Positions 1-64,000 of a stretch of DNA of 64,000 nucleotides are shown one piece after another. Each line of letters begins with the position of its first letter. Within the stretch, counting starts at the first letter, position 1. The notes under the pieces were generated by a model that did no database searches, had not been told where the DNA came from, and saw nothing but the letters and a program-made list of their open reading frames with translations. The translations under genes and the position numbers were made by a program. The DNA comes from Marinobacter alexandrii (GTDB taxonomy: Bacteria; Pseudomonadota; Gammaproteobacteria; Pseudomonadales; Oleiphilaceae), in the NCBI RefSeq assembly GCF_005871205.1, contig NZ_SWKM01000011.1, forward strand, positions 248,001 through 312,000. Reading direction: 5' to 3'.

Positions 1-414
1 GCGGATAAACGAGTGCTGGATTTCGGCGCGGGTTCCGGTATCGTCGCGATCGCCGCCGCCCTTGCCGGTGCCCGGGAGGTGATCGCCTGTGATCTCGACC
101 CGGCGTCCCTGGATGCGGTGGCGGTGAATGCCGCGTTGAACGAAGTGTCGGTGACGTTGTGTGACGATTGGCAGGCCCGGCCCGATGGCATCGACGTAAT
201 GACCGCGGCAGACGTGCTGTACGATCCTGACAATCGACCTTTGCTGCAAGTTTTCCGTAGTGCTGTGCCAACGGTTCTGCTGGCGGATTCAAGGGTCAGG
301 GATCTGGGGGACGATGTCTATGAACAACAGACGATCGTGGCGGCACGGACCTGGCCGGATCTGAATGAGTTCGAAGAGTTCAACCGGGTGCGGATTTACG
401 TGGCGCAGAAATAA
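1..414 (+). CDS. Class I SAM-dependent methyltransferase, 3' part
   Basis: Only the C-terminal 137 residues are present; the reading frame is open to base 1, so the start lies outside the window. The SAM-binding glycine motif LDFGAGSG is followed by an acidic strand end (ACDLD) about 20 residues later, the usual class I methyltransferase order. The later ADVLYDP segment fits the Nnt1/ETFB-lysine methyltransferase group, which methylates proteins or small molecules. The exact substrate cannot be read from the sequence. A hairpin with a T run follows the stop codon. Confidence 0.8.
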   Translation, partial: ADKRVLDFGAGSGIVAIAAALAGAREVIACDLDPASLDAVAVNAALNEVSVTLCDDWQARPDGIDVMTAADVLYDPDNRPLLQVFRSAVPTVLLADSRVRDLGDDVYEQQTIVAARTWPDLNEFEEFNRVRIYVAQK

Positions 415-436
415 TCTTGGCGGGGGTAAAAAATAA

Positions 437-461
437 AGGGCAGCCCTCAGGCCACCCTTTT
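437..461 (+). terminator. Rho-independent terminator after the methyltransferase gene
   Basis: An AGGG/CCCT plus GCC/GGC stem with a small internal loop is followed by TTTT and preceded by an A-rich run, so it may work in both directions. It lies 22 bases after the methyltransferase stop and just before the 6S RNA promoter. Confidence 0.65.
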
Positions 462-489
462 CAATACTCTGTCTTTCTATGCTTTGTCG

Positions 490-670
490 AAACAAGTCGG
501 CGCGTCCGTGCGCAAAGGGCAACAACCTTGTTGCGAGTCCCTGAGCCACTCCCTGGTGCTGGCCTCCTAGCCGGCGCTCCGAATAATATCCTTTAAGCGA
601 GGCGTCCATTCGTCCTTGCCTCTCCCTGCAATCCTTGCGGGGGTGCATCCGATGCGTCGTCCTTATCCTT
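490..670 (+). ncRNA. ssrS: Probable 6S RNA
   Basis: 6S RNA binds the sigma-70 RNA polymerase holoenzyme and damps transcription in stationary phase. The central part reads TTGCGAGTCCCTGAGCC and, about 25 bases on, GGCGCTCCG; E. coli 6S has CCAGTCCCCTGAGCC and GGCGCTCCG in the same order. The ends pair: GGCGCGTC (499-506) with GATGCGTC (651-658) using two G-U pairs, and the stem continues with TGC/GCA inside. A -10-like TATGCT at 478-483 suggests a start near 490. Length near 180 fits. The ends are estimates. The usual neighbours zapA and ygfA are absent. Known: the family; inferred: identity. Confidence 0.7.
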
Positions 671-737
671 CACATCCTTGATGTAAACACTATAGCAATT
701 CCTACTTTACAGGCTTGTGAACCTGGTCCGTTTCCAG

Positions 738-779
738 TTGATAAGAATTGGGTATTCCGATAATAAATACCTAGGTATT
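738..779 (+). promoter_or_regulatory. Possible promoter with palindromic operator
   Basis: TTGATA (738-743), a 17-base spacer and TAATAA (761-766) form a plausible sigma-70 promoter. A perfect 14-base palindrome AATACCTAGGTATT (766-779) sits at the expected start site. No protein gene follows on this strand; the region up to 866 holds small hairpins (793-806 and 807-825) and then runs antisense to the VanZ-like gene. Confidence 0.35.
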
Positions 780-866
780 CAGTTGGTTAGTCGCCTATTG
801 GCAGGCGTGCGTCCAAGCTGCGCACGTGACATCGCTGTGTCGTCTTACGTACATGTAGGAAATGTC

Positions 867-1271
867 TCACAAAGATTTGGGCGAATCTCTCAAGTCTGCG
901 TTTTCGGCCCATCGTAGCCCCGGCCAAGGTAGAAGGCCGAGAGCGATACCGACGCCGTCGGCGGCCAGATCAGCCAGGGAAAACTCCCGGTAGGGCAGGC
1001 CAGCCTGAATACCCTCAATCGCCAGACCAAACAGCAATAGTGCCGGGGCAAACCACAGGGCCTTGGCCTCGGGCCAGGACAAGCGCGTAAGCACAGTCAG
1101 TTCCAGGAAAGCGACCAGATGGTTGACCTTGTCGCTGGTCGAGGCCGGCACGGGGTAGGGGTTCGCCGTGGTCGCCAGGAACAGGATGGCAGCCAAGGAA
1201 ATGAGCAGGGCGATTCGCCAGAGTGGTCGACAGCGAAAGAGGGTCAGAACGTGGTGTTTCAAATGTGCCAT
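867..1271 (-). CDS. VanZ-like family membrane protein
   Basis: A small integral membrane protein with about four hydrophobic segments. The segment order, with NHLVAF after the first helix and EGIQAGLPYREFSLADLAAD in the third to fourth, is typical of VanZ-like (PF04892) proteins, where EXXQ and the R-X-X-S-X-X-D pattern recur. Function in this family is poorly known; the name comes from teicoplanin resistance, but housekeeping homologues are common. The ATG at 1271 (MAHLKHH) is preferred; an in-frame ATG at 1319 would add 16 residues. Only about 50 to 100 bases separate it from the divergent cysZ-like gene. Confidence 0.7.
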   Translation of the reverse strand: MAHLKHHVLTLFRCRPLWRIALLISLAAILFLATTANPYPVPASTSDKVNHLVAFLELTVLTRLSWPEAKALWFAPALLLFGLAIEGIQAGLPYREFSLADLAADGVGIALGLLPWPGLRWAENADLRDSPKSL

Positions 1272-1368
1272 GGGGGAATTTCCGTAGGCGGCCTCGGGCT
1301 GTGGGAATGATGGCAACATGATATGCTTTGCGCCCCGTCACTGTCATTGAAGCGGAGGGCCTACCGGA

Positions 1369-2118
1369 ATGCTCAAGGGTAATTTTTTTCGAGGACTGGG
1401 CTATCTGGGAGAAGGCTTCCGGCTGATTCGACAGCCCGGCCTGCGCCTGTTTGTCATCATTCCCCTGGTAATTAACGTCCTGTTGTTCGGGCTGCTGTTC
1501 TATTTCCTGGCCGAAATGTTTGCCGGACTGATTGCCGCCGCCATGGGCTGGCTGCCTGACTGGGCCTGGTTGCAGGCGCTGGACTGGTTGTTCTGGCTAC
1601 TCTATGGCGCGGTCATTCTTCTGATGCTGGCCTACGGCTTTGTGATCGTGGCCAACCTGATCGGGGCGCCTTTCTACGGCTATCTGGCCGAACTCACCGA
1701 AAAACACCTCACCGGTCAGGAAGTGACCACCGAAGACAGCTGGGCGGCCATCGTCAAGGACATCCCGCGGGTGCTGCTGCGCGAGGTGCAGAAAATCCTG
1801 TACTACCTGCCCCGGGCCCTTGGTTTGTTGATCATTGGCCTGATTCCGGTGGTAAACCTGGTTGCAGCCGTGCTGTGGTTCCTGTTCAACAGCTGGATGA
1901 TGGCGTTGCAGTACGTCGACTACCCGGCTGACAACCACAAGGTCAGCTTCAAGGCGTTGCGGGGCCTACTGGGTGACACCCGGTTGTCGGCGTTCGGTTT
2001 TGGTCTACCGGTTGCCCTGGCGGCCATGGTGCCGGTTCTCAATCTTGTGGTCGTGCCCGCGGCGGTATGCGGTGCCACGGCCTACTGGGTGCGCGAAAAC
2101 GGCGCTACCCGACACTAA
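1369..2118 (+). CDS. cysZ: CysZ-like sulfate permease family protein
   Basis: A 249-residue inner membrane protein with long hydrophobic stretches at about 25-50, 70-105, 145-180 and 210-235. The LIGAPFYGYLAE segment (about residues 96-107) and the conserved GLGYLGEGFRLI start match the CysZ/EI24 family (PF07264). CysZ carries sulfate into the cell for cysteine synthesis in E. coli. Length agrees with E. coli CysZ (253). It is followed 18 bases later by rapA on the same strand, so the two may be co-transcribed. No cys genes are next to it, so the sulfate role is by family only. Confidence 0.8.
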   Translation: MLKGNFFRGLGYLGEGFRLIRQPGLRLFVIIPLVINVLLFGLLFYFLAEMFAGLIAAAMGWLPDWAWLQALDWLFWLLYGAVILLMLAYGFVIVANLIGAPFYGYLAELTEKHLTGQEVTTEDSWAAIVKDIPRVLLREVQKILYYLPRALGLLIIGLIPVVNLVAAVLWFLFNSWMMALQYVDYPADNHKVSFKALRGLLGDTRLSAFGFGLPVALAAMVPVLNLVVVPAAVCGATAYWVRENGATRH

Positions 2119-2136
2119 TTTCTGTTTGGAGGTTTC

Positions 2137-4998
2137 TTGGATACGTCGGAATTTGTCATCGGTCAGCGTTGGGTCAGCCACAGTGATACCGCTCTGGGCT
2201 TGGGGATCGTCACCGATATCTCCGGTCGTCGGGTCACCCTGGGCTTCCCAGCCGCCGACGAGGAGCGCACCTACGCCATCGACAACGCGCCCCTGTCCCG
2301 GATCATTTACCAAATGGGCGAGGAGATCGAGACCTTCGACGGCGAGCACTATGTCGTGCAGGCCGTTGAAGATATCGGTGGTGTGTTGATGTACCACGCC
2401 GATGACGGCGAGAACATCCAGCAGATTTCAGAAGTAAAGCTGAGCAGTTCCGTGAACTTTTCGGCGCCTCACCAGCGTCTGTTTGCCGGCCAGTTTGATC
2501 GCAACGGCGCGTTTCGCCTGCGCATGGCAACGGTTCAGCACCAGGAGCGGCTTCGTGCCTCGCCGGCCCAGGGCTTGATCGGCGCCCGGACTCAGCACCT
2601 GCCGCACCAGATCTACATCGCCCACGAAGTGGCCAAGCGACACGCACCCCGGGTCTTGCTGGCGGATGAAGTTGGCCTGGGTAAAACCATTGAGGCCGGC
2701 CTGATCCTGCATTACCAGCTGCATACCAATCGCGCCAAGCGGGCTCTGGTGGTGGTGCCGGATTCGCTGCTGCACCAGTGGTTGGTGGAAATGCTGCGCC
2801 GGTTCAACCTGCGCTTCTCGCTGATTGACCAGGAGCGCTACGACGCACTGAAGGATGATCAGGACGATGTAGATGCCCTGATGAGTCACATCTTCGGTGA
2901 AGAAGAGGCAGTGAATCCGTTCGAGACTGAACAGCTGGTGCTGTGCAGCCTGGATTTCCTGACCAACAGCGAGCAGGCGCAGAAAGACGCGGTAGCGGCT
3001 GGTTGGGATCTGATGATTGTCGACGAGGCCCATCACCTGGCTTGGAGTCCTGAGGAAACCAGCACCGAGTACCAGGTGGTTGAGGAATTGTCCGCCGCCA
3101 GTCGCGGCCTGTTGTTGCTGACCGCGACCCCGGAGCAGGTCGGTGTGACCAGTCACTTTGCCCGGTTGCGGCTGCTGGATCCGGCGCGTTTCCACGATCT
3201 GGAGACGTTCAAGCAGGAAGAACAGCAGTACGAGGCCATCAATGCCGTGGTCCGGCGCTTGCAGGACGAAGGCTCAGAGATAACTGCCGATGATCGTGCC
3301 GCGCTTCAGGACTGGCTCGGTGATGAGCTGGATCAGCTGTTGGCCGGTGATCAGCCGCATCAGGCCATCATTGATGCGCTGCTGGACCGTCATGGCACCG
3401 GCCGGGTGCTGTTCCGCAATACCCGGGCCGCGATCCAGGGCTTCCCGGAGCGTCACCCCTTGCCGGCACCGCTGCCGTGCCCGGAGATGTACCAGGGCAA
3501 GGCCTGGGGGCAGGATGGATTGGCGCCGGAACAGGCCGTGGAGGAAGACCAATGGCTGGCTGACGACCCCCGCGTGGCCTGGCTTGAGAAGACACTGGCT
3601 GGTCTGCGTCCGGCCAAGGTGGTAGTGATCTGTGCCCGGGCTGAGACCGCTATGGCGCTCGAGCATTACCTGCAGCTGCGCGCGGGCATCCGCAGTGCCG
3701 CCTTCCACGAACACCTGAACCTGATTGAGCGGGACCGGGCGGCAGCCTATTTCGCAGACACCGAGCAGGGCGCCCAAGCGCTAATCTGCTCTGAAATCGG
3801 CAGTGAAGGCCGTAATTTCCAGTTCGCGCACCACTTGGTGCTGTTCGACGTGCCGGCCAACCCGGATTTGCTGGAGCAGCGCATCGGTCGTCTGGACCGT
3901 ATTGGCCAGACCGACACCGTTGATATTCACATTCCCTACCTGCAGGGCACAGCCCAGGAAGTGCAGTACCGCTGGTTCCACGACGGCCTGAATGCCTTTG
4001 CCGAGAGTTGCGCCGTTGGCGTAGCCGTGCAGGAGCAGGTGCAGAGCCAGTGGCAGCAAGCCCTGGACGGTGACACCGCGGAGCTGGATGGCCTGGTGGC
4101 GGCAACGGCGGAAGAGGCCGCGCGCTTGCGTACGTTGCTGCAGAACGGCCGCGATGCCCTGATCGAGCTGAATTCCTGCCGTCGGGACGTCGCCGATCAG
4201 CTCATTGACGATATCGATGCGGAGGAGAACTCCGCCCAGGTCCGTGATTACATGATGGAAGCGTTCGACATATTAGGCGTGGATGTCGAGGACCACAGTG
4301 ATCATTCCGATGTACTACGCCCGGGCGAGCAGTATCACGCCGGGCATGTGGCGGAGTTGCCGGAAGAGGGCATCACCGTGACCTGGGATCGGCAGCAGGC
4401 CCTCGAGCGCGAGGATTTGGCGTTCATGAGCTGGGAACACCCCATGGTCACCGGCGTCATGGATTCGGTAACCAGTTCGGGCCTGGGCAAGGCGGCCCTG
4501 GCCAATCTCTCGGTCAAGGCGCTGCCGGCCGGGACGCTGCTGATGGAAGCGCTGTACACGGTGCACTGCCCGGCACCGGAATCGCTGCAGTTGTCACGCT
4601 ACCTGCCAGTCTCGCCCCTGCGCCTGCTGGTGGACGTGAATGGTAAGGAGCTGTCCAAGGCATTGCCCCACGAGCAGTTGAACAAGCTCAGCTCAAACAT
4701 CCGGCGCCGGACCGCCCAGGCCATCGTGCCGCAGATTCGAGCCCAGGTTGAAACCATGGTCGATCATGCCGAACGTCTGTCGGACCCCCATCTCGAGCCA
4801 ATGAAAAAACAGGCTCTGGAGCGAGTGGAAGCCTGTTTCGAGCCCGAAATTCGTCGATTGGAGGCGTTGAAGGCTGTAAATCCCGCGATCCGCGATGAGG
4901 AAATTGATTATTACCGCACCCAGCTCGACGCCGCCCGGGATGCTATAGGCAGCGCCAGTCTGGCACTTGAGGGTATTCGAGTGATTGTCACCTCCTGA
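2137..4998 (+). CDS. rapA: RNA polymerase-associated SWI2/SNF2 ATPase RapA
   Basis: RapA recycles RNA polymerase stalled after termination. The 953-residue protein has the family layout: N-terminal Tudor-like domains (1-110), a SNF2 ATPase with Walker A DEVGLGKT at 177-184 and the DEAH motif near 296, a helicase C-terminal lobe containing SEIGSEGRNFQ and QRIGRLDRIGQ near 550-600, and a RapA-specific C-terminus. E. coli RapA has 968 residues. The start is TTG at 2137, chosen because GGAGG lies 6 bases upstream and the alignment begins SEFVIGQRWVS. It follows the cysZ-like gene by 18 bases. Confidence 0.96.
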   Translation: MDTSEFVIGQRWVSHSDTALGLGIVTDISGRRVTLGFPAADEERTYAIDNAPLSRIIYQMGEEIETFDGEHYVVQAVEDIGGVLMYHADDGENIQQISEVKLSSSVNFSAPHQRLFAGQFDRNGAFRLRMATVQHQERLRASPAQGLIGARTQHLPHQIYIAHEVAKRHAPRVLLADEVGLGKTIEAGLILHYQLHTNRAKRALVVVPDSLLHQWLVEMLRRFNLRFSLIDQERYDALKDDQDDVDALMSHIFGEEEAVNPFETEQLVLCSLDFLTNSEQAQKDAVAAGWDLMIVDEAHHLAWSPEETSTEYQVVEELSAASRGLLLLTATPEQVGVTSHFARLRLLDPARFHDLETFKQEEQQYEAINAVVRRLQDEGSEITADDRAALQDWLGDELDQLLAGDQPHQAIIDALLDRHGTGRVLFRNTRAAIQGFPERHPLPAPLPCPEMYQGKAWGQDGLAPEQAVEEDQWLADDPRVAWLEKTLAGLRPAKVVVICARAETAMALEHYLQLRAGIRSAAFHEHLNLIERDRAAAYFADTEQGAQALICSEIGSEGRNFQFAHHLVLFDVPANPDLLEQRIGRLDRIGQTDTVDIHIPYLQGTAQEVQYRWFHDGLNAFAESCAVGVAVQEQVQSQWQQALDGDTAELDGLVAATAEEAARLRTLLQNGRDALIELNSCRRDVADQLIDDIDAEENSAQVRDYMMEAFDILGVDVEDHSDHSDVLRPGEQYHAGHVAELPEEGITVTWDRQQALEREDLAFMSWEHPMVTGVMDSVTSSGLGKAALANLSVKALPAGTLLMEALYTVHCPAPESLQLSRYLPVSPLRLLVDVNGKELSKALPHEQLNKLSSNIRRRTAQAIVPQIRAQVETMVDHAERLSDPHLEPMKKQALERVEACFEPEIRRLEALKAVNPAIRDEEIDYYRTQLDAARDAIGSASLALEGIRVIVTS

Positions 4999-5047
4999 TT
5001 CGGGGTGAGGCAGGGATAACATACTGATTTGCGACCGCTGTTAAGCG

Positions 5048-5060
5048 CTCATCTGATGAG
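5048..5060. promoter_or_regulatory. 13-base palindrome upstream of fadE
   Basis: CTCATCTGATGAG is a perfect inverted repeat (6-1-6) about 65 bases before the fadE start. It could bind a repressor, but it matches neither the FadR nor the PsrA consensus I know. Confidence 0.25.
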
Positions 5061-5123
5061 GTAGTGTGGGCGTACCTACTTTCGTCTTAGTATGTTACGA
5101 ACCATGGATGACTGAGAGAACCT

Positions 5124-7574
5124 ATGATGACCTTCATTCTGTTTGTTGTGGCGTTGGCTGGCCTGCTGGTCGTGATGCGTCGTGAATCTGGTGCCACGCC
5201 GGCTATTGGCGTGATGGTTGTGACGGGACTGCTGTCCTGGATTTTCGCCTCCGGTTGGCTGGCCCTGATCTTGTTTGTCGGTGCGGGTATCACTGCCGCG
5301 GCAGGCCTGCCGGGCTTCCGGCAGAGCTGGCTGACACCGAAAATCTTCGCCACCTTCAAGAAAGTGGCTCCGAAAGTGTCAGAAACTGAGAAGGTCGCCC
5401 TGGAAGCGGGCACCGTCGGCTGGGACGGTGAGCTGTTCACCGGTCAGCCCGACTGGCACAACCTGCTGATCAACCGTCACACCGGATTGAGTGAAGATGA
5501 ACAGGCGTTTGTCGACAACCAGTGCGCCCAAGCTATCTCCATGTGCAACGCCTGGGACCTGGCGGTTGAGCGCGCCGATCTGCCGAAAGAACTGTGGGAT
5601 TTCCTGAAGAAGGAAAAGTTCTTCGGCATGATCATTCCAAAGGAATACGGCGGCCTTGAGTTCTCCGCGAAAGCCCAGACCGCAGTGCTGCAGAAACTGG
5701 CTGCCAACGAAATGTTGATGGTGTCGGTCGGGGTACCGAACTCCCTCGGCCCGGGCGAGCTGTTGGTCAAATACGGCACCGATGAACAGAAGAGCCATTA
5801 CCTGCCCCGACTGGCCGATGGCCGTGAGATCCCGTGCTTTGGCCTGACCGGCCCGCGCGCCGGATCGGATGCCACGTCACTGCCGGATACCGGCATCGTC
5901 TGTAAGGGCGAGGTTGATGGCAAGGAAGTGGTGGGCATCAAGCTCAACTTTGAAAAACGCTGGATCACCCTGGCACCCATTGCCACAGTGGTGGGTCTGG
6001 CGTTCCGCATGTTCGATCCGGATGGTCTTCTGGGCGAGCAGAAGGATTATGGCATCACCTGCGCTCTGATTCCCCGCGATACCGACGGTATGGAAATTGG
6101 CCGCAGGCACTGCCCGATAGGTACGCCGTTCCTGAACGGTCCTATCAAGGGCAAGGATGTATTCATTCCCCTGGACTACATCATTGGTGGTCAGGAAATG
6201 GCGGGTCAGGGCTGGCGCATGCTGGTTGAGTGCCTGTCGGTTGGGCGCTGCATCACCCTGCCTTCTGGCGCCGCAGGCGCAGCCGCCTACTCGGTGGGTA
6301 CCGCCGGGGGCTTTACCCGTGTCCGTCGCCAGTTCAACACTCCGGTGGCCGACATGGAGGGGGTTCAGGAGCCGTTGGCCCGTATCGCGGGCAAGACCTA
6401 CATTGCACAGGCCGCTGTTAACCACACCGCGAACATGATCGATCGGGGTGAGAAACCGGCGGTGCCGTCGGCGATCCTGAAATACCATCTGACCGAATTC
6501 CAGCGGAGCGTGTTGACGGATGCCATGGACGTGCACGGTGGCAAGACCGTAACCCTCGGCCCCCGTAATTACCTGGGTATCGGATTCAGCGGTGCGGCGG
6601 TGTCCATTACTGTTGAAGGCGCCAACATTATGACCCGCAGCCTGATGATCTTTGGTCAGGGTGCCATTCGCTGCCATCCGTATGTTCTGAAAGAGTTGGC
6701 GGCCAAAGACGCCGATGATATTCAGGCGTTCGACGAGGCCTTCTTCGGTCACGCCGGCCTGATTTTTGGCAACGCCGCCCGAGCCTTCACTCAGGCGCTT
6801 GGTCTGGGCAAAGCTGATGTGCCGTTTGACAGTGCCAGTCGCCGGTACGCCCAGGCAGTCGCCCGCTTCAGTGCGGCATTTGGTCTGTGCGCCGATGCCG
6901 CCATGACCACGCTGGGCAGCGAGTTGAAGATGCGCGAGCTGATCTCTGCCCGCCTCGGCGACATGCTGTCAAACCTCTACCTGGCTTCCATGGTGCTGAA
7001 GAACTGGCACGAAGGGCAGCCGGTGGAAGGTGAGAAAGAGGTGATGGAATATAGTTTGGGCTTGTTGCTGTACCGTACAGAAAACGCGCTTGATGAGTTC
7101 CTGCAGAACCTGCCGAGCCGCCCGGTTGCTCTCGCTCTGCGCGCTATCACCATGCCGCTGGGTCGCCGCTGGGATGCACCGCACGACGACCTGTCCCGGA
7201 AATTGGCGCGGGCTATCTCCACCGATACGCCAATCCGCAATAAGCTGATTGCCGGTGTCTGGACCGAGAGTGGTGAAGGGGCGGTGGAAAATCCGATGGC
7301 GCAGTACAACAGTCTGCTGAAGGATTATGACAAGGCTGAGCAGTTGTACCGAAAAGCTACCAAGGCGTACGCAAAGGGCGAGCTGCCAATGACAGCCCTG
7401 CATCCGGAAGAGCGTTTTGAAGCTGCGCTGGAAGCCGGTGTGTATACCCAGGAAGAGGCCGACTTTATGCGGAAGTACGAAGCTGTGGTGCTGGAAATGC
7501 TGACCGTGGACGATTTCCCGTTTGATGAGTTTGCCCGCAACAAGGAAACGGTCATTGACCATAACCCGGCCTGA
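5124..7574 (+). CDS. fadE: Acyl-CoA dehydrogenase FadE
   Basis: FadE carries out the first oxidation step of fatty acid beta-oxidation, making trans-2-enoyl-CoA. The 816-residue length and layout match the large E. coli FadE type (814): two or three N-terminal hydrophobic helices (1-75), then acyl-CoA dehydrogenase N-terminal, middle and C-terminal domains (about 110-560), then a long FadE-specific C-terminal domain. Conserved stretches such as CFGLTGPRAGSDA and DAMDVHGGK are intact. It stands alone between palindrome-bearing DNA and a strong terminator, so it is probably monocistronic. ATG at 5124 follows a GAGAGA ribosome site. Confidence 0.95.
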   Translation: MMTFILFVVALAGLLVVMRRESGATPAIGVMVVTGLLSWIFASGWLALILFVGAGITAAAGLPGFRQSWLTPKIFATFKKVAPKVSETEKVALEAGTVGWDGELFTGQPDWHNLLINRHTGLSEDEQAFVDNQCAQAISMCNAWDLAVERADLPKELWDFLKKEKFFGMIIPKEYGGLEFSAKAQTAVLQKLAANEMLMVSVGVPNSLGPGELLVKYGTDEQKSHYLPRLADGREIPCFGLTGPRAGSDATSLPDTGIVCKGEVDGKEVVGIKLNFEKRWITLAPIATVVGLAFRMFDPDGLLGEQKDYGITCALIPRDTDGMEIGRRHCPIGTPFLNGPIKGKDVFIPLDYIIGGQEMAGQGWRMLVECLSVGRCITLPSGAAGAAAYSVGTAGGFTRVRRQFNTPVADMEGVQEPLARIAGKTYIAQAAVNHTANMIDRGEKPAVPSAILKYHLTEFQRSVLTDAMDVHGGKTVTLGPRNYLGIGFSGAAVSITVEGANIMTRSLMIFGQGAIRCHPYVLKELAAKDADDIQAFDEAFFGHAGLIFGNAARAFTQALGLGKADVPFDSASRRYAQAVARFSAAFGLCADAAMTTLGSELKMRELISARLGDMLSNLYLASMVLKNWHEGQPVEGEKEVMEYSLGLLLYRTENALDEFLQNLPSRPVALALRAITMPLGRRWDAPHDDLSRKLARAISTDTPIRNKLIAGVWTESGEGAVENPMAQYNSLLKDYDKAEQLYRKATKAYAKGELPMTALHPEERFEAALEAGVYTQEEADFMRKYEAVVLEMLTVDDFPFDEFARNKETVIDHNPA

Positions 7575-7616
7575 CCGGGCCAGCTGACCCGGACTAGCCG
7601 GAACAGTTGAAATTAA

Positions 7617-7645
7617 AAGGGGCGCATACAGGCGCCCCTTTTTTC
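7617..7645 (+). terminator. Rho-independent terminator after fadE
   Basis: AAGGGGCGC and GCGCCCCTT form a nine-pair stem around a six-base loop, followed by a run of Ts. It lies 43 bases after the fadE stop. Confidence 0.9.
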
Positions 7646-7769
7646 ATGGCGGGCCTCAAGTCGGTAAGGCAAACAAGGCCTTAACTTGCCTGGTGATTGT
7701 CGGCATACTCAGGACAGGCCGCCCGTCCGGGGCGCGGCCGACTTCAGCGAATGAGGAGATTTCGAGCGG

Positions 7770-8150
7770 ATGTGGCTTTCAGTTCTGGCAGTGAGTGCCG
7801 GCGCCGTTATCGGTGCGAACTTGAGGTGGGGCCTGGGGCTCTGGCTTAACAGCACCTATCATGCGGTGCCATACGGCACTTTGGTGGCCAATCTTGGTGG
7901 CGGCTGGCTCATCGGCTTGCTGATCGGCTATTTCAGTCACGGCAGTACCCTGGCACCGGAATGGCGGTTGTTTGCAATTACCGGACTGTGCGGCGCGTTG
8001 ACCACCTTCTCGACCTTCTCGCTGGAAATGTTCGCGGCCCTGCAGCAGGGCCGGTGGGCGATGGCCGTGACCGGCATTCTGGCCCATGTGGTGGGGTCGT
8101 TGCTGATGACCGCGTTGGGAATTTACTGCTTTGGTTTGGTGCGCGGTTGA
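7770..8150 (+). CDS. crcB: Fluoride exporter CrcB/Fluc
   Basis: CrcB (Fluc) forms a dimeric fluoride channel that lowers cytoplasmic fluoride. The 126-residue protein has four predicted membrane helices and the family signatures GANLRWGLG (residues 15-23), PYGTLVANLGG (32-42) and GLCGALTTFSTFS (72-84), the last holding the pore Phe residues and the Na-binding turn. Length is typical. A GAGGAGA ribosome site precedes the ATG. The 195-base upstream gap holds the fadE terminator; I did not find a convincing fluoride riboswitch there. Confidence 0.93.
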   Translation: MWLSVLAVSAGAVIGANLRWGLGLWLNSTYHAVPYGTLVANLGGGWLIGLLIGYFSHGSTLAPEWRLFAITGLCGALTTFSTFSLEMFAALQQGRWAMAVTGILAHVVGSLLMTALGIYCFGLVRG

Positions 8151-8209
8151 CCGGAGATTGGTGCTCTGTGGGTGGGTACCACTACCTACTTAAATTATTG
8201 AAAATCCAC

Positions 8210-8238
8210 TTGGCAAGCCAGAAAATCAAGAGTACAGT
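8210..8238 (+). promoter_or_regulatory. Sigma-70-type promoter of the cold-shock gene
   Basis: TTGGCA (8210-8215), a 17-base spacer and TACAGT (8233-8238). Transcription would begin near 8245, leaving a leader of about 164 bases before the ATG at 8409. Long structured leaders that control translation at low temperature are known for the cspA family. Confidence 0.55.
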
Positions 8239-8408
8239 TATTCACGTAGGAAAGATTCAGTAAAGCATTTCATGAATAAGACGTACCTCCGCAGTTAGTA
8301 GTGACCGTCCTGTTTTTGATTCCGCGAGTTCTGTATTTCCGTAAACGCCAGCCTACGCCACAAGGTGTACGGCGGCAGATTAAATGATTGATTTCAGGAA
8401 GTTTAAGT

Positions 8409-8615
8409 ATGTCTACTACTACCGGTACTGTTAAGTTCTTCAACGAAGCTAAAGGCTTTGGCTTTATCACTCGTGAAGGCGGCCCGGACGTATTCGTTCA
8501 CTACAGCGCAATTCAGGGCAGCGGTTTCAAGACCCTGGCAGAAGGCCAGCAGGTTGAGTTTACCGTTACCCAGGGCCAGAAAGGTCCTCAGGCGGAGAAT
8601 GTTACTGCTCTGTAA
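8409..8615 (+). CDS. Cold-shock domain protein, CspA family
   Basis: A 68-residue single cold-shock domain that binds single-stranded RNA or DNA as a chaperone. RNP1 is KGFGFIT (residues 15-21) and RNP2 is VFVHYSAI (29-36), both intact. Start is the ATG at 8409, which has AGGAA just upstream; an in-frame ATG 21 bases earlier would add MISGSLS, which no family member needs. A long leader precedes it and a strong terminator follows. Which csp paralogue it is cannot be decided. Confidence 0.95.
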
Positions 8616-8640
8616 TCCTTTACGGATCAGGCACTAACAG

Positions 8641-8669
8641 AAAAAAGGCAGCTTAGGCTGCCTTTTTTT
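8641..8669 (+). terminator. Rho-independent terminator after the csp gene
   Basis: GGCAGC and GCTGCC pair around TTAG, with six As before and seven Ts after, so it may act in both directions. It begins 26 bases after the csp stop. Confidence 0.92.
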
Positions 8670-8780
8670 GTGGCTGTTTGCCGGCGAGGTTCGGTGCGCT
8701 TTGTGATTTTGCTCCCGCTGTGTAATCTTAGTGTCCCTGTTGCTCGTTAAAATGGACGTCGAGGAATACAGGATCTTTTC

Positions 8781-9476
8781 ATGCTTAAGACCCTCAAGAC
8801 CATCTGGATTTTCTTCTGGGCCATTCTGCTCACACTTCTCTTATTTCTGCCCATCGTTGTCGCAGCCCTGGCCGGCAAGCGCGGAAACGCAGCCTTTCAC
8901 GGGACCCAGGTTTTCGCTTGGGGTATGCTCAAGGTTTGCGGTATCCGGTTGCGGGTGCGGGGCCGAGAAAATATTCAGCCCCATCAGCGCTACGTCATCC
9001 TGAGTAACCACGCCTCTTACTTTGATCCTCCGTCCCTGGTCCTGGCGCTGGGTTTGCAGTATCGCTGGGTGATAAAAAAGGAACTGCGCAAGGTGCCTCT
9101 GTTTGGTCTGGCGCTGGAAACCTCCCGTAACCTGTTCATTGATCGCTCCAAGGGTAGTGATGCGCTGGAGAGCATCAAGCAGGGTGTTGCCCAGTTGCCT
9201 GATGGCACCGGCATTCTGATGTTCCCGGAAGGAACCCGGTCCTGGGACGGTCAGATACTCCCGTTCAAGAAAGGCGGATTTGTCATCGCCCAGGATGGTC
9301 AGCTGCCCATTTTGCCGGTGACCGTGCGCGGTTCCCACGATCGTCTGCCCAAGGGCAGCGCTGACTTCAGTCCGGGTGTGATCGAGATTGTCATTCATCC
9401 GCCAGTAGAAACGGCCGACGTACCCCTGGACCAACTGATGAGCCAGGTGCGCAAAACTATCGCCAGTGCGCTCTAA
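8781..9476 (+). CDS. plsC: 1-acyl-sn-glycerol-3-phosphate acyltransferase
   Basis: PlsC adds the second acyl chain to lysophosphatidic acid, giving phosphatidic acid for membrane lipid synthesis. The 231-residue protein has an N-terminal membrane helix (about 8-31), the catalytic HX4D motif in NHASYFD (76-82) and the substrate motif FPEGTRS (148-154). Length is usual for the family. AGGA lies 8 bases upstream of the ATG. Its stop overlaps the stop of the convergent hydrolase gene by two to three bases. Marinobacter-like genomes carry several PlsC paralogues, so this may not be the main one. Confidence 0.9.
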   Translation: MLKTLKTIWIFFWAILLTLLLFLPIVVAALAGKRGNAAFHGTQVFAWGMLKVCGIRLRVRGRENIQPHQRYVILSNHASYFDPPSLVLALGLQYRWVIKKELRKVPLFGLALETSRNLFIDRSKGSDALESIKQGVAQLPDGTGILMFPEGTRSWDGQILPFKKGGFVIAQDGQLPILPVTVRGSHDRLPKGSADFSPGVIEIVIHPPVETADVPLDQLMSQVRKTIASAL

Positions 9477-10285
9477 TCGGATGGCAGATTAAAAATCTCC
9501 TGATAGAAAGCCATGGTGCCCTGCCAGGAACGGGTAGCCGCCGATTCGTTGTAAGCCAAAGGCATGTCAAATTGGTCGGCAACGGCGTCTGCGCCCGGAT
9601 TGGTAAAGGAGTGCTGGACGCCGGGGAAGCTGACCAAAGTCAGATCCGCCTCAGCCTGCTGCATTTCGGTCACCAGGCCGGCCACCTGCTCGGTGGGCAC
9701 GAAAGGATCGGCGCCGCCGGTGTAAACCTGGATCCTTGCCTTGATTTGGCCGGGCTCGGCTTTGATCGGGCTAGCCAAAGACCCGTGGAAACTGACCACA
9801 CCGTCGAGGTCCAGCCCCATCCGGGCCATGTTCAGCACTACTGCACCGCCAAAGCAGTAGCCCTGTGCCGCGATTCGGGTGCTGTCGACACTCTCATGGT
9901 TTTTCAACAGTTCCATGGCGGCGACAAACCGCGCTTTGACCTGTTCCGGTTGGCCGGTGGCCTCCTGCATGAACTGCTTGGCGGTGTCGGGGTGCTGCGC
10001 CAGCTTGCCAGAACCGTACATGTCCAGGGCGAAGGCCGTGTAGCCGGCCGCGGCAATCTGCTCTGCCTGTTCGCGCACAAACTGGTTATGGCCCCACCAT
10101 TCATGCACCAGCAGAACCCCGGGGCGTTTTTGGCCGTACTCGGTATCCCAGGCAAGGTAACCGGTAAAGGTTTGGTCGCCCACCTTGTAGTCGATCGTTT
10201 CCGTGTGCATCTCCGCCCCCGCCTGTGTGTGGATAAGTATAAAGGTTAAGGCAGTCAGAACTGCCGTGCTAAGAGGATGGCGCAT
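9473..10285 (-). CDS. Dienelactone hydrolase family protein, exported
   Basis: An alpha/beta hydrolase of 270 residues with the dienelactone hydrolase triad: nucleophile Cys144 in GYCFGG, Asp193 and His225 in QHSF. The HEWWG stretch (61-65) forms the oxyanion region. A hydrophobic signal peptide ending near TQAGA (residues 20-24) suggests export, unlike the cytosolic chlorocatechol enzyme, and no aromatic degradation genes are near. Substrate is therefore unknown. The ATG has AAGGAGG nine bases upstream. Convergent with plsC, with overlapping stops. Confidence 0.87.
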   Translation of the reverse strand: MRHPLSTAVLTALTFILIHTQAGAEMHTETIDYKVGDQTFTGYLAWDTEYGQKRPGVLLVHEWWGHNQFVREQAEQIAAAGYTAFALDMYGSGKLAQHPDTAKQFMQEATGQPEQVKARFVAAMELLKNHESVDSTRIAAQGYCFGGAVVLNMARMGLDLDGVVSFHGSLASPIKAEPGQIKARIQVYTGGADPFVPTEQVAGLVTEMQQAEADLTLVSFPGVQHSFTNPGADAVADQFDMPLAYNESAATRSWQGTMAFYQEIFNLPSD

Positions 10286-10425
10286 GGTCAGTAGCCTCCT
10301 TGGCTCAGTGGTGTTGGCTGGGTCTCCGTCGACATCTTGGACTTAAGTGCGACTGTTTCGGTAATACCCTTCTACTACACTTTAGCAACGTACAATCGAG
10401 TGTGAACAAACTCTGGGGGTTAACA

Positions 10426-11544
10426 GTGAAAATCGGCGTACCGAAGGAAATCAAAAACCACGAGTACCGAGTGGGTATGACGCCAGCCGCGGCGCATGAA
10501 CTGTGCCATCACGAACACGGAGTTTATGTGGAAACCAATGCTGGTGCGGCCATCGGCTTCACCGACGAGGACTACCGGCAAGCTGGGGCGAGCATTCTGG
10601 GTACTGCCCGGGAGGTCTTCGATGCGGCCGAGCTGATCGTGAAGGTCAAGGAACCGCAGGCGGTGGAGCGGGCCATGCTGCGGCCGGATCACACCCTGTT
10701 CACTTATCTGCACTTGGCGCCGGACCAGGCGCAGACCGACGATCTGGTGAGGTCTGGTGCCACCTGCATCGCCTATGAGACGGTGACGGATCGTACTGGC
10801 CGTTTGCCCTTGCTGGCGCCTATGTCAGAAGTAGCCGGCCGTATGTCGATCCAGGCAGGTGCTCACTGTCTGGAAAAAGCCATGGGTGGCCGCGGTGTTT
10901 TGCTGGGCGGCGTGCCCGGAGTAAGCCCTGCCAAGGTTGCCATTATTGGTGGTGGCGTAGTTGGTCAGAACGCACTGGCCATGGCCGTGGGTATGGGTGC
11001 TCAGGTCACCGTGCTGGACCGGAATATGGATGTTCTGCGCATGCTCGACAACATCTACGGTAATCGCATCAGCACGCTCTTTTCCACCGCCCAGACGCTG
11101 GATCAGGCGGTTACCGAGTCGGATCTGGTGATTGGTGGCGTGCTCATTCCCGGCGCCTCGGCACCCAAGCTGGTGACCCGCGACATGATCCAGCGAATGC
11201 CCGAGGGCAGTGTTATCGTTGATGTCGCCATTGACCAGGGCGGGTGTACCGAAACGTCGAAGGCAACCACCCATGATGCCCCCACGTACGTGGTCGATGG
11301 TGTGGTACATTATTGCGTGGCCAATATGCCCGGTGCCGTGGCACGCACCTCAACACTGGCGCTCAATAACGTCACCCTCCCATTCGTGGCAGCGCTGGCG
11401 AACAAGGGTGCGGTGCAGGCCATGAAAGATGATCCGCATTTGCTGGCCGGGCTCAATGTGTCCGGTGGCAAGGTTACCTACAGGGAGGTGGCGGAAGCGA
11501 CCGGGCATCCATACACAGACCCGAAATCCCTGCTGGGATCCTGA
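10426..11544 (+). CDS. ald: Alanine dehydrogenase
   Basis: Ald converts L-alanine to pyruvate and ammonia with NAD. The 372-residue protein begins MKIGVPKEIKNHEYRVG, the hallmark start of the family, and has the Rossmann motif GGGVVG with ARTST and NVTLP segments near the end. The GTG at 10426 is the start: it follows GGGGG by 5 to 6 bases and gives the standard length; an upstream frame extension from 10300 has no family similarity. The following GST gene begins 23 bases after the stop and may be co-transcribed. Confidence 0.94.
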   Translation: MKIGVPKEIKNHEYRVGMTPAAAHELCHHEHGVYVETNAGAAIGFTDEDYRQAGASILGTAREVFDAAELIVKVKEPQAVERAMLRPDHTLFTYLHLAPDQAQTDDLVRSGATCIAYETVTDRTGRLPLLAPMSEVAGRMSIQAGAHCLEKAMGGRGVLLGGVPGVSPAKVAIIGGGVVGQNALAMAVGMGAQVTVLDRNMDVLRMLDNIYGNRISTLFSTAQTLDQAVTESDLVIGGVLIPGASAPKLVTRDMIQRMPEGSVIVDVAIDQGGCTETSKATTHDAPTYVVDGVVHYCVANMPGAVARTSTLALNNVTLPFVAALANKGAVQAMKDDPHLLAGLNVSGGKVTYREVAEATGHPYTDPKSLLGS

Positions 11545-11567
11545 GCCCTGAAACCCTCGGAGAGAAC

Positions 11568-12140
11568 ATGAAACTGATTGGATCTACCACCTCGCCATAC
11601 GTCCGACGCATTCGCATCCTGCTGGATGAGGAACGCTACGACTTCGTTAATCTCAATATCTATGGTGAAGGCCGAGATGAGCTGCGAAAGAATAACCCGG
11701 CGCTGAAAATCCCGGTTCTGGAGGATGATGGCCAGGAAATTTTCGATTCCCGGGTCATCGCACGTTACGTCAGCGCCAAGCAGGGTCGTGACCCGCTAAC
11801 CTGGGATCAGCAAAATCAGCTAACCCTGATCGACGGTGCTAACGATTCAGCAGTCACACTGCTGCTGTCGGAAAAATCCGGTATCGATACCAATCAGGAC
11901 CTGATGTTCTTCAATCTTCAGAGAGAGCGGATCATGACAACCCTGCGCACTCTGGCGGCCATGGTTGACGACGGGCAGTTTGAAACCTGGAACTACCCGG
12001 CCATTTGTCTCTATTGCCTGGTGGATTGGCTGGAATTTCGCGATCTGGTGGACTGGTCGGGTGTCGAAAGCCTGCTGGCTTTCCGTGACAGCCGCCAGCA
12101 CAAACCTTGGGTTGCCGAGACCGATCCGCGCCTGAGCTGA
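11568..12140 (+). CDS. Glutathione S-transferase family protein
   Basis: A 190-residue thioredoxin-fold protein starting MKLIGSTTSPYVRRIRI, with Ser/Thr at the usual glutathione-activating position and the cis-proline in NPALKIPVLEDD (residues 44-55), then DSRVIARY in the SNAIL/TRAIL position. A helical C-terminal domain follows (85-185). Such proteins conjugate or reduce with glutathione; the substrate cannot be told. It is 23 bases after ald on the same strand, and a long hairpin follows its stop. Confidence 0.85.
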   Translation: MKLIGSTTSPYVRRIRILLDEERYDFVNLNIYGEGRDELRKNNPALKIPVLEDDGQEIFDSRVIARYVSAKQGRDPLTWDQQNQLTLIDGANDSAVTLLLSEKSGIDTNQDLMFFNLQRERIMTTLRTLAAMVDDGQFETWNYPAICLYCLVDWLEFRDLVDWSGVESLLAFRDSRQHKPWVAETDPRLS

Positions 12141-12144
12141 CCAC

Positions 12145-12182
12145 ATCAGGCCACCACCTGCAGGCTGTCGGGGTGGCCTGAT
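12145..12182 (+). terminator. Strong hairpin after the GST gene
   Basis: ATCAGGCCACC (12145-12155) pairs perfectly with GGTGGCCTGAT (12172-12182). There is no T run, so it may be a 3' stabiliser or a Rho-linked end rather than a classic terminator. Confidence 0.5.
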
Positions 12183-12240
12183 TACGACTGCCCCCGCCGC
12201 GACAAAAATTCCCCATTTCCGCTTCCCCAATCGCTGATCT

Positions 12241-12309
12241 TGACTATAGTAAGGGAGAAGGGCGGCTTGCGATCCATGCGGGTCGACATGTCGTACCTGA
12301 CTATACTAA
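12241..12309 (+). promoter_or_regulatory. Two near-identical promoter-like boxes before the Yip1 gene
   Basis: TGACTATAGTAA (12241-12252) and TGACTATACTAA (12298-12309) differ by one base and are 57 bases apart. CTATACTAAA in the second closely matches the sigma-S -10 consensus, and it would start transcription about 20 bases before the ATG at 12335. Confidence 0.4.
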
Positions 12310-12334
12310 AAACAGCGATCCAAGGGGGTCATCC

Positions 12335-12946
12335 ATGCTCCTGTCTCATGCATTTGGTTTATTCACACACCCTGATGATGAGTGGGCTTCCATTCGAAAG
12401 GAACACCACACCCCGCGGCGTCTTTATGTCGCGTATGTCTTTATTCTTGCTGCAATCGCGCCCATCTGTGCGTATATCTCGACGGCCCATTTTGGCTGGA
12501 CTGTCGGCAATGACCGGTTGATCAAACTCACGGAAATCAGCGCCCTTCAACTGAGCATACTGACCTATGTGGCCATGTTGGTGGGTGTCTTTGCGCTTGG
12601 TTACGCCGTTAACTGGATGGCGAAAACCTATGGCGCCCGGGAAGAGCATGTGCCGTCATACGGCATTGCGCTGGCCTCCTACTCGTGCACGCCGCTGTTT
12701 CTGGCAGGCTTTGCACTGCTGTACCCGGTGCCCTGGTTCAACGCCATCGTTTTCCTGATTGCCGCCTGTTATGGCGCCTGGCTGATGTACGACGGCCTGC
12801 CCATCGTGATGGGGATCGAAAAGGATCGGGCGGTCTTCTACGGCGGGGCCCTACTGACCGTGGCACTGGTGATCCTGGTCTCTACCCGGGTTGGTTCCGT
12901 GATTCTCTGGAATTTCGGTGTGGGCCCGGTATTTGTCAGTGGTTAG
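12335..12946 (+). CDS. Yip1 family inner membrane protein
   Basis: A 203-residue protein with about five membrane helices in the order expected for bacterial Yip1-domain proteins (PF04893). The soluble start HAFGLFTHPDDEWASIRKEH is the common lead-in of this group. Its function in bacteria is unknown; in eukaryotes the fold works in vesicle traffic. GGGGG lies upstream of the ATG. The gene has its own promoter region with a doubled box and is probably monocistronic. Confidence 0.8.
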   Translation: MLLSHAFGLFTHPDDEWASIRKEHHTPRRLYVAYVFILAAIAPICAYISTAHFGWTVGNDRLIKLTEISALQLSILTYVAMLVGVFALGYAVNWMAKTYGAREEHVPSYGIALASYSCTPLFLAGFALLYPVPWFNAIVFLIAACYGAWLMYDGLPIVMGIEKDRAVFYGGALLTVALVILVSTRVGSVILWNFGVGPVFVSG

Positions 12947-13078
12947 TGCTCGGAGCTGAAGCAACGTAACCATCGTTCAAGACTCGGGAGGGTCGGCTTG
13001 GGCCGTAATAGCCATTGCCGGCCGGCGCCGATTCTGCCAGCCTGAAGCACATAAAACAGTGCAACAGGAGAGGCAACG

Positions 13079-14755
13079 ATGACCGAGGATAAACGTCGGC
13101 GCTATTCGTCCCCAGTAGTGGACGGTATCGGTAAATCTGCCAGCCGGGCCATGCTGCGTGCGGTTGGTTTTAATGATGACGACTTCAAGAAACCCCAGGT
13201 GGGCATCGCGTCTACCTGGAGTAATCTCACCCCCTGCAACATGCACATCGATGGTCTGGCCCGGCAATCCGCCGCGGGTGCCGATTCGGCTGGCGGCAAA
13301 TCCCTGATCTTCAACACCATCACGGTCTCCGATGGTATTGCCAATGGCACCGAAGGCATGAAGTATTCCCTGGTGTCCCGGGAGGTCATTGCCGATTCGA
13401 TTGAAACCGTCGCCGGCTGTGAGGGCTTCGACGGTCTCGTGGCCATCGGTGGCTGTGACAAGAACATGCCCGGCTGCATGATGGGGCTGGCGCGACTGAA
13501 CCGCCCCTCGGTCTTTGTCTACGGCGGCACTATCATGCCGGGCGAGAATCACACCGATATTATCTCGGTTTTTGAAGCTGTGGGTGCTCATGCCCGTGGC
13601 GATCTGGACCTGATTGAGGTGAAGCAGATCGAAGAAACCGCCATCCCCGGCCCGGGCTCCTGTGGCGGTATGTACACCGCCAACACCATGGCTTCGGCCA
13701 TTGAAGCCATGGGTATGAGCCTACCTGGGAGTTCCGCCCAGAACGCGGTGTCTGAAATCAAGGAAGCCGACTGTCGGGCCGCCGGGGCCGCAGTGCTGAA
13801 TCTATTGGAGCGGGACATCAAACCCTCCGACATCATGACACGGGAGGCCTTCGAGAACGCCATTGCAGTGGTGATCGCCCTTGGCGGCTCCACCAACGCG
13901 GTGCTGCACCTGCTGGCAATGGCCAGTACCGTCGGTGTCAGGCTGGATCTGGAAGACTTCGTTGAGATTGGCAAGCGGGTTCCAGTGCTGGCAGACCTGC
14001 GGCCCAGCGGGCATTACATGATGTCCGAACTGGTAGCGATTGGCGGCATCCAGCCGTTAATGAAAATGTTGCTGGAGCGGGGCCTGCTCCACGGCGACTG
14101 CCTGACCGTGACCGGTCAGACGCTGGCGGAGAACCTGGCGGACGTCGAGCCCTACCCGAAAGGTCAGGATATCATCCATGCTTTCGACAACCCGATCAAA
14201 GCCGACAGTCACCTCCGCATTCTCTATGGCAATCTCGCCCCCACCGGTTCGGTGGCCAAGATCACCGGCAAGGAAGGCACCAGCTTTACCGGCCGGGCGC
14301 GGGTGTTCCACTCCGAGGAGGAGGCTCAGGCCCGAATTCTCGACGGCACCGTGGTGGCCGGCGATGTCTTGGTGATTCGCTACGAAGGCCCTAAGGGTGG
14401 CCCAGGCATGCGCGAGATGCTGAGCCCGACCTCCGCCATCATGGGCAAGGGCCTCGGCAACGACGTAGCGTTGATTACCGATGGCCGGTTCTCCGGTGGC
14501 AGTCACGGTTTCGTGGTCGGCCATATCACCCCGGAAGCGGCTGAAGGCGGCCCGATTGCGTTGGTTGAGGATGGCGACACCATCACCATCGATGCTGTCA
14601 GCAATCGGATCGAGCTGGATGTGTCCGAACAGACACTGGAGCAACGACGCCAGAATTGGCAAGCACCGGCGCCTCGGTTTGAGCGTGGGGTGTTGGCCAA
14701 ATACGCGCGAACGGTCAGTTCAGCGTCGAAGGGTGCGGTTACCGATCTGCCATGA
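13079..14755 (+). CDS. ilvD: Dihydroxy-acid dehydratase
   Basis: IlvD makes the 2-keto acids that precede valine and isoleucine. The 558-residue length and the three cluster-binding cysteines, Cys53 (TPCNMH), Cys126 ([10 protein letters not shown]) and Cys195 ([10 protein letters not shown]), fit the shorter IlvD group, members of which were shown to hold a [2Fe-2S] cluster, rather than the 616-residue E. coli type. GGAGAGG precedes the ATG. No other ilv genes are near, so it is probably a single-gene unit. Confidence 0.95.
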
Positions 14756-14853
14756 TTGTGCTGGCTTTTGGCTGGTATAATCAGGCCAGATTTCATCCGG
14801 GCAGATCGATCGTCTGCCCGGATTAAGCCATAGAACACAGGAACGGAACTATT

Positions 14854-15786
14854 TTGAACTCAGGTTTTGCACGGTCCGGCGTGCGCGACGTGATGTCATA
14901 CGTCGTCTATTTATTGTTACTCGCCCTACCTATGGCTGCCTCGGCCCAGCAGGGCCCGAACCTAGCCTCGGTTAACGCTGCCGCGGCCCTGGTGGATGAA
15001 GATGGCATCCTGTTTGGCAAGCACGCCGATCGCCCGGTGCCAATCGCTTCATTAACCAAGGTGATGACGGCGCTGGTTGTGCTGGATTCCGGTGAGCCGC
15101 TGGATGAATGGCTAACCTTCAACAAACGCCACACCCCGGCAGCGGCTAACGCCTACAGCCGGATACGGATTGATTCCGAGATGCGTCGTTCCGCTGTGCT
15201 GCGTATTGCCCTGATGTCGTCTGAGAATTTTGCCGCCTACACCCTGGCTCGAAGTCACCCCGGGGGTTTTGATGCCTTTGTCGAGGCCATGAATGCCAAG
15301 GCCAGGAAGTTGGGCATGACGCGAACCCAATTTGTCGATCCTACCGGTCTTTCGGTGGGCAATGTCTCCACCGCGGCCGATCTGGTGAAGCTGGCGAAAG
15401 CGGCGCTCCGGCACCCGGAGATTCGCGAATACTCGACTACCGGCTATTACCGGGCCTGGTTCCGCAGCCCCCGCTATAGCCTGTCGTTCGGCAATACCAA
15501 CGCCCTGGTGCACCGTGACAGCTGGGGCGTAACCCTGAGTAAGACTGGCTATCTCAGCGATGCGGGCCGGTGCCTGGTGATGGTCTCGGAGATGAATGGC
15601 CAGCAGGTGGTCACGGTGCTGCTGGATTCGCTGGGCACTCGTTCACCTATGGGTGATGCCGGCCGCATCAAACGCTGGCTGGATACCGGCGCCAAAGGCC
15701 AGGTGGCCAGGGCGGCACGACGCTACGAACGATCAAAGAATGCGGCTTACGCGTCCGCCAGCGATAATGCCATCAGTACGAACTAA
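14854..15786 (+). CDS. Periplasmic D-Ala-D-Ala endopeptidase, PBP7-like
   Basis: A low-molecular-mass penicillin-binding protein of 310 residues (S11 peptidase family) that cuts peptidoglycan crosslinks. The three active-site motifs are intact: SLTK (66-69), SEN (123-125) and KTG (230-232). A signal peptide occupies roughly residues 14-32, ending AASAQQ. The TTG at 14854 is preferred because GGAACGGA lies just upstream; an ATG at 14893 would also keep the signal peptide. Length and layout resemble PbpG rather than DacA, since the C-terminal membrane anchor is missing. The asparaginase-like gene follows by 23 bases. Confidence 0.88.
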   Translation: MNSGFARSGVRDVMSYVVYLLLLALPMAASAQQGPNLASVNAAAALVDEDGILFGKHADRPVPIASLTKVMTALVVLDSGEPLDEWLTFNKRHTPAAANAYSRIRIDSEMRRSAVLRIALMSSENFAAYTLARSHPGGFDAFVEAMNAKARKLGMTRTQFVDPTGLSVGNVSTAADLVKLAKAALRHPEIREYSTTGYYRAWFRSPRYSLSFGNTNALVHRDSWGVTLSKTGYLSDAGRCLVMVSEMNGQQVVTVLLDSLGTRSPMGDAGRIKRWLDTGAKGQVARAARRYERSKNAAYASASDNAISTN

Positions 15787-15809
15787 CACCAACAGGAAAC
15801 CGAGCCGTC

Positions 15810-16289
15810 ATGATTCAGATTTTCACCACCGGTGGTACCATCGACAAGGTGTATTTCGACGCCAACAGTCAGTTTGAGGTGGGGGCTTCGCTGTTGTCGG
15901 AGTTGCTGGCGGAGTCCAATATCCACGACGGCTACCGGCTGCAGGAATTGATGCGCAAGGACAGTCTGGAAATGACCGATGCTGATCGGCAGGCAGTGCT
16001 GGAGGCGGTCACCGCCTGCGAGTGCGACCGGATCCTGATCACCCACGGCACCGATACCATGCCCGACACTGCAGCTGCACTGGCCAAACTGGAAGGCAAG
16101 ACCATTGTGCTTGTCGGTGCCATGCAGCCGGCCCGTATGCGTCGCACCGATGCCCTGTTCAATATTGGATTCGCCTGGTCGGCCGTGCAATTGTTGTCGC
16201 CGGGTGTGTACATCGCCATGAACGGCGAGGTGTTTGAAGCAGGGTCTGTGCGCAAGAACCTGAAAGCCCAGCGGTTCGAACGGACCTGA
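15810..16289 (+). CDS. Single-domain asparaginase-like protein
   Basis: The 159 residues correspond to the N-terminal domain only of the type I/II asparaginase fold. Both catalytic threonine motifs are present: TTGGTID (6-12) and THGTDTM (78-84). Full asparaginases have about 330 residues and build the active site with a C-terminal domain from another subunit, so the activity is uncertain. Short proteins of this kind are widespread in Pseudomonas and Marinobacter relatives, so it is not treated as a broken gene. Convergent with rsuA eight bases away. Confidence 0.85.
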   Translation: MIQIFTTGGTIDKVYFDANSQFEVGASLLSELLAESNIHDGYRLQELMRKDSLEMTDADRQAVLEAVTACECDRILITHGTDTMPDTAAALAKLEGKTIVLVGAMQPARMRRTDALFNIGFAWSAVQLLSPGVYIAMNGEVFEAGSVRKNLKAQRFERT

Positions 16290-16296
16290 GCCCGTC

Positions 16297-16992
16297 TCAA
16301 CCGCCTGAGGCCACTTCCTCAGCCGTCAGTTCCCGGAACTCGCCGGGGCCCAGCGTCGGGTCCAGCGCGATGCTGCCGATGCGACTGCGATGCAGAGCCT
16401 CTACGTGATTGCCCACCGCTGCCAGCATGCGTTTAACCTGATGGTAGCGGCCCTCCGAAATGGTCAGCTCGATCACTTTGTCCTCCACCATTCGAACCTG
16501 CGCTGGCCGGGTAGGGCTGGGGTCATTGCGTAACAGCAGTCCCTGTTCCAAACGACGGGCAGCGTCCGGGGTGAGCGGATCGCTCAGGCTGACCCGGTAG
16601 GTTTTCGGGCATTCCACCCGTGGCGAGGTCAGCCGATGCGACCACTGGCCGTCGGTCGTCAGCAGCAGTAACCCCGTGGTGTCGATGTCCAGCCGGCCGG
16701 CAATGTGCAGGGTGTGCGCAATGTCACCTGGAAGCAGGTCCAGCGCGGTTGGGTGGTCGCTGTCCTGGGTGGCACTGACCACGCCGACAGGTTTGTTCAG
16801 CATCAGATAGCGCTCGCCAGGTAGTGTGCAGACTTGCCCATCCAGGGTGACCTCAACCGTCGCCGATATCTTGGCGTTGGCCGATTTGCAGGGCTCGTCA
16901 TCAAGGCGCACCCGGCCGGCACTAATGGCGCGCTTGGCCTCCTTCCGTGACAGCTCGGTGCTGGTGGCGATGAACTGATCCAGTCGCGTCAT
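16297..16992 (-). CDS. rsuA: 16S rRNA pseudouridine(516) synthase RsuA
   Basis: RsuA makes pseudouridine 516 in 16S rRNA. The 231-residue protein has an N-terminal S4 RNA-binding domain (1-55) and the catalytic motif GRLDIDTTGLLLL (99-111) with Asp102 as nucleophile. E. coli RsuA has 231 residues. The ATG at 16992 follows the stop of the upstream gene by two bases, which points to translational coupling; a TTG at 17001 is in frame but less likely. Last gene of a three-gene minus-strand run with the transglycosylase and YdjM-like genes. Confidence 0.92.
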   Translation of the reverse strand: MTRLDQFIATSTELSRKEAKRAISAGRVRLDDEPCKSANAKISATVEVTLDGQVCTLPGERYLMLNKPVGVVSATQDSDHPTALDLLPGDIAHTLHIAGRLDIDTTGLLLLTTDGQWSHRLTSPRVECPKTYRVSLSDPLTPDAARRLEQGLLLRNDPSPTRPAQVRMVEDKVIELTISEGRYHQVKRMLAAVGNHVEALHRSRIGSIALDPTLGPGEFRELTAEEVASGG

Positions 16993-16994
16993 GG

Positions 16995-18023
16995 TCAGCA
17001 ACTTTGACCCGGATCGGGGATAGCCAGGTCGGCCAGGCAGATGATGGGTGCTTCACCCGTGAGCCGCGCCCATAACAAGCCGAGCGCGTTCGGATCAAGC
17101 GGCGGTCGTGGTGTTTGACTGCTGTTGACCGGTTGCAGCGCATCGCCATTTTGCTGTGCCAGTACAAAGGTAAACGGATGGGCTCCTGGAATGCCCAGAC
17201 GGATGTCAGTGGCGGTAACTTGGTTGGCTGTTACGCTGTATTCCAGAAATCCCTGGGTGAACCACTCGAGTCGCTGGGCCTCGGGAAAGTCCGCTACGGC
17301 CTGGGCCAGGTCTGGGCGGCGTGGAAAATACTCCAGATTCAGTGGCGTATTGCCATCAAAGAACCCGGTGACAATCTCCACATGATCGCGCTCAGTGAGC
17401 GCGGTAGCGCGCCAGAGCACGGTGTTAAATGGCATGGGCTGGACCAGCACCCGGGATTCCTGCAGGCCGGCCTGGGCTAGCACCGGCTGGACCCGGTCAC
17501 TGATGATCTGTTGGGCAAACAGGGTCCAGCCCAGGTACAGACTGGACAGCGCCAGCCCGGCCATGATGGCGCCGGTCGCCGGTGGCCGGAGCAGAAACGC
17601 CAGGCAGCCGGTCAGCAGCGGCAGGGTATAGAGTGGATCGATAATAAAGATACTGCTGAGGGCGACCGGGCCACCGAGCGGCCAGAACAACTGGGTACCG
17701 TAGGTGGTAAAGCTGTCCAGGAGCGGGTGCGTGACCAACACGAGCAACGTCAGCGTCAGCCAGCGTTGAAAACCCAGCGCTGGGCGCCAGCGCCAGAGCC
17801 CCCACGCCAGCGCAATTGCCAGTGGTATCAGAACAAACAGGGAATGGGTAAACCCGCGATGCTGGGTAAAATTGGCCACCGCGGAGCCGTAATCGATCAC
17901 GACATCCAGATCGGGCAGGGTGCCAAGGGCGGCTCCGGTGATCAACGCGGTCCGGCCCAGTGTCTTGCCGGCTACGGCTCCGGCAATTGAGGCACCCAGT
18001 GCCATTTGGGTAATGGAGTCCAT
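16995..18023 (-). CDS. YdjM-like (DUF457) membrane protein
   Basis: A 342-residue inner membrane protein. It starts MDSITQMALGASIAGAVAG and carries the conserved LPDLDVV (37-43), HRGFTHSL (55-62) and THPLLDSFTTYG (98-109) motifs of the LexA-binding, inner membrane-associated putative hydrolase family (PF04307). The His and Asp residues could bind a metal, but the activity is not established. The C-terminal third is soluble. It lies between the transglycosylase (6-base gap) and rsuA (2-base gap), so all three are likely one transcript. Confidence 0.85.
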   Translation of the reverse strand: MDSITQMALGASIAGAVAGKTLGRTALITGAALGTLPDLDVVIDYGSAVANFTQHRGFTHSLFVLIPLAIALAWGLWRWRPALGFQRWLTLTLLVLVTHPLLDSFTTYGTQLFWPLGGPVALSSIFIIDPLYTLPLLTGCLAFLLRPPATGAIMAGLALSSLYLGWTLFAQQIISDRVQPVLAQAGLQESRVLVQPMPFNTVLWRATALTERDHVEIVTGFFDGNTPLNLEYFPRRPDLAQAVADFPEAQRLEWFTQGFLEYSVTANQVTATDIRLGIPGAHPFTFVLAQQNGDALQPVNSSQTPRPPLDPNALGLLWARLTGEAPIICLADLAIPDPGQSC

Positions 18024-18029
18024 TGTTAG

Positions 18030-19283
18030 TTACCGGTCCGTCGTGATCCCCAGTTTGTCCAGCACCGTCTGCCCTGGGTATCCGTCGGCGACCAGGCCAG
18101 AGGCGGATTGGTATTTCCGGATGGCGGAGCGGGTTCCCGAGCCAATGATGCCGTCGGGCTTACCGCTGTCGAAGCCGCGCTGGTTCAACGAGCGCTGCAG
18201 GTCGAGAATGGCAGCCCGGGACAAGGCAGGCACGTCTTCCGGCGGCGGATTCTGCAAGCCACCGGCGCCAGCCACGCGGTCGGCCAGGTGGCCAACGGCA
18301 ATGGCGTAGAACTCAGAGCGGTTCCAGCCCATGATGACTTTGAAGTTGTGATAGGCCAGGAAGGCCGGCCCTTGGTGACCGGCCGGGACCACCAGCGATG
18401 CTTCGATAGGCTCATCGGCCAGGGCTTTGCCAAAGGCATCGGTGATGCCAAGTTGCCGCCACTTGCTCAGCGGCAGTCGACGGCCATCGGCCAGGGCGTA
18501 ATCAAACTTTTTGGGTAGCAGGACCTCCCGGCCCCAGCGATAGTCCGGGTTCCAGCCCATGGATTCGAGAAACTTGCCGGCCGACATCATCGCGTCCGGC
18601 AGGCTGTGCCACAGGTCCCGTTTGCCATCGCCATCGGCGTCGACGGCGTGCTTGAGAAAGACCGTGGGCATGAACTGCACGTGCCCCATGGCGCCGGCCC
18701 AGGAACCTTCCATCTGCTTGGCCGGAATATCGCCGTCATCAATGATGCGCAGGGCGGCGATCAGTTGTTCGGTAAAAAAGCTGCTGCGCCGTGGGTCGCA
18801 GGCTAGGGTGGTCAAGGCGCTGGGCACTGACATCTTGCCAAAGTAACTGCCGAAGTTGGTCTCAAGGCCCCAGAAGGCTACCAGGTAGGGCGCCGGTACG
18901 CCGGTTTCTGCGGTTACCCTGTCAAGGAGCTCGTTGTGCTGCTCCAACAACATCCGGCCTTTATCGATGCGGTCCTCGTTCACCCGCCTGCCAAGGTAGT
19001 CAGCGAAGGTGGTGGTGAACTCAGGCTGACGACGGTCCAGTTCAATGACCCGGTCCAGGTATTCAACGTCGGCCATGACGGAACGGGTGGTTTCCTGGCT
19101 CACGCCGGCCGCCATCGCCCGGTCCTGTAGTCGTGCCTTGCATTCGCCGAAGGTGTCCGTGGGCGCTGAGGTAGTTGTGTCCTGACCGAGGGCGGGCAAA
19201 GCCAGGGTGGTCAGCAGACCGGTGATCGACAGGCGGAATACGGTACTCCGTTGGGGCAGAATCCTTGCAAACGCGTTCAGCAC
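18030..19283 (-). CDS. Lytic murein transglycosylase, MltB family with PG-binding tail
   Basis: This enzyme cuts the glycan strands of peptidoglycan, forming 1,6-anhydro ends. A signal peptide (about residues 1-35, ending PALGQ) is followed by a MltB/SLT domain with the catalytic Glu in FWGLETNFG and the MGHVQFMP motif, then a peptidoglycan_binding_1 domain in the last 60 residues (LQRSLNQRGF to LDKLGI). That order fits SltB-type proteins. The GTG at 19283 has GAGG six bases upstream and is preferred to a GTG at 19298. No lipobox is seen, so it is probably soluble. Confidence 0.9.
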   Translation of the reverse strand: MLNAFARILPQRSTVFRLSITGLLTTLALPALGQDTTTSAPTDTFGECKARLQDRAMAAGVSQETTRSVMADVEYLDRVIELDRRQPEFTTTFADYLGRRVNEDRIDKGRMLLEQHNELLDRVTAETGVPAPYLVAFWGLETNFGSYFGKMSVPSALTTLACDPRRSSFFTEQLIAALRIIDDGDIPAKQMEGSWAGAMGHVQFMPTVFLKHAVDADGDGKRDLWHSLPDAMMSAGKFLESMGWNPDYRWGREVLLPKKFDYALADGRRLPLSKWRQLGITDAFGKALADEPIEASLVVPAGHQGPAFLAYHNFKVIMGWNRSEFYAIAVGHLADRVAGAGGLQNPPPEDVPALSRAAILDLQRSLNQRGFDSGKPDGIIGSGTRSAIRKYQSASGLVADGYPGQTVLDKLGITTDR

Positions 19284-19526
19284 ACAAAACCTCGGCACAA
19301 TTACGATGGTGTGAAATTCCCGGGGACCATGGTAGCGCGTTTTGGAACGACAGAAATACCGTCCAGGGCCCTTCCGAGTGACAATTGTTTAACGTCGGGG
19401 TTCCGTTCTTTGGATCACTCAGTGCCGTTTGTCGTCTTTTTTTGTTGCTGTGGGGTTTCCGTTGCTGTCCTTTGTTTTATAGTGGAGCGATAACAATGCG
19501 CCTGTGGATAACGTAAGGTCTGAATA

Positions 19527-20405
19527 ATGGCAACGCTGAAAGCGCTGGTGGTTGATGATGCCAGCTTCGTAAGGGATCTGGTCAAACGCACGGTGCGTCA
19601 GCGGTTCCCGGTCATTGACACCACCGATGCCCAGAATGGTCGACGTGCCCAGTCACTGATGTCCCGCACGGCTTTCGATCTGGTGCTCTGTGATTGGGAA
19701 ATGCCGGAGATGTCGGGGCTGGAGCTGTTGCAGTGGATGCGTCAGCAACCTCAGTACCAGAAAGTACCCTTCATCATGATCACCAGCCGGGGCGACAAGG
19801 ATCACGTCATCGAAGCGGTCAAGGAAGGGGTGTCTGAATATCTGGGCAAACCCTTCAGCCCGGAAGGCCTGAGCAAGAAGATCATCAAGGTGATGGGCAG
19901 CAAGTTGAAAAACGCCATGGACCGGGGTGGCAAATCCATGGAGAGCCCGGCCGATGCGTTCAAGGAATCGGCGACACTGTTGACCCAGAAGCGTGAACCG
20001 GCCCCGGAGCCCGCCGCCCAGCCATCGCCGGAGTCGCCATTGCTGGCGGGTAATACTGGCACAGCCAGTCGCGCCCCGGCCCGAGCCTCATTGACCCTGG
20101 CCTCGGTGCGATTCGCCGACAGTACCCTCAAGTCTGTGATCAAGGACATCAATCTCACCGAAGTAAGAGTGTTGGCAAAGCGTGACCAGGTGTTCCCGGG
20201 AATACTGGACCAGGCTGTCGTCGACATCGAGATCGCTGAGGGGCAGATGGCGCGCCTGAATGGCTATGTCCATCAGTTGCAGGCGGTCGATAAACGCCAG
20301 GATACCGACTTTGTCAGTGTCACCATCCGGTTTGTCGACGAAGACCCCAAGAAACTGGAAGACCTTTCCCGCTTTGTGGCCCGTTTTCGGGCCGGTTCCC
20401 GTTAG
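19527..20405 (+). CDS. Response regulator with PilZ-like C-terminal domain
   Basis: The 292-residue protein begins with a complete receiver domain (1-125): acidic pair Asp10-Asp11, phospho-acceptor Asp56 in LCDWEMP, and Lys108 in GKPFSP. A Pro/Ala-rich linker (about 140-190) leads to a C-terminal domain (190-292) with the strand order of a PilZ fold. The usual RXXXR and D/N-X-S-X-X-G c-di-GMP motifs are missing; the second reads DINLTEV. Output is therefore probably protein-protein contact. No kinase is adjacent in the same direction; phoR lies tail to tail four bases away. Confidence 0.85.
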   Translation: MATLKALVVDDASFVRDLVKRTVRQRFPVIDTTDAQNGRRAQSLMSRTAFDLVLCDWEMPEMSGLELLQWMRQQPQYQKVPFIMITSRGDKDHVIEAVKEGVSEYLGKPFSPEGLSKKIIKVMGSKLKNAMDRGGKSMESPADAFKESATLLTQKREPAPEPAAQPSPESPLLAGNTGTASRAPARASLTLASVRFADSTLKSVIKDINLTEVRVLAKRDQVFPGILDQAVVDIEIAEGQMARLNGYVHQLQAVDKRQDTDFVSVTIRFVDEDPKKLEDLSRFVARFRAGSR

Positions 20406-20408
20406 CCG

Positions 20409-21737
20409 TCAAGCGTCGGAACCGGTCTTCTCGGGTACCCGTTCAACCAGACGCTCCCGGGGGAAGTGGCAGATAAATTCGCTGCCGGAGCCAATACTAC
20501 TGCGAATATCCAGAGTGCCATCGTGGTTCAATAACACATGCTTGACGATGGCCAGGCCAAGGCCGGTGCCGCCGGTATCCTTGTGGCGGCTGGGATCGGC
20601 CCGGTAGAAACGTTCTGTCAGCCGGGGTATGTGGATTGGGTCAATTCCGATGCCGGTATCTTTGACCGACAAATGAGCACCATCACGGTCGGTGAACCAA
20701 CTGACCGTGATCTGGCCCTGGGGCGGGGTGTATTTCACCGCGTTGAAGACCAGGTTGGAGAATGCACTGCGCAACTGGCTCTCGTCCCCCCGTAACAGAC
20801 GCCGGTCAGAAACCTGAACCGAAAGCTGGTGCTGCTTGTCGCCACTTAGGGCCTGGGCGTCCCGGCAAATCTGCTCCAGTAGCTCCTCAACGTCGGTCAG
20901 GCTGTCGTGGACGGTCTGCTCCCCGGTTTCAATCTTGGACAACAGGATCAGATCGGTAATCAGCGCTTCCATTCGGGACGACTGGGCCGACATGGTGTTG
21001 ATTGCCCGGCGCCATTTCGGCGGCAAGTCTTCAGCGTTGTCCACCAGGGTTTCCAGGTAGCCGCTGATCACCGTGAGTGGCGTGCGCATCTCGTGAGAGA
21101 CATTGCCGACGAAGTCGCGACGCATCTGCTCAAGCTGGTACAGACGGGTCACGTCCTTGGCAACAATCAGCCGGTCGTCGTCACCAAACAGGCTGATCTG
21201 AATCTGCAGGTGGATGTGAGGTTTGGCGGGCGAATGAATTTCCAAGGGCTCGCGGTAATTGCGGGAGTCGAAATAGCTCTTGAACGCCGGCGTGCGAATC
21301 AGGTTGTGAATGAGCTGGCCGTGGTCGGTGGTGCGGCGAAAGCCCAGCAGGTATTCCGCGGAGCCGTTCCACCATTCCATGGCACCCCTATGGTCGGTCA
21401 TCACCACACCGTCGCGCATGGCGTTGGTGGATTCCTGAACACGGTTGATCTGGGCCCGAAGCCGGTCCTGGGTGGTCAGGTGAGTCTGATGCAGTTTGTG
21501 CAGGTAGTCGAAAATGTCGCCCCACAAGCCCACGCTCTGAGGCGCCTGCTCAGACGCATTGGGGTTCCCGAGCCATTTGTACAGGCGCCCGATTTGCTTC
21601 AGTGTCCACCAGAGGTAAACCGCCACGGCAAAGGTAAACCCGTAAACGGGAGAGCCGAAGTACAGGCCGATCAGCGTTGCGCCGATGATCCCGCTAATTA
21701 TCAAACGGACATGCCGTGACCAGTTGTGCTGCATCAA
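20409..21737 (-). CDS. phoR: Phosphate-regulon sensor histidine kinase PhoR
   Basis: PhoR senses phosphate limitation through the Pst system and phosphorylates PhoB. The 442-residue protein has two N-terminal membrane segments (about 10-45), a PAS domain (100-195), a HisKA domain with His215 in GNVSHEMRTPLTV, and an HATPase domain with the N, G1 (DTGIG) and G2 (GGTGLGLAIV) boxes. Length matches E. coli PhoR (431). It follows phoB by 41 bases in the same operon. PhoU and pst genes are not adjacent. Confidence 0.95.
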   Translation of the reverse strand: MMQHNWSRHVRLIISGIIGATLIGLYFGSPVYGFTFAVAVYLWWTLKQIGRLYKWLGNPNASEQAPQSVGLWGDIFDYLHKLHQTHLTTQDRLRAQINRVQESTNAMRDGVVMTDHRGAMEWWNGSAEYLLGFRRTTDHGQLIHNLIRTPAFKSYFDSRNYREPLEIHSPAKPHIHLQIQISLFGDDDRLIVAKDVTRLYQLEQMRRDFVGNVSHEMRTPLTVISGYLETLVDNAEDLPPKWRRAINTMSAQSSRMEALITDLILLSKIETGEQTVHDSLTDVEELLEQICRDAQALSGDKQHQLSVQVSDRRLLRGDESQLRSAFSNLVFNAVKYTPPQGQITVSWFTDRDGAHLSVKDTGIGIDPIHIPRLTERFYRADPSRHKDTGGTGLGLAIVKHVLLNHDGTLDIRSSIGSGSEFICHFPRERLVERVPEKTGSDA

Positions 21738-21778
21738 ACGCTGCCTTGTCTAATGAACGGAGCTGATGCCCGGGCCGG

Positions 21779-22471
21779 CTAGGCGGCCCTGGTTGAGAAC
21801 CGGTACCCCGTTCCCCTCACCGTCTGGATCAGGTGATCATACCCGTCTCCCAGTGCCTTGCGCAGCCGGCGAATGTGGACATCAACGGTCCGCTCTTCTA
21901 CGTAAACATTGCCTCCCCAGACCTGGTCCAGGAGTTGGGAGCGAGTATAAACCCGTTCCTGGTGCGTCATGAAGAACTGAAGCAACCGATATTCGGTCGG
22001 CCCCATTGTCAGTTCGCCCTTACCGGTGGTCACCCGGTGCCCGATCGGGTCCAGGGTGAGACCATCCACTTCGATGGGTGTGTCGACGCCCGGTGGTGTT
22101 GTCCGGCGGAGTACCGCCTTCAGGCGTGCTACCAGCTCACGGGGGCTGAACGGTTTGGTGATGTAGTCATCTGCGCCCACTTCCAGACCCTGGATCTTGT
22201 TGTCTTCTTCCACCTTGGCGGTGAGCATAATGATTGGGATGTCTGCGGTCGCCTCTTCTTTTTTGAGGCGTCGCGCCAGTTCAACGCCGCTGGTGCCGGG
22301 TAGCATCCAGTCTAGCAGGATCAGATCGGGCAGTTTGTCGACGATCAGGGCGTGGGCTTCCCGGGCATCCTTTGCCTCTATGTAGTCGTAATCCGCCATT
22401 TCGAGAGCCACCGCGATCATTTCCCGGATGGGCGCTTCGTCATCGACGATCAGGACAGTTTTTCCAGACAT
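21779..22471 (-). CDS. phoB: Phosphate-regulon response regulator PhoB
   Basis: A 230-residue OmpR-family regulator that binds Pho boxes when phosphorylated. The receiver has Asp54 (LLDWMLPG) and Lys in TKPFSPREL; the winged-helix DNA-binding domain (130-228) carries the recognition region [16 protein letters not shown]. It is followed by phoR. A Pho box lies upstream (22527-22544), so the operon probably activates itself. Confidence 0.96.
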
Positions 22472-22526
22472 AAGCTAAACCTGTGTCAGACCTTGTTGTA
22501 TTGCTGCCTCATTACACAGCGACAAT

Positions 22527-22544
22527 ATGACAAGTATATGACAG
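22527..22544 (-). promoter_or_regulatory. Pho box upstream of phoB
   Basis: On the minus strand the sequence reads CTGTCATATACTTGTCAT, two PhoB half-sites (CTGTCAT and TTGTCAT) in direct repeat with an 11-base period, as in the consensus. It sits 56 to 73 bases before the phoB start, between ubiA and phoB. Confidence 0.85.
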
Positions 22545-22546
22545 CG

Positions 22547-23434
22547 TCAGGCGATCATCAGGTCAAGCACCAGTCCGGTAAACACCGAAAATCCGGCCCA
22601 GTTGTTGTTCAGGAAAGCTTTAAAACAGCCATCTCGGGATCGCTCACGGGCCAAAAACTGCTGGTAGATGAACAGGCAGGCCATGCCGACCAGACCCAGG
22701 TAGTAGAGGCTGCCAAGCTCTGCGTGGCTGCCGACAATCATCAGGATCAGCACCACCATGGTTTGCAGGATGGCAATGATGACCCGGTCGGCTTCACCAA
22801 ACAGGATGGCGGTGGACTTGATGCCCACCTTCAGGTCGTCGTCGCGGTCGACCATGGCGTAGAAGGTGTCGTAAGCCACGGTCCAGAGCACATTAGCGGT
22901 AAAGAGCAACCAGGTAATCTGGCTGACTCCGTCTGCCTCGGCCGCCCATGCCATCGGAATGGCCCATGAAAACGCTGCCCCCAGAAACAGCTGGGGTAAG
23001 TAAGTGTAGCGCTTCATGAACGGATAGATAAACGCCAGCAACGCCCCGCCGAAGGAGAGGTACATCGTCAGGGTGTTGGTGAACAGCACTACCATTAGAA
23101 ACGAGACCAGGCAAAGGCCGGCAAACAGAGCCACTGCCTCCCAGGCTTTGATGCGCCCCGCGGTAAGTGGCCGGTCTTGGGTGCGTTTGACGTGGCGGTC
23201 CCAGTCCCGGTCGGCGAAATCGTTAATGGCGCAACCGGCGGCCCTCATGAAAAACACACCCAGGGTAAACACGATCAAATTCCCAATGGCCGGGCTGCCA
23301 TCTCCCGCCAGCCACAGGGCCCAGTAGGTCGGCCACAGCAGGAGAAGGCTGCCGATGGGGCGGTCTATCCGCAGCAACCGGGCGTAGTCGGCAAGCCGGT
23401 TCTGGAGATGATCGGGCATGGCGTCGAGAAGCAT
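22547..23434 (-). CDS. ubiA: 4-hydroxybenzoate polyprenyltransferase
   Basis: UbiA attaches the polyprenyl tail to 4-hydroxybenzoate in ubiquinone synthesis. The 295-residue protein has eight or nine membrane helices and the two Asp-rich prenyl-diphosphate motifs, NDFADRDWD and YAMVDRDDDLKVG. Length matches E. coli UbiA (290). The order ubiC-ubiA-phoB-phoR is the same as in Pseudomonas aeruginosa. ATG at 23434 or 23419 are both possible; neither has a clear ribosome site. Confidence 0.95.
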   Translation of the reverse strand: MLLDAMPDHLQNRLADYARLLRIDRPIGSLLLLWPTYWALWLAGDGSPAIGNLIVFTLGVFFMRAAGCAINDFADRDWDRHVKRTQDRPLTAGRIKAWEAVALFAGLCLVSFLMVVLFTNTLTMYLSFGGALLAFIYPFMKRYTYLPQLFLGAAFSWAIPMAWAAEADGVSQITWLLFTANVLWTVAYDTFYAMVDRDDDLKVGIKSTAILFGEADRVIIAILQTMVVLILMIVGSHAELGSLYYLGLVGMACLFIYQQFLARERSRDGCFKAFLNNNWAGFSVFTGLVLDLMIA

Positions 23435-23516
23435 AGGCTTGATCCGTGTGCAGATGCAGGTGAGCGGGTGATGCCCGGATTATAGCCAGTGGCGGGCGGC
23501 GGATGAAAGGCGGCGG

Positions 23517-24098
23517 TTAGTCGAACAGGTCGGGGAGCAGGTATTCACCCACCAGCAGGCATTGCTGGCGGTGGCAGAACATAGAGCGCCGGGCCATGGC
23601 CGGCTGGCCACTGACGACCCGGTTGCATAGGCCAGTTTCCAGCGGGCCACGCTGCCAGTCCGGGCTGCTGAACAGGTAGGCGCCCAGGGGGCGGTTGCCA
23701 AGGTGGCGCAGCCGCCGTCCCCGGCCTTCCAGGCAGGCCAGTGGGATGATGGTTCGGGCCAGAACCCAGGGCTGGTCGTCGCCACAGAGCCGGACTTCGC
23801 GAATCCAGGCTCGCTGTCGGGCCGGCAGGCCCAGGTGCTGCGCCTCTTCCCGGGTGGGGACCGCAAAGCCCTCGTGTTGCACCTCAACGTGGAAGGTCTC
23901 GGTGCACTGGCGCTGCAGGGCCCGGGTAAACGAGCCCTCCACCTGCAACCAATACCTGGCCGGGCCGTGCACCTGGGGATTACGAAGCCCGGCCGCGGCC
24001 AGGGAACGGTACCAATCCGTCGGCGGAATGGTCAGGCGACCCTGATCAGAGTGACCGGAGGTTGGGTGGGCGCCGGTGTCAAAGTCCTTTGACGGCAT
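23517..24098 (-). CDS. ubiC: Chorismate lyase UbiC
   Basis: UbiC splits chorismate into 4-hydroxybenzoate and pyruvate, the first committed step of ubiquinone synthesis. The 193-residue protein carries the conserved REVRLCGDDQPWVLARTI stretch, whose Arg and the later Glu (VGEYLLPDLF) bind product. Length is slightly above E. coli (165) because of an N-terminal extension. The ATG at 24098 is chosen; it overlaps the end of hpt by 20 bases. ubiA follows 82 bases downstream. Confidence 0.9.
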   Translation of the reverse strand: MPSKDFDTGAHPTSGHSDQGRLTIPPTDWYRSLAAAGLRNPQVHGPARYWLQVEGSFTRALQRQCTETFHVEVQHEGFAVPTREEAQHLGLPARQRAWIREVRLCGDDQPWVLARTIIPLACLEGRGRRLRHLGNRPLGAYLFSSPDWQRGPLETGLCNRVVSGQPAMARRSMFCHRQQCLLVGEYLLPDLFD

Positions 24099-24636
24099 AA
24101 ATTCCAGGCGCGTTGCGCCAGTAGCCCTTGTAGTCCATGCCAAAACCGAACAGGAAGCGATCCTCTACTTCCAGGCCAGTGAAATCCGCCTTCAGCCCAG
24201 GCTGGGCCTTGCGATCGTGTTGCTTGTCGACCAGAACCGCGGTCAGAACTTCCTTGGCGCCGTGAGCCCGACAGTAATTGGCTATGGCGCAAAGCGTCGT
24301 ACCTTCATCAAGAATATCGTCAACGATGACAATGGTGCGGTCCTGCATGTCCGCTTCCGGACGAAGTTTCCATTCGAGAATGCCACCGGTGGTTTCCTGA
24401 CGGTAACGGGTGGCGTGCAGGTATTCGGCCTGCACCGGAAATTTCAGCTGGGTCAGCAGTTGGCCGGTCAGGATGAGGCCACCGTTCATGACACAGAAAA
24501 GCAGTGGATTGCTATCTTTCAGGCGGTCAGTAAGTGCGACAGCCAGGTTGCCAATGGCGGCGTGCACCTGCTGTTCGGCGACCAGGCAGTCGGCTTCTGC
24601 CATTACCTGATTCATTTCGGCGACGGTATCGGTCAT
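24079..24636 (-). CDS. hpt: Hypoxanthine-guanine phosphoribosyltransferase
   Basis: Hpt salvages hypoxanthine and guanine with PRPP to give IMP and GMP. The 185-residue protein has the PRPP-binding motif VIVDDILDEGTT (103-114), CVMNGGLILTGQL (48-60) for the pyrophosphate loop, and the late aromatic/Asp stretch FGFGMDYKGYWRN that stacks on the base. Length fits the hypoxanthine-guanine group. It is first in a run with ubiC, ubiA, phoB and phoR; the 282-base gap before it separates it from the divergent rubredoxin gene. Confidence 0.93.
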   Translation of the reverse strand: MTDTVAEMNQVMAEADCLVAEQQVHAAIGNLAVALTDRLKDSNPLLFCVMNGGLILTGQLLTQLKFPVQAEYLHATRYRQETTGGILEWKLRPEADMQDRTIVIVDDILDEGTTLCAIANYCRAHGAKEVLTAVLVDKQHDRKAQPGLKADFTGLEVEDRFLFGFGMDYKGYWRNAPGIYAVKGL

Positions 24637-24868
24637 AACGGTCGGTCCTGTCGTAAAACGGGCGATTATACCGGAGAGGGGCGCTCGAAGGGAGAGGGAG
24701 TATTGGGCCCTATGTCTGTATTTATGGCTATTGGCAGAAAACCCCGGAAGTGTCCGTCGACGCTGGCATTGGTCAATTCCGGGGTGATGGGTATGATGGC
24801 TGCCTGACCAAAACGGTTGGCCGTGCGATGACGCTGGCCACTGTAAACCAAATTAAACAGTTGCGCGC

Positions 24869-24887
24869 ATAATTGTCGGACAATTAT
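24869..24887. promoter_or_regulatory. 19-base perfect palindrome upstream of the rubredoxin gene
   Basis: ATAATTGTCGGACAATTAT is symmetric around one central G. It lies 32 bases before the rubA start, where it would overlap the promoter. The shape resembles operators of GntR/FadR-type repressors. The rest of the 282-base hpt-rubA gap shows no gene. Confidence 0.5.
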
Positions 24888-24918
24888 TATCGCGTTCTGA
24901 TCAACCGGGAGAGTAGTA

Positions 24919-25086
24919 ATGAAGAAGTGGCAGTGTGTGGTGTGTGGCCTGATTTACGACGAAGCCGAGGGCTGGCCGGAAGATGGCATCGTGCCCGGCA
25001 CCAAATGGGAAGATGTGCCAGAGGACTGGGTTTGCCCGGACTGTGGCGTGGGTAAAGAAGATTTTGAAATGATTGAGATTGGCTGA
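24919..25086 (+). CDS. rubA: Rubredoxin
   Basis: A 55-residue one-iron electron carrier. The iron is held by Cys6/Cys9 (CVVCG) and Cys39/Cys42 (CPDCG), in the spacing of rubredoxins; the sequence is of the type that serves alkane hydroxylases. GGGAGAG lies upstream of the ATG. The reductase gene follows 18 bases later, so the pair can pass electrons from NAD(P)H to AlkB-type monooxygenases, though no alkB is in this window. A palindrome near the promoter suggests control. Confidence 0.96.
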
Positions 25087-25104
25087 TCCCCTCGGAGCAC
25101 GGAT

Positions 25105-26259
25105 ATGACTGAACAGGCCCCCATCGTTATCGTCGGTACCGGGTTGGCCGGCTATTCGCTGGCGCGGGAAATGCGCAAGCTGGATAAGGAACAACCCATT
25201 ATCATGGTGACCGCCGATGATGGCGTCAGCTACTCCAAGCCCATGCTGTCTACGGGCTTTACCAAGGGTAAGGACGCCAATGGTCTGGCCCAGGCCTCCA
25301 CCGATACCATGGCGGAACAGCTGAACATCGAGCTGCGTACATTCGCCACCGTTACCGGGATCGATACCGAGGCTAAGGCGCTATTGCTGGGCGAAGAACG
25401 GCTTGAATACAGCAAGCTGGTGCTGGCCTGGGGGGCTGACGTGATACGGCTGTCAATCGACGGCGATGGCTTTGAGCATGTGTTCTCAATCAACGACCTG
25501 CTGGACTACCGGGCCTTTCGCAAGGCGCTGGCCGGCGGCAAGCGGGTCGCGATCATGGGCGCGGGTCTGATTGGCTGCGAATTTGCCAATGATCTGCGCA
25601 ATGGTGGCTACGAGGTTGATGTGATTGCGCCCTCGGATGTGGTCATGCCTGGTCTGCTGCCGGAGCCTGCCGCCGCCGCAGTACAGCACGAGCTGGAAAA
25701 TTTGGGCGCACGCTTCCATCTGGAAACCGTGGTCGAGCGCATCGATCGTGCCGAACAGGGCGTCACACTCACGCTGGCTAACGGTGAGTATGTGCATGCG
25801 GACCTGGTGATTTCCGCGGTTGGTCTGCGTCCGCGCACTGAACTGGCTCGCGCCGCCGGCATTGAGACCGGGCGTGGCATAACGGTCAATCGCGCGTTGG
25901 AAACCTCGGCTCAGGATGTCTACGCCCTGGGCGATTGCGCCGAAGTGGACGGCCATGTGCTGTTGTACGTGCTGCCCCTGATGGCCTGTGCCAGGGCGCT
26001 GGCGAAGACCCTCATCGGCGAGCGCACAGAAGTGAAGTACGGCACCATGCCGGTGATGATCAAGACGCCCTGCTGCCCCACGGCGGTGTGTCCGCCGGCA
26101 CCGGAAGCCGACGGCGAATGGCATGTCGAAGCCGAGGGCTCGGATGTCAAGGCGCTGTTCCGCAGTCCCGAAGGTGAAGTACTTGGATTTGCCGTGACCG
26201 GGCGCTTTGCCATGGAGAAGCAGGCTCTGTCCAAGGAAGTGCCGCCCCTTCACCAGTGA
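25105..26259 (+). CDS. rubB: Rubredoxin-NAD(+) reductase
   Basis: A 384-residue FAD enzyme that reduces rubredoxin with NADH. FAD-binding VGTGLAGYSLARE (about 9-21), NAD-binding GAGLIGCEFAND (about 153-164) and the second FAD motif with VYALGDCAE (near 272) are all present, followed by the small C-terminal rubredoxin-binding domain. Length agrees with Pseudomonas RubB (384). CGGAG lies upstream of the ATG. It forms an operon with rubA; the same pairing is seen in Pseudomonas. Confidence 0.94.
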   Translation: MTEQAPIVIVGTGLAGYSLAREMRKLDKEQPIIMVTADDGVSYSKPMLSTGFTKGKDANGLAQASTDTMAEQLNIELRTFATVTGIDTEAKALLLGEERLEYSKLVLAWGADVIRLSIDGDGFEHVFSINDLLDYRAFRKALAGGKRVAIMGAGLIGCEFANDLRNGGYEVDVIAPSDVVMPGLLPEPAAAAVQHELENLGARFHLETVVERIDRAEQGVTLTLANGEYVHADLVISAVGLRPRTELARAAGIETGRGITVNRALETSAQDVYALGDCAEVDGHVLLYVLPLMACARALAKTLIGERTEVKYGTMPVMIKTPCCPTAVCPPAPEADGEWHVEAEGSDVKALFRSPEGEVLGFAVTGRFAMEKQALSKEVPPLHQ

Positions 26260-26314
26260 TCCCACGGTGAGCTCGACATCGACTTCATAGGCTTATTAAT
26301 TGACAGGAGCAGGC

Positions 26315-27169
26315 ATGCTTGAGGTAACGAAAAAGCTGGTCGATCTGCTGGATCTATCGCCCATTGGCGATGACCACTTTCAGGGTGACAGTGAAGATTT
26401 GGGTTTCCCCAATGTCTTCGGTGGCCAGGTGCTAGGCCAGGCCCTGATGGCGGCCAGTCGCACCGTTGAGGGTCGGCTGTGCCACTCCCTCCATGCCTAT
26501 TTTTTGCGCCCCGGCAATCACAGCATGCCCATCGATTACGAGGTCCAGCGGGTGCGGGATGGGGGCAGCTTTTCTGTTCGCCGGGTGATTGCGCGTCAGG
26601 GCGGCAAAGAGATCCTGACCGGTTCCATGTCGTTCCAGGTGTCAGAGCAGGGCTTCGAACACCAACTGACGATGCCAGACGCACCGGATCCCGATACCCT
26701 GAAATCCGAGCACGAGTGGGGCCGGATAATGGCCCCCAAAGTGCCAGAGCGCCTGCGGGATTCGCTCACTCGTGATCGGCCCATCGAGATTCGGCCGGTT
26801 GATCCGGTCAACCCGTTTCAGCCGGAGAAGCGCCCGCCGCACAAGCAGAGCTGGTTCCGGGCCCAGGGCCAGCTGCCGGACGACCCGGTGTTGCACCGGT
26901 GCCTGCTGACCTACGCCTCGGACTTCCAGTTCCTGGGCACCTCACTCAACCCCCATGGCGTGACCTTCATGAGCAAGAACATGCAGGTGGCCAGTCTGGA
27001 TCACGCAATCTGGTTTCATCGGGATTTCCGCATGGACGAGTGGCTGCTGTACGACAAAGACAGCCCCAGCGCGTCAGCAGGGCGAGGTTTTAATCGTGGC
27101 AACTTCTTCAATCAGCAAGGTGGCCTGGTGGCCTCGACCACTCAGGAAGCGTTGATCCGTCAACGCTGA
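26315..27169 (+). CDS. tesB: Acyl-CoA thioesterase II
   Basis: TesB hydrolyses acyl-CoA to free fatty acid and CoA. The 284-residue double hot-dog protein has the start VTKKLVDLLDLSPIGDDHF and NVFGGQVLGQAL (conserved first domain), and LTYASDFQFLGTSL plus LDHAIWFHRDFRMDEW holding the catalytic Asp and Thr/Gln region in the second. E. coli TesB has 286 residues. The ATG at 26315 is taken because AGGAG precedes it; an ATG at 26300 is in frame. Its end overlaps the convergent EAL gene by ten bases. Confidence 0.94.
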   Translation: MLEVTKKLVDLLDLSPIGDDHFQGDSEDLGFPNVFGGQVLGQALMAASRTVEGRLCHSLHAYFLRPGNHSMPIDYEVQRVRDGGSFSVRRVIARQGGKEILTGSMSFQVSEQGFEHQLTMPDAPDPDTLKSEHEWGRIMAPKVPERLRDSLTRDRPIEIRPVDPVNPFQPEKRPPHKQSWFRAQGQLPDDPVLHRCLLTYASDFQFLGTSLNPHGVTFMSKNMQVASLDHAIWFHRDFRMDEWLLYDKDSPSASAGRGFNRGNFFNQQGGLVASTTQEALIRQR

Positions 27170-29733
27170 CTCGTCAGCGCTTCAGGGAATTCTGTGGTCT
27201 GGTTTGCTGACTGGCGCAGCCAGTCCAGAGCGTCGTTGAAGGGCAGGGGGCGGGCCAGCAGGAAACCTTGGATCATGTCGCAGCCCATCTCTCTGAGCAA
27301 CTTAGCGGTGGCCTCGTCTTCAACGCCTTCCGCCACCACCGAATACCCAAGACTGTGGCACATGTCGATCGTGGTCTGGACGATCACCCGATCCTCGGCC
27401 CGGGTGGCCAGTTCCGAGATCAGTGATCGGTCAATCTTGATTTCCTTGGCAGGCAACTGCTTGATGTAGGACAGCGACGAGTAGCCCGAGCCAAAATCAT
27501 CGATCGAAACCGGGATGCCGGTGTCGCTCAGTTGCTTCAGCGCGGTCAGGGAATTGGCCGGATCCTGCATCATGGAGGTTTCGGTAACCTCGAAGGTAAT
27601 GCGGCCCTGGTGCCTAGGAAAACTGCACATCAGGCGCTGCACATAGCTGGGGAAATCCGGCTCTCGCAGATTGTTGGGGGAGATGTTGACGGCAATGCCG
27701 ATATTCCAGCCATGTTCCAGAAGCCGGCTGCGCATGGCCAGAGTCTGTTCCAGGACCCAGCGGGTGAGTGGTTTGATCAGCCCGGTCTGCTCCGCCAGCC
27801 CGACCACCTCGTCCGGGCGCAACTGGCTCTGTTTGTCCGGCCATCGAATGAGCGCTTCCATGCCGACCACCTCACCACTGGCCAGTGACACCTTGGGTTG
27901 CAGGTACAGCGACAGGCTGTTGTTGATCAGGGCCTGGCGTAACTCCGAGACAATGGTCAGCCGGTCAGCACTGAAAGAATCCCGCGATGGCTTGTAGTAG
28001 GCCATTCCCCGCTCCCTTGCCCGCTCGGTGCCGGCGGCAATGACGGCGCGGCGAATCAGGGTGTTGGCATCGCTGCCGTGGTTCGGAAACACGGCGACTC
28101 CCAAGCGGGCATCCAGCGGCACCTGCATGCCGAGATAGTCGATCGGGTAGCGGATATCGTCGAGCGTTTTGACTACCTCGCGAGGCGTCCTTTCGGTGAC
28201 TTGCGCGTCCACCACAAAGGCAAATGTCTGGGGGTCCAAAAACGTCAGGAAATAGCTGCGTTCGTCAGTTTGTTCTGTGGCGATGGCGCCGGGAAGGTTA
28301 CGGATGGCGGCGTTGTAGTGCTTAGAGGCCAGCGCCAGGATGTTATCGCTGTTGCGGTGGCCCAGGGTCTTGGTGACCGAATCCTGATTGTTCAGGTGAA
28401 TGACGGTGATGGCATAGCGCTTTTCCGGGTTGCGCATCGTCAGGTCATTCAACATCATTTCAAAGCTGCTGCGGTTGGGCAGTCCTGTCAGGGGGTTGTG
28501 CAGGGCATGGTCCATCAGCTTGAGTTCTGCTGATCGTCGTGCCGCCATGGCTCGCAACTCGGCTTCCCTGGCTTCCACTTTATTCTGCCGCTCCTGGAAG
28601 ATGCGCACTGCCAAGGCCATGGCCAGCAGTATTGCCTGCAGTGCCGAGCCGATCTGCATGCCGTAGACCGTCACGAAATTGTTCGGCAGTAGGCCGTATT
28701 TGTTGGCGGCCGTGATAGCGGTTCCCAATGTTAAAGCGCCCCAGGCCAGCGAATAGTAGGCGGCCTGTCGGTTACCTCGCAGCCACTGTTGGGGGCCAAT
28801 CAGCGTAAGCAGTAAATTTGTGGGGATGGACAAAGCCACTACCAGCCGGATTGCCGTGCTGTAGTCGGCGACAAACGTGGCCATCCCTGCCGCTGCGTTA
28901 ACTGCCATGGCCAGTGCCAGCGTGCGTTTCAGGGCAGCACTGGTTTTTCCTAAGTTCAGGAACGCCTGGGCGAACCAGAGCGTAAAGATCATGGCGGCAG
29001 GGACACTCAGCAGCATCGCGCGGTTCTGGATATCGGGGCTAGTCGGCCAGAGCACCTGGAAAGTGATGCCGTTCAGGGTGCCAATGAGCAGCAGGTAGCT
29101 CAGTGTCGACAGCACGTAGAGCAGGTATACCCGCTCCCGCAGAGCCACGAAGACGAACAGGTTGAACAGGATGGCCGCGATCAGGATGCCATAGTAGACC
29201 GCATGCACCTGATCCTCGATAAAGGAGCTTTCGAAAAACGACTGGTCGTTCCAGAGCGTAAAGGGGACCTGCATTGCGCCGCTGGTGCGAACCTCGAGCA
29301 GGATTTGATACTTGGCGTCATTCGGTCGTTCAAACGGGAACAGAAAGTTTCGGTGCAGAATCGGGCGTTGCTGAAATGGGAAGTTGTCGCCGGTGGTGAC
29401 AGTGCGGACAACGGTGCCGTTTTCAACCAGAAAAAACCGGACCTGATCGAGGTGCGAATAACTGATTTCCAGCAGATTCAGGTTCGGCTGGTCCGGGACT
29501 GGAAGTTTCAGCCACAGGGTATCAGGGATATAGCCGAAATTAGGACTCCGGTCTTTCAGCGGCCGCCATTGGCTGGAGGTCAGGAGCTCGCTGGCAGACG
29601 TTTCAGTGCCGGGCTGAACGGTCAGGTAGCTGGTCTGGGGGAATTGAACAACGCCGGCCCCCCAGCTTGGTTGGGCGATCGCGAAGAGCAACAGCAAGGC
29701 TGCACAGAGTCTTGGCCAGTGGGTGAATGTCAC
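27160..29733 (-). CDS. 7TMR-DISM membrane protein with degenerate GGDEF and EAL domains
   Basis: About 857 residues: signal peptide (1-25), extracytoplasmic 7TMR-DISMED2 sensor (about 35-165), seven-helix DISM region (185-390), a GGDEF-fold domain (420-590) and an EAL domain (600-850). The EAL domain keeps EALIRW, the DDFGSGYSSL loop, KIDRSLI and QGFLLARPL, so c-di-GMP hydrolysis is likely. The GGDEF domain lacks a recognisable GGDEF signature and is probably not a cyclase. The GTG at 29733 is the best start, since longer frames run into the upstream flavodoxin gene, but its ribosome site is weak. Confidence 0.85.
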   Translation of the reverse strand: MTFTHWPRLCAALLLLFAIAQPSWGAGVVQFPQTSYLTVQPGTETSASELLTSSQWRPLKDRSPNFGYIPDTLWLKLPVPDQPNLNLLEISYSHLDQVRFFLVENGTVVRTVTTGDNFPFQQRPILHRNFLFPFERPNDAKYQILLEVRTSGAMQVPFTLWNDQSFFESSFIEDQVHAVYYGILIAAILFNLFVFVALRERVYLLYVLSTLSYLLLIGTLNGITFQVLWPTSPDIQNRAMLLSVPAAMIFTLWFAQAFLNLGKTSAALKRTLALAMAVNAAAGMATFVADYSTAIRLVVALSIPTNLLLTLIGPQQWLRGNRQAAYYSLAWGALTLGTAITAANKYGLLPNNFVTVYGMQIGSALQAILLAMALAVRIFQERQNKVEAREAELRAMAARRSAELKLMDHALHNPLTGLPNRSSFEMMLNDLTMRNPEKRYAITVIHLNNQDSVTKTLGHRNSDNILALASKHYNAAIRNLPGAIATEQTDERSYFLTFLDPQTFAFVVDAQVTERTPREVVKTLDDIRYPIDYLGMQVPLDARLGVAVFPNHGSDANTLIRRAVIAAGTERARERGMAYYKPSRDSFSADRLTIVSELRQALINNSLSLYLQPKVSLASGEVVGMEALIRWPDKQSQLRPDEVVGLAEQTGLIKPLTRWVLEQTLAMRSRLLEHGWNIGIAVNISPNNLREPDFPSYVQRLMCSFPRHQGRITFEVTETSMMQDPANSLTALKQLSDTGIPVSIDDFGSGYSSLSYIKQLPAKEIKIDRSLISELATRAEDRVIVQTTIDMCHSLGYSVVAEGVEDEATAKLLREMGCDMIQGFLLARPLPFNDALDWLRQSANQTTEFPEALTSQR

Positions 29734-29836
29734 GCAGTACCGCTTTTTGTTTTCGTTATGGTTGCGAGTATGGCTGCTCAAGGACGCGGGCTCAAGACCT
29801 TGCACTGGTACTGGTCGTCGTTTTGCAGCCCTTAAC

Positions 29837-30283
29837 TCAGATTTTTTCCAGCCACTCCCGAACCCAAGGCAGTGCCTCAGCTTCCGGTTCGGTGGTTTCC
29901 AGTGCATCGATGCGCAAGGTGTCGCCGACTTTGCGTGCCGCGGTTTCAAACAGGGCCTCTTCCATCAGGTCGCCGGCACCGCAGAAGGTGTCGCCATAGG
30001 AGCTATCACCCAGGACAATCACGCCGAAGGGCCGGCCCGGCTGCTGGGGCAGCTGATCGCGCAAGGTCACGTAGAAGGGCAGCAGGTTGGCGGGCACTTC
30101 ACCCTGGCCGGTGGTGGAGGTGCACACCAGCAGCGCGTCGTCGTTGCCGGTCATATCTTCAAGCGATGGGTTTTCAAGCACCGTAACGGTGTGGCCTTCG
30201 GTATCGAGGGTTTTCTTGATGTCCCGGGCGGTCAGCAGGGCTCCCCCATACACACTGCCCACCAGAATACGTATAGCTGTCAT
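29837..30283 (-). CDS. Flavodoxin-domain protein, MioC-like
   Basis: A 148-residue FMN-binding flavodoxin. The phosphate loop GSVYGGALLTA (9-19), CTSTTGQGEVPANL (54-67) and GDSSYGDTFCGAG (92-104) form the FMN site. It resembles E. coli MioC (147), an electron donor for biotin synthase in vitro. CAGGAA lies upstream of the ATG. It sits between two cyclic-di-GMP enzymes on the same strand, with about 100 bases to the next gene, so shared transcription is possible but not proven. Confidence 0.85.
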   Translation of the reverse strand: MTAIRILVGSVYGGALLTARDIKKTLDTEGHTVTVLENPSLEDMTGNDDALLVCTSTTGQGEVPANLLPFYVTLRDQLPQQPGRPFGVIVLGDSSYGDTFCGAGDLMEEALFETAARKVGDTLRIDALETTEPEAEALPWVREWLEKI

Positions 30284-30367
30284 TGTGGTTCCTGTTTGCT
30301 GGTAACACCCGGCTCGGGGCGACGATATTGATTTGGACGTTGATCATAAAGACCGTCGTCGGGTCAC

Positions 30368-31471
30368 TCAACCTTCAACGTCGGCGGCCTTGCTGGTGTC
30401 CCGTCTGCGAACCCGGGGGGCAATGCGGTTGCGACCATCTCTCTTGGCGCTGTACAGATAGACATCGGCCTGTTTCAGCAGCTCGTCGATGGAGGCGGCC
30501 TTGGCGATGGAGCAGACACCGGCGCTGATGGTGACCGGTAGTTCAGTGCCACGAAACCGAAACGGTGTTTGGGCGACTTCTGAGCGCAGTCGCTCGGCCA
30601 GCGTCAGCGCCTGGAGCAAGGAGGTGTCGGGCAGCAGGATCAGGAATTCCTCACCGCCCCAGCGGGCCGCAACGTCGGTTTGTCGGATGACGGTTCGCAT
30701 CAGGGCGGAGAATGCCTTGAGTACTTCATCACCGGCGTCGTGGCCGTGCTGGTCGTTGATACCCTTGAACAGGTCCAGGTCAATCAGGGCGATGGAGAAA
30801 TGGTGTCCGGAGCGCTGGTAGCGGGAGAACTCCGCAGTCAGCCGATGGTGCATGTCGCGACGGTTGGACAGGCCGGTCAGTTCGTCGGTCTTGGCCGCCT
30901 GCTCGTGGTTTTGTGCCAGTGTAACCAGTTCGTTGCGCGCCTTCAGGCGACTGGCTTCCAGTACAAAGCACAGAACCGATTCGAAGGTCAGGGTGGCAAA
31001 GAAGCGGATTTTGAAGTCGGTACTGTATTCGGTGCTCACCATGGGCAGCCCAGGGAACTGGAAAACAATGACTGCAACCAGGTAACAGAACAACAGTACC
31101 GCCGTGCCGGTCTTCAGACTGGTCAGATAGAACAGCAGTGGCGGAAACACATAGAACCAAAGGGGCCCGGTATTACTCTCTCCGCCGGAGGCAATGAGAT
31201 AGGTGAACAGCAGCCAGACCATCAGTAGCAGGCCACCTTTCTGTGCGGCCCGGTTACCGGTCTGGGCGAAGTACGCCATGTTGATGATGACCACCAGGGC
31301 GAAAAGCCAGAGTACCCAGGCGTGACCATGGTGGTTGGCATACCAAGCCTTGGCGCCAATGCCGACCAGGAACAGGATAGCCATGGCGGACAGCCAGGTG
31401 ATCAAGCGTGATACCTGAGCGTCTTCGTGCTCTCCATCGGCGAGCTGGCCGCTGATCGACTGGTTGGTCAT
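30368..31471 (-). CDS. Membrane diguanylate cyclase
   Basis: A 367-residue protein with about six N-terminal membrane helices (25-190) and a C-terminal GGDEF domain (205-355). The active-site signature is RWGGEEF, and DLDLFKGINDQHGHDAGD binds GTP and metal, so it should make c-di-GMP. No RXXD inhibitory site is obvious before GGEEF. The ATG at 31471 follows AAGG; an earlier in-frame start at 31528 is less likely. It faces the divergent PiT gene across about 205 bases, which hold promoter-like AT-rich DNA only. Confidence 0.88.
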   Translation of the reverse strand: MTNQSISGQLADGEHEDAQVSRLITWLSAMAILFLVGIGAKAWYANHHGHAWVLWLFALVVIINMAYFAQTGNRAAQKGGLLLMVWLLFTYLIASGGESNTGPLWFYVFPPLLFYLTSLKTGTAVLLFCYLVAVIVFQFPGLPMVSTEYSTDFKIRFFATLTFESVLCFVLEASRLKARNELVTLAQNHEQAAKTDELTGLSNRRDMHHRLTAEFSRYQRSGHHFSIALIDLDLFKGINDQHGHDAGDEVLKAFSALMRTVIRQTDVAARWGGEEFLILLPDTSLLQALTLAERLRSEVAQTPFRFRGTELPVTISAGVCSIAKAASIDELLKQADVYLYSAKRDGRNRIAPRVRRRDTSKAADVEG

Positions 31472-31677
31472 GGGAACCTTGGTGCGAGTTTTTGTGATTT
31501 TGGCGCAACTTTCCAGATTATGAGGCAATTAGCCGTAGGTTTACATCCATTGGCTGTTCGTAATGTGATCTGTGCGATCGATAGCCGTTTTATTTCATTT
31601 TGATGACAAAGAATTTATAGTTGCGGCCGGTACACAACGCCAATCTCCCATTCAGACCAATCGAGACCCAATTTCTT

Positions 31678-33237
31678 ATGGCCCGTTCAATCGGACTCTT
31701 GGATACTCTCCTCACCAGCCCCACCACGGAACGGTATAGGGTCGGAATCAGCCTTCTGTTTCTCCTCGGCATCTGGCTGACCGTTGGTTCTTTCAGCCAG
31801 GGCATGCCTAACAGCATGTTGCTGATGGCTGCGGCCGTTATCGGCGGCTACATGGCGATCAATATCGGTGCTAACGACGTTGCCAACAACGTCGGTCCGG
31901 CGGTCGGTTCGGGCGCCCTGTCACTCGGCGCCGCCGTCATTATAGCTGCTATTTTCGAATCGGCCGGGGCGTTGATCGCCGGCGGCGATGTGGTCTCCAC
32001 CATCAAGGGTGGCATCATCGATCCGTCCTCGTTGAGCGACAGCCAGGCCTTCGTCTGGTTGATGACCGCTGCACTTCTGGCCGGCGCGCTCTGGCTTAAC
32101 CTGGCGACCTGGATGGGTGCACCGGTTTCCACCACCCATTCCATTGTTGGTGGTGTTCTGGGTGCCGGCATTGCGGCCGGTGGCTGGGGCATCGCCGATT
32201 GGGCAGTGATGGGCAAGATCGCCGCCAGTTGGGTGATTTCTCCGGTGCTTGGTGGCGCCCTGGCGGCACTGTTCCTGTTCGTGGTCAAGAAAACCGTACT
32301 CTATCGCAAGGATGTGATTCCGGCGGCGCGCACTTTCGTGCCAGTACTGGTGGCGATCATGGCCTGGGCCTTTGGCACTTACCTGATGATCAAGGGTGTC
32401 AAAAAGGTGGTGAAGGTCGACTTCCTGGACGCAGCCCTGATCGGTCTGCTGGCGGCTGCGATCGTCTATTTCGCGGTCCGCACCCTGGTCGGCCGTCGCG
32501 CGGCGACCATGGAGAATAATGCCGCCGGTGTGAACACCCTGTTCACCTGGCCATTGATCTTCGCCGCCGCGTTGCTCAGTTTCGCCCACGGTGCCAACGA
32601 CGTCGCCAACGCCATTGGTCCGCTGGCGGCCATCAACGATGCGCTGTCATCCGGTGGCGTAGTGACCTCCGCCAGCATCCCGTTGTGGGTGATGATGGTC
32701 GGGGCACTGGGCCTGGCGGTTGGTCTGATGCTGTTCGGTCCGCGCCTGATCAAAACAGTAGGTAGCGAAATTACCGAACTGGATAAGACCCGCGCCTTCT
32801 GTGTCGCGCTCTCGGCAGCCTTGACTGTGATCGTGGCGTCCCAGCTGGGGCTGCCGGTCAGCTCCACCCACATCGCTATCGGTGGCGTGTTCGGTGTTGG
32901 TTTCCTGCGGGAATATCTGAAATCCAATTACGCGACCCAGCTGCACAAGATCATGGAACACCATGATGAGGACGAGCAGAAGCGCCTGAAGCCGTTCCTG
33001 GATAATTTCCGCGATGCCTCCGTCGAGGAGATGGAAGATCTGCTGAAACAGGCCAAGAAGCAAAAGCAGGTGCCGCTGTCAAAATCCGAGCGCAAGCGCC
33101 TGAAGAAGATTTACCGGGAAGAGATGGTCAAGCGGTCACACTTATTCAAGATCGCCGCGGCATGGATTATCACGGTTCCTGCCTCCGCAATCATGGCGGC
33201 CATCCTGTTTTTCACCCTGCGCGGGCTGATGATCTGA
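31678..33237 (+). CDS. Inorganic phosphate transporter, PiT family
   Basis: A 519-residue low-affinity phosphate permease. Both PiT signature repeats are present: GANDVANNVGPAVGSGAL in the first half and GANDVANAIGPLAAI in the second, each in a membrane helix, with VSTTHSIVGG and VSSTHIAIGG partner motifs. About ten to eleven membrane segments are seen, with a charged cytoplasmic stretch (about 430-490) before the last helix. The ATG at 31678 starts MARSIGLLD. No Pho box was found upstream, so expression may not depend on PhoB. Confidence 0.93.
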   Translation: MARSIGLLDTLLTSPTTERYRVGISLLFLLGIWLTVGSFSQGMPNSMLLMAAAVIGGYMAINIGANDVANNVGPAVGSGALSLGAAVIIAAIFESAGALIAGGDVVSTIKGGIIDPSSLSDSQAFVWLMTAALLAGALWLNLATWMGAPVSTTHSIVGGVLGAGIAAGGWGIADWAVMGKIAASWVISPVLGGALAALFLFVVKKTVLYRKDVIPAARTFVPVLVAIMAWAFGTYLMIKGVKKVVKVDFLDAALIGLLAAAIVYFAVRTLVGRRAATMENNAAGVNTLFTWPLIFAAALLSFAHGANDVANAIGPLAAINDALSSGGVVTSASIPLWVMMVGALGLAVGLMLFGPRLIKTVGSEITELDKTRAFCVALSAALTVIVASQLGLPVSSTHIAIGGVFGVGFLREYLKSNYATQLHKIMEHHDEDEQKRLKPFLDNFRDASVEEMEDLLKQAKKQKQVPLSKSERKRLKKIYREEMVKRSHLFKIAAAWIITVPASAIMAAILFFTLRGLMI

Positions 33238-33330
33238 TAGGCTGGCCGTCGCTGGTCACTTTGGCCATACTATTTGCAAGAAGGGGGGCGCGCCTGTGCC
33301 CCCGGCAACCGATTATCCGTGGAGTGAACA

Positions 33331-33597
33331 ATGAGTACATCTGTTGAAAGCCAGCAGGCCAAGATGATTGATGAGCTGAGAGTGTTCATCAAGAAAGTCT
33401 TGAGTGAGCCGACCATCGCCGTCAAGTCCATGGAAATTGCCCGCAAGTATCGCAACGAGCCCAATGCGAATGAGATCATTGCCCGGGAAATCAGCGCGAA
33501 CACCACAATCCGGATTCCGGAGAGCTGGAGCAAGGCGGACCACATGTTTCTCGATATCATCCACGAGGTGCTGGATGACGAAGAGGCGCTTTATTGA
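33331..33597 (+). CDS. Small conserved-looking protein of unknown function
   Basis: An 88-residue acidic, mostly helical protein with no signal peptide, membrane helix or recognised motif. GGAG lies seven bases before the ATG, and the codon use resembles that of neighbouring genes, so it is probably real. A CATACT box at 33266-33271 could be its -10. It sits alone between the phosphate transporter and the first inverted-repeat element. I do not recognise the family. Confidence 0.7.
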   Translation: MSTSVESQQAKMIDELRVFIKKVLSEPTIAVKSMEIARKYRNEPNANEIIAREISANTTIRIPESWSKADHMFLDIIHEVLDDEEALY

Positions 33598-33627
33598 GAT
33601 TGGCTACGATTACTGAGTTTTGAGCGC

Positions 33628-33728
33628 GGAAGGCAGACGCCTGGGCAAAACCGTGCGGAGCCATGGATGGCGGAGCCGAGCGTACAGGGACGTATTTACA
33701 GCGTGTTTTGACTAGGCGTTTGCCTGCC
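33628..33728 (+). repeat. Inverted-repeat element, copy 1
   Basis: Arms of 24 bases (33628-33651 and 33705-33728) pair with four mismatches, three of them G-T or G-A changes. The centre holds GTGCGGAGCCATGGATGGCG continuing to GGAGC, shared exactly with copy 2 on the opposite strand, plus a looser GCGT-ACA-GGACGT block. It lies after the panP stop and before the unknown small gene, between convergent genes. Confidence 0.75.
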
Positions 33729-33761
33729 TCGCACCCCCCCCCCAAACCTGAGGGGTTGAGC

Positions 33762-35438
33762 TCAGGCCTGCCTGGCACTCCGTTCGTGCTGCTTCAGCAC
33801 CGCATCGGCCATCTGATGCAGAATATGCATTTCGTCCTCAATCCCTTCTTCCGCCGAAAGTTCCCGCTGTTCGATCAAGATATCGCTCAGGATTTCCCGC
33901 GTGGTCAGTGGGTTCGCCAGTACCACCCGGAACACAATGCATGGGAAATGGTCGTAGCGTGAAGGTTCCAGCCGGGTCCGTGAGACAAAGGCCTTGCCCC
34001 GCTCCCGCTGGGTTTTCTGGATGAATTTGGTGATGCGGTTCAGGCAGGTGTTGAGCTTTTCCGCTTGCAGGGGATCCGCGATTTCCAGTGCGTTCTGGAC
34101 GGTCTCCGGGCAATAGCGGTAAGTCAGGATGTTCAGTTCTGGCCGTGTAATCAGCTCAAAGTCTGGCTCTTCCTCAATCATCTCGGCGAAGCTCCGGGCC
34201 TTCTCGATGCCCTGATCGATCAGGATTTCGTAGCCCTCCCGCGCCAGAATCTTCAATCCCGAGTGAATCAGCATGGACATGCCCGGGCGTGAGCCTTCCA
34301 GGGTGGTGCTGCCAAGGTCCCGCGAGCCCTTACGTATAATGTATTGGGCGTGATGCTCGACGGCACTGGCCAGGCTCGGATCCTTGAACACCACCAGGCC
34401 GACACCCATGGGCACGTAGAGCTGCTTGTGGGCGTCGAAGGTGACGGAGTCGGCCTTCTCGATGCCCCGCAGCAGGTGCTTGTGGGTCCGTGAGAACAGC
34501 GTTGGGCCACCCCAAGCGGCGTCGACGTGGAAATGGGCACCGAATTCCCGGGCGATGTCAGCCATGCCGTCAAGCGGATCGACGTTGCCGGTCTCGGTGG
34601 TGCCCGCTACACCGCAGATGGCCATGACCTTGATCTTCTGGCGGTGCAATTCCAGGCATTTGTCCCGCAGGGCGTCGGTCTGGATGCGATTTTCGTCGTC
34701 GGTATCTACCGGCACCAGGGCTTCACGGCCGAGACCGAGCACGTCGGCGGCCTTGCGCAGGGAGTAGTGCCCACGTCGGGACACCACGATGGCAGCGCCT
34801 TCGTAGCCATAGTATTTCAGGGCCCGGAACAGCCCTTCCTGATGCAGGCCGCGGAAGCTGCCTTCGGCCGGGAAAGCGCGGTTGCGCGCGACCCACAGTG
34901 CGGTCAGGTTGGCGACGGTGCCGCCGGAACACATGGCGCCCAATGCGTAGCGGGGATCGTGCATCCACTTACGATAGAAAGCGCCGTCTTCTTCATAGAC
35001 CAGGCGGTGGATCATACCCAGCACCTGGCGTTCCATGGGCGTGAAGGCCTTGGAGGTCTCGGTTTTAACCAGGTTTTGGTTAAGCGCAATCATGATCTTG
35101 GACAGCGGCAGCATGAAGTACGGCAGCGCGGACGTCATGTGACCGATGAAGGCGGGAGCGGCGGTGTGGACCGAGTTGGCCACCAGCTTGTCGAGGAGGA
35201 ATTGCGCCTGCTCGGACACGAAGACGGGTTTTTCCGGGATGGCGTAGTCGGAGAAGTCTTTTTCGACGTCCGACAGGTCCCGCTCAACCGCGACGATGTG
35301 TTCCTGCAGAAAGCCGGCAAGGTTGTTGGAGATATTCTGGTCGATCCGACTCAACGTGGATTCCGGAGCCTCGGGCACCGTGAACACGCGATACATCGCC
35401 TCGACTGAGGCCTGGGCGGATTTCTTCTTTCCGGTCAT
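33762..35438 (-). CDS. panP: PLP-dependent aspartate 1-decarboxylase, PanP-like
   Basis: A 558-residue group II PLP decarboxylase. The Schiff-base lysine is in TFDAHKQLYVPMGVG, and VDAAWGG holds the Asp that contacts the cofactor ring. Sequence and length fit the PanP group (TIGR03799 type), which makes beta-alanine for coenzyme A in bacteria lacking PanD; glutamate decarboxylase activity is the alternative. The ATG at 35438 is taken; a GTG at 35447 is in frame. The gene and the DUF503 gene behind it are bracketed by two inverted-repeat elements. Confidence 0.85.
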   Translation of the reverse strand: MTGKKKSAQASVEAMYRVFTVPEAPESTLSRIDQNISNNLAGFLQEHIVAVERDLSDVEKDFSDYAIPEKPVFVSEQAQFLLDKLVANSVHTAAPAFIGHMTSALPYFMLPLSKIMIALNQNLVKTETSKAFTPMERQVLGMIHRLVYEEDGAFYRKWMHDPRYALGAMCSGGTVANLTALWVARNRAFPAEGSFRGLHQEGLFRALKYYGYEGAAIVVSRRGHYSLRKAADVLGLGREALVPVDTDDENRIQTDALRDKCLELHRQKIKVMAICGVAGTTETGNVDPLDGMADIAREFGAHFHVDAAWGGPTLFSRTHKHLLRGIEKADSVTFDAHKQLYVPMGVGLVVFKDPSLASAVEHHAQYIIRKGSRDLGSTTLEGSRPGMSMLIHSGLKILAREGYEILIDQGIEKARSFAEMIEEEPDFELITRPELNILTYRYCPETVQNALEIADPLQAEKLNTCLNRITKFIQKTQRERGKAFVSRTRLEPSRYDHFPCIVFRVVLANPLTTREILSDILIEQRELSAEEGIEDEMHILHQMADAVLKQHERSARQA

Positions 35439-35631
35439 AGGTGCCACACATGATCAGCGGTTATCCGTTGGGCCGGTTCCGGATGCCCGACGGATATGGC
35501 CGGAGTGTCGATCCGGCGATTTAAAACTGGCCACCTGCGGTCGGCAGGTGCTCTGACATCCCTGAGGAACCGTAGTATACGGGCTGGAGAGGCCATACGC
35601 TACAAGGCCCCATTGCAGTGTAGATAGTGGA

Positions 35632-35970
35632 TCAGAGAATTTCCCGGTGCACATCCAATATAGCGGCATCGACGCGCTCTTCGATGGCTTTTTCAATCTG
35701 GTCGAGGCGCTGGGTGATCTGCTGGGATGAGGTGCCAAGGGCTGCGATGGTCCAGGTCGCGCAATCCAGTGCGTCCAGGTCGGCGGTCTCCGCGACCGCC
35801 AGGTCTGGCTCTTTGCCCCAGACTGCGCGCAGGGCGGTAAAGACCTTGCGCTTGGCCTTGAGGTCTTCGCAACCATAGAGCTGGAAGTGCAGGGTCAGTA
35901 CGCCCACGTGCGGGGTAATCACCGGCTGTGCGCTGGACTGGTTCAGGAGTTTTCTCAGGGCTTCAGACAT
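35632..35970 (-). CDS. DUF503 family protein
   Basis: A 112-residue protein. The stretch HVGVLTLHFQLYGCEDLKAK, followed by RKVFTALR, and the later LAVAETADLDALDCATWTIA match the DUF503/YlxP family (PF04456), a small alpha/beta protein of unknown function often near ribosome-assembly genes. Here it lies alone upstream of panP, about 190 bases away on the same strand, and just inside the second inverted-repeat element. Confidence 0.8.
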   Translation of the reverse strand: MSEALRKLLNQSSAQPVITPHVGVLTLHFQLYGCEDLKAKRKVFTALRAVWGKEPDLAVAETADLDALDCATWTIAALGTSSQQITQRLDQIEKAIEERVDAAILDVHREIL

Positions 35971-35984
35971 TTTAATCCGTGCAT

Positions 35985-36092
35985 GAGGGGCCGGGGCGAA
36001 GTCTCTGAAACCCGCTCAAGCACGTCCATGTGACGCTTGAGCTCCGCCATCCATGGCTCCGCACAGTTTCAGAGACTCCGCCCCGCCCCCTC
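35985..36092 (-). repeat. Inverted-repeat element, copy 2
   Basis: Arms 35985-36011 and 36066-36092 pair at 25 of 27 bases. An inner hairpin is made by GCTCAAGC and GCTTGAGC. The 24-base centre matches copy 1 in reverse orientation, while the arms have a wholly different sequence. It lies between the DUF503 gene and the aidB-like gene, upstream of the former and downstream of the latter. Confidence 0.8.
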
Positions 36093-36122
36093 CTTGGCTT
36101 GCTTCAGGGACGTTGAATATCC

Positions 36123-37823
36123 TTAGCCTACTACAGGCGTTGCCCGTTTGATAATGGCGGCCGCGTCGGTGCCCGAAGGCAGGTTGCCGTAGTTCATGCC
36201 GCCGGCTGATTGCAGCCGCGAAGCGCAGAAGGCGTCGGCAACGGCGGGGTCTGAGTGGCGCAGAAGGAGCGATCCCTGCATGACCAGGGCCATGCGGTCA
36301 ACCAGGTTGCGGGCCCTGTATTGGATATCGCTGATGTCGCCGAAGTCTTGCTGCAGCTGCGCCAGGAACAGATCGAAACGGCGGTCGGCGCCCTTGGCTT
36401 CGGAGGCTTCGCGGAAGAACGCATCCAGGGTTTCCGGTTCTTTTTGCAGTGCGCGGAGGGTGTCCAGGCACTGAACGTTACCGCTGCCTTCCCAGATGGC
36501 GTTGACCGGTGATTCCCGGAACAGTCGGGGCATGATGCAGTCTTCCATCACGCCGCTGCCGCCGATGCACTCCATGGCCTCGTAGGCGTGGTTGGGGGTG
36601 CGTTTGCAGATCCAGTACTTGCCAACCGGTGTGGCCAGGCGAGCCAGCAGGCGTTCGTGTTCCTGGTCCTGGTTGTCCAGGGCTCGGGCGATGCGCAGGG
36701 TGTAGGCCAGTGCCGCTTCGCTTTCTACTGCGAGATCGGCCAGCACATTCTGCATCAGCGGCTGTTGGTTCAGGCGGTTGCCGAAGGCGCTGCGGTGCCG
36801 GCAGTGGTGGGTGGCCTGTGCTACCGCCTGGCGCATGCCGGCGGAGCTGCCGATCATGCAGTCAAAGCGGGTCATTGCCACCATTTCGATGATGGTGGGC
36901 ACGCCTCGGCCTTCTTCGCCAACCATCCAGGCCAGGGCGCCGCGCAGTTCAACTTCGCTGGAGGCGTTGGCGACGTTGCCCATTTTGTTTTTCAGACGCT
37001 GGATCTGCCAGGGGTTCTTGCTGCCATCGGGGCGCCAGCGGGGCATCAGGAAGCAGGACAGGCCTCCCCGGGAGTGAGCCAGTACCAGGAAGGCATCGCA
37101 CATGGGAGCGGAGACGAACCACTTGTGGCCAACCAGTTCGTAGGCCTGGCCGGGGCCCTCGGCGCCGACCGGGAAGGCCTTGGTGCTGTTGGCGCGAACA
37201 TCGCTGCCGCCCTGTTTCTCGGTCATCGCCATGCCGATGGTGACGCAGGCTTTCTGGCCATCGGGCACGTTGCGCGGGTCGTAGCGGTTGGCGAGGATGC
37301 GCTGCTCCCAGTCCCGGGCAAGTTCGGGCTGTTTCCGGATTGAGGGGATAGCGGCAAACGTCATGGTAATGGGGCAGCAATGCGCGGCTTCTACCTGAGA
37401 ATGCAAGTAGTACTTGGCGGCCCGGGCCACGTGCGCACCCTTTCCGGGGTTGGTCCATGGACTGCTGTGCAGGCCATGTTCAAGGGCGATGGTCATCAGA
37501 TCGTGGTAGGCCGGGTGAAATTCCACCTCGTCAATGCGATGACCGAAGCGATCGTGAGTCTGGAACACAGGCTTGTTGCTATTGGCCTTGAAGCCCAGGT
37601 CGATGGTGGCCGCAGCGCCTGCGAGCGCGCCAAACTGTTTCAGTTCCGGCGTGGCTGCTTCGGCGCCTTCACGGATGACCGCCTCCTGCAGAGCGGTGTC
37701 CTGCTCAAACAGGTTGTAGTTTGCCAGCGCCGGGGGCTGGTTGACCACGTCGTGGGTGCTGGCCAGGTATCGGTCCTCCTGGCCGTTGGTTGGGGTCTCG
37801 GAGTGAGGCTGCAGCGCGTTCAT
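36123..37823 (-). CDS. AidB-like acyl-CoA dehydrogenase
   Basis: A 566-residue flavoprotein of the AidB branch: N-terminal extension, then the acyl-CoA dehydrogenase domains with MAMTEKQGGSDVRANST, HKWFVSAPMCDAFLVLA and IWEGSGNVQCLDTLRAL. E. coli AidB (541) is induced by alkylation and protects DNA; other members act on isovaleryl-CoA. Catalysis on lipid substrates is therefore uncertain. Its ATG is two bases after the stop of the TetR-family gene and its ribosome site GGAG overlaps that stop, so the two are coupled. Confidence 0.88.
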   Translation of the reverse strand: MNALQPHSETPTNGQEDRYLASTHDVVNQPPALANYNLFEQDTALQEAVIREGAEAATPELKQFGALAGAAATIDLGFKANSNKPVFQTHDRFGHRIDEVEFHPAYHDLMTIALEHGLHSSPWTNPGKGAHVARAAKYYLHSQVEAAHCCPITMTFAAIPSIRKQPELARDWEQRILANRYDPRNVPDGQKACVTIGMAMTEKQGGSDVRANSTKAFPVGAEGPGQAYELVGHKWFVSAPMCDAFLVLAHSRGGLSCFLMPRWRPDGSKNPWQIQRLKNKMGNVANASSEVELRGALAWMVGEEGRGVPTIIEMVAMTRFDCMIGSSAGMRQAVAQATHHCRHRSAFGNRLNQQPLMQNVLADLAVESEAALAYTLRIARALDNQDQEHERLLARLATPVGKYWICKRTPNHAYEAMECIGGSGVMEDCIMPRLFRESPVNAIWEGSGNVQCLDTLRALQKEPETLDAFFREASEAKGADRRFDLFLAQLQQDFGDISDIQYRARNLVDRMALVMQGSLLLRHSDPAVADAFCASRLQSAGGMNYGNLPSGTDAAAIIKRATPVVG

Positions 37824-37825
37824 GG

Positions 37826-38458
37826 TTATCTCCTGGTGCCGGTCAGTCCCTGCATGCAAAAGCGGATGATGGAATTGACCAGCGCATCAGTGTTGTCAGG
37901 TGTCGCCGCCGGATTCTGGCCGGCCTGAGTTGGTGATAGTGGCCCTACAAGGCTTTCCGCGATGGCTCCCACCAGGCAGCTACTGCTTTGGCGGGCGTCC
38001 TGATCCGGAAGGCAGCCTTCGGAGATGCCTTCGCGAATCGCCGTTTCGAACAGGCTGGCGTAGGCCTTACGGTATTTCAGTCGTTCTTCTTCTACCTTCG
38101 GGTCGACCGGTTCGGCAATCAGCGACCACGCCATCATGGGGCCGCGCAAGGCGCGCTCGGCAAATTGCCTTAACGCTGTTTCCAGCCGGATTGCGGCGTT
38201 GCCTTGCGTTGCCAGTGCTTCTGAGACCTTGTCGACCTCGCGCTGGGTGGCTAGCCGGAACACGCCGGCAAACAGATCTTCCCGGGATTCAAAATGCCGG
38301 TAAATGGTGCCCGTGGCAACACCCGCGAGATCTGCAATTCGGGTAATACGAGCGCTTCGGAACCCGCCATCCACGACGCACTGGAAGGTGCAGTCAATAA
38401 TCCGTTGCCGCGCCTCGGCCTTGCGCTGGCGCATCTTCTCGGTTTCACGATAAGCCAT
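37826..38458 (-). CDS. TetR family transcriptional regulator
   Basis: A 210-residue repressor-type protein with an N-terminal helix-turn-helix (about 25-50, GVATGTIYRHFESREDLFAG) and a ligand-binding helical C-terminus. GGGAG lies ahead of the ATG at 38458. It is co-transcribed with the AidB-like gene directly downstream. Two palindromes sit within 56 bases upstream (38478-38514) and are good candidates for its own operator. The ligand may be an acyl-CoA, judged only from the partner gene. Confidence 0.88.
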   Translation of the reverse strand: MAYRETEKMRQRKAEARQRIIDCTFQCVVDGGFRSARITRIADLAGVATGTIYRHFESREDLFAGVFRLATQREVDKVSEALATQGNAAIRLETALRQFAERALRGPMMAWSLIAEPVDPKVEEERLKYRKAYASLFETAIREGISEGCLPDQDARQSSSCLVGAIAESLVGPLSPTQAGQNPAATPDNTDALVNSIIRFCMQGLTGTRR

Positions 38459-38477
38459 GCCGGCTCCCTTGAAGTAG

Positions 38478-38514
38478 TGAATCATCATTCATTCTTTGTG
38501 TCAATTTAATTGAC
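38478..38514. promoter_or_regulatory. Two palindromes upstream of the TetR-aidB operon
   Basis: TGAATCATCATTCA (38478-38491, imperfect centre) and GTCAATTTAATTGAC (38500-38514, perfect) lie side by side, about 20 to 55 bases before the regulator start, where they would cover the promoter. Confidence 0.5.
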
Positions 38515-38733
38515 GTCTGCTGTGGTCTCATTTTGTCACATAAAATCAGTACTTTATTTCTGTTTACAAAAAATTACAAAAAATCGGTTTGGTAGAAATA
38601 GCGCGGTCATCGAAACCGGATTATAAAGACGCCAAGACGACGCCAAAGCCGGCCGTTCGTCGAGACTGAGTGTAGTTGCCCTGCGGGGTGTGCCGGCACT
38701 CGATTCTCTGTTTTCGTTGATGGGGAGAGCATT

Positions 38734-38955
38734 ATGAGTGAATTCGACGAAAGCAATCTTGAACAACCCGGAAACTGGGCCAACGACAGCGATGACAGTC
38801 ATTCCATTGCCGGTCGGGCACGGGTTCGGGCGCAGCTGCAGGCGGATATCGAGGCTTACCTGAGCCGGGGCGGCGAAATCCATGAGGTTGATACCCTCTT
38901 CCGCTCAGACGCGCCGCGTAAAGTCGCCGTAGGTTTTAACAACCGATCCTTGTGA
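38734..38955 (+). CDS. Short SutA-like RNA polymerase-associated protein
   Basis: A 73-residue acidic protein. The second half, RAQLQADIEAYLSRGGEIHEVD and the last residues FNNRSL, resembles the C-terminus of Pseudomonas SutA (EEFLSRGGKVQEIE and GSRPI), a 105-residue protein that binds RNA polymerase in slow-growing cells. The long acidic N-terminus of SutA is shortened here. GGGGAG precedes the ATG, and a terminator follows. Identity rests on a short match from memory. Confidence 0.6.
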   Translation: MSEFDESNLEQPGNWANDSDDSHSIAGRARVRAQLQADIEAYLSRGGEIHEVDTLFRSDAPRKVAVGFNNRSL

Positions 38956-38972
38956 TCGATGCCAAATCAGGT

Positions 38973-38998
38973 CGGGGCGATAAGCCCCGGCTCTGTTT
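38973..38998 (+). terminator. Rho-independent terminator after the SutA-like gene
   Basis: CGGGGC and GCCCCG pair around GATAA, followed by a short T-rich tract (CTCTGTTT). Confidence 0.65.
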
Positions 38999-39109
38999 AT
39001 GATCCCGTTCTCGGCAGTTAGTCTTGCTCTAGTCTATCCTCGTGCCATTCCATTGTGGCGGTGCTGAATCAATACGCCCGCACTCAGACACCACGGATTT
39101 GCGCTGACC

Positions 39110-40138
39110 ATGAGATCGTTTGCCCGCCCCCCCATCCTGATGCCGTTAATCCTGACTCTGTTGGTGATGTCCGGCTGGTATTTGCTGACGCCGCACGCTG
39201 GCACTCCGAAGCAGACATCGACACAGCCCCGTTCAATTGAATCCGAACACGGCACTCGCCCAGCATCGGCGTCTACGGCGCCATCGACGTTGGTGGGCCA
39301 GGCCCAGACCCTGTCGGTTCCGGAACAATTGCCAGCTTCGCTGGCGGGTACTTCGGTGCCCGGTGGCTGGGACCGGGTGGACGGTGTCGGCGACTTGATT
39401 CCAACGCCGGCGCTGCGACAACTGTTTGAATACTACTTGTCGGCGCTTGGGGAGGAGTCGTTAGAGCAACTGGTCGCTCGTATTGAGCAGACACTGTTGG
39501 CGCTGCAGGAGCCGGCGCGCACCCAGGCCCTGGATACCCTGCGCGCCTATCTTGATTACAAGCTGGCGATTTCCGACCTGGAGGCCGGCTATGGCGGTGG
39601 CACCGAACTGGATGCGGAGCGGATGCAGCAGCGCATGCAGGAAATTCAGGCCCTGCGCCGGACCTGGCTCGACAGTGCCACCGCCGACGCGTTTTTTGCC
39701 CATGACGAGGCCATCGATGGCTTTCAGATCGAGAAGCTCCGAATCAGCCGCGACCCGAGCCTGACCGACGAGCAGCGCCGGGTGGCACTGGCGCAGGCCG
39801 AAGACGCCTTGCCCGAGCCATTGCGGCAGGCACGCCGGGAAACCCGCCGGTTTGCCGACTACGAACAGGCGCGCCAGGAACTGGCCGATGACCCCGAGGC
39901 GCTGCAAAACTGGCGTCGCCAGGCCTTCGGCATCGAAACCGCACAGCGGCTGCAGGCTTTGGAGCAGGAGCAGGCGAACTGGCACCAGCGCTGGCAGGCC
40001 TACTCCACCCAGCGCCAGAGCCTGCTGAGCGCCGGGCTTGCCGGACCCGAGCTGGAGCAGGCCATTGCTGACCTGCGCGACCGGCATTTCACGGAGGTGG
40101 AACGGGTTCGCGCCCAGGCCCTGGATTCTATCCGGTAA
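39110..40138 (+). CDS. lifO: Lipase-specific foldase (lipase chaperone), orphan
   Basis: Lif proteins are inner membrane-anchored steric chaperones that fold secreted lipases in the periplasm before type II export. The 342-residue protein has an N-terminal membrane anchor (about 8-27), a Thr/Ser/Pro-rich variable linker (30-75) and a helical domain with the Lif motif LRQLFEYYLSALGE near residues 102-115. Length is typical (about 340). The cognate lipase gene normally lies directly upstream, but here the upstream gene is SutA-like and the downstream gene is hemB. Confidence 0.9.
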   Translation: MRSFARPPILMPLILTLLVMSGWYLLTPHAGTPKQTSTQPRSIESEHGTRPASASTAPSTLVGQAQTLSVPEQLPASLAGTSVPGGWDRVDGVGDLIPTPALRQLFEYYLSALGEESLEQLVARIEQTLLALQEPARTQALDTLRAYLDYKLAISDLEAGYGGGTELDAERMQQRMQEIQALRRTWLDSATADAFFAHDEAIDGFQIEKLRISRDPSLTDEQRRVALAQAEDALPEPLRQARRETRRFADYEQARQELADDPEALQNWRRQAFGIETAQRLQALEQEQANWHQRWQAYSTQRQSLLSAGLAGPELEQAIADLRDRHFTEVERVRAQALDSIR

Positions 40139-41296
<1,158 letters not shown>

Positions 41297-41363
41297 AACC
41301 ACGGACGACATGACAGCGTGGCCGGTGTCCGCCGCCCACGCCGCAGACTGGAATTGAGGAACT

Positions 41364-43505
41364 ATGACTACGGAAACCGCCAAGAAGCTCAAGGCTGACC
41401 CCGACCAGAATGTACCGGCACCGGTGGACATGCCGGCGCTTGGCGAGAGCGTTAATCTGGATGCCAGCGAGAACTACTTCAACCGGGAAATCAGCCAGCT
41501 TCAGTTTAATTACCGGGTCCTCAAGCAGGCGCTGGATACCACTCACCCGTTGATTAACCGGCTGATTTTCTGCTGCATTTTCAGCAGCAATATGGACGAG
41601 TTCTTCGAGATCCGGGTCGCTGGTCTGCGCCAGCAGATGAAGTATGGCCGGGAAACCGTGGGCATGGACGGCATGATGCCGGAACAGGCGCTGGCCGAGA
41701 TCAGCCGGGTTGCCCACGAATACATCCATGAGCAGTACGACATCCTCAACAACGTGCTGATTCCGGAAATGGAACAGCAGAACATCCACTTTGTCCGTCG
41801 GCGCGAGTGGACACCGGCCCAGGCCGAGTGGGTGCGTACTTACTTCGAAGAAGAGATTCTGCCAGTGGTCAGCCCGATTGGGCTGGACCCGTCGCACCCG
41901 TTCCCGCGTCTGGTTAACAAGAGTCTGAACTTCATTGTCGAGCTCGATGGCAAGGATGCCTTCGGCCGGGAAACCGGCATGGCCATCGTGCCGGCGCCGC
42001 GTTCCCTGCCACGCCTGGTGCGTCTGCCGGACGAGGTGTGTGATGGTGGCGAGAACCTGGTGTTCCTGTCGTCCATGATCCACGCCCATGCCGACGAACT
42101 GTTCCCGGGCATGGAAGTGAAGGGCTGCTATCAGTTCCGGCTGACCCGGAACGCCGACCTTGAGCTCGAGGATGATCTGGAAGATCTGGCGTCGGCGCTC
42201 AGAGGCGAGCTGCTCAGTCGTCGCTTTGGCGATGGCGTCCGGCTGGAAGTGGCAGACAACTGTCCGGATGAACTGACGCAGTTCCTGTTGACCGAATTTG
42301 GCCTGACCGCGCGGGACCTGTACCAGGTTCACGGCCCGGTTAACCTGACCCGGCTGATGGCGGTAGGTGGCCTGGTCGACCGCCCGGACCTGACCTATTC
42401 CGGTTTCTCGCCTTCGATCCCGAAGCCGATCCGCAGCAAGGATTCCATGTTCGACAGTATCCGCAAACAGCCGATCCTGTTACTGCACCCCTATGAGAAT
42501 TTCAGTCCGGTTGTGGATCTGCTGCGCCAGGCCGCCAAGGATCCCCAGGTGCTGGCGATCCGCCAGACCCTGTACCGCTCGGGCGCGGATTCTGAAATCG
42601 TGGAAGCGCTGGCGGACGCCGCCCGGCGCGGCAAGGAAGTAACGGCGGTGATCGAACTGCGGGCCCGGTTCAGCGAAGCGGAGAACCTGGAGCTGGCCAG
42701 CCGGCTCCAGGAGGCGGGTGTCATCGTGGTGTACGGCGTGGTGGGCTACAAAACCCACGCCAAGATGATACTCATCGTGCGTCGGGAGGAGGGCAAGCTG
42801 CGGCGCTACGTGCACCTGGGTACGGGCAACTACCACGCCGGCAACGCCCGTTTGTACACTGACTACAGCTTCATGACCTGCGACGACTCCATTAGTGATG
42901 ACGTCAACAAGCTGTTCCAGCAGCTGACGGGTATGGGCAAGGCGCTGAAGATCAAGAAGCTGTTCCATGCCCCGTTCACCCTGCATTCCCGTCTGATGAG
43001 CCTGATTGAACGTGAAGCCGGCTTTGGTGCCAAGGGGCGCATCATCATGAAATTCAATGCCCTGACCGAGCCGCAAATCATCAAGGCCCTGTATCGGGCC
43101 TCTCAGTCGGGGGTGAAGATTGACCTGATTATCCGGGGAATCTGTTGCCTGCGTCCCGACGTGCCGGGGCTATCGGACAATATCCGGGTGCGCTCCATCA
43201 TCGGCCGCTTTCTCGAACACACGCGGGTCTACTACTTTGGCAACAACCGGCGCCCAGAGGTTTACTGCTCCAGCGCCGACGGCATGGAGCGCAACCTGCT
43301 TAGCCGGGTGGAAGTGGCGTTCCCGATTGAGGATCCGGCGCTGGTGGCCCGGGTGCGTGAGGATCTTGATACCTACCTGGCAGACAACTGTCAGTCCTGG
43401 TCGTTGCTGTCGGATGGCAGTTATGTCCAGAAACAACCGGCCGAGGGCGAAGAGCGGCTGGCATCCCAACTGGTGTTGCTTGAGCGACTGACCGGTAAAT
43501 CCTGA
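41364..43505 (+). CDS. ppk: Polyphosphate kinase 1
   Basis: Ppk1 polymerises the gamma phosphate of ATP into polyphosphate. The 713-residue protein has the N domain (about 25-130), head domain (135-330) and two phospholipase-D-like catalytic domains. The phosphohistidine lies in VGYKTHAKM, the second catalytic His in FHAPFTLHSRL, and HLGTGNYHAGNARLYTD is conserved. Length fits (E. coli 688). A ribosome site GAGG precedes the ATG. hemB lies upstream; ppx is not in the window. Confidence 0.95.
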   Translation: MTTETAKKLKADPDQNVPAPVDMPALGESVNLDASENYFNREISQLQFNYRVLKQALDTTHPLINRLIFCCIFSSNMDEFFEIRVAGLRQQMKYGRETVGMDGMMPEQALAEISRVAHEYIHEQYDILNNVLIPEMEQQNIHFVRRREWTPAQAEWVRTYFEEEILPVVSPIGLDPSHPFPRLVNKSLNFIVELDGKDAFGRETGMAIVPAPRSLPRLVRLPDEVCDGGENLVFLSSMIHAHADELFPGMEVKGCYQFRLTRNADLELEDDLEDLASALRGELLSRRFGDGVRLEVADNCPDELTQFLLTEFGLTARDLYQVHGPVNLTRLMAVGGLVDRPDLTYSGFSPSIPKPIRSKDSMFDSIRKQPILLLHPYENFSPVVDLLRQAAKDPQVLAIRQTLYRSGADSEIVEALADAARRGKEVTAVIELRARFSEAENLELASRLQEAGVIVVYGVVGYKTHAKMILIVRREEGKLRRYVHLGTGNYHAGNARLYTDYSFMTCDDSISDDVNKLFQQLTGMGKALKIKKLFHAPFTLHSRLMSLIEREAGFGAKGRIIMKFNALTEPQIIKALYRASQSGVKIDLIIRGICCLRPDVPGLSDNIRVRSIIGRFLEHTRVYYFGNNRRPEVYCSSADGMERNLLSRVEVAFPIEDPALVARVREDLDTYLADNCQSWSLLSDGSYVQKQPAEGEERLASQLVLLERLTGKS

Positions 43506-43519
43506 GACGGAGACAGGTC

Positions 43520-44809
43520 TTGCAGAAAAAATGGATGATTACCGGCGTTGCCGTGCTGGCGGTGGCTGGGGCCATGCCCTGGGTTGTGGGCTTTGTCACG
43601 GAGCAGCAGTGGCAGCAGGCAACGGAAGAAATGAATCGTGCCCAGTCGTTCCTGAAAATGGAAACCGGCGCCTATCGTCGCGGGGTGTTGGGCTCGGAGC
43701 TGACCGGTGCCCTGGTGGTGCAGAATCCGGAGACCGGAGAGTCGCACCAGGTCGAGTACCGGGCCAATGTCACCCACGGTGTCACCGGCAGCCTGCTGGA
43801 TTTCGAGCCGGTGGGCGGCTGGTCGGCGGAAGGGCGTGACTGGTTTCCCAATGCCAAACCGAAGCTGACCCTGGAAACCCGCCTGTGGGGAAGCGCCACG
43901 CTGGAACTCGAAGCGCCCGTCATGACCATGACCAATGAGGTCACTGGCGAGACACTGAGCACCAGCGGCGGCCTGGCACGTATCGAAATCAGCGATACCG
44001 GCTCCCGGGCCGACGCGTTGATGGTTTGGCCGGCGCTCAGCCTGTCCGGCCCCGAAATCGATATCCGCGTGGCTGACATTCACATGGAGCAGAGCCTGAA
44101 TCACCTGATGGCGGACGTCTGGACCGGTGCGGGTGAGCTTGAGGTGGGATCGATGACGGTGGTCCATCGGGCGGACCCGCCAGTGGAGTTCCGGGATTTC
44201 AGTCTGTCCAGCAGTACTGAAACCAACCCGGAACACAGCCGCCTGGATTCCCGGGTTACTCTAGAACTGGAGGAGATCATTCGTGGTGGCCAGGGCTATG
44301 GCCCGCACCGGGTTGAGTTCGCCCTGGAAGACCTCGATCTTGCCAGTTGGAGTTCCCTGACCCAGGGCATGTCCGATCTGCAAACTGTGATGCTGCAAAA
44401 CGGCGCCTCGGCGCCGGCTGTGCCGGAACAGCAACTGGCGGCCATGCAGCAGATCAACCAGGCCCTGCGTGGGCTGGCCTCGGCTGGTTTTTCGGTGGGC
44501 GTACCCCAACTGAGTCTGAGTACCCCGGAGGGCGTCGTCACCGGCAATGTCACCATTCGCCATCCGGAGCTGAGTGCTGACGAGCGAGCCGGCATGCTCA
44601 TGGTGATGCAGCGACTGACCGGCGACATGCAGCTGAGCGTGCCGTCGGCGTTGGCAGAAAACTACCCGAGTGTGCGCATGCAGCTGGCGCCGATGATCAA
44701 ACAGGGTTTGCTGATCAAGGACGGCGATCAGCTGGTGATGAAAGCGGTGATGAAGGATCTGATGGTGGACGTGAACGGCATGGAGATCCCGCTGCCGCCT
44801 TTGCTCTGA
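43520..44809 (+). CDS. DUF945 (YdgA-like) envelope protein
   Basis: A 429-residue protein with one N-terminal membrane segment (about 5-22) and a long beta-rich periplasmic part. The LEMETGAYRRGVLGSELTG-type region near residue 45 and the repeated strand pattern match PF06097 (YdgA family). Function is unknown; in E. coli YdgA is an inner membrane protein of the envelope. The TTG at 43520 has GGAG eight bases upstream. It follows ppk by 14 bases and is probably in its transcript. A long hairpin follows the stop. Confidence 0.82.
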   Translation: MQKKWMITGVAVLAVAGAMPWVVGFVTEQQWQQATEEMNRAQSFLKMETGAYRRGVLGSELTGALVVQNPETGESHQVEYRANVTHGVTGSLLDFEPVGGWSAEGRDWFPNAKPKLTLETRLWGSATLELEAPVMTMTNEVTGETLSTSGGLARIEISDTGSRADALMVWPALSLSGPEIDIRVADIHMEQSLNHLMADVWTGAGELEVGSMTVVHRADPPVEFRDFSLSSSTETNPEHSRLDSRVTLELEEIIRGGQGYGPHRVEFALEDLDLASWSSLTQGMSDLQTVMLQNGASAPAVPEQQLAAMQQINQALRGLASAGFSVGVPQLSLSTPEGVVTGNVTIRHPELSADERAGMLMVMQRLTGDMQLSVPSALAENYPSVRMQLAPMIKQGLLIKDGDQLVMKAVMKDLMVDVNGMEIPLPPLL

Positions 44810-44823
44810 GTCGCTTCAAGCGT

Positions 44824-44849
44824 GACCAGGCCCCAGCCGGGGTCTGGTC
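44824..44849. terminator. Hairpin between the DUF945 gene and coaD
   Basis: GACCAGGCCCC and GGGGTCTGGTC pair with one mismatch around AGCC. It sits between convergent genes and could end transcription from both sides, though no clear T run follows. Confidence 0.5.
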
Positions 44850-44914
44850 GATCACAACGATCTCACCGTCCGATGAGATCGCCTCTTTCGGATACCAAGG
44901 CCACCTGCTTTACC

Positions 44915-45463
<549 letters not shown>

Positions 45464-47056
45464 TCAGCCCCTCAGTTTACCTGCCAGCCGTGCGCTGTTC
45501 CTGGCTGCCAGAGCGTAGATGGACAGCTGTGGGTTAGCGCCGATGCTGGTCGGGAATACCGAGGCGTCGTGTATGCTCAGGTTGCTGACCTGATGGTGCT
45601 CACCAAAGCCGTTCACCACCGAGGCTTGCGGATCCTGGCCCATACCGCAGCCACCCATCTGGTGCGCAGTGAACAACCGCACCCGGTGCGGTTCCATGGC
45701 AATGCTGTTGATGGCGGCTCTGGCTTCGGCCCAGCTGGTGTACCAGTCTGAGTCCAGGTGCACCAGCCGGACTCTGCTCGCGCCAGCAGCAAATTGAACC
45801 TCGGCCATAGCCAGGTAGGCCTGCCTTAGCCCCTGCCAGAGGTAGTCTGTGATCGGGTAATCCAGCACCGGTGAGCCATCGTCGCGCAGGGTGACCGTGC
45901 CCCCCGGGCTCTCGGGATGGAAGCCGTCGCGCATCAGGGCAATGACGGACTGAGTCCAGGGCAGGCTCGCCATGGCGTCAACTTGCTCTTGGCCGTGACC
46001 TGGAACCACCCCCGCCGACATGCCCGGATGCAGCGGCGGAACTTCCAGCTTGAAGCCCGCCGGGCCATCCACGCCATGCCTGAAGTTGAACTCATCGGAG
46101 TAGATCGACTGGGGCGCGCCGTAAAATGGATCCACCTGCTCCGGCATCTGGGCGATGGTGGCGTTCACCGGATGGATGAACGAGCGCTTGCCAATGCGGG
46201 CATGGGGATCAGGAATGTCAGAACGCAGCAGCAGGCCCGGTGAGCCGATAGCGCTGGCGGCGACCACAAAGTGCCGGGCTTTCAGGGTCACTGTGACACC
46301 GGACGGAGTGATGCCATCCGTGGCCATGGCGCTGGCCTGTAGGTGATCGATTCGGTCCTGATTCATCACCAGGCGTTCTGCCCGAAGCCCGTGAAATAGC
46401 CGGGCCTGATGGTCCAGGGCGCCGGGAATGGTGGTCATCAGTGCGCCCTGCTTGGCATTGGTGGGGCAGCCAACGCCGCAGTAGCCCAGGTTCCAGCACC
46501 CCTTCACATTTCTGGGGATAGTCTGCCAACTGTAACCGAGCTGTTCGCAGCCTTGGCGCAGGATGTCGTTGTTGACGTTTGGTGGCGTCTGCCAGGGCGC
46601 CACGGTGTGGCGCTGTTCCCGACCTTCGAACCAGGGGGCCATGGCCTCCGGGCTCAGGTTCTCCAGACCAAAGTTCTCGGCCCAGTAGGTCAGGGTTTGA
46701 TCCGGGGTGCGAAAGCTGGACGTCCAGTTCACGGTGGTCGAGCCACCCACGCAGCGGCCCTGAAGAATGGCGATGGCGCCGTCCCGGGTAGTTCGGCTCA
46801 TGCCCTCCTGATACAGGCTGGCGTAAGCGCTGTGTTCGTCCATGGTGAAGTCTTTCTGGTAATACAGGCGGCCTTCTTCCACCAGGATCACGGACAGCCC
46901 GCTCTTGGCGAGGATTTCGGCGGTGGTGCCCCCGCCGGCGCCGGTACCGACGATGACCACATCTGCTTCGTGGGTCTGGTTGTCGGTCAGGGTGGTGGCA
47001 TCGGTTACCTTCCAACCTGCTTCCAGGCCTTGGGCAATGCGATCGGTTAACGACAT
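45464..47056 (-). CDS. laoA: GMC oxidoreductase, long-chain alcohol dehydrogenase LaoA-like
   Basis: A 530-residue FAD enzyme of the GMC family. The dinucleotide fold VVIVGTGAGGGTTAEIL lies near residues 34-50 and the GMC signature GRCVGGSTTVNW near 100; the C-terminal catalytic His/Asn pair is in the HQMGGCGMG to SIGANPQLSIYALA region. Its order with laoB, laoC and the divergent TetR gene equals laoABCR (PA0364-PA0367), which oxidises long-chain alcohols from alkanes and alkyl sulfates. ATG at 47056 has GGAG six bases upstream and is preferred to GTG at 47071. Confidence 0.85.
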   Translation of the reverse strand: MSLTDRIAQGLEAGWKVTDATTLTDNQTHEADVVIVGTGAGGGTTAEILAKSGLSVILVEEGRLYYQKDFTMDEHSAYASLYQEGMSRTTRDGAIAILQGRCVGGSTTVNWTSSFRTPDQTLTYWAENFGLENLSPEAMAPWFEGREQRHTVAPWQTPPNVNNDILRQGCEQLGYSWQTIPRNVKGCWNLGYCGVGCPTNAKQGALMTTIPGALDHQARLFHGLRAERLVMNQDRIDHLQASAMATDGITPSGVTVTLKARHFVVAASAIGSPGLLLRSDIPDPHARIGKRSFIHPVNATIAQMPEQVDPFYGAPQSIYSDEFNFRHGVDGPAGFKLEVPPLHPGMSAGVVPGHGQEQVDAMASLPWTQSVIALMRDGFHPESPGGTVTLRDDGSPVLDYPITDYLWQGLRQAYLAMAEVQFAAGASRVRLVHLDSDWYTSWAEARAAINSIAMEPHRVRLFTAHQMGGCGMGQDPQASVVNGFGEHHQVSNLSIHDASVFPTSIGANPQLSIYALAARNSARLAGKLRG

Positions 47057-47082
47057 GGTTGGCTCCGTCACTGAGCGTGGAA

Positions 47083-47721
47083 TCAGGCAGGCTTGAATTG
47101 GGGCAGGGCGTCAACGGCCCACTGGGGCGGACCCGGATAGCCCGACAGGTGCCACTGGTCCCGGCCGCCATAGAAGGCCACGTTGCTGATCTTGGTCAGC
47201 GCAATGTAGCCATTGTTGAACAGGCCGACACCGCTGGTGCGCCAGCGTTCCAGAAAGGCGTTGGCCTCGGCAGTGCTGACGTTGGACCAGCGGGACCAGA
47301 CCCGGGCGATGGTCACCCGAGTGAAGCCGAACGTCAGCAGGTCAAACAGCCGGCGCAGTTCCTGTTGATTGGCTGGTCCGAAGTTGTCGATACCGGCATC
47401 GATACGCTCAATGGTACTGGCAATGGCCAGGCGACGTGCCTGAGGCTGTTCTGGCAGGGTCGGGCCGAACATGGCAGGAAGTAGGGCCTCGAACAGCTGG
47501 ATGTCGTCCCGGGTCAGGAAGCGGAACTGGTAGCGGGCGTCCATGCGGGTGTCGACGGCACCCAGCTGACCGGCCGGCGCTGTCGCACAGCCGCTCAATC
47601 CGGCGGTGGCGCTGACCGTGGCGAGAAACAGAGTGCCACCGAGTCCGGTTTTCAGGAAGCTGCGGCGATCAAGCCGGGCAAATCCGGTGTCGCCTGATCG
47701 GGCGTCGGACGGGTCAAGCAT
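47083..47721 (-). CDS. laoB: Tat-type lipoprotein partner LaoB-like
   Basis: A 212-residue protein with a twin-arginine signal, LDRRSFLKTG (about 15-24), and a lipobox-like LSGC (about 40-43), so it is probably exported folded and may be lipid-anchored. The rest is helical with no cofactor motif; it resembles the small subunits that accompany GMC dehydrogenases. It lies between laoC and laoA, 26 bases before the latter. GAAGGGA precedes the ATG. Its exact role in the Lao system is not known; LaoA itself shows no signal peptide. Confidence 0.78.
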   Translation of the reverse strand: MLDPSDARSGDTGFARLDRRSFLKTGLGGTLFLATVSATAGLSGCATAPAGQLGAVDTRMDARYQFRFLTRDDIQLFEALLPAMFGPTLPEQPQARRLAIASTIERIDAGIDNFGPANQQELRRLFDLLTFGFTRVTIARVWSRWSNVSTAEANAFLERWRTSGVGLFNNGYIALTKISNVAFYGGRDQWHLSGYPGPPQWAVDALPQFKPA

Positions 47722-47804
47722 GGCGAGTTCCCTTCTTATTATTGTCCTGGGTGATTGTTCATTGTTCCGGATAGCGGGGGCTTTGCTGGCCCCCGCGCCG
47801 GGCA

Positions 47805-49250
47805 TCAGCGGATGAAGAGCTTGTATATCATCTTGTGGGCAGCGGTACCGTGCGGTGCGTACACAAATTTGCCGCTGTTGAACTTCTGCTTGGCGAAGAT
47901 CGCCCGGTGGTGGGAGAAGGTCAGGAAGCCTTCCTTGCCGTGGTAGTGGCCCATGCCGGAGTCGCCGACACCGCCGAATGGCAGATCATCCTGGGCCACA
48001 TGCATGAGGGCATCGTTAATGCACATGCCACCGGAGTGGGTGTTGTCCACCACGTGCTGCTGCTCGGTCTTGTCGTAGCCGAAGAAATACAGGGCCAGCG
48101 GCCGCGGCCGATCATTGATGTAATGCAGGGCCTCGTCCAGGCCGCTGTAACTGACCACCGGCAGCAGCGGACCGAAGATCTCATCCTGCATCACTTTCAT
48201 CTCCGGCGTGGTATTCAGGATCAGGGTTAGCGGGATTTTCCGGGTGCCGTCGCCGAGGTTCTCCCGGGCGGGGTTGATCTCGATCAGCTCGGCACCCTTG
48301 GCGCGGGCGTCTTCGAGGTAGCCCTGCAGCCGGTCGTACTGGCGCTCGTTGATGATGGCGGTGTAGTCGTCGTTATCCCGCAGGCTTGGATACATATCCG
48401 AGAAGCGGGTGCGAAACTCGTCCACGAAGGCCTGTACCCGGTCCGCAGGGCACAACACATAGTCCGGTGCAACGCAGGTCTGGCCGGCGTTCAGGGCTTT
48501 GCCGAAGGCGATACGCTGGGCCGCGTCTTCCATCGGTACGTCGGGCGAAACAATGGCAGGGGATTTGCCGCCCAGTTCCAGGGTGACCGGTGTCAGGTTT
48601 TCAGCGGCAGCCCGCATCACCAGTTTGCCGACTGAGGTGGAGCCGGTGAACAGCAGGTGGTCGAAGGGCCGGGCGGAGAAGTCAGCGGCCACATCAGCCT
48701 CGCCGGTAATGACGGAAACCAATTCTTCCGGGAAAGTGGCTTCAATGATTTCCTTAAATAGCGCCGAGGTGTGCGGGGTGAACTCAGACATCTTGATCAT
48801 GGTGCGGTTGCCGGCGGCCAGTGACGCCACCAGGGGGCCCACCGCCAGGTACAGCGGGTAGTTCCAGGGCACGATAACGCCGACCACACCCTTGGGCTGA
48901 TAGTGCACCTTGTTGCTGGCGGGCTGGAACAGCACCGACACGTGCCGTTTCGACGGCTTCATCCACTCGCCCAGATGCTTCAGGGTGTAGTTGATGCCCT
49001 GAATCGACGGCATCACCTCGGCAATCAGCGATTCGTCCCGGGACCGGCAACTGAAATCCCGGTCAATGGCCTCGAGCAGGCGCTCCTGGTTAGTCAGCAG
49101 AGTGCGCTTCAGGCGTTTCAGGTTTTCCTTGCGCTCAGTGAGCGAGGGCATGGGGTTGCTACGAAACGCCTGCTTTTGGTCCTGAAACACCCGGTGGGTG
49201 TGCTGGATCTGCTTTTTACTTTCGGTAAGCTGAACGACCGTGGCTCCCAT
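47805..49250 (-). CDS. laoC: Aldehyde dehydrogenase LaoC-like (coniferyl aldehyde dehydrogenase group)
   Basis: A 481-residue NAD(P)-dependent aldehyde dehydrogenase. The catalytic Glu is in TLELGGKSP and the catalytic Cys in ALNAGQTCVAPDYVL; FTGSTSVGK binds the cofactor. Similarity to coniferyl aldehyde dehydrogenases is common to this clade, but the neighbourhood indicates long-chain fatty aldehyde as substrate. GGAGAG lies seven bases before the ATG at 49250; a longer frame to 49325 runs into the promoter palindrome area. First gene of laoCBA. Confidence 0.87.
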   Translation of the reverse strand: MGATVVQLTESKKQIQHTHRVFQDQKQAFRSNPMPSLTERKENLKRLKRTLLTNQERLLEAIDRDFSCRSRDESLIAEVMPSIQGINYTLKHLGEWMKPSKRHVSVLFQPASNKVHYQPKGVVGVIVPWNYPLYLAVGPLVASLAAGNRTMIKMSEFTPHTSALFKEIIEATFPEELVSVITGEADVAADFSARPFDHLLFTGSTSVGKLVMRAAAENLTPVTLELGGKSPAIVSPDVPMEDAAQRIAFGKALNAGQTCVAPDYVLCPADRVQAFVDEFRTRFSDMYPSLRDNDDYTAIINERQYDRLQGYLEDARAKGAELIEINPARENLGDGTRKIPLTLILNTTPEMKVMQDEIFGPLLPVVSYSGLDEALHYINDRPRPLALYFFGYDKTEQQHVVDNTHSGGMCINDALMHVAQDDLPFGGVGDSGMGHYHGKEGFLTFSHHRAIFAKQKFNSGKFVYAPHGTAAHKMIYKLFIR

Positions 49251-49345
49251 ACTCTGCTCTCCTCGAACACTGCCAGCGTATTGGGCCGGTAGTGTGCGGT
49301 TCTGTATTGGTGAAAAAGTGCGCAATTTGCGCTTAGCGGTATTAT

Positions 49346-49361
49346 TAGAGTATATACTCTA
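49346..49361. promoter_or_regulatory. 16-base perfect palindrome between laoC and laoR
   Basis: TAGAGTATATACTCTA lies midway in the divergent promoter region, 96 bases from laoC and 69 bases from laoR. It is a strong candidate for the LaoR operator controlling both directions. Confidence 0.65.
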
Positions 49362-49429
49362 GGGAGTCAAGCAAGGTACGGTGGCCTATCGGGCCATCGT
49401 TAAGGCATCTAACAACCGCCGGCAAGTTT

Positions 49430-50122
49430 ATGAAAACAAGAGACAAGATTCTGCTCTCAAGTCTGGAGCTGTTTAACGAACGAGGCGAGCGTAACGTCAC
49501 TACCAATCACATAGCGGCGCACCTGGCGATTTCGCCAGGTAATCTGTATTACCACTTCCGCAACAAGTCGGACATCATTTACGAGATCTTCCTCGAGTAC
49601 GAAAAGCTGGTGGATTTCTACCTGGATATCCCGGAAGACCGGGCCATGACGCTCACCGACATGACCTTCTACCTGGAGTCGGTGTTCGATGGCCTGTGGA
49701 GCTATCGGTTTTTTCACCGGGATCTGGAATACCTGCTGGACAGCGATCAGCGCCTGCGCCAGGACTACCGGGAGTTCACGCAGCGCTGCCTCACGGCCAT
49801 CAATCGCATTTTCGAGCGGTTGGCGGAGGCTGGCATCATTGAGGCGCAGCCGGAGGCTTTGCGCGCTGCCATGTCGTTGAACGTGTGGCTGGTGGTGACC
49901 AACTGGATGGCGTTCCTGAAAACCGCGCACGCCGAGGAAACCTACGCCAAGCTGACCCTGAACGAGCTCAAGCAGGGCATCTATCAGGTGCTGACGCTGG
50001 AGTTGCCATACCTGACACCGGCCTACCGTGATCGCGTGCTGGCGTTGCGGGAGCAATACCGACCGACGCTGTCGGATCAGGATGAGGTAGCGCCCGAGCT
50101 GAGCCGGGCGGCGAGTCGCTAG
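49430..50122 (+). CDS. laoR: TetR family regulator LaoR-like
   Basis: A 230-residue TetR-type regulator, slightly long for the family. The N-terminal helix-turn-helix spans about 20-45 (HIAAHLAISPGNLYYHFRNK) and the C-terminal domain is rich in aromatic residues, as fits a long-chain ligand. It is divergent from laoCBA with a perfect palindrome between them. In P. aeruginosa LaoR represses the operon. The start MKTRDKILL at 49430 has no strong ribosome site. Confidence 0.85.
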   Translation: MKTRDKILLSSLELFNERGERNVTTNHIAAHLAISPGNLYYHFRNKSDIIYEIFLEYEKLVDFYLDIPEDRAMTLTDMTFYLESVFDGLWSYRFFHRDLEYLLDSDQRLRQDYREFTQRCLTAINRIFERLAEAGIIEAQPEALRAAMSLNVWLVVTNWMAFLKTAHAEETYAKLTLNELKQGIYQVLTLELPYLTPAYRDRVLALREQYRPTLSDQDEVAPELSRAASR

Positions 50123-50148
50123 ATCTGCTTATAAAATAACCGCATCAG

Positions 50149-50176
50149 GGAACTTTCACGAACGCTAGCCGTCATA
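50149..50176 (+). promoter_or_regulatory. Sigma-E/AlgU-type promoter
   Basis: GGAACTT (50149-50155), 15 bases, GTCATA (50171-50176). The sigma-E consensus is GGAACTT-N15-GTCTAA or GAACTT-N16-TCTGA. Transcription would start near 50183 and reach the terminator at 50293. Confidence 0.6.
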
Positions 50177-50182
50177 TAACTG

Positions 50183-50293
50183 GACGTGGGAAATCCGGAC
50201 ATTTCTTGCGTCTCCTGAGTGAGTTCTCAGGTTTTAGCACGTCGCAAACCCTGACGTTTCACCGGTCTGTCTCTGGCAGACCGGTTTTTTTTT
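50183..50293 (+). ncRNA. Candidate sigma-E-dependent small RNA
   Basis: Predicted transcript of about 110 bases between a sigma-E-like promoter and a strong terminator, with no open reading frame of note. A first hairpin is CCTGAG/CTCAGG (about 50215-50230), preceded by a pyrimidine-rich GTCTCC stretch that could pair with ribosome-binding sites. The end hairpin ACCGGTCTG/CAGACCGGT (50261-50285) carries nine Ts, the usual Hfq-binding tail. It shares the 289-base laoR-dctP gap with the GntR operator. Identity with any named sRNA is not shown. Confidence 0.5.
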
Positions 50294-50360
50294 ATCCATT
50301 TTCCCCGATTCCAATTCCTGCCAACGCTTGTCAGCACTTTTTGTTTTGACTAGACTCGCA

Positions 50361-50378
50361 AATGTTACCGGTAACATT
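50361..50378. promoter_or_regulatory. GntR/LacI-type operator upstream of the TRAP operon
   Basis: AATGTTACCGGTAACATT is a perfect 18-base palindrome. TGTTACC-GGTAACA is the typical gluconate repressor (LacI-type GntR) operator. It lies 33 bases before dctP, and TTGACT at 50346-50351 could be the -35 of the promoter it covers. The gntR gene is at the end of the same operon. Confidence 0.8.
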
Positions 50379-50410
50379 TGCCGATACAAAAACAACCAGG
50401 AGCCCCACGT

Positions 50411-51421
50411 ATGTTTACCAAAAGACTTGCCGCTGGCCTGATTTCGGCCACTTTCGCGCTTCACGCCGCTGCCGCCGACTTTAACTTCAAGTTCCAGTCG
50501 TCAGACCCGTCCGGCGTCAAGAACTTTGAGATCCAGCAGGAGTGGGCTGACCGGGTGGAAAAAATGTCAGGCGGACGGGTCAGCATTGATCTGCTGCCGG
50601 TTGGCAGTGTGGTCAGTCACACCGAAACCCTCGGTGCCATGAAAATGGGCGTGCTCGATGGCCATATCTCAGTCACCGGTTACTTCTCCGGCCAGGATCC
50701 GGCCTTTGGCCTGATCGGTAATACCGTGGGTGCCTGGTCCAGCCCTGACCAGCTCATTGACTACATCAACCATGGCGGCGGCTACGAGCTGATGAATGAA
50801 CTCTACCGTCCGTACGGTGTGAAGTTTGTTGGCGGTGGTGGTACCGGCCTGGAGTCGTTCGTCTCCAAGAAGCCGCTGAACAGCGTTGAAGACCTCAAGG
50901 GTCTGAAGATGCGCGCCCCTGAGGGCCTGGTGCAGTCAGTGTTCGCCGCTGCCGGTGCGGCACCGGTCAATCTGCCGGGCTCTGAGGTCTACACCGCACT
51001 GGGCAAGGGTGTGATCGACGCCGCCGACTACACGGTGTTCTCCACCAACCACCACGCCGGGCTGCACGAAATTGCCGCGCATCCGGTGTACCCGGGTTTC
51101 CACTCCCTGCCGCTGATCGAGATCGCAATGGGTCTCAAGGCCTGGGAAAAGTTGCCGGAAGACATCCAGACCATCATGACGGTGTCGGCAAGGGATTTCG
51201 CCCAGGACATCAGCACCCAGCTGGCGATGGCGGACAAGACTGCGGTCATGGAAGCACGCGCCAACCCGGAGATCACCGTCCACGACTGGTCAGCCGAGGA
51301 GCGCCGGAAGTTCCGCACCATCGCCCGCGATCAGTGGAAGGCCTACGCCGAGCAGTCCCCCAACGCCGAGAAGGTCTACAAGTCAGTGACCACCTACCTC
51401 GAGTCGCAAGGCCTGCTCTGA
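50411..51421 (+). CDS. TRAP transporter solute-binding protein, DctP family
   Basis: A 336-residue periplasmic binding protein with a signal peptide (1-21, ending HAAAA). The DctP fold is marked by the Arg-containing LKGLKMRAPEGL (near 170), which grips the carboxylate of the ligand, and by GAWSSPDQL and the late YADYTVFSTNHHAGLHE-like region. The ligand is probably gluconate or a related sugar acid, inferred from gluconokinase and GntR downstream. CAGGAG lies nine bases before ATG 50411. The GntR operator covers the promoter. Confidence 0.88.
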   Translation: MFTKRLAAGLISATFALHAAAADFNFKFQSSDPSGVKNFEIQQEWADRVEKMSGGRVSIDLLPVGSVVSHTETLGAMKMGVLDGHISVTGYFSGQDPAFGLIGNTVGAWSSPDQLIDYINHGGGYELMNELYRPYGVKFVGGGGTGLESFVSKKPLNSVEDLKGLKMRAPEGLVQSVFAAAGAAPVNLPGSEVYTALGKGVIDAADYTVFSTNHHAGLHEIAAHPVYPGFHSLPLIEIAMGLKAWEKLPEDIQTIMTVSARDFAQDISTQLAMADKTAVMEARANPEITVHDWSAEERRKFRTIARDQWKAYAEQSPNAEKVYKSVTTYLESQGLL

Positions 51422-51486
51422 TCTGATTCCGTCCCCTACCGATACCCTCCGGCCCCGCATTCAGGGGCCGGAGTCCGGAGTTTCTA

Positions 51487-52095
51487 ATGTCTGCTGAACA
51501 TGAACCAACAGGGCAGGCGCCAGGTGATCTGGTGCCGGAGCCCCCAGAGGATGTTGGCTTTACGCCACTGGATCGCGCCATCGTGTGGCTGGGCAAAAAA
51601 CTGAGCCTGGTCTTTGCCCTTATCGCTGTGGTGTCCCTGTACGAAATTGTCCGCCGCTACCTGTTCAACTCACCCACCCTGTGGGTGCACGAGACCGTCA
51701 CCTTTGCCGGTGCCACGTTGTTCGTGCTGGGTGGGTTGTATGCACTGGCGACGGACAAGCACGTGCGCATTGTGCTGGTGTACGACTCGATGTCGCCGGC
51801 CGTCCAGCGCTGGCTCCGGGTTGTGCATCATCTTCTGGGGTTGTTGTTCAGCAGCCTGCTGCTGTATGCCAGCTGGTTCATGGCCCAGTCGGCAGTCGTC
51901 GCGCCCTGGGGCGGCTGGCGGCTGGAGACCTCCGGCTCGGCCTGGAATCCGCCGTTCCCTGCGTTGCTGAAGGTCGTCATCTTTGTTGCCGTGGTGATTC
52001 TCACGCTGCAATTCCTGCTGCACCTGATTCGCGACCTGCGTAACAAGACCAAGCCCAGCCAGGCCTCGGACGACAAGGGAGAGCGCAATGTTTGA
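51487..52095 (+). CDS. TRAP transporter small permease, DctQ family
   Basis: A 202-residue membrane protein with four helices (about 35-60, 70-95, 110-140, 160-185), the DctQ arrangement, and the conserved WVHETVTFAGATLFVLGGLYA-like second-helix region. It supports the large permease, with which it overlaps by eight bases. CGGAG precedes the ATG. dctP lies 65 bases upstream. The N-terminal 30 residues are soluble and acidic. Confidence 0.87.
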   Translation: MSAEHEPTGQAPGDLVPEPPEDVGFTPLDRAIVWLGKKLSLVFALIAVVSLYEIVRRYLFNSPTLWVHETVTFAGATLFVLGGLYALATDKHVRIVLVYDSMSPAVQRWLRVVHHLLGLLFSSLLLYASWFMAQSAVVAPWGGWRLETSGSAWNPPFPALLKVVIFVAVVILTLQFLLHLIRDLRNKTKPSQASDDKGERNV

Positions 52096-53404
52096 ACTTG
52101 CTTCCATGGGCATTGGCTACGGCAGCCTGTTGATGCTGGGCTTGCTGATCCTGTTGTTGCTGACAGGGATGCAGCTGGCGTTTGCCACCGGCCTGGTGGC
52201 ACTGCTATTCGCGCTGGGCTGGTTTGGCCCGGACGCACTGCCGATTGTCAGCAGCCGGCTGTACAGTTTTATTGGCAATTACGTGTTCCTGGCGGTGCCG
52301 ATGTTTGTGTTGATGGCGTCGCTGCTGGATCATTCCGGTATCGCCCGTGATCTGTTTGATGCCATGGCCCGCCTGGGTCGTCGTCTGCGTGGCGGTGTCG
52401 CCATTCAGACATTGATAGTGGCGGTCATCCTGGCCTCCATGTCCGGGGTGATTGGCGGCGAAACTGTGCTGTTGGGCATACTGGCGTTGCCCCAGATGCT
52501 GCGCCTGGGCTACGACCGTAAGCTGGCCATTGGTACCACCTGTGCCGGCGGCGCTTTGGGCACCATGTTGCCCCCGAGTATCGTACTGATCATCTATGGC
52601 CTGACCGCCAACGTTTCCATCGGTGACCTGTTCAAGGGTGCCTTTGCACCGGCGCTGCTGCTGGCCCTGCTGTACATGGGGTACGTGCTGATCCGGGTCT
52701 GGCTGAAGCCGGGAATGGCGCCGTTGCCGTCCGACCAAGACCAGCCGGACACGCCGGCCCCCAATTTCTTCAAGGCGCTGCTGTTTCCCATCCTGTCGGT
52801 GGTGGTGGTGCTCGGTAGCATCTACGGCGGCGTCGCCTCGGTGACCGAGGCTTCGGCCCTGGGTGTGATTGGTATTGCCCTCAGCACCTGGGTGCGTGGT
52901 GAGCTGTCGCTGGACATGATCCGCAAGGCAACCATCAGCACCCTGCGGGTGTGCGGCATGATCATCTGGATTGGTATTGGTGCGACCGCACTGGTGGGCG
53001 TCTACAACCTGATGGGTGGCATCGACTTTGTCCGGGACATGGTGTTCGCGGTCAGTGGCGGCGATGCGCTGCTAACCATCCTGTTCATGATGCTGATCCT
53101 GCTGGTGCTGGGCATGTTCCTGGACTGGGTCGGCGTGGCCTTGCTGACCATGCCGATTTTCGTGCCGATTGTTGTCGAGCTGGGGTACAGCCCGATCTGG
53201 TTCGGGGTGGTGTTCTGCATGAACATGCAGGTGTCCTTCCTGTCGCCGCCATTCGGCCCGGCTGCGTTCTACCTGAAAACGGTGGCGCCGAAAGACATCT
53301 CCCTGGGTGAGATCTTCCAGTCGCTGTTGCCGTTCATTGTGCTTCAGATTGTCGCGCTGGGGCTGTTGATCGCCTTCCCGCAACTGGCGCTGTGGTGGCA
53401 ATGA
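52088..53404 (+). CDS. TRAP transporter large permease, DctM family
   Basis: A 438-residue sodium-coupled permease with about twelve membrane segments. The signature near residues 80-165 includes LFDAMARLGRRLRGGVAIQT and GALGTMLPPSIVLIIYG, and the last part has PFGPAAFYLKTVAP, all typical of DctM. It starts eight bases inside dctQ and its TGA overlaps the ATG of gntK, so the operon is tightly coupled. With DctP and DctQ it should import a sugar acid. Confidence 0.92.
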   Translation: MFELASMGIGYGSLLMLGLLILLLLTGMQLAFATGLVALLFALGWFGPDALPIVSSRLYSFIGNYVFLAVPMFVLMASLLDHSGIARDLFDAMARLGRRLRGGVAIQTLIVAVILASMSGVIGGETVLLGILALPQMLRLGYDRKLAIGTTCAGGALGTMLPPSIVLIIYGLTANVSIGDLFKGAFAPALLLALLYMGYVLIRVWLKPGMAPLPSDQDQPDTPAPNFFKALLFPILSVVVVLGSIYGGVASVTEASALGVIGIALSTWVRGELSLDMIRKATISTLRVCGMIIWIGIGATALVGVYNLMGGIDFVRDMVFAVSGGDALLTILFMMLILLVLGMFLDWVGVALLTMPIFVPIVVELGYSPIWFGVVFCMNMQVSFLSPPFGPAAFYLKTVAPKDISLGEIFQSLLPFIVLQIVALGLLIAFPQLALWWQ

Positions 53405-53925
53405 TGGCGAGCGTACCGAAACTGGTCGTCATGGGCGTATCGGGCTGCGGCAAGAGCCTGGTCGGGAGTCTGTTGGCGCAGGCGCTGGCGGTTCCCTTCT
53501 TCGATGCCGACAGTTACCACAGCCGGGCCAATGTCGAGAAGATGGCCAGTGGCATCCCGCTGACCGATGACGATCGGGCCGGCTGGCTGGCCGACCTGGC
53601 ATCGTTGATCCAGAATCAGGACTCCGGTCTGGTTTTGGCGTGCTCGGCGCTGAAGCGGACCTATCGCGAACGCTTGCGGGCCGAAAATCCTCAGCTGCGC
53701 ATCGTCTACCTCCGGGGCGATTTTCAGACTATCTGGGCGCGTCTTTCCCGGCGTGAGGACCATTACTTCAATGGTCAGGCCATGCTCGAGAGTCAGTTCC
53801 AGTTATTGCAGGAACCCGAGCCGGACGAGGGCGCCATTACCCTCGATGTCACCGATCGTCCGGAGAGCCTGGTGCGCCAGTGCCTTGCGGTGCTGACCGC
53901 AACCGGGGAAGATGCCAGGGGCTGA
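53401..53925 (+). CDS. gntK: Gluconokinase
   Basis: GntK phosphorylates D-gluconate to 6-phosphogluconate. The 174-residue protein has a P-loop MGVSGCGKS (11-19), DADSYHSRANVEKMASGIPL (substrate region, 36-55) and ACSALKRTYRERLR (near 80-93), all family signatures. Length matches E. coli GntK (175). The start is the ATG at 53401 in the ATGA overlap with dctM; a GTG nine bases earlier is possible. Product feeds the Entner-Doudoroff or pentose phosphate route. Confidence 0.94.
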   Translation: MMASVPKLVVMGVSGCGKSLVGSLLAQALAVPFFDADSYHSRANVEKMASGIPLTDDDRAGWLADLASLIQNQDSGLVLACSALKRTYRERLRAENPQLRIVYLRGDFQTIWARLSRREDHYFNGQAMLESQFQLLQEPEPDEGAITLDVTDRPESLVRQCLAVLTATGEDARG

Positions 53926-53994
53926 AGCCGGTGCCAGCGCGGACTCCTGTTCGCTTCACCTCTAGCCGCATCTCTGTCGTTGCAGGAATCATGC

Positions 53995-54993
53995 ATGGGA
54001 AAGAACAAGCGTCCGACGTTGCAGGACATTGCCGACCGGGTCGGCACCACCAAGATGACAGTCAGTCGCTGTCTGCGCGGCGGCGACAACGTGTCCGAGA
54101 AGATGCGGGAGCGCATCTTTGCCGAAGCCGAGGCGCTCGGTTACATCCCGAACCGGGCACCCGACTTGTTGTCGAAATCCAAGAGTCACGCCGTCGGCGT
54201 GCTGCTGCCTTCGCTGACCAACCAGGTATTCGCTGACGTCATCAAGGGGATTGAGTCGGTCACCGAGCAGGCCGGCTATCATCTGATGCTGGCGCATTAC
54301 GGCTATAGCCCGGAGATTGAGGAGCGCAGCCTGGCATCGCTGCTGTCCTACAACGTCGATGGTGTGATCCTGTCCGAGAGCCAGCACACCGACCGAACCT
54401 TCCGGATGCTGGAAACTGCCGGCGTGCCCACGGTCGAGATCATGGACACCCACACCCGGCCGTTTGAGCAGGCTGTCGGCTTCGATAACGTTCAGGCCGC
54501 CTACGATATGGTGCGGGAAATGATTCGCCGGGGCCGCACCGTCATCGTCTACCTGGCGGTGCGCCTGGATGCCCGGACCCTGCAGCGGCAGGAGGGCTAT
54601 GTCAGAGCCATGACCGAAGCCGGTTTGACACCGGTGACCCTGCGCAGCGAACAGCGGTCGTCGTTCAGCGTCGGGGCCACGCTGTTAAAGCGCATCCTGG
54701 CGGACAATCCCAACACGGATGCCATCTTCTGCACCAACGACGACGTTGCCATCGGTGCCTATTTCGAATGTCAGCGCCAGGGCATTGCGGTGCCACAGGC
54801 CATCGCCATTGCCGGGTTCCACGGTCACGATGTCGGGCAGGTGATGGTGCCGCGCCTTGCCAGCGTTATTACCCCGCGGGAAGCAGTGGGGCAGCGGGCC
54901 GCCCGGGAACTGCTGGCGCGACTGTCCGGCCAGCCCCAGGGCGAAACCTGTATTGATCTGGGCTACCGGATCGAGTGCGGCGGCACTCTTTAA
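53995..54993 (+). CDS. gntR: LacI-type gluconate repressor GntR
   Basis: A 332-residue LacI-family repressor. The helix-turn-helix TLQDIADRVGTTKMTVSRCL lies near residues 8-27, followed by the hinge (NRAPDLLSKSKSHAVGVLLP) and a sugar-binding core. E. coli GntR has 331 residues. Free gluconate is the known inducer. The ATG at 53995 (MGKNKRPTL) is the family start. It closes the dctPQM-gntK operon, 69 bases after gntK, and the matching operator is at 50361-50378. Confidence 0.92.
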   Translation: MGKNKRPTLQDIADRVGTTKMTVSRCLRGGDNVSEKMRERIFAEAEALGYIPNRAPDLLSKSKSHAVGVLLPSLTNQVFADVIKGIESVTEQAGYHLMLAHYGYSPEIEERSLASLLSYNVDGVILSESQHTDRTFRMLETAGVPTVEIMDTHTRPFEQAVGFDNVQAAYDMVREMIRRGRTVIVYLAVRLDARTLQRQEGYVRAMTEAGLTPVTLRSEQRSSFSVGATLLKRILADNPNTDAIFCTNDDVAIGAYFECQRQGIAVPQAIAIAGFHGHDVGQVMVPRLASVITPREAVGQRAARELLARLSGQPQGETCIDLGYRIECGGTL

Positions 54994-55034
54994 CTTAACT
55001 TAACGCGGCTAATGTCTGCTTGGCGGTCTGACGT

Positions 55035-55667
55035 TCAATCGTCGGCCGGTGCTTCCAGCCAGTTCGTCAGTGCCTCCCGGCACTCATCCACACCCCTTTT
55101 CGATGTCGCTGAAAACATGATCAGGTGGTGCACGCAACTGAACGGTTTCAGGTCCTTGGCAATGCCCATCATGGCGGTTTTGGCCTGGCCGAATTTCAGT
55201 TTGTCGGCCTTGGTGGCCAGAATCATCAGCGGAAGGTTGTTATGTTCACACCATTCCACCATCATTTGGTCGAATTCGGTCAGCGGGTGGCGGATATCCA
55301 TCACCAGTACCAGGCCGCGTAGGCAGCGCCGGTCGTTCAGGTAGTGGCCGAGGTGCTTTTGCCAGTCGTCCTTCATATCCCGGGACACCTTGGCATAGCC
55401 ATAGCCGGGCAGGTCCACCAGGCGGCAGCCCTCGCGGTTCAGGGTGAAGAAGTTGATCAACCGGGTGCGGCCCGGTGTTTTACTGGTTCGGGCCAGCTTG
55501 CCATGGGCGGTGATCGCATTGAGTGCGCTGGATTTGCCGGCGTTGGAGCGGCCGGCGAAGGCCACTTCGGCACCAAAATCCGGTGGGCATTCGTCCAGCC
55601 GGGAGGCGCTGATCAGGAAGCGGGCACTGTTGAAAGAGACGGGGTTCGGGGTCAGATCAAGGTCCAC
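55035..55667 (-). CDS. engB: Ribosome biogenesis GTPase EngB/YihA
   Basis: An essential GTPase in large-subunit assembly and cell division. The 210-residue protein has G1 GRSNAGKSS (39-47), the G3 DLPGYG and G4 ATKADK boxes. E. coli YihA has 210 residues. It is convergent with gntR (about 40 bases) and divergent from cytochrome c4, as in P. aeruginosa, where polA lies on the other side; here the gluconate operon occupies that side. Confidence 0.95.
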   Translation of the reverse strand: MDLDLTPNPVSFNSARFLISASRLDECPPDFGAEVAFAGRSNAGKSSALNAITAHGKLARTSKTPGRTRLINFFTLNREGCRLVDLPGYGYAKVSRDMKDDWQKHLGHYLNDRRCLRGLVLVMDIRHPLTEFDQMMVEWCEHNNLPLMILATKADKLKFGQAKTAMMGIAKDLKPFSCVHHLIMFSATSKRGVDECREALTNWLEAPADD

Positions 55668-55710
55668 AGCGGTTGGCTTTCCTTTGGATTTCAGTTATCA
55701 GGGATTAATG

Positions 55711-55716
55711 TATAAT
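55711..55716 (+). promoter_or_regulatory. -10 box upstream of cytochrome c4
   Basis: A perfect TATAAT lies 126 bases before the cytochrome c4 start in the divergent engB region. No good -35 is seen at 17 bases. The leader contains a GC-rich hairpin (about 55734-55752). Confidence 0.4.
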
Positions 55717-55841
55717 GCTACACCAAATCCGGGCGGCGCGCTGAGCGCGACCGCTGTCAGTCCCGGTTTTGCGCCTGATTGGTCAGTGCCTGCCGGCTGC
55801 ACAACGAAGAATACCTTTAAGATGAGAGAAGCGGAGCGAGC

Positions 55842-56450
55842 ATGAAAAAACTGATCGCAGGAGTTGTTCTCGGTGTAAGCCTCACAGCGATGGCGCACGG
55901 GGCAGGAGATCCTCAAGCGGGCGAACAGAACGCAGCGGTATGTGCCGGATGTCATGGCCAGGCTGGCCAGAAGCCGATCATGGGCAGCTATCCCAAGCTG
56001 TCCGGGCTGGGTGAAAAGTACCTTTACAATCAGCTGGTGGCAATCCAGTCCGGCGATCGTATGATTGCTGAAATGACTGGTATCCTGGACGGCAAGTCCG
56101 AGCAGGAGCTGCAGGATCTGGCCGCTTACTTCGACAATCAGGAAATGCCCCTGAGTCAGGCCAACCCGGATCTGATTGAGCAGGGCGCGGCTCTTTACCG
56201 TGGCGGTAACATGGCTTCCGGTGTGCCGGCCTGTGCCGGCTGTCACAGCCCACAGGGCAAGGGCAACGAGCCGGGTGGCTACCCGCGTTTGAGTGGCCAG
56301 AATGCCGAGTACATCAGCAAGCAGCTGAATGCTTACCGTGGCGGTGAGCGGGCCACTGGCTCCAACGCGGCCATCATGATGGACGTGGCGGCCAAGCTGA
56401 CCGACGCTGAAATTGAGGCGGTTGCCAACTACGTGTCTGGCCTGCACTGA
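55842..56450 (+). CDS. Diheme cytochrome c4
   Basis: A periplasmic electron carrier, thought to feed terminal oxidases such as cbb3. The 202-residue precursor has a signal peptide (1-20, ending MAHGAG) and two similar c-type domains with CAGCH at 34-38 and 131-135; distal Met ligands are available in each half (GSYPKLSGL and MASG/IMMD regions). Length is normal. The cytochrome c4-dsbA-nuclease order is the same in Pseudomonas. A clear terminator follows. Confidence 0.93.
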   Translation: MKKLIAGVVLGVSLTAMAHGAGDPQAGEQNAAVCAGCHGQAGQKPIMGSYPKLSGLGEKYLYNQLVAIQSGDRMIAEMTGILDGKSEQELQDLAAYFDNQEMPLSQANPDLIEQGAALYRGGNMASGVPACAGCHSPQGKGNEPGGYPRLSGQNAEYISKQLNAYRGGERATGSNAAIMMDVAAKLTDAEIEAVANYVSGLH

Positions 56451-56480
56451 TTGGCTAAGATCTAGCCGAGACTCCAAAGA

Positions 56481-56503
56481 CCCCGCCTCAGGCGGGGTTT
56501 TTT
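56481..56503 (+). terminator. Rho-independent terminator after cytochrome c4
   Basis: CCCCGCC and GGCGGGG pair around TCA, followed by six Ts. It begins 31 bases after the stop codon, so dsbA needs its own promoter. Confidence 0.93.
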
Positions 56504-56544
56504 ATTACTTACGGCTCTGTAACCCGGTGATTTGTCCTGTCTGT

Positions 56545-56572
56545 GGAACTTTCTCCGCTGGCTGGGTCATAA
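56545..56572 (+). promoter_or_regulatory. Sigma-E/AlgU-type promoter of dsbA
   Basis: GGAACTT (56545-56551) and TCATAA (56567-56572) with a 15-base spacer. It lies about 40 bases before the dsbA start, and DsbA is known to rise with AlgU activity in P. aeruginosa. Confidence 0.6.
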
Positions 56573-56611
56573 TCCCTCACACTTACGACTTCACGATATC
56601 GGAGATGTCTA

Positions 56612-57244
56612 ATGATCAGAACACTTGGAGCGGCAACTTTCCTGGCAGCGATGTTTGCGTTTGGTGTCCCGGCCAGTGCCGAAACCTGGGAAGAGGGAAC
56701 GCACTATCAGGAGCTGGATACGCCGGTTCGTACGGCCGACAACGGCAAGATCGAAGTGGCTGAGGTGTTCTGGTATGGCTGCCCGCACTGCTACAACTTC
56801 AAACCAGTGGTAGAAGCCTGGGAAGAAGACATGGCGGACGATGTCGAGTTTGTCATGCTGCCGGCCGCGCTCGGCCGTTCCTGGGAGCCTCACGCCCGCG
56901 CTTACTATGCGCTGGATGCCATGGGTGAGCTGAATAAGGTTCATGATGCCCTGTTTGATGCCCTGGCCGGCGAGCGCCGTCAGTTGAACACGCCGGAGGC
57001 TCTGGCAGACTTTGTGGCCGGTCACGGTGTCGACGGCGAGGCTTTCCTGAAGAATTACCAGAGCTTCGGTGTTAACGCACGGATGCAGCAAGCCCAGGCG
57101 AAAATTCGGGGGGCGCGCATCACCGGTGTTCCAACTATGCTGGTAAATGGCAAATACAAAGTGAGCGCTTCCATGGCCGGCAGTCACGAGGCAGTCTTGG
57201 ACGTTGTCGACTACCTGGTCGCCAAGGAGCGTGAAGCCGAGTAA
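56612..57244 (+). CDS. dsbA: Thiol:disulfide interchange protein DsbA
   Basis: DsbA puts disulfide bonds into periplasmic proteins. The 210-residue precursor has a signal peptide (1-23, ending ASA), the redox motif CPHC (Cys57, Cys60) and the cis-Pro loop TGVPTMLVNGKY near residue 173. Length matches P. aeruginosa DsbA (211). GGAGATG precedes the ATG. It lies after the cytochrome c4 terminator with a sigma-E-like promoter, so it is probably induced by envelope stress. Confidence 0.95.
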   Translation: MIRTLGAATFLAAMFAFGVPASAETWEEGTHYQELDTPVRTADNGKIEVAEVFWYGCPHCYNFKPVVEAWEEDMADDVEFVMLPAALGRSWEPHARAYYALDAMGELNKVHDALFDALAGERRQLNTPEALADFVAGHGVDGEAFLKNYQSFGVNARMQQAQAKIRGARITGVPTMLVNGKYKVSASMAGSHEAVLDVVDYLVAKEREAE

Positions 57245-57304
57245 CGGGGCCGTCCGCGGCCTTCGGGTCGCGGGGACCATCCGGAGCAGAGTGGGGCTGG
57301 CATC

Positions 57305-58165
57305 ATGTACAAGCGAATCCGTAAGCAGTTTAGCGGGATGGCGAAAGCGGTTGATACGTCTCGCAGTAATTGCTCGGGCTTTGAGCATGTGCCGGAGTTT
57401 GAGCCCCACCGGCACATCCGGTTGCTGACCTTCAATATCCAGGTTGGTATCAACACCTCATCCTATCGGCACTACCTGACCCGCAGCTGGCAGCACATCC
57501 TGCCTCACCGTAATCGGATCCAGACCCTGGACCGTATTGCTCATCTGATCGGTAATTACGATGTGGTCGCGCTGCAGGAGTGCGACGGCGGGAGCCTGCG
57601 CAGTGGTTACATTAATCAGGTTCAGTATTTAGCCGAAGCGGCGGGTATTCCCTACTGGTACCAGCAGCTTAACCGCAATCTCGGGCAGATTGCCCAGCAC
57701 AGCAATGGCTTGTTGAGTCGTTACCGGCCCCTGGATGTCACCGAGCACAAACTGCCTGGGCTGATCCCAGGGCGCGGCGCCATCATTGCCCGCTACGGTT
57801 CTGAAGACGATCCACTGGTATTGGTGCTTATGCACCTGTCCCTCAGCAAGGCGGCGCAGCAGCGCCAGCTTGGTTACGTTCGCGAGCTGATTGCCGACTA
57901 CCAGCATGTGGTGCTGATGGGGGATATGAACAATCACGCCGAAGAGCTGCTGACCCAGACTCCGTTAAAGGAAACCGATCTGGTTCCATTGCCTGAATCG
58001 GCGCACAGCTTCCCGAGCTGGCGGCCGGAAAAGGCACTGGACCATATTCTGGTGAGCCCGTCGCTGGAGATCCGGCGCTCGGAAGTGGTCAGTTACCCGG
58101 TTTCGGATCACCTGCCTATTGCCATGGATGTGGCGCTGCCAAAAGGTTATCTGGAGACTTTCTAA
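57305..58165 (+). CDS. Endonuclease/exonuclease/phosphatase family protein
   Basis: A 286-residue EEP-fold (DNase I-like) protein. Metal and catalytic positions are visible in LLTFNIQVG (Asn), VALQECDGG (Glu), VLMGDMNNHAEEL (Asp/Asn) and the final SDHLPIAMDV (Asp-His). Substrate could be nucleic acid or a phosphoester; none can be chosen. No signal peptide is seen. It follows dsbA by 60 bases on the same strand; homologues lie in the same place in Pseudomonas. A shared bidirectional terminator follows. Confidence 0.85.
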   Translation: MYKRIRKQFSGMAKAVDTSRSNCSGFEHVPEFEPHRHIRLLTFNIQVGINTSSYRHYLTRSWQHILPHRNRIQTLDRIAHLIGNYDVVALQECDGGSLRSGYINQVQYLAEAAGIPYWYQQLNRNLGQIAQHSNGLLSRYRPLDVTEHKLPGLIPGRGAIIARYGSEDDPLVLVLMHLSLSKAAQQRQLGYVRELIADYQHVVLMGDMNNHAEELLTQTPLKETDLVPLPESAHSFPSWRPEKALDHILVSPSLEIRRSEVVSYPVSDHLPIAMDVALPKGYLETF

Positions 58166-58190
58166 TAAATGACTAGCAGCTTTCAGGCAC

Positions 58191-58221
58191 AAAAAAACCC
58201 GGCACATGGCCGGGTTTTTTT
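58191..58221. terminator. Bidirectional terminator between the EEP gene and rpmG
   Basis: CCCGGC and GCCGGG pair around ACATG, with seven As before and seven Ts after. It serves the convergent EEP gene and the rpmB-rpmG operon. Confidence 0.93.
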
Positions 58222-58240
58222 GTGGATGCCGGATCAATGA

Positions 58241-58396
58241 TTACTTGATCTTGGCTTCCTTGTACGCAACGTGCTTACGGACAACCGGATCATACTTTTT
58301 GATCTCGATCTTTTCCGGGGTGTTACGCTTGTTCTTGTTGGTCGTGTAGAAGTGACCAGTGCCTGCTGATGATACCAGCTTGATTTTCTCGCGCAT
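58241..58396 (-). CDS. rpmG: 50S ribosomal protein L33
   Basis: A 51-residue basic protein of the large ribosomal subunit, reading [20 protein letters not shown], then [19 protein letters not shown]. It is the cysteine-free form, without the zinc CXXC pairs. It follows rpmB by 11 bases in the usual rpmB-rpmG operon. GGAG lies eight bases before the ATG. Transcription ends at the shared terminator 20 bases downstream. Confidence 0.97.
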
Positions 58397-58407
58397 GATG
58401 CGGCTCC

Positions 58408-58644
58408 TTAAAATTTCTCGCCGCGGGCACGAAGATCTGCCAGCACAGCGTCAATGCCTTTTTTGTCGATGATGCGCATGCCCTTGGTGGATACGCGCAG
58501 CTTCACGAAACGCTTCTCGGACTCAACCCAGAAACGGTGGTTCTGCAGATTCGGCAGAAAACGACGACGAGTGTGGTTCATCGCGTGGGAAACGTTGTTA
58601 CCGGATACCGGACGCTTACCGGTAACCTGACAAACTCTGGACAT
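58408..58644 (-). CDS. rpmB: 50S ribosomal protein L28
   Basis: A 78-residue ribosomal protein starting [20 protein letters not shown], with [17 protein letters not shown] and a C-terminal [14 protein letters not shown], all standard for L28. The ATG at 58644 has GGAGG seven bases upstream; a longer frame to 58665 is not needed. First gene of rpmB-rpmG. The 217-base gap to radC holds its promoter; TACTAT on the minus strand near 58671-58676 could be the -10. Confidence 0.97.
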
Positions 58645-58861
58645 ACTTGCCTCCGACCTGAGCAATGGTCTCTATAGTACAAATTCGTTTTTGATGCGTC
58701 TCTGGTTGCTAAGGAACGCTTGCGCCCCTGTTTCGCGCCTCTAAACTGAACGCTGCTCGCCAGACGCCGCCAGAAAGGGACGCTTTTATACCAGAACTCG
58801 CCCCCCAACGCAAAAAATTGTTGGGAATTTGGCCAGTTTTCTGGCGCAATGGTTCGGGCAA

Positions 58862-59536
58862 TCACATCAGTCCCCGTTCAGCCAGCGATACTACCTCACC
58901 GTGGCCAACAACCATATGGTCAAGAACCCTGATATCGACCAGGGTCAGTGCTTCTTTCAAGCGCCGGGTCAGTGCTACGTCCGCCTCGCTGGGTTCGGCC
59001 ACCCCGGACGGGTGGTTGTGGGCAAAGATAACGGCGGCGGCATTGTCCTCCAGAGCCTGGCGCACTACCTCGCGGGGGTACACTGCGGCACCGTCGATGG
59101 TGCCACGGAACAGCTCCCGGTACTGAATGACCCGATGCCGGTTGTCGAGAAACAGTCCGGCGAACACTTCGTGGGGGTAGGTGCCGAGCCGGCTGGTCAG
59201 GAATCGCCGGGTGTCCTCTGGCGAGCGCAGCGGGTCACCCTGGCGTAGCGGTTCATCCATCACCCGTCGGGCCATTTCCATCGCGGCTTGGACCTGGGCG
59301 TATTTGGCGGTACCCAGTCCCTTGGTGTCGCAGAATTGGCTGCGGGAGGCGGTCATCAGGCCGCGCAGGCTGCCAAACCGGTTGATCAGAGTGCGCGCCA
59401 TGGTCATCACCGGCATGCCGGTGGTGCCGGTGCGCAGGAAGATGGCCAGTAGTTCGGCATCCGACAGGCTGTCGGCGCCATGGGCGAGCAGCCGTTCCCG
59501 GGGGCGCTCGTCCGGGCGCCAGGAGGGGGTATCCAT
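58862..59536 (-). CDS. radC: RadC family JAB-domain protein
   Basis: A 224-residue protein with an N-terminal helix-hairpin-helix region (about 15-90) and a C-terminal JAB1/MPN-type domain. The metal motif is intact, with a Glu upstream (EVFAGLFLD) and [14 protein letters not shown] near residues 172-185. Despite the name, a direct repair role is disputed. It is divergent from coaBC across about 180 bases, an arrangement shared with E. coli and Pseudomonas. Confidence 0.94.
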
Positions 59537-59717
59537 GTGCTTTCCTTGCAGGTTTCTAGTGGGTCCGGACGCGTCCTGCGCCGGCTTTGATTCGAGATTA
59601 CAGAGGTTACTTTAAAAAGTAACAATCGGTAAACGTCCGGCCTCGCTTGCAGGCTGTCTGTGGCGCCTGAGCGTGCTATCTTATAAGCCTTTCTTTTTAC
59701 GAGGATACGGAGCCCCT

Positions 59718-60920
59718 ATGGCCGCCAAACGAATTCTGCTGGGCATTACCGGAGGTATTGCTGCCTACAAGAGCGCAGAACTGGTTCGTCTGCTGAAAAA
59801 GGCCGGCCACGGCGTACGTGTAGTCATGACTCGCGGTGCCGAGGCCTTTGTCACTCCGCTGACCTTCCAGGCCCTCAGTGGCGAGCCGGTTCGGACCTCG
59901 TTGCTGGATCCCGAAGCCGAGGCCGGCATGGGCCACATCGAACTGGCGAAATGGGCGGATCAGGTGGTTATCGCACCGGCCTCGGCGGATTTTATCGCTC
60001 GCCTGGCCAATGGCATGGCCGACGACCTGCTGACCACCCTGTGCTGCGCCACCGAAGCGCCTATTGCCGTTGCTCCGGCCATGAATCAGGCCATGTGGGG
60101 CAATCACCGCACCCAGCGCAATCTCCGGTTACTGCAGGACGACCCGCAGATCACGCTGTGGGGGCCGGACCAGGGTGAGCAGGCCTGCGGCGATACCGGT
60201 CCGGGTCGGATGCTGGAGCCGCTGGTGTTGGCCGGATTGGTCGCCGGTCAGCCGTCCACCGGTGCCCTGGCGGGCAGGCGGGTGGTGATTACCGCCGGGC
60301 CGACTCGAGAGCCGATTGACCCGGTGCGCTACATCAGCAACCACAGCTCCGGAAAGATGGGCTACGCCCTGGCTGCGGCCGCCCGGGATGCCGGTGCGGA
60401 GGTGGTGCTGATCAGCGGGCCGGTTGCCATCCCGGCGCCTTCCGGTGTCGAGGTGCGCAATGTGACGACCGCTGCAGACATGCTGCAGGCGTCTTCCGAG
60501 GCGGTGGACGCTGGCTGTGACCTGTTTATCGCCAGTGCGGCGGTGGCCGATTACCGCCCACAGAGCTGCGAGGCCGACAAGATCAAGAAAACCAGCGAGC
60601 AGATCGCGCTGCCGCTGGTGCGTAACCCCGATACCCTCGCTACCATTGCCGCCCGGGCCGATGCCCCGTTTACCGTGGGCTTTGCTGCCGAAACCACCGA
60701 TGTGGCTAGGTACGCCATAGACAAGATGCAGCGGAAGAAACTCCGGATGATTGTTGCCAATGACGTCTCGGTGCCGGGGCTCGGCTTTAACAGTGACAAC
60801 AACGCGGTGACGGTGTTCTGGCCGGATGGCCAGGCTTCCATCGGGCCGGACAGCAAACAACAGATAGCCGATCGCCTGATAGCGTTGATTGGCGACCATC
60901 TTGACCAGGCGGCGGGCTGA
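59718..60920 (+). CDS. coaBC: Bifunctional phosphopantothenoylcysteine decarboxylase/synthetase
   Basis: CoaBC joins cysteine to 4'-phosphopantothenate and then decarboxylates it, in CoA synthesis. The 400-residue protein has a flavin-binding CoaC half (1-185: GITGGIAAYKSAEL, catalytic His in GHIELAKWAD, PAMNQAMW, conserved Cys before GDTGPGRML) and a CoaB half (190-400: ITAGPTREPIDPVRYISN, KMGYALA, NPDTLA). E. coli Dfp has 406. GAGG-like bases precede the ATG at 59718. coaD and panP, also in this window, act in the same pathway. dut follows 36 bases on. Confidence 0.95.
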   Translation: MAAKRILLGITGGIAAYKSAELVRLLKKAGHGVRVVMTRGAEAFVTPLTFQALSGEPVRTSLLDPEAEAGMGHIELAKWADQVVIAPASADFIARLANGMADDLLTTLCCATEAPIAVAPAMNQAMWGNHRTQRNLRLLQDDPQITLWGPDQGEQACGDTGPGRMLEPLVLAGLVAGQPSTGALAGRRVVITAGPTREPIDPVRYISNHSSGKMGYALAAAARDAGAEVVLISGPVAIPAPSGVEVRNVTTAADMLQASSEAVDAGCDLFIASAAVADYRPQSCEADKIKKTSEQIALPLVRNPDTLATIAARADAPFTVGFAAETTDVARYAIDKMQRKKLRMIVANDVSVPGLGFNSDNNAVTVFWPDGQASIGPDSKQQIADRLIALIGDHLDQAAG

Positions 60921-60956
60921 GCTCGAACTGCTTCCCCTTTCAGTAACAGGACGATC

Positions 60957-61418
60957 ATGACCACGAAAAAACTTCAAGTGCGGATACTCGATGAACGCAT
61001 TGGCAATCAGATTGCGTTCCCGGAATACGCCACCGACGGCTCTGCCGGTCTGGACCTCCGGGCCTGCCTCGACCAGCCGCTCACCCTTGAGCCGGGCCAG
61101 ACCCAGTTGATCAAAACCGGACTGTCCATTCATATCGGGGATCCGGCCCTGGCAGCGATGATTCTTCCGCGCAGTGGGCTCGGCCACAAGCACGGCATCG
61201 TGCTGGGCAATTTAGTTGGACTGATCGATTCCGACTACCAGGGTGAGCTTATGGTGTCCTGCTGGAACCGTGGCCAAACCACGTTCACCATCGAGGTGGG
61301 AGAGCGCATTGCCCAGCTGATTCTGGTACCGGTCGTTCAGGCGGATTTTGAGGTGGTGTCCGAATTCGATGCCAGTGACCGCGGTGAGGGCGGCTTCGGT
61401 TCGACCGGCACGCGCTGA
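60957..61418 (+). CDS. dut: dUTP diphosphatase
   Basis: Dut hydrolyses dUTP to dUMP, keeping uracil out of DNA and supplying dTMP synthesis. The 153-residue trimeric-type enzyme shows the five family motifs, among them GSAGLDLRA (28-36), [12 protein letters not shown] (69-80), [11 protein letters not shown] (catalytic Asp, 85-95), [11 protein letters not shown] and the C-terminal [10 protein letters not shown] that closes over the nucleotide. Length matches E. coli (151). It lies between coaBC and algC, as in Pseudomonas. Confidence 0.97.
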
Positions 61419-61454
61419 GTCGCGGCCCAGCCACGCACAACCCCAGACCGGCGT

Positions 61455-61461
61455 CTATACT
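61455..61461 (+). promoter_or_regulatory. Sigma-S-like -10 box upstream of algC
   Basis: CTATACT lies 49 bases before the algC ATG at 61510, directly after dut. The same hexamer core occurs before the Yip1-family gene (12301-12307). Confidence 0.35.
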
Positions 61462-61509
61462 GAGCGCAACGTGCGAGTTCAGGATAAAAATACAACAGCA
61501 GGATGGATT

Positions 61510-64000
61510 ATGAAGCTGGGTAAGAAAAAGACCGGCGACGCTTCCGGTGATGAAAAGCCCGCCAAGAATAACAAGAAGGCAGCCGCGGGCTCAAAGCTCA
61601 AAAAGCTGAATTCGGTGGCCGCCACTCAGGCACTCGTGGTGGTGCTGGCCGGGGTTCTGGCTGCGGTGCTGGTACATTTTCTGGTGGTCCAGCCAGCCGC
61701 AATCGAGCGGTTTGATGTCGAAAAGGCCATTGAGGCCGAGTCGGCGGCGCTGCGAATGAATCAGTATCTGTCACTGATGCAGGCCAGTGTAAATGGTCTG
61801 GCCGATCGACCGGACGTTATTGCCGCGGTGTCTGAACCCGGCGGTATCGTGGCCACCGAAGAGAGCCTGGCCAGTGCATTGCCGGGCATTCAGGGGGTGC
61901 ATCTGTTCCCGTACCGGCAGATTCCCCGTACCGCCAACGAGCGGGGCGCGCTCGGATTCGCTGGTCTTGAACTGCTGCGGCGGGCGGAAAATGGTCAGCC
62001 GTTGCACCCGGATGCATTTCCGCGGGACAACCGCTGGCTGGTCCAGATGGCAACGCCGGTTCGCAATCCGGTCAGCAATGCGGTGATTGGCAGCCTGCTG
62101 GTGATCTTTGACGCTGCCCGCCTGCAGCCGCTGTTGCAGGTGGTCAACGCTGACCTCGGTGGCAAGCTGGAACTGACCCAGACTGTGGCCGGCACCACCC
62201 GTGCGATTGTCAGCCAGGGCAGCGGGTCCGGAGCGGCAGAAACCCGGTCATTGGCCAACCCCGACTGGTCGGTTGCCTACACCCCGGCTAAGGCGCCGAC
62301 CGCGCCAGTGGACATCGTGATGATCGCCATGCTGGTCGGGGCACCGATCCTGCTGGCCGCCATTCTTGTATGGATTCTGCTCAGCCGTGCGCAACAGAGT
62401 ATTCGCCAGGACGTTAGTGCCCTGATTCAATGGGCGCACAAGGTGTTCGGAGGCGACCGGGTCAAGCTGCCGTCGCTCCAATGGGACATGGTGGCGTCCA
62501 CCGGTGAGGTTCTGCCCGGCTGTCCCAAGTGGTGGATAAGCGCGTGGCCAAGGCCCTGGAGATGGCGCGGCCGAAGAAATCGGCGGGTAGTAAGCAGCCG
62601 GTGGCGGCCGGCGACGACGAGCCCCTGTTTCAGGATAAGGACATGCCCGACATCGACATGCTCGACGGCGATGAGGACGTCCTCGGTTTTGGCGGCGACG
62701 ACCTGCTGCCGGGCGGCGATAGCCTGGAAGTGAAAGAAACTCCCGAGCCGACGGTGGCGTTGTCCCCCGACATCTTCCGGGCCTATGACATTCGCGGCAT
62801 CGTCGGCGATACCCTGTCCGCCGATGCGGTCCAGCTGATTGGTCGGGCCATTGGTTCCGAAGCCGTGAAACGTGGTATTGGCGCCCTGTGCATTGGTTAT
62901 GACGGCCGCCATTCCAGCCCCGAACTGGCTAACGCTCTGGCCCGTGGTGTCATGGCAACCGGTTGCGATGTGATTCATGTCGGTGCTGTGCCCACGCCGG
63001 TGCTTTATTTTGCCACCCACGAGCTTCAGACCGGCTCCGGGGTGATGGTGACCGGCAGCCACAATCCGGCCAATTACAATGGCCTGAAGATCATGCTGGG
63101 CGGCGAAACCCTGTCCGGGGATGCCATCCAGAAACTGTACCAGCGAACCCAGGCTGCCGATTTTGCCAGTGGCCAGGGCGGTCAGTCGTCGGAAGACGTC
63201 CGTCGGGCCTACCTGGATCGAATCGTTGGCGATATAGCCGTGGCAGCCCCGCTGAAGGTGGTGGTGGATGCCGGTAATGGCATCGCTGGTGAGCTGGCAC
63301 CGATGCTGGTCGAAGAGCTTGGCTGTGAAGTGGTGCCCCTGTACTGCGAGGTCGATGGCAATTTCCCGAATCACCACCCGGATCCGGGCAAGCCGGCAAA
63401 CCTGGCCGACTTGATCGCTCGGGTAAAAGAAGAGAAGGCCGACATTGGCCTGGCGTTCGATGGCGACGGTGATCGCCTGGGGGTGGTCACCAACACCGGC
63501 AAGATCATCTGGCCGGATCGTTTGCTGATGCTGTTTGCCCGCGATGTGGTTTCGCGTAACCCGGGCGCCGATGTGCTCTATGACGTCAAATGCAGTCGGC
63601 GCCTGGCCGGAGTCATTTCAGAAGCTGGCGGTCGGCCGATCATGTGGAAAACCGGCCACTCGCTGATGAAGGCCAAGATGAAAGAGACCGGTGCTCAGTT
63701 GGCTGGTGAAATGAGTGGGCATATTTTCTTTGGCGAACGCTGGTACGGCTTTGATGATGGCCTGTATGCCGCAGCCCGCCTGCTGGAAATTCTCGGTATC
63801 GAAGACCGGCACAGCGACGAGGTGTTCGCCGACTTCCCCGAGGATGTCAGCACGCCGGAGCTAAATGTCGAAGTGACTGAGAGCAGCAAATTCGGGATTA
63901 TTGAACGGCTGGGTCAGGACGGACAGTTTGGTGACGGCAATATCAGCACGATTGACGGCATCCGCGTGGATTACGCCGATGGCTGGGGGCTGTGCCGGGC
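61510..64000 (+). CDS. algC: Phosphomannomutase/phosphoglucomutase AlgC, frameshifted and cut by the window end
   Basis: AlgC interconverts mannose and glucose 1- and 6-phosphates for LPS and exopolysaccharide. This is the long form: a Lys-rich start, membrane helix (near 45-65), periplasmic domain, second helix (near 275-298) and cytoplasmic linker, then the mutase. A missing base near 62513 moves the frame; the upstream frame stops at 62733. The catalytic half continues in the other frame: phosphoserine TGSHNPANYNG, metal loop FDGDGDRLG and sugar loop GEMSGH are intact. An ATG at 62562 could start it separately. The 3' end is outside the window. Confidence 0.85.
62511..62520 (+). other. Frameshift site in algC
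   Basis: TCTGCCCGGC here would read through as TCTGGCCCGGC with one more G, giving EVLARLSQVVDKRV across the join. In the present frame the protein reads EVLPGCPKWW and becomes unlike the family; the other frame has a TGA at 62505. Confidence 0.8.

Follow-up and report, generated by a model that had tools for sequence, protein, structure and literature searches.

Results

Features of the locus

We analyzed a stretch of 64,000 nucleotides from Marinobacter alexandrii (the window), in which a TetR-family regulator gene is followed, on the same strand, by a sigma-E-type promoter, a predicted small RNA and a transporter operon, with engB beyond the operon on the opposite strand (Table 1). The substrate of the operon is presumably gluconate. 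The interval behind the TetR gene had been proposed, in an initial annotation made from the sequence alone, to hold a separate sigma-E-driven small-RNA gene with a GGAACTT-N15-GTCATA promoter and a hairpin followed by a T run. Both promoter elements are indeed present, with a 15-base spacer, at 50149-50176, and so is the hairpin, as a terminator stem with the T run behind it. It should be noted that the RNA size of ~109 nt is a prediction from the positions of promoter and terminator. No open reading frame of at least 90 amino acids was found between 50123 and 50377.

Table 1. Features of the small-RNA locus and its neighbours (window coordinates)
Feature	Position	Strand	Remarks
TetR-family regulator gene (laoR in the initial annotation)	49430..50122	+	Pfam TetR_N and TetR
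-35 element GGAACTT of sigma-E (RpoE/AlgU)-type promoter	50149..50155	+	mean pairwise column identity 0.91
-10 element GTCATA	50171..50176	+	15-base spacing from -35; identity 0.63
Predicted small RNA	50183..50291	+	start inferred from promoter; end in U tail
Hairpin 1 (12 pairs)	50183..50212	+	hexaloop CCGGAC 50195-50200; two-sided changes
Hairpin 2, CCTGAG/CTCAGG	50214..50231	+	identity 0.86; predicted pairs, one-sided changes only
Hairpin 3, most conserved part	50239..50257	+	loop CAAACCC 50245-50251; proposed seed AAACCCUGACG
Intrinsic terminator	50261..50293	+	11-pair stem 50261-50285, then T run
Operon of TRAP transporter, small kinase and LacI-type regulator	50411..54993	+	DctP, SKI/AAA_33 and LacI domains
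engB (ysxC)	55035..55667	-	TIGR03598 match G000:C1:303068-303625, minus strand

We compared the frequency of the promoter motif to that expected by chance. The pattern GGAACTT-N15-17-TCNNA occurs twice in the window versus 0.22 copies expected (at least two copies in 3 of 100 shuffles), and GAACTT-N15-17-GTCNNA occurs once versus 0.21 expected (at least one copy in 18 of 100 shuffles). Taken alone, the motif is only modestly significant; therefore, conservation is the decisive evidence. A second sigma-E-type promoter, GGAACTT ... GTCATA, was observed at 56545-56571, ~40 bases before dsbA. This promoter is kept in 43 of the 45 Marinobacter relatives with enough sequence, whereas 43 of 2160 random 140-base windows matched in the control. 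The genome studied here carries genes for RpoE and Hfq, and the dsbA promoter is conserved, so such promoters look functional in Marinobacter.

Conservation in the genus

A search of related genomes, the first check suggested for the locus, matched the segment by BLASTN in 57 of the 61 genomes of the genus (own genome counted). A covariance model recovered the RNA in one more genome, G030 (48.3 bits), adjoining engB, which brings the total to 58 of 61. Two of the remaining genomes, G035 and G059, gave neither an RNA by BLASTN nor an engB match at E <= 1e-40, so both are uninformative about absence of the RNA. The third, G043, has lost the RNA: its locus (L317) lacks the TetR gene along with the RNA, and engB directly follows an aldehyde dehydrogenase gene.

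We aligned 55 sequences, i.e., the window and 54 of the 56 other genomes with a BLASTN match (G019 and G033 were left out). The promoter fits a loose form in 54 of them and a stricter form in 50; among 53 scored sequences, the -35 element is GGAACTT in 38 and TGAACTT in eight, and the spacing is 15 in 49. Mean pairwise column identity, listed in Table 1 for the two promoter elements and for hairpin 2, is 0.33 in the promoter spacer, 0.88 in the loop of hairpin 1 and 0.96 in hairpin 3, and falls to 0.29 both upstream of the promoter and past the terminator. Viewed at the sequence level, this island-like conservation is the pattern of a promoter together with a functional RNA.

The surroundings are regular as well. 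The RNA lies downstream of the TetR gene on the same strand, with engB beyond it in the opposite direction, in all 54 relatives from which the region was fetched. RNA and engB converge directly (RNA -> <- engB) in 44 of the 54, the distance from the centre of the RNA match to the end of the engB match being 62-132 nt; the other ten resemble the window in that the two are separated by an operon for a TRAP transporter and a LacI-type regulator. Given that the operon is found in 10 relatives and missing in 44, it is most simply explained as a patchily distributed insert, the usual arrangement of the genus being RNA -> <- engB. In the own genome polA is not adjacent, as it lies on contig C12 and the RNA on C1. 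The sequence behind polA showed no second copy of the RNA in the family; 30 polA loci were compared, two of them with fewer than 100 bases of this flank. In these 30 loci, a loose sigma-E pattern marked two Pseudomonadaceae loci, where it belongs to ErsA itself, and weak sites in G043.

Predicted structure and covariation

In the predicted fold, the 109-base RNA forms three hairpins before the terminator (-45.5 kcal/mol, z = -4.67, none of 200 shuffles as good), rather than the single small stem-loop that had been annotated. RNAalifold on the alignment of the segment (A1) missed hairpin 1, because the hairpin ends were misaligned, and a 30-base sub-alignment (A2) was built instead. Of the 55 sequences, 42 take the 30-base form and make 9 or more of the 12 pairs, 29 of them being distinct; 22 of the 29 were aligned, 7 were dropped with stems out of register, and 13 of the 55 never fit. 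The initial annotation had suggested looking for compensatory changes, and hairpin 1 has them: 9 of its 12 pairs changed on both sides (35 cells in the 22 chosen distinct sequences). Altogether 94.7% of cells pair, a percentage that is biased upward since sequences entered A2 on account of their standard length and good pairing, the two-sided changes being less affected. None of 500 shuffles reached any of the five measures used, and all slid alignments scored below the real one on all five. The two strands of the stem have identities of 0.60 and 0.64, compared to the higher value of the loop, which retains CGGA while the stem varies.

Variation in hairpins 2 and 3 is too slight to tell much about pairing; the terminator stem includes pairs with two-sided changes. 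In sister genera, the hairpin-3 stretch AAACCCTGACG is exact in 5 of 10 rows despite a differing 5' arm of the hairpin, and is altered in the other five. Because it stays exact where the 5' arm has changed, the comparison suggests that this stretch is kept for what it binds and not for the hairpin.

Thus, the proposed separate sigma-E-type small-RNA gene is backed by conservation, covariation, promoter and terminator. The general kind is likewise recognizable, i.e., the promoter type, a short, structured and conserved RNA, a terminator, and no protein gene of at least 90 amino acids. Within the reach of genome comparison, the conserved gene, its promoter type, its structure and its slot are established, and the segment very likely encodes a small regulatory RNA.

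The engB slot across the order

We surveyed the 3' flanks of engB in the order. The gene scored above the family cut-off in 111 of 115 order genomes, of which 107 are outside Marinobacter, and flanks were taken for 104 of these 107 loci (G149, G091 and G081 were left out). In 32 of the 104 loci we found a strict sigma-E pattern that is directed towards engB and lies no more than 450 nt from its 3' end, versus 3 on the reverse strand, a Markov expectation of 1.8, and 1 of 101 in a far-upstream control. The 32 positive loci span 20 family labels, and the ErsA loci are among them. Thirty of the 32 RNAs could be trimmed to a T run for folding; CCC is present in one or more apical loops of 27 of them and in two or more of 15, with a mean of 1.4 versus 0.18 in base-shuffled sequence. 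The Marinobacter RNA has CCC in just one predicted hairpin loop. Among other families of the order (engB flanks L085-L188) we observed unnamed sigma-E-promoted RNAs with C-rich loops, few of which are reached by the ErsA model of Rfam (RF01719).

Relation to ErsA

ErsA of Pseudomonas aeruginosa is reported to depend on sigma-22 and to contain a 34-nt U-rich unstructured domain II between SL1 and SL2 (PMC8575079); background was also drawn from PMC7264166. ErsA acts on algC and oprD in an Hfq-dependent manner. The initial annotation had offered a relation to ErsA as speculation. Going beyond it, a positional tie is supported, as the slot of the RNA is convergent with engB; homology in sequence is not shown, as RF01719 gave no match at the gathering score (50 bits) in the window and none at E <= 10 on 49900-50500. 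The same model identified ErsA in two of the 32 positive loci (134 and 126.8 bits), and a third ErsA (120.6 bits) in a locus of a separate Pseudomonadaceae sample.

In the 115 order genomes RF01719 gave 22 matches at E <= 0.1 in 21 genomes, above the cut-off in G151, G119 and G079. The matches in G151, G119, G129 and G135 lie within a correctly oriented polA-RNA-engB row. The match in G166 adjoins engB, with polA ~2.5 kb off; those in G157, G093 and G079 are downstream of polA, with engB elsewhere, and the one in G067 is also downstream of polA, in a genome with no engB above the cut-off. Matches in G109 and G133 are near engB but in the opposite direction, and those in G061, G105 and G161 are linked to neither gene. 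In the own genome there is a weak match at C1:359504 (E 0.053). By eye, we also noted an ErsA-like RNA with engB in G184, where polA is ~96 kb away. The unlinked matches G061:C38:32305-32420 (45.8 bits) and G105:C1:785976-786090 (35.6 bits) are ErsA-like, suggesting that the RNA was relocated in that family. The simplest history of such rows would be an ancestral order polA -> RNA -> <- engB, broken in different ways.

Searches in the reverse direction used models of the Marinobacter RNA. When the genus model (R1) was applied to 100 of the 104 order loci, five matched, led by two of 18.0 and 17.2 bits (E 0.022 and 0.034), mainly at the terminator. Among 39 sister-genus genomes searched in full, R1 reached E <= 0.002 in seven, each time beside engB; its weaker matches (G251, the second in G268, and others) were away from engB, with the exception of G261 (E 0.088), which is beside it. 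By eye, the RNA is present at engB in 7 of 15 sister genera and absent there in 8. The family-level model (R2), which retained only 6 pairs, ranked three ErsA-type loci first of 87 (~17 bits, E ~0.01), with the terminator contributing. The 8-mer CCCTAGCG, a word picked after the sequences had been seen, was found in 12 of 184 loci (10 genomes: eight Pseudomonadaceae and two of sister genera), always on the RNA strand and never on the other.

Since the usual arrangement of the genus, RNA -> <- engB, is the slot of ErsA, the positional correspondence is well supported by the gene maps, whereas the sequence link to ErsA is weak. These comparisons suggest that the Marinobacter RNA is the counterpart of ErsA by place and promoter, with most of the sequence changed; common descent is probable. 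A bolder history, which we put forward as a tentative possibility, begins with a single ancient small-RNA gene for envelope stress that remained in the polA-engB slot over much of the order. Its sigma-E promoter, orientation, terminator and loops containing C would have been preserved, and each lineage would have acquired a new pairing sequence. The RNAs of Pseudomonas (ErsA) and Marinobacter would then stand at opposite ends of one series; when the slot broke up, the RNA would have stayed beside engB in Marinobacter and beside polA elsewhere.

Conversely, the Marinobacter RNA could be a sigma-E-driven small RNA that does not share descent with ErsA; small RNAs would then have arisen repeatedly in the intergenic slot of polA and engB. 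The failure of RF01719 in the window would be expected in that case, as would the lack of a convincing R1 match in the 100 order loci, the eight sister genera with no RNA at engB, and the weak RF01719 matches that are outside the slot or wrongly directed (G109, G133, G161, G061 and G105). Repeated origin does not, however, readily account for an identical slot, direction and promoter class in nearly a third of the order loci and in 20 families, for the RF01719 matches below the cut-off that do lie in the slot (G129, G135 and G166), or for the shared word CCCTAGCG; we regard it as unlikely.

Proposed function and alternatives

We consider it likely that the locus encodes a stand-alone, trans-acting RNA of ~109 nt, transcribed by RpoE under envelope stress and ended by its own terminator, which would be the Marinobacter member of a polA/engB-slot lineage that includes ErsA and would act, most likely with Hfq, through hairpin 3. 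The RNA is probably switched on by envelope stress, to judge from its promoter. The chain that we infer, from transcription and sigma-E control to Hfq, seed and repression, would be as follows. Envelope stress would free RpoE (sigma-E/AlgU), which would transcribe the RNA; the transcript would end at its own terminator in a U tail and then be held by Hfq. The C-containing loop region of hairpin 3 (AAACCCUGACG) would pair with mRNAs bearing AGGGUUU-like sites near their translation starts, and this pairing would lower the synthesis of envelope or metabolic proteins. The slot polA -> RNA -> <- engB would be that of the lineage in Pseudomonadales, with polA having come to lie elsewhere in Marinobacter and the operon having entered in some species.

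An Hfq-type end, as annotated initially, is plausible, because of the U run and the presence of an hfq gene. The pairing stretch named there, GTCTCC, is taken up nearly in full by predicted stems 1 and 2 and was ruled out as an exposed seed; on the predicted fold, a seed in hairpin 3 is likelier. A pairing scan over the 48 genes of the window showed no excess over shuffled sequence (medians -14.7 real and -14.9 shuffled). The suggestion that algC is a target was not borne out, as the start of this gene ranked 7th of 48 in the scan, and it was rejected as a supported target. A search for targets by the word CAGGGTTTGC was dropped; the word occurs 26 times in G064, which is outside the family, versus 42 times in G000, and, being common also outside the family, its frequency says nothing. 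We observed separately that algC is apparently split in two frames near 62.5 kb (window 61511-64000): a membrane-domain frame ends at 62733 and a phosphomutase-like frame is open from 62529, which may reflect a sequencing error, a real frameshift or gene fission.

The conserved loop of hairpin 1 raises the question of whether the RNA works mainly by binding RsmA/CsrA through this hexaloop, as a small decoy or as an RsmA-controlled RNA. CGGA(C/T), which we take to resemble an RsmA/CsrA site, is present in the 5' hairpin region of 51 of the 55 sequences, with GGA in the apical loop of the local fold, mostly a hexaloop, in 49; three sister-genus rows have ACGGAT at the same loop, and the stem around it changes on both sides. 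Known RsmA/CsrA decoys, however, carry several sites, whereas the Marinobacter RNA has a single one, the first base of its hexaloop is mostly C or U and not A, and hairpin 3 is more conserved than hairpin 1. We find this mode of action improbable.

Weaker still is the view that the segment merely closes the TetR-family gene, as its 3' end and terminator, and gives rise to no separate transcript. The constant same-strand position behind that gene agrees with it, but the promoter between gene and RNA is conserved while its surroundings are not, and a terminator alone needs no hairpins 1-3 with covariation; this view seems very improbable. It is scarcely credible that the promoter, which is directed at both the operon and engB, drives the former or exerts antisense control over the latter, given the intrinsic terminator in between and the genus-wide conservation of the promoter even though 44 of 54 relatives have no operon.

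On the preferred reading, i.e., a trans-acting RNA driven by sigma-E, the Marinobacter RNA would be a small-RNA gene with no Rfam match that is kept nearly throughout the genus, and its position and promoter would tie this orphan to ErsA, a well-studied RNA with which sequence searches fail to connect it. Promoter and place are kept across the order and the pairing sequence is exchanged, a pattern that makes dozens of loci available for testing how a stress regulon evolves. It also suggests that, in small-RNA discovery, conserved slots rather than sequences are worth searching. If the hypothesis of one ancient gene is true, these loci form a natural series for the study of a small RNA changing its regulon.

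Comparison with known systems

Searches against Rfam 15 gave no match at the gathering score for the Marinobacter RNA. The best match of the region was to anti-hemB RNA (RF02837; 24.7 bits, E 0.0015), known from Burkholderia (PMC5688073, PMC3521395), and this identity was ruled out as the match is far under the gathering score of 49.5. Two other Rfam matches were observed: a cspA thermoregulator at window positions 8235-8671 (84.4 bits versus a cut-off of 78), and a weak match to RsmY at L035 7322-7436 (27.0 bits versus a cut-off of 57), near the cytochrome c4-dsbA gene interval. Among the titles of the matches listed in a search for literature on a Marinobacter small RNA or joining these loci, there was no description of the RNA.

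Spot 42 (spf) of Escherichia coli presumably has engB/yihA as its neighbour, and we know of no sigma-E promoter for it. The window region has no Rfam match to Spot 42. The likeness is that Spot 42 is a polA-locus small RNA too; it is repressed by cAMP-CRP, according to a title cited in PMC3771888. The same source counts sX13 and alpha-r7, with Spot 42, among the known polA-locus small RNAs and asks about their presence in other bacteria (PMC3771888). The sX13 RNA of Xanthomonas is a polA-locus RNA with stem-loops, and its C-rich loops recall those of the engB-slot RNAs of other families; it differs in having two CCCC loops and one CCCCC loop, compared to one CCC loop in the Marinobacter RNA, and in its reported independence of Hfq (PMC3771888).

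ErsA differs from the Marinobacter RNA in its length, reported as 132 nt (PMC5819304) compared to ~109 nt, and in its adjacent polA. It also differs in its long U-rich unpaired domain, which has no predicted equivalent in the Marinobacter fold, where the longest internal unpaired linker is 7 nt. The likenesses are in the plan of the gene: both RNAs are convergent with engB (the window itself having the insert), both have a promoter of the sigma-22 (AlgU) type, and both are separate genes with their own terminator and a C-containing loop before it, while the ErsA word CCCTAGCG recurs in the slot of two sister-genus genomes.
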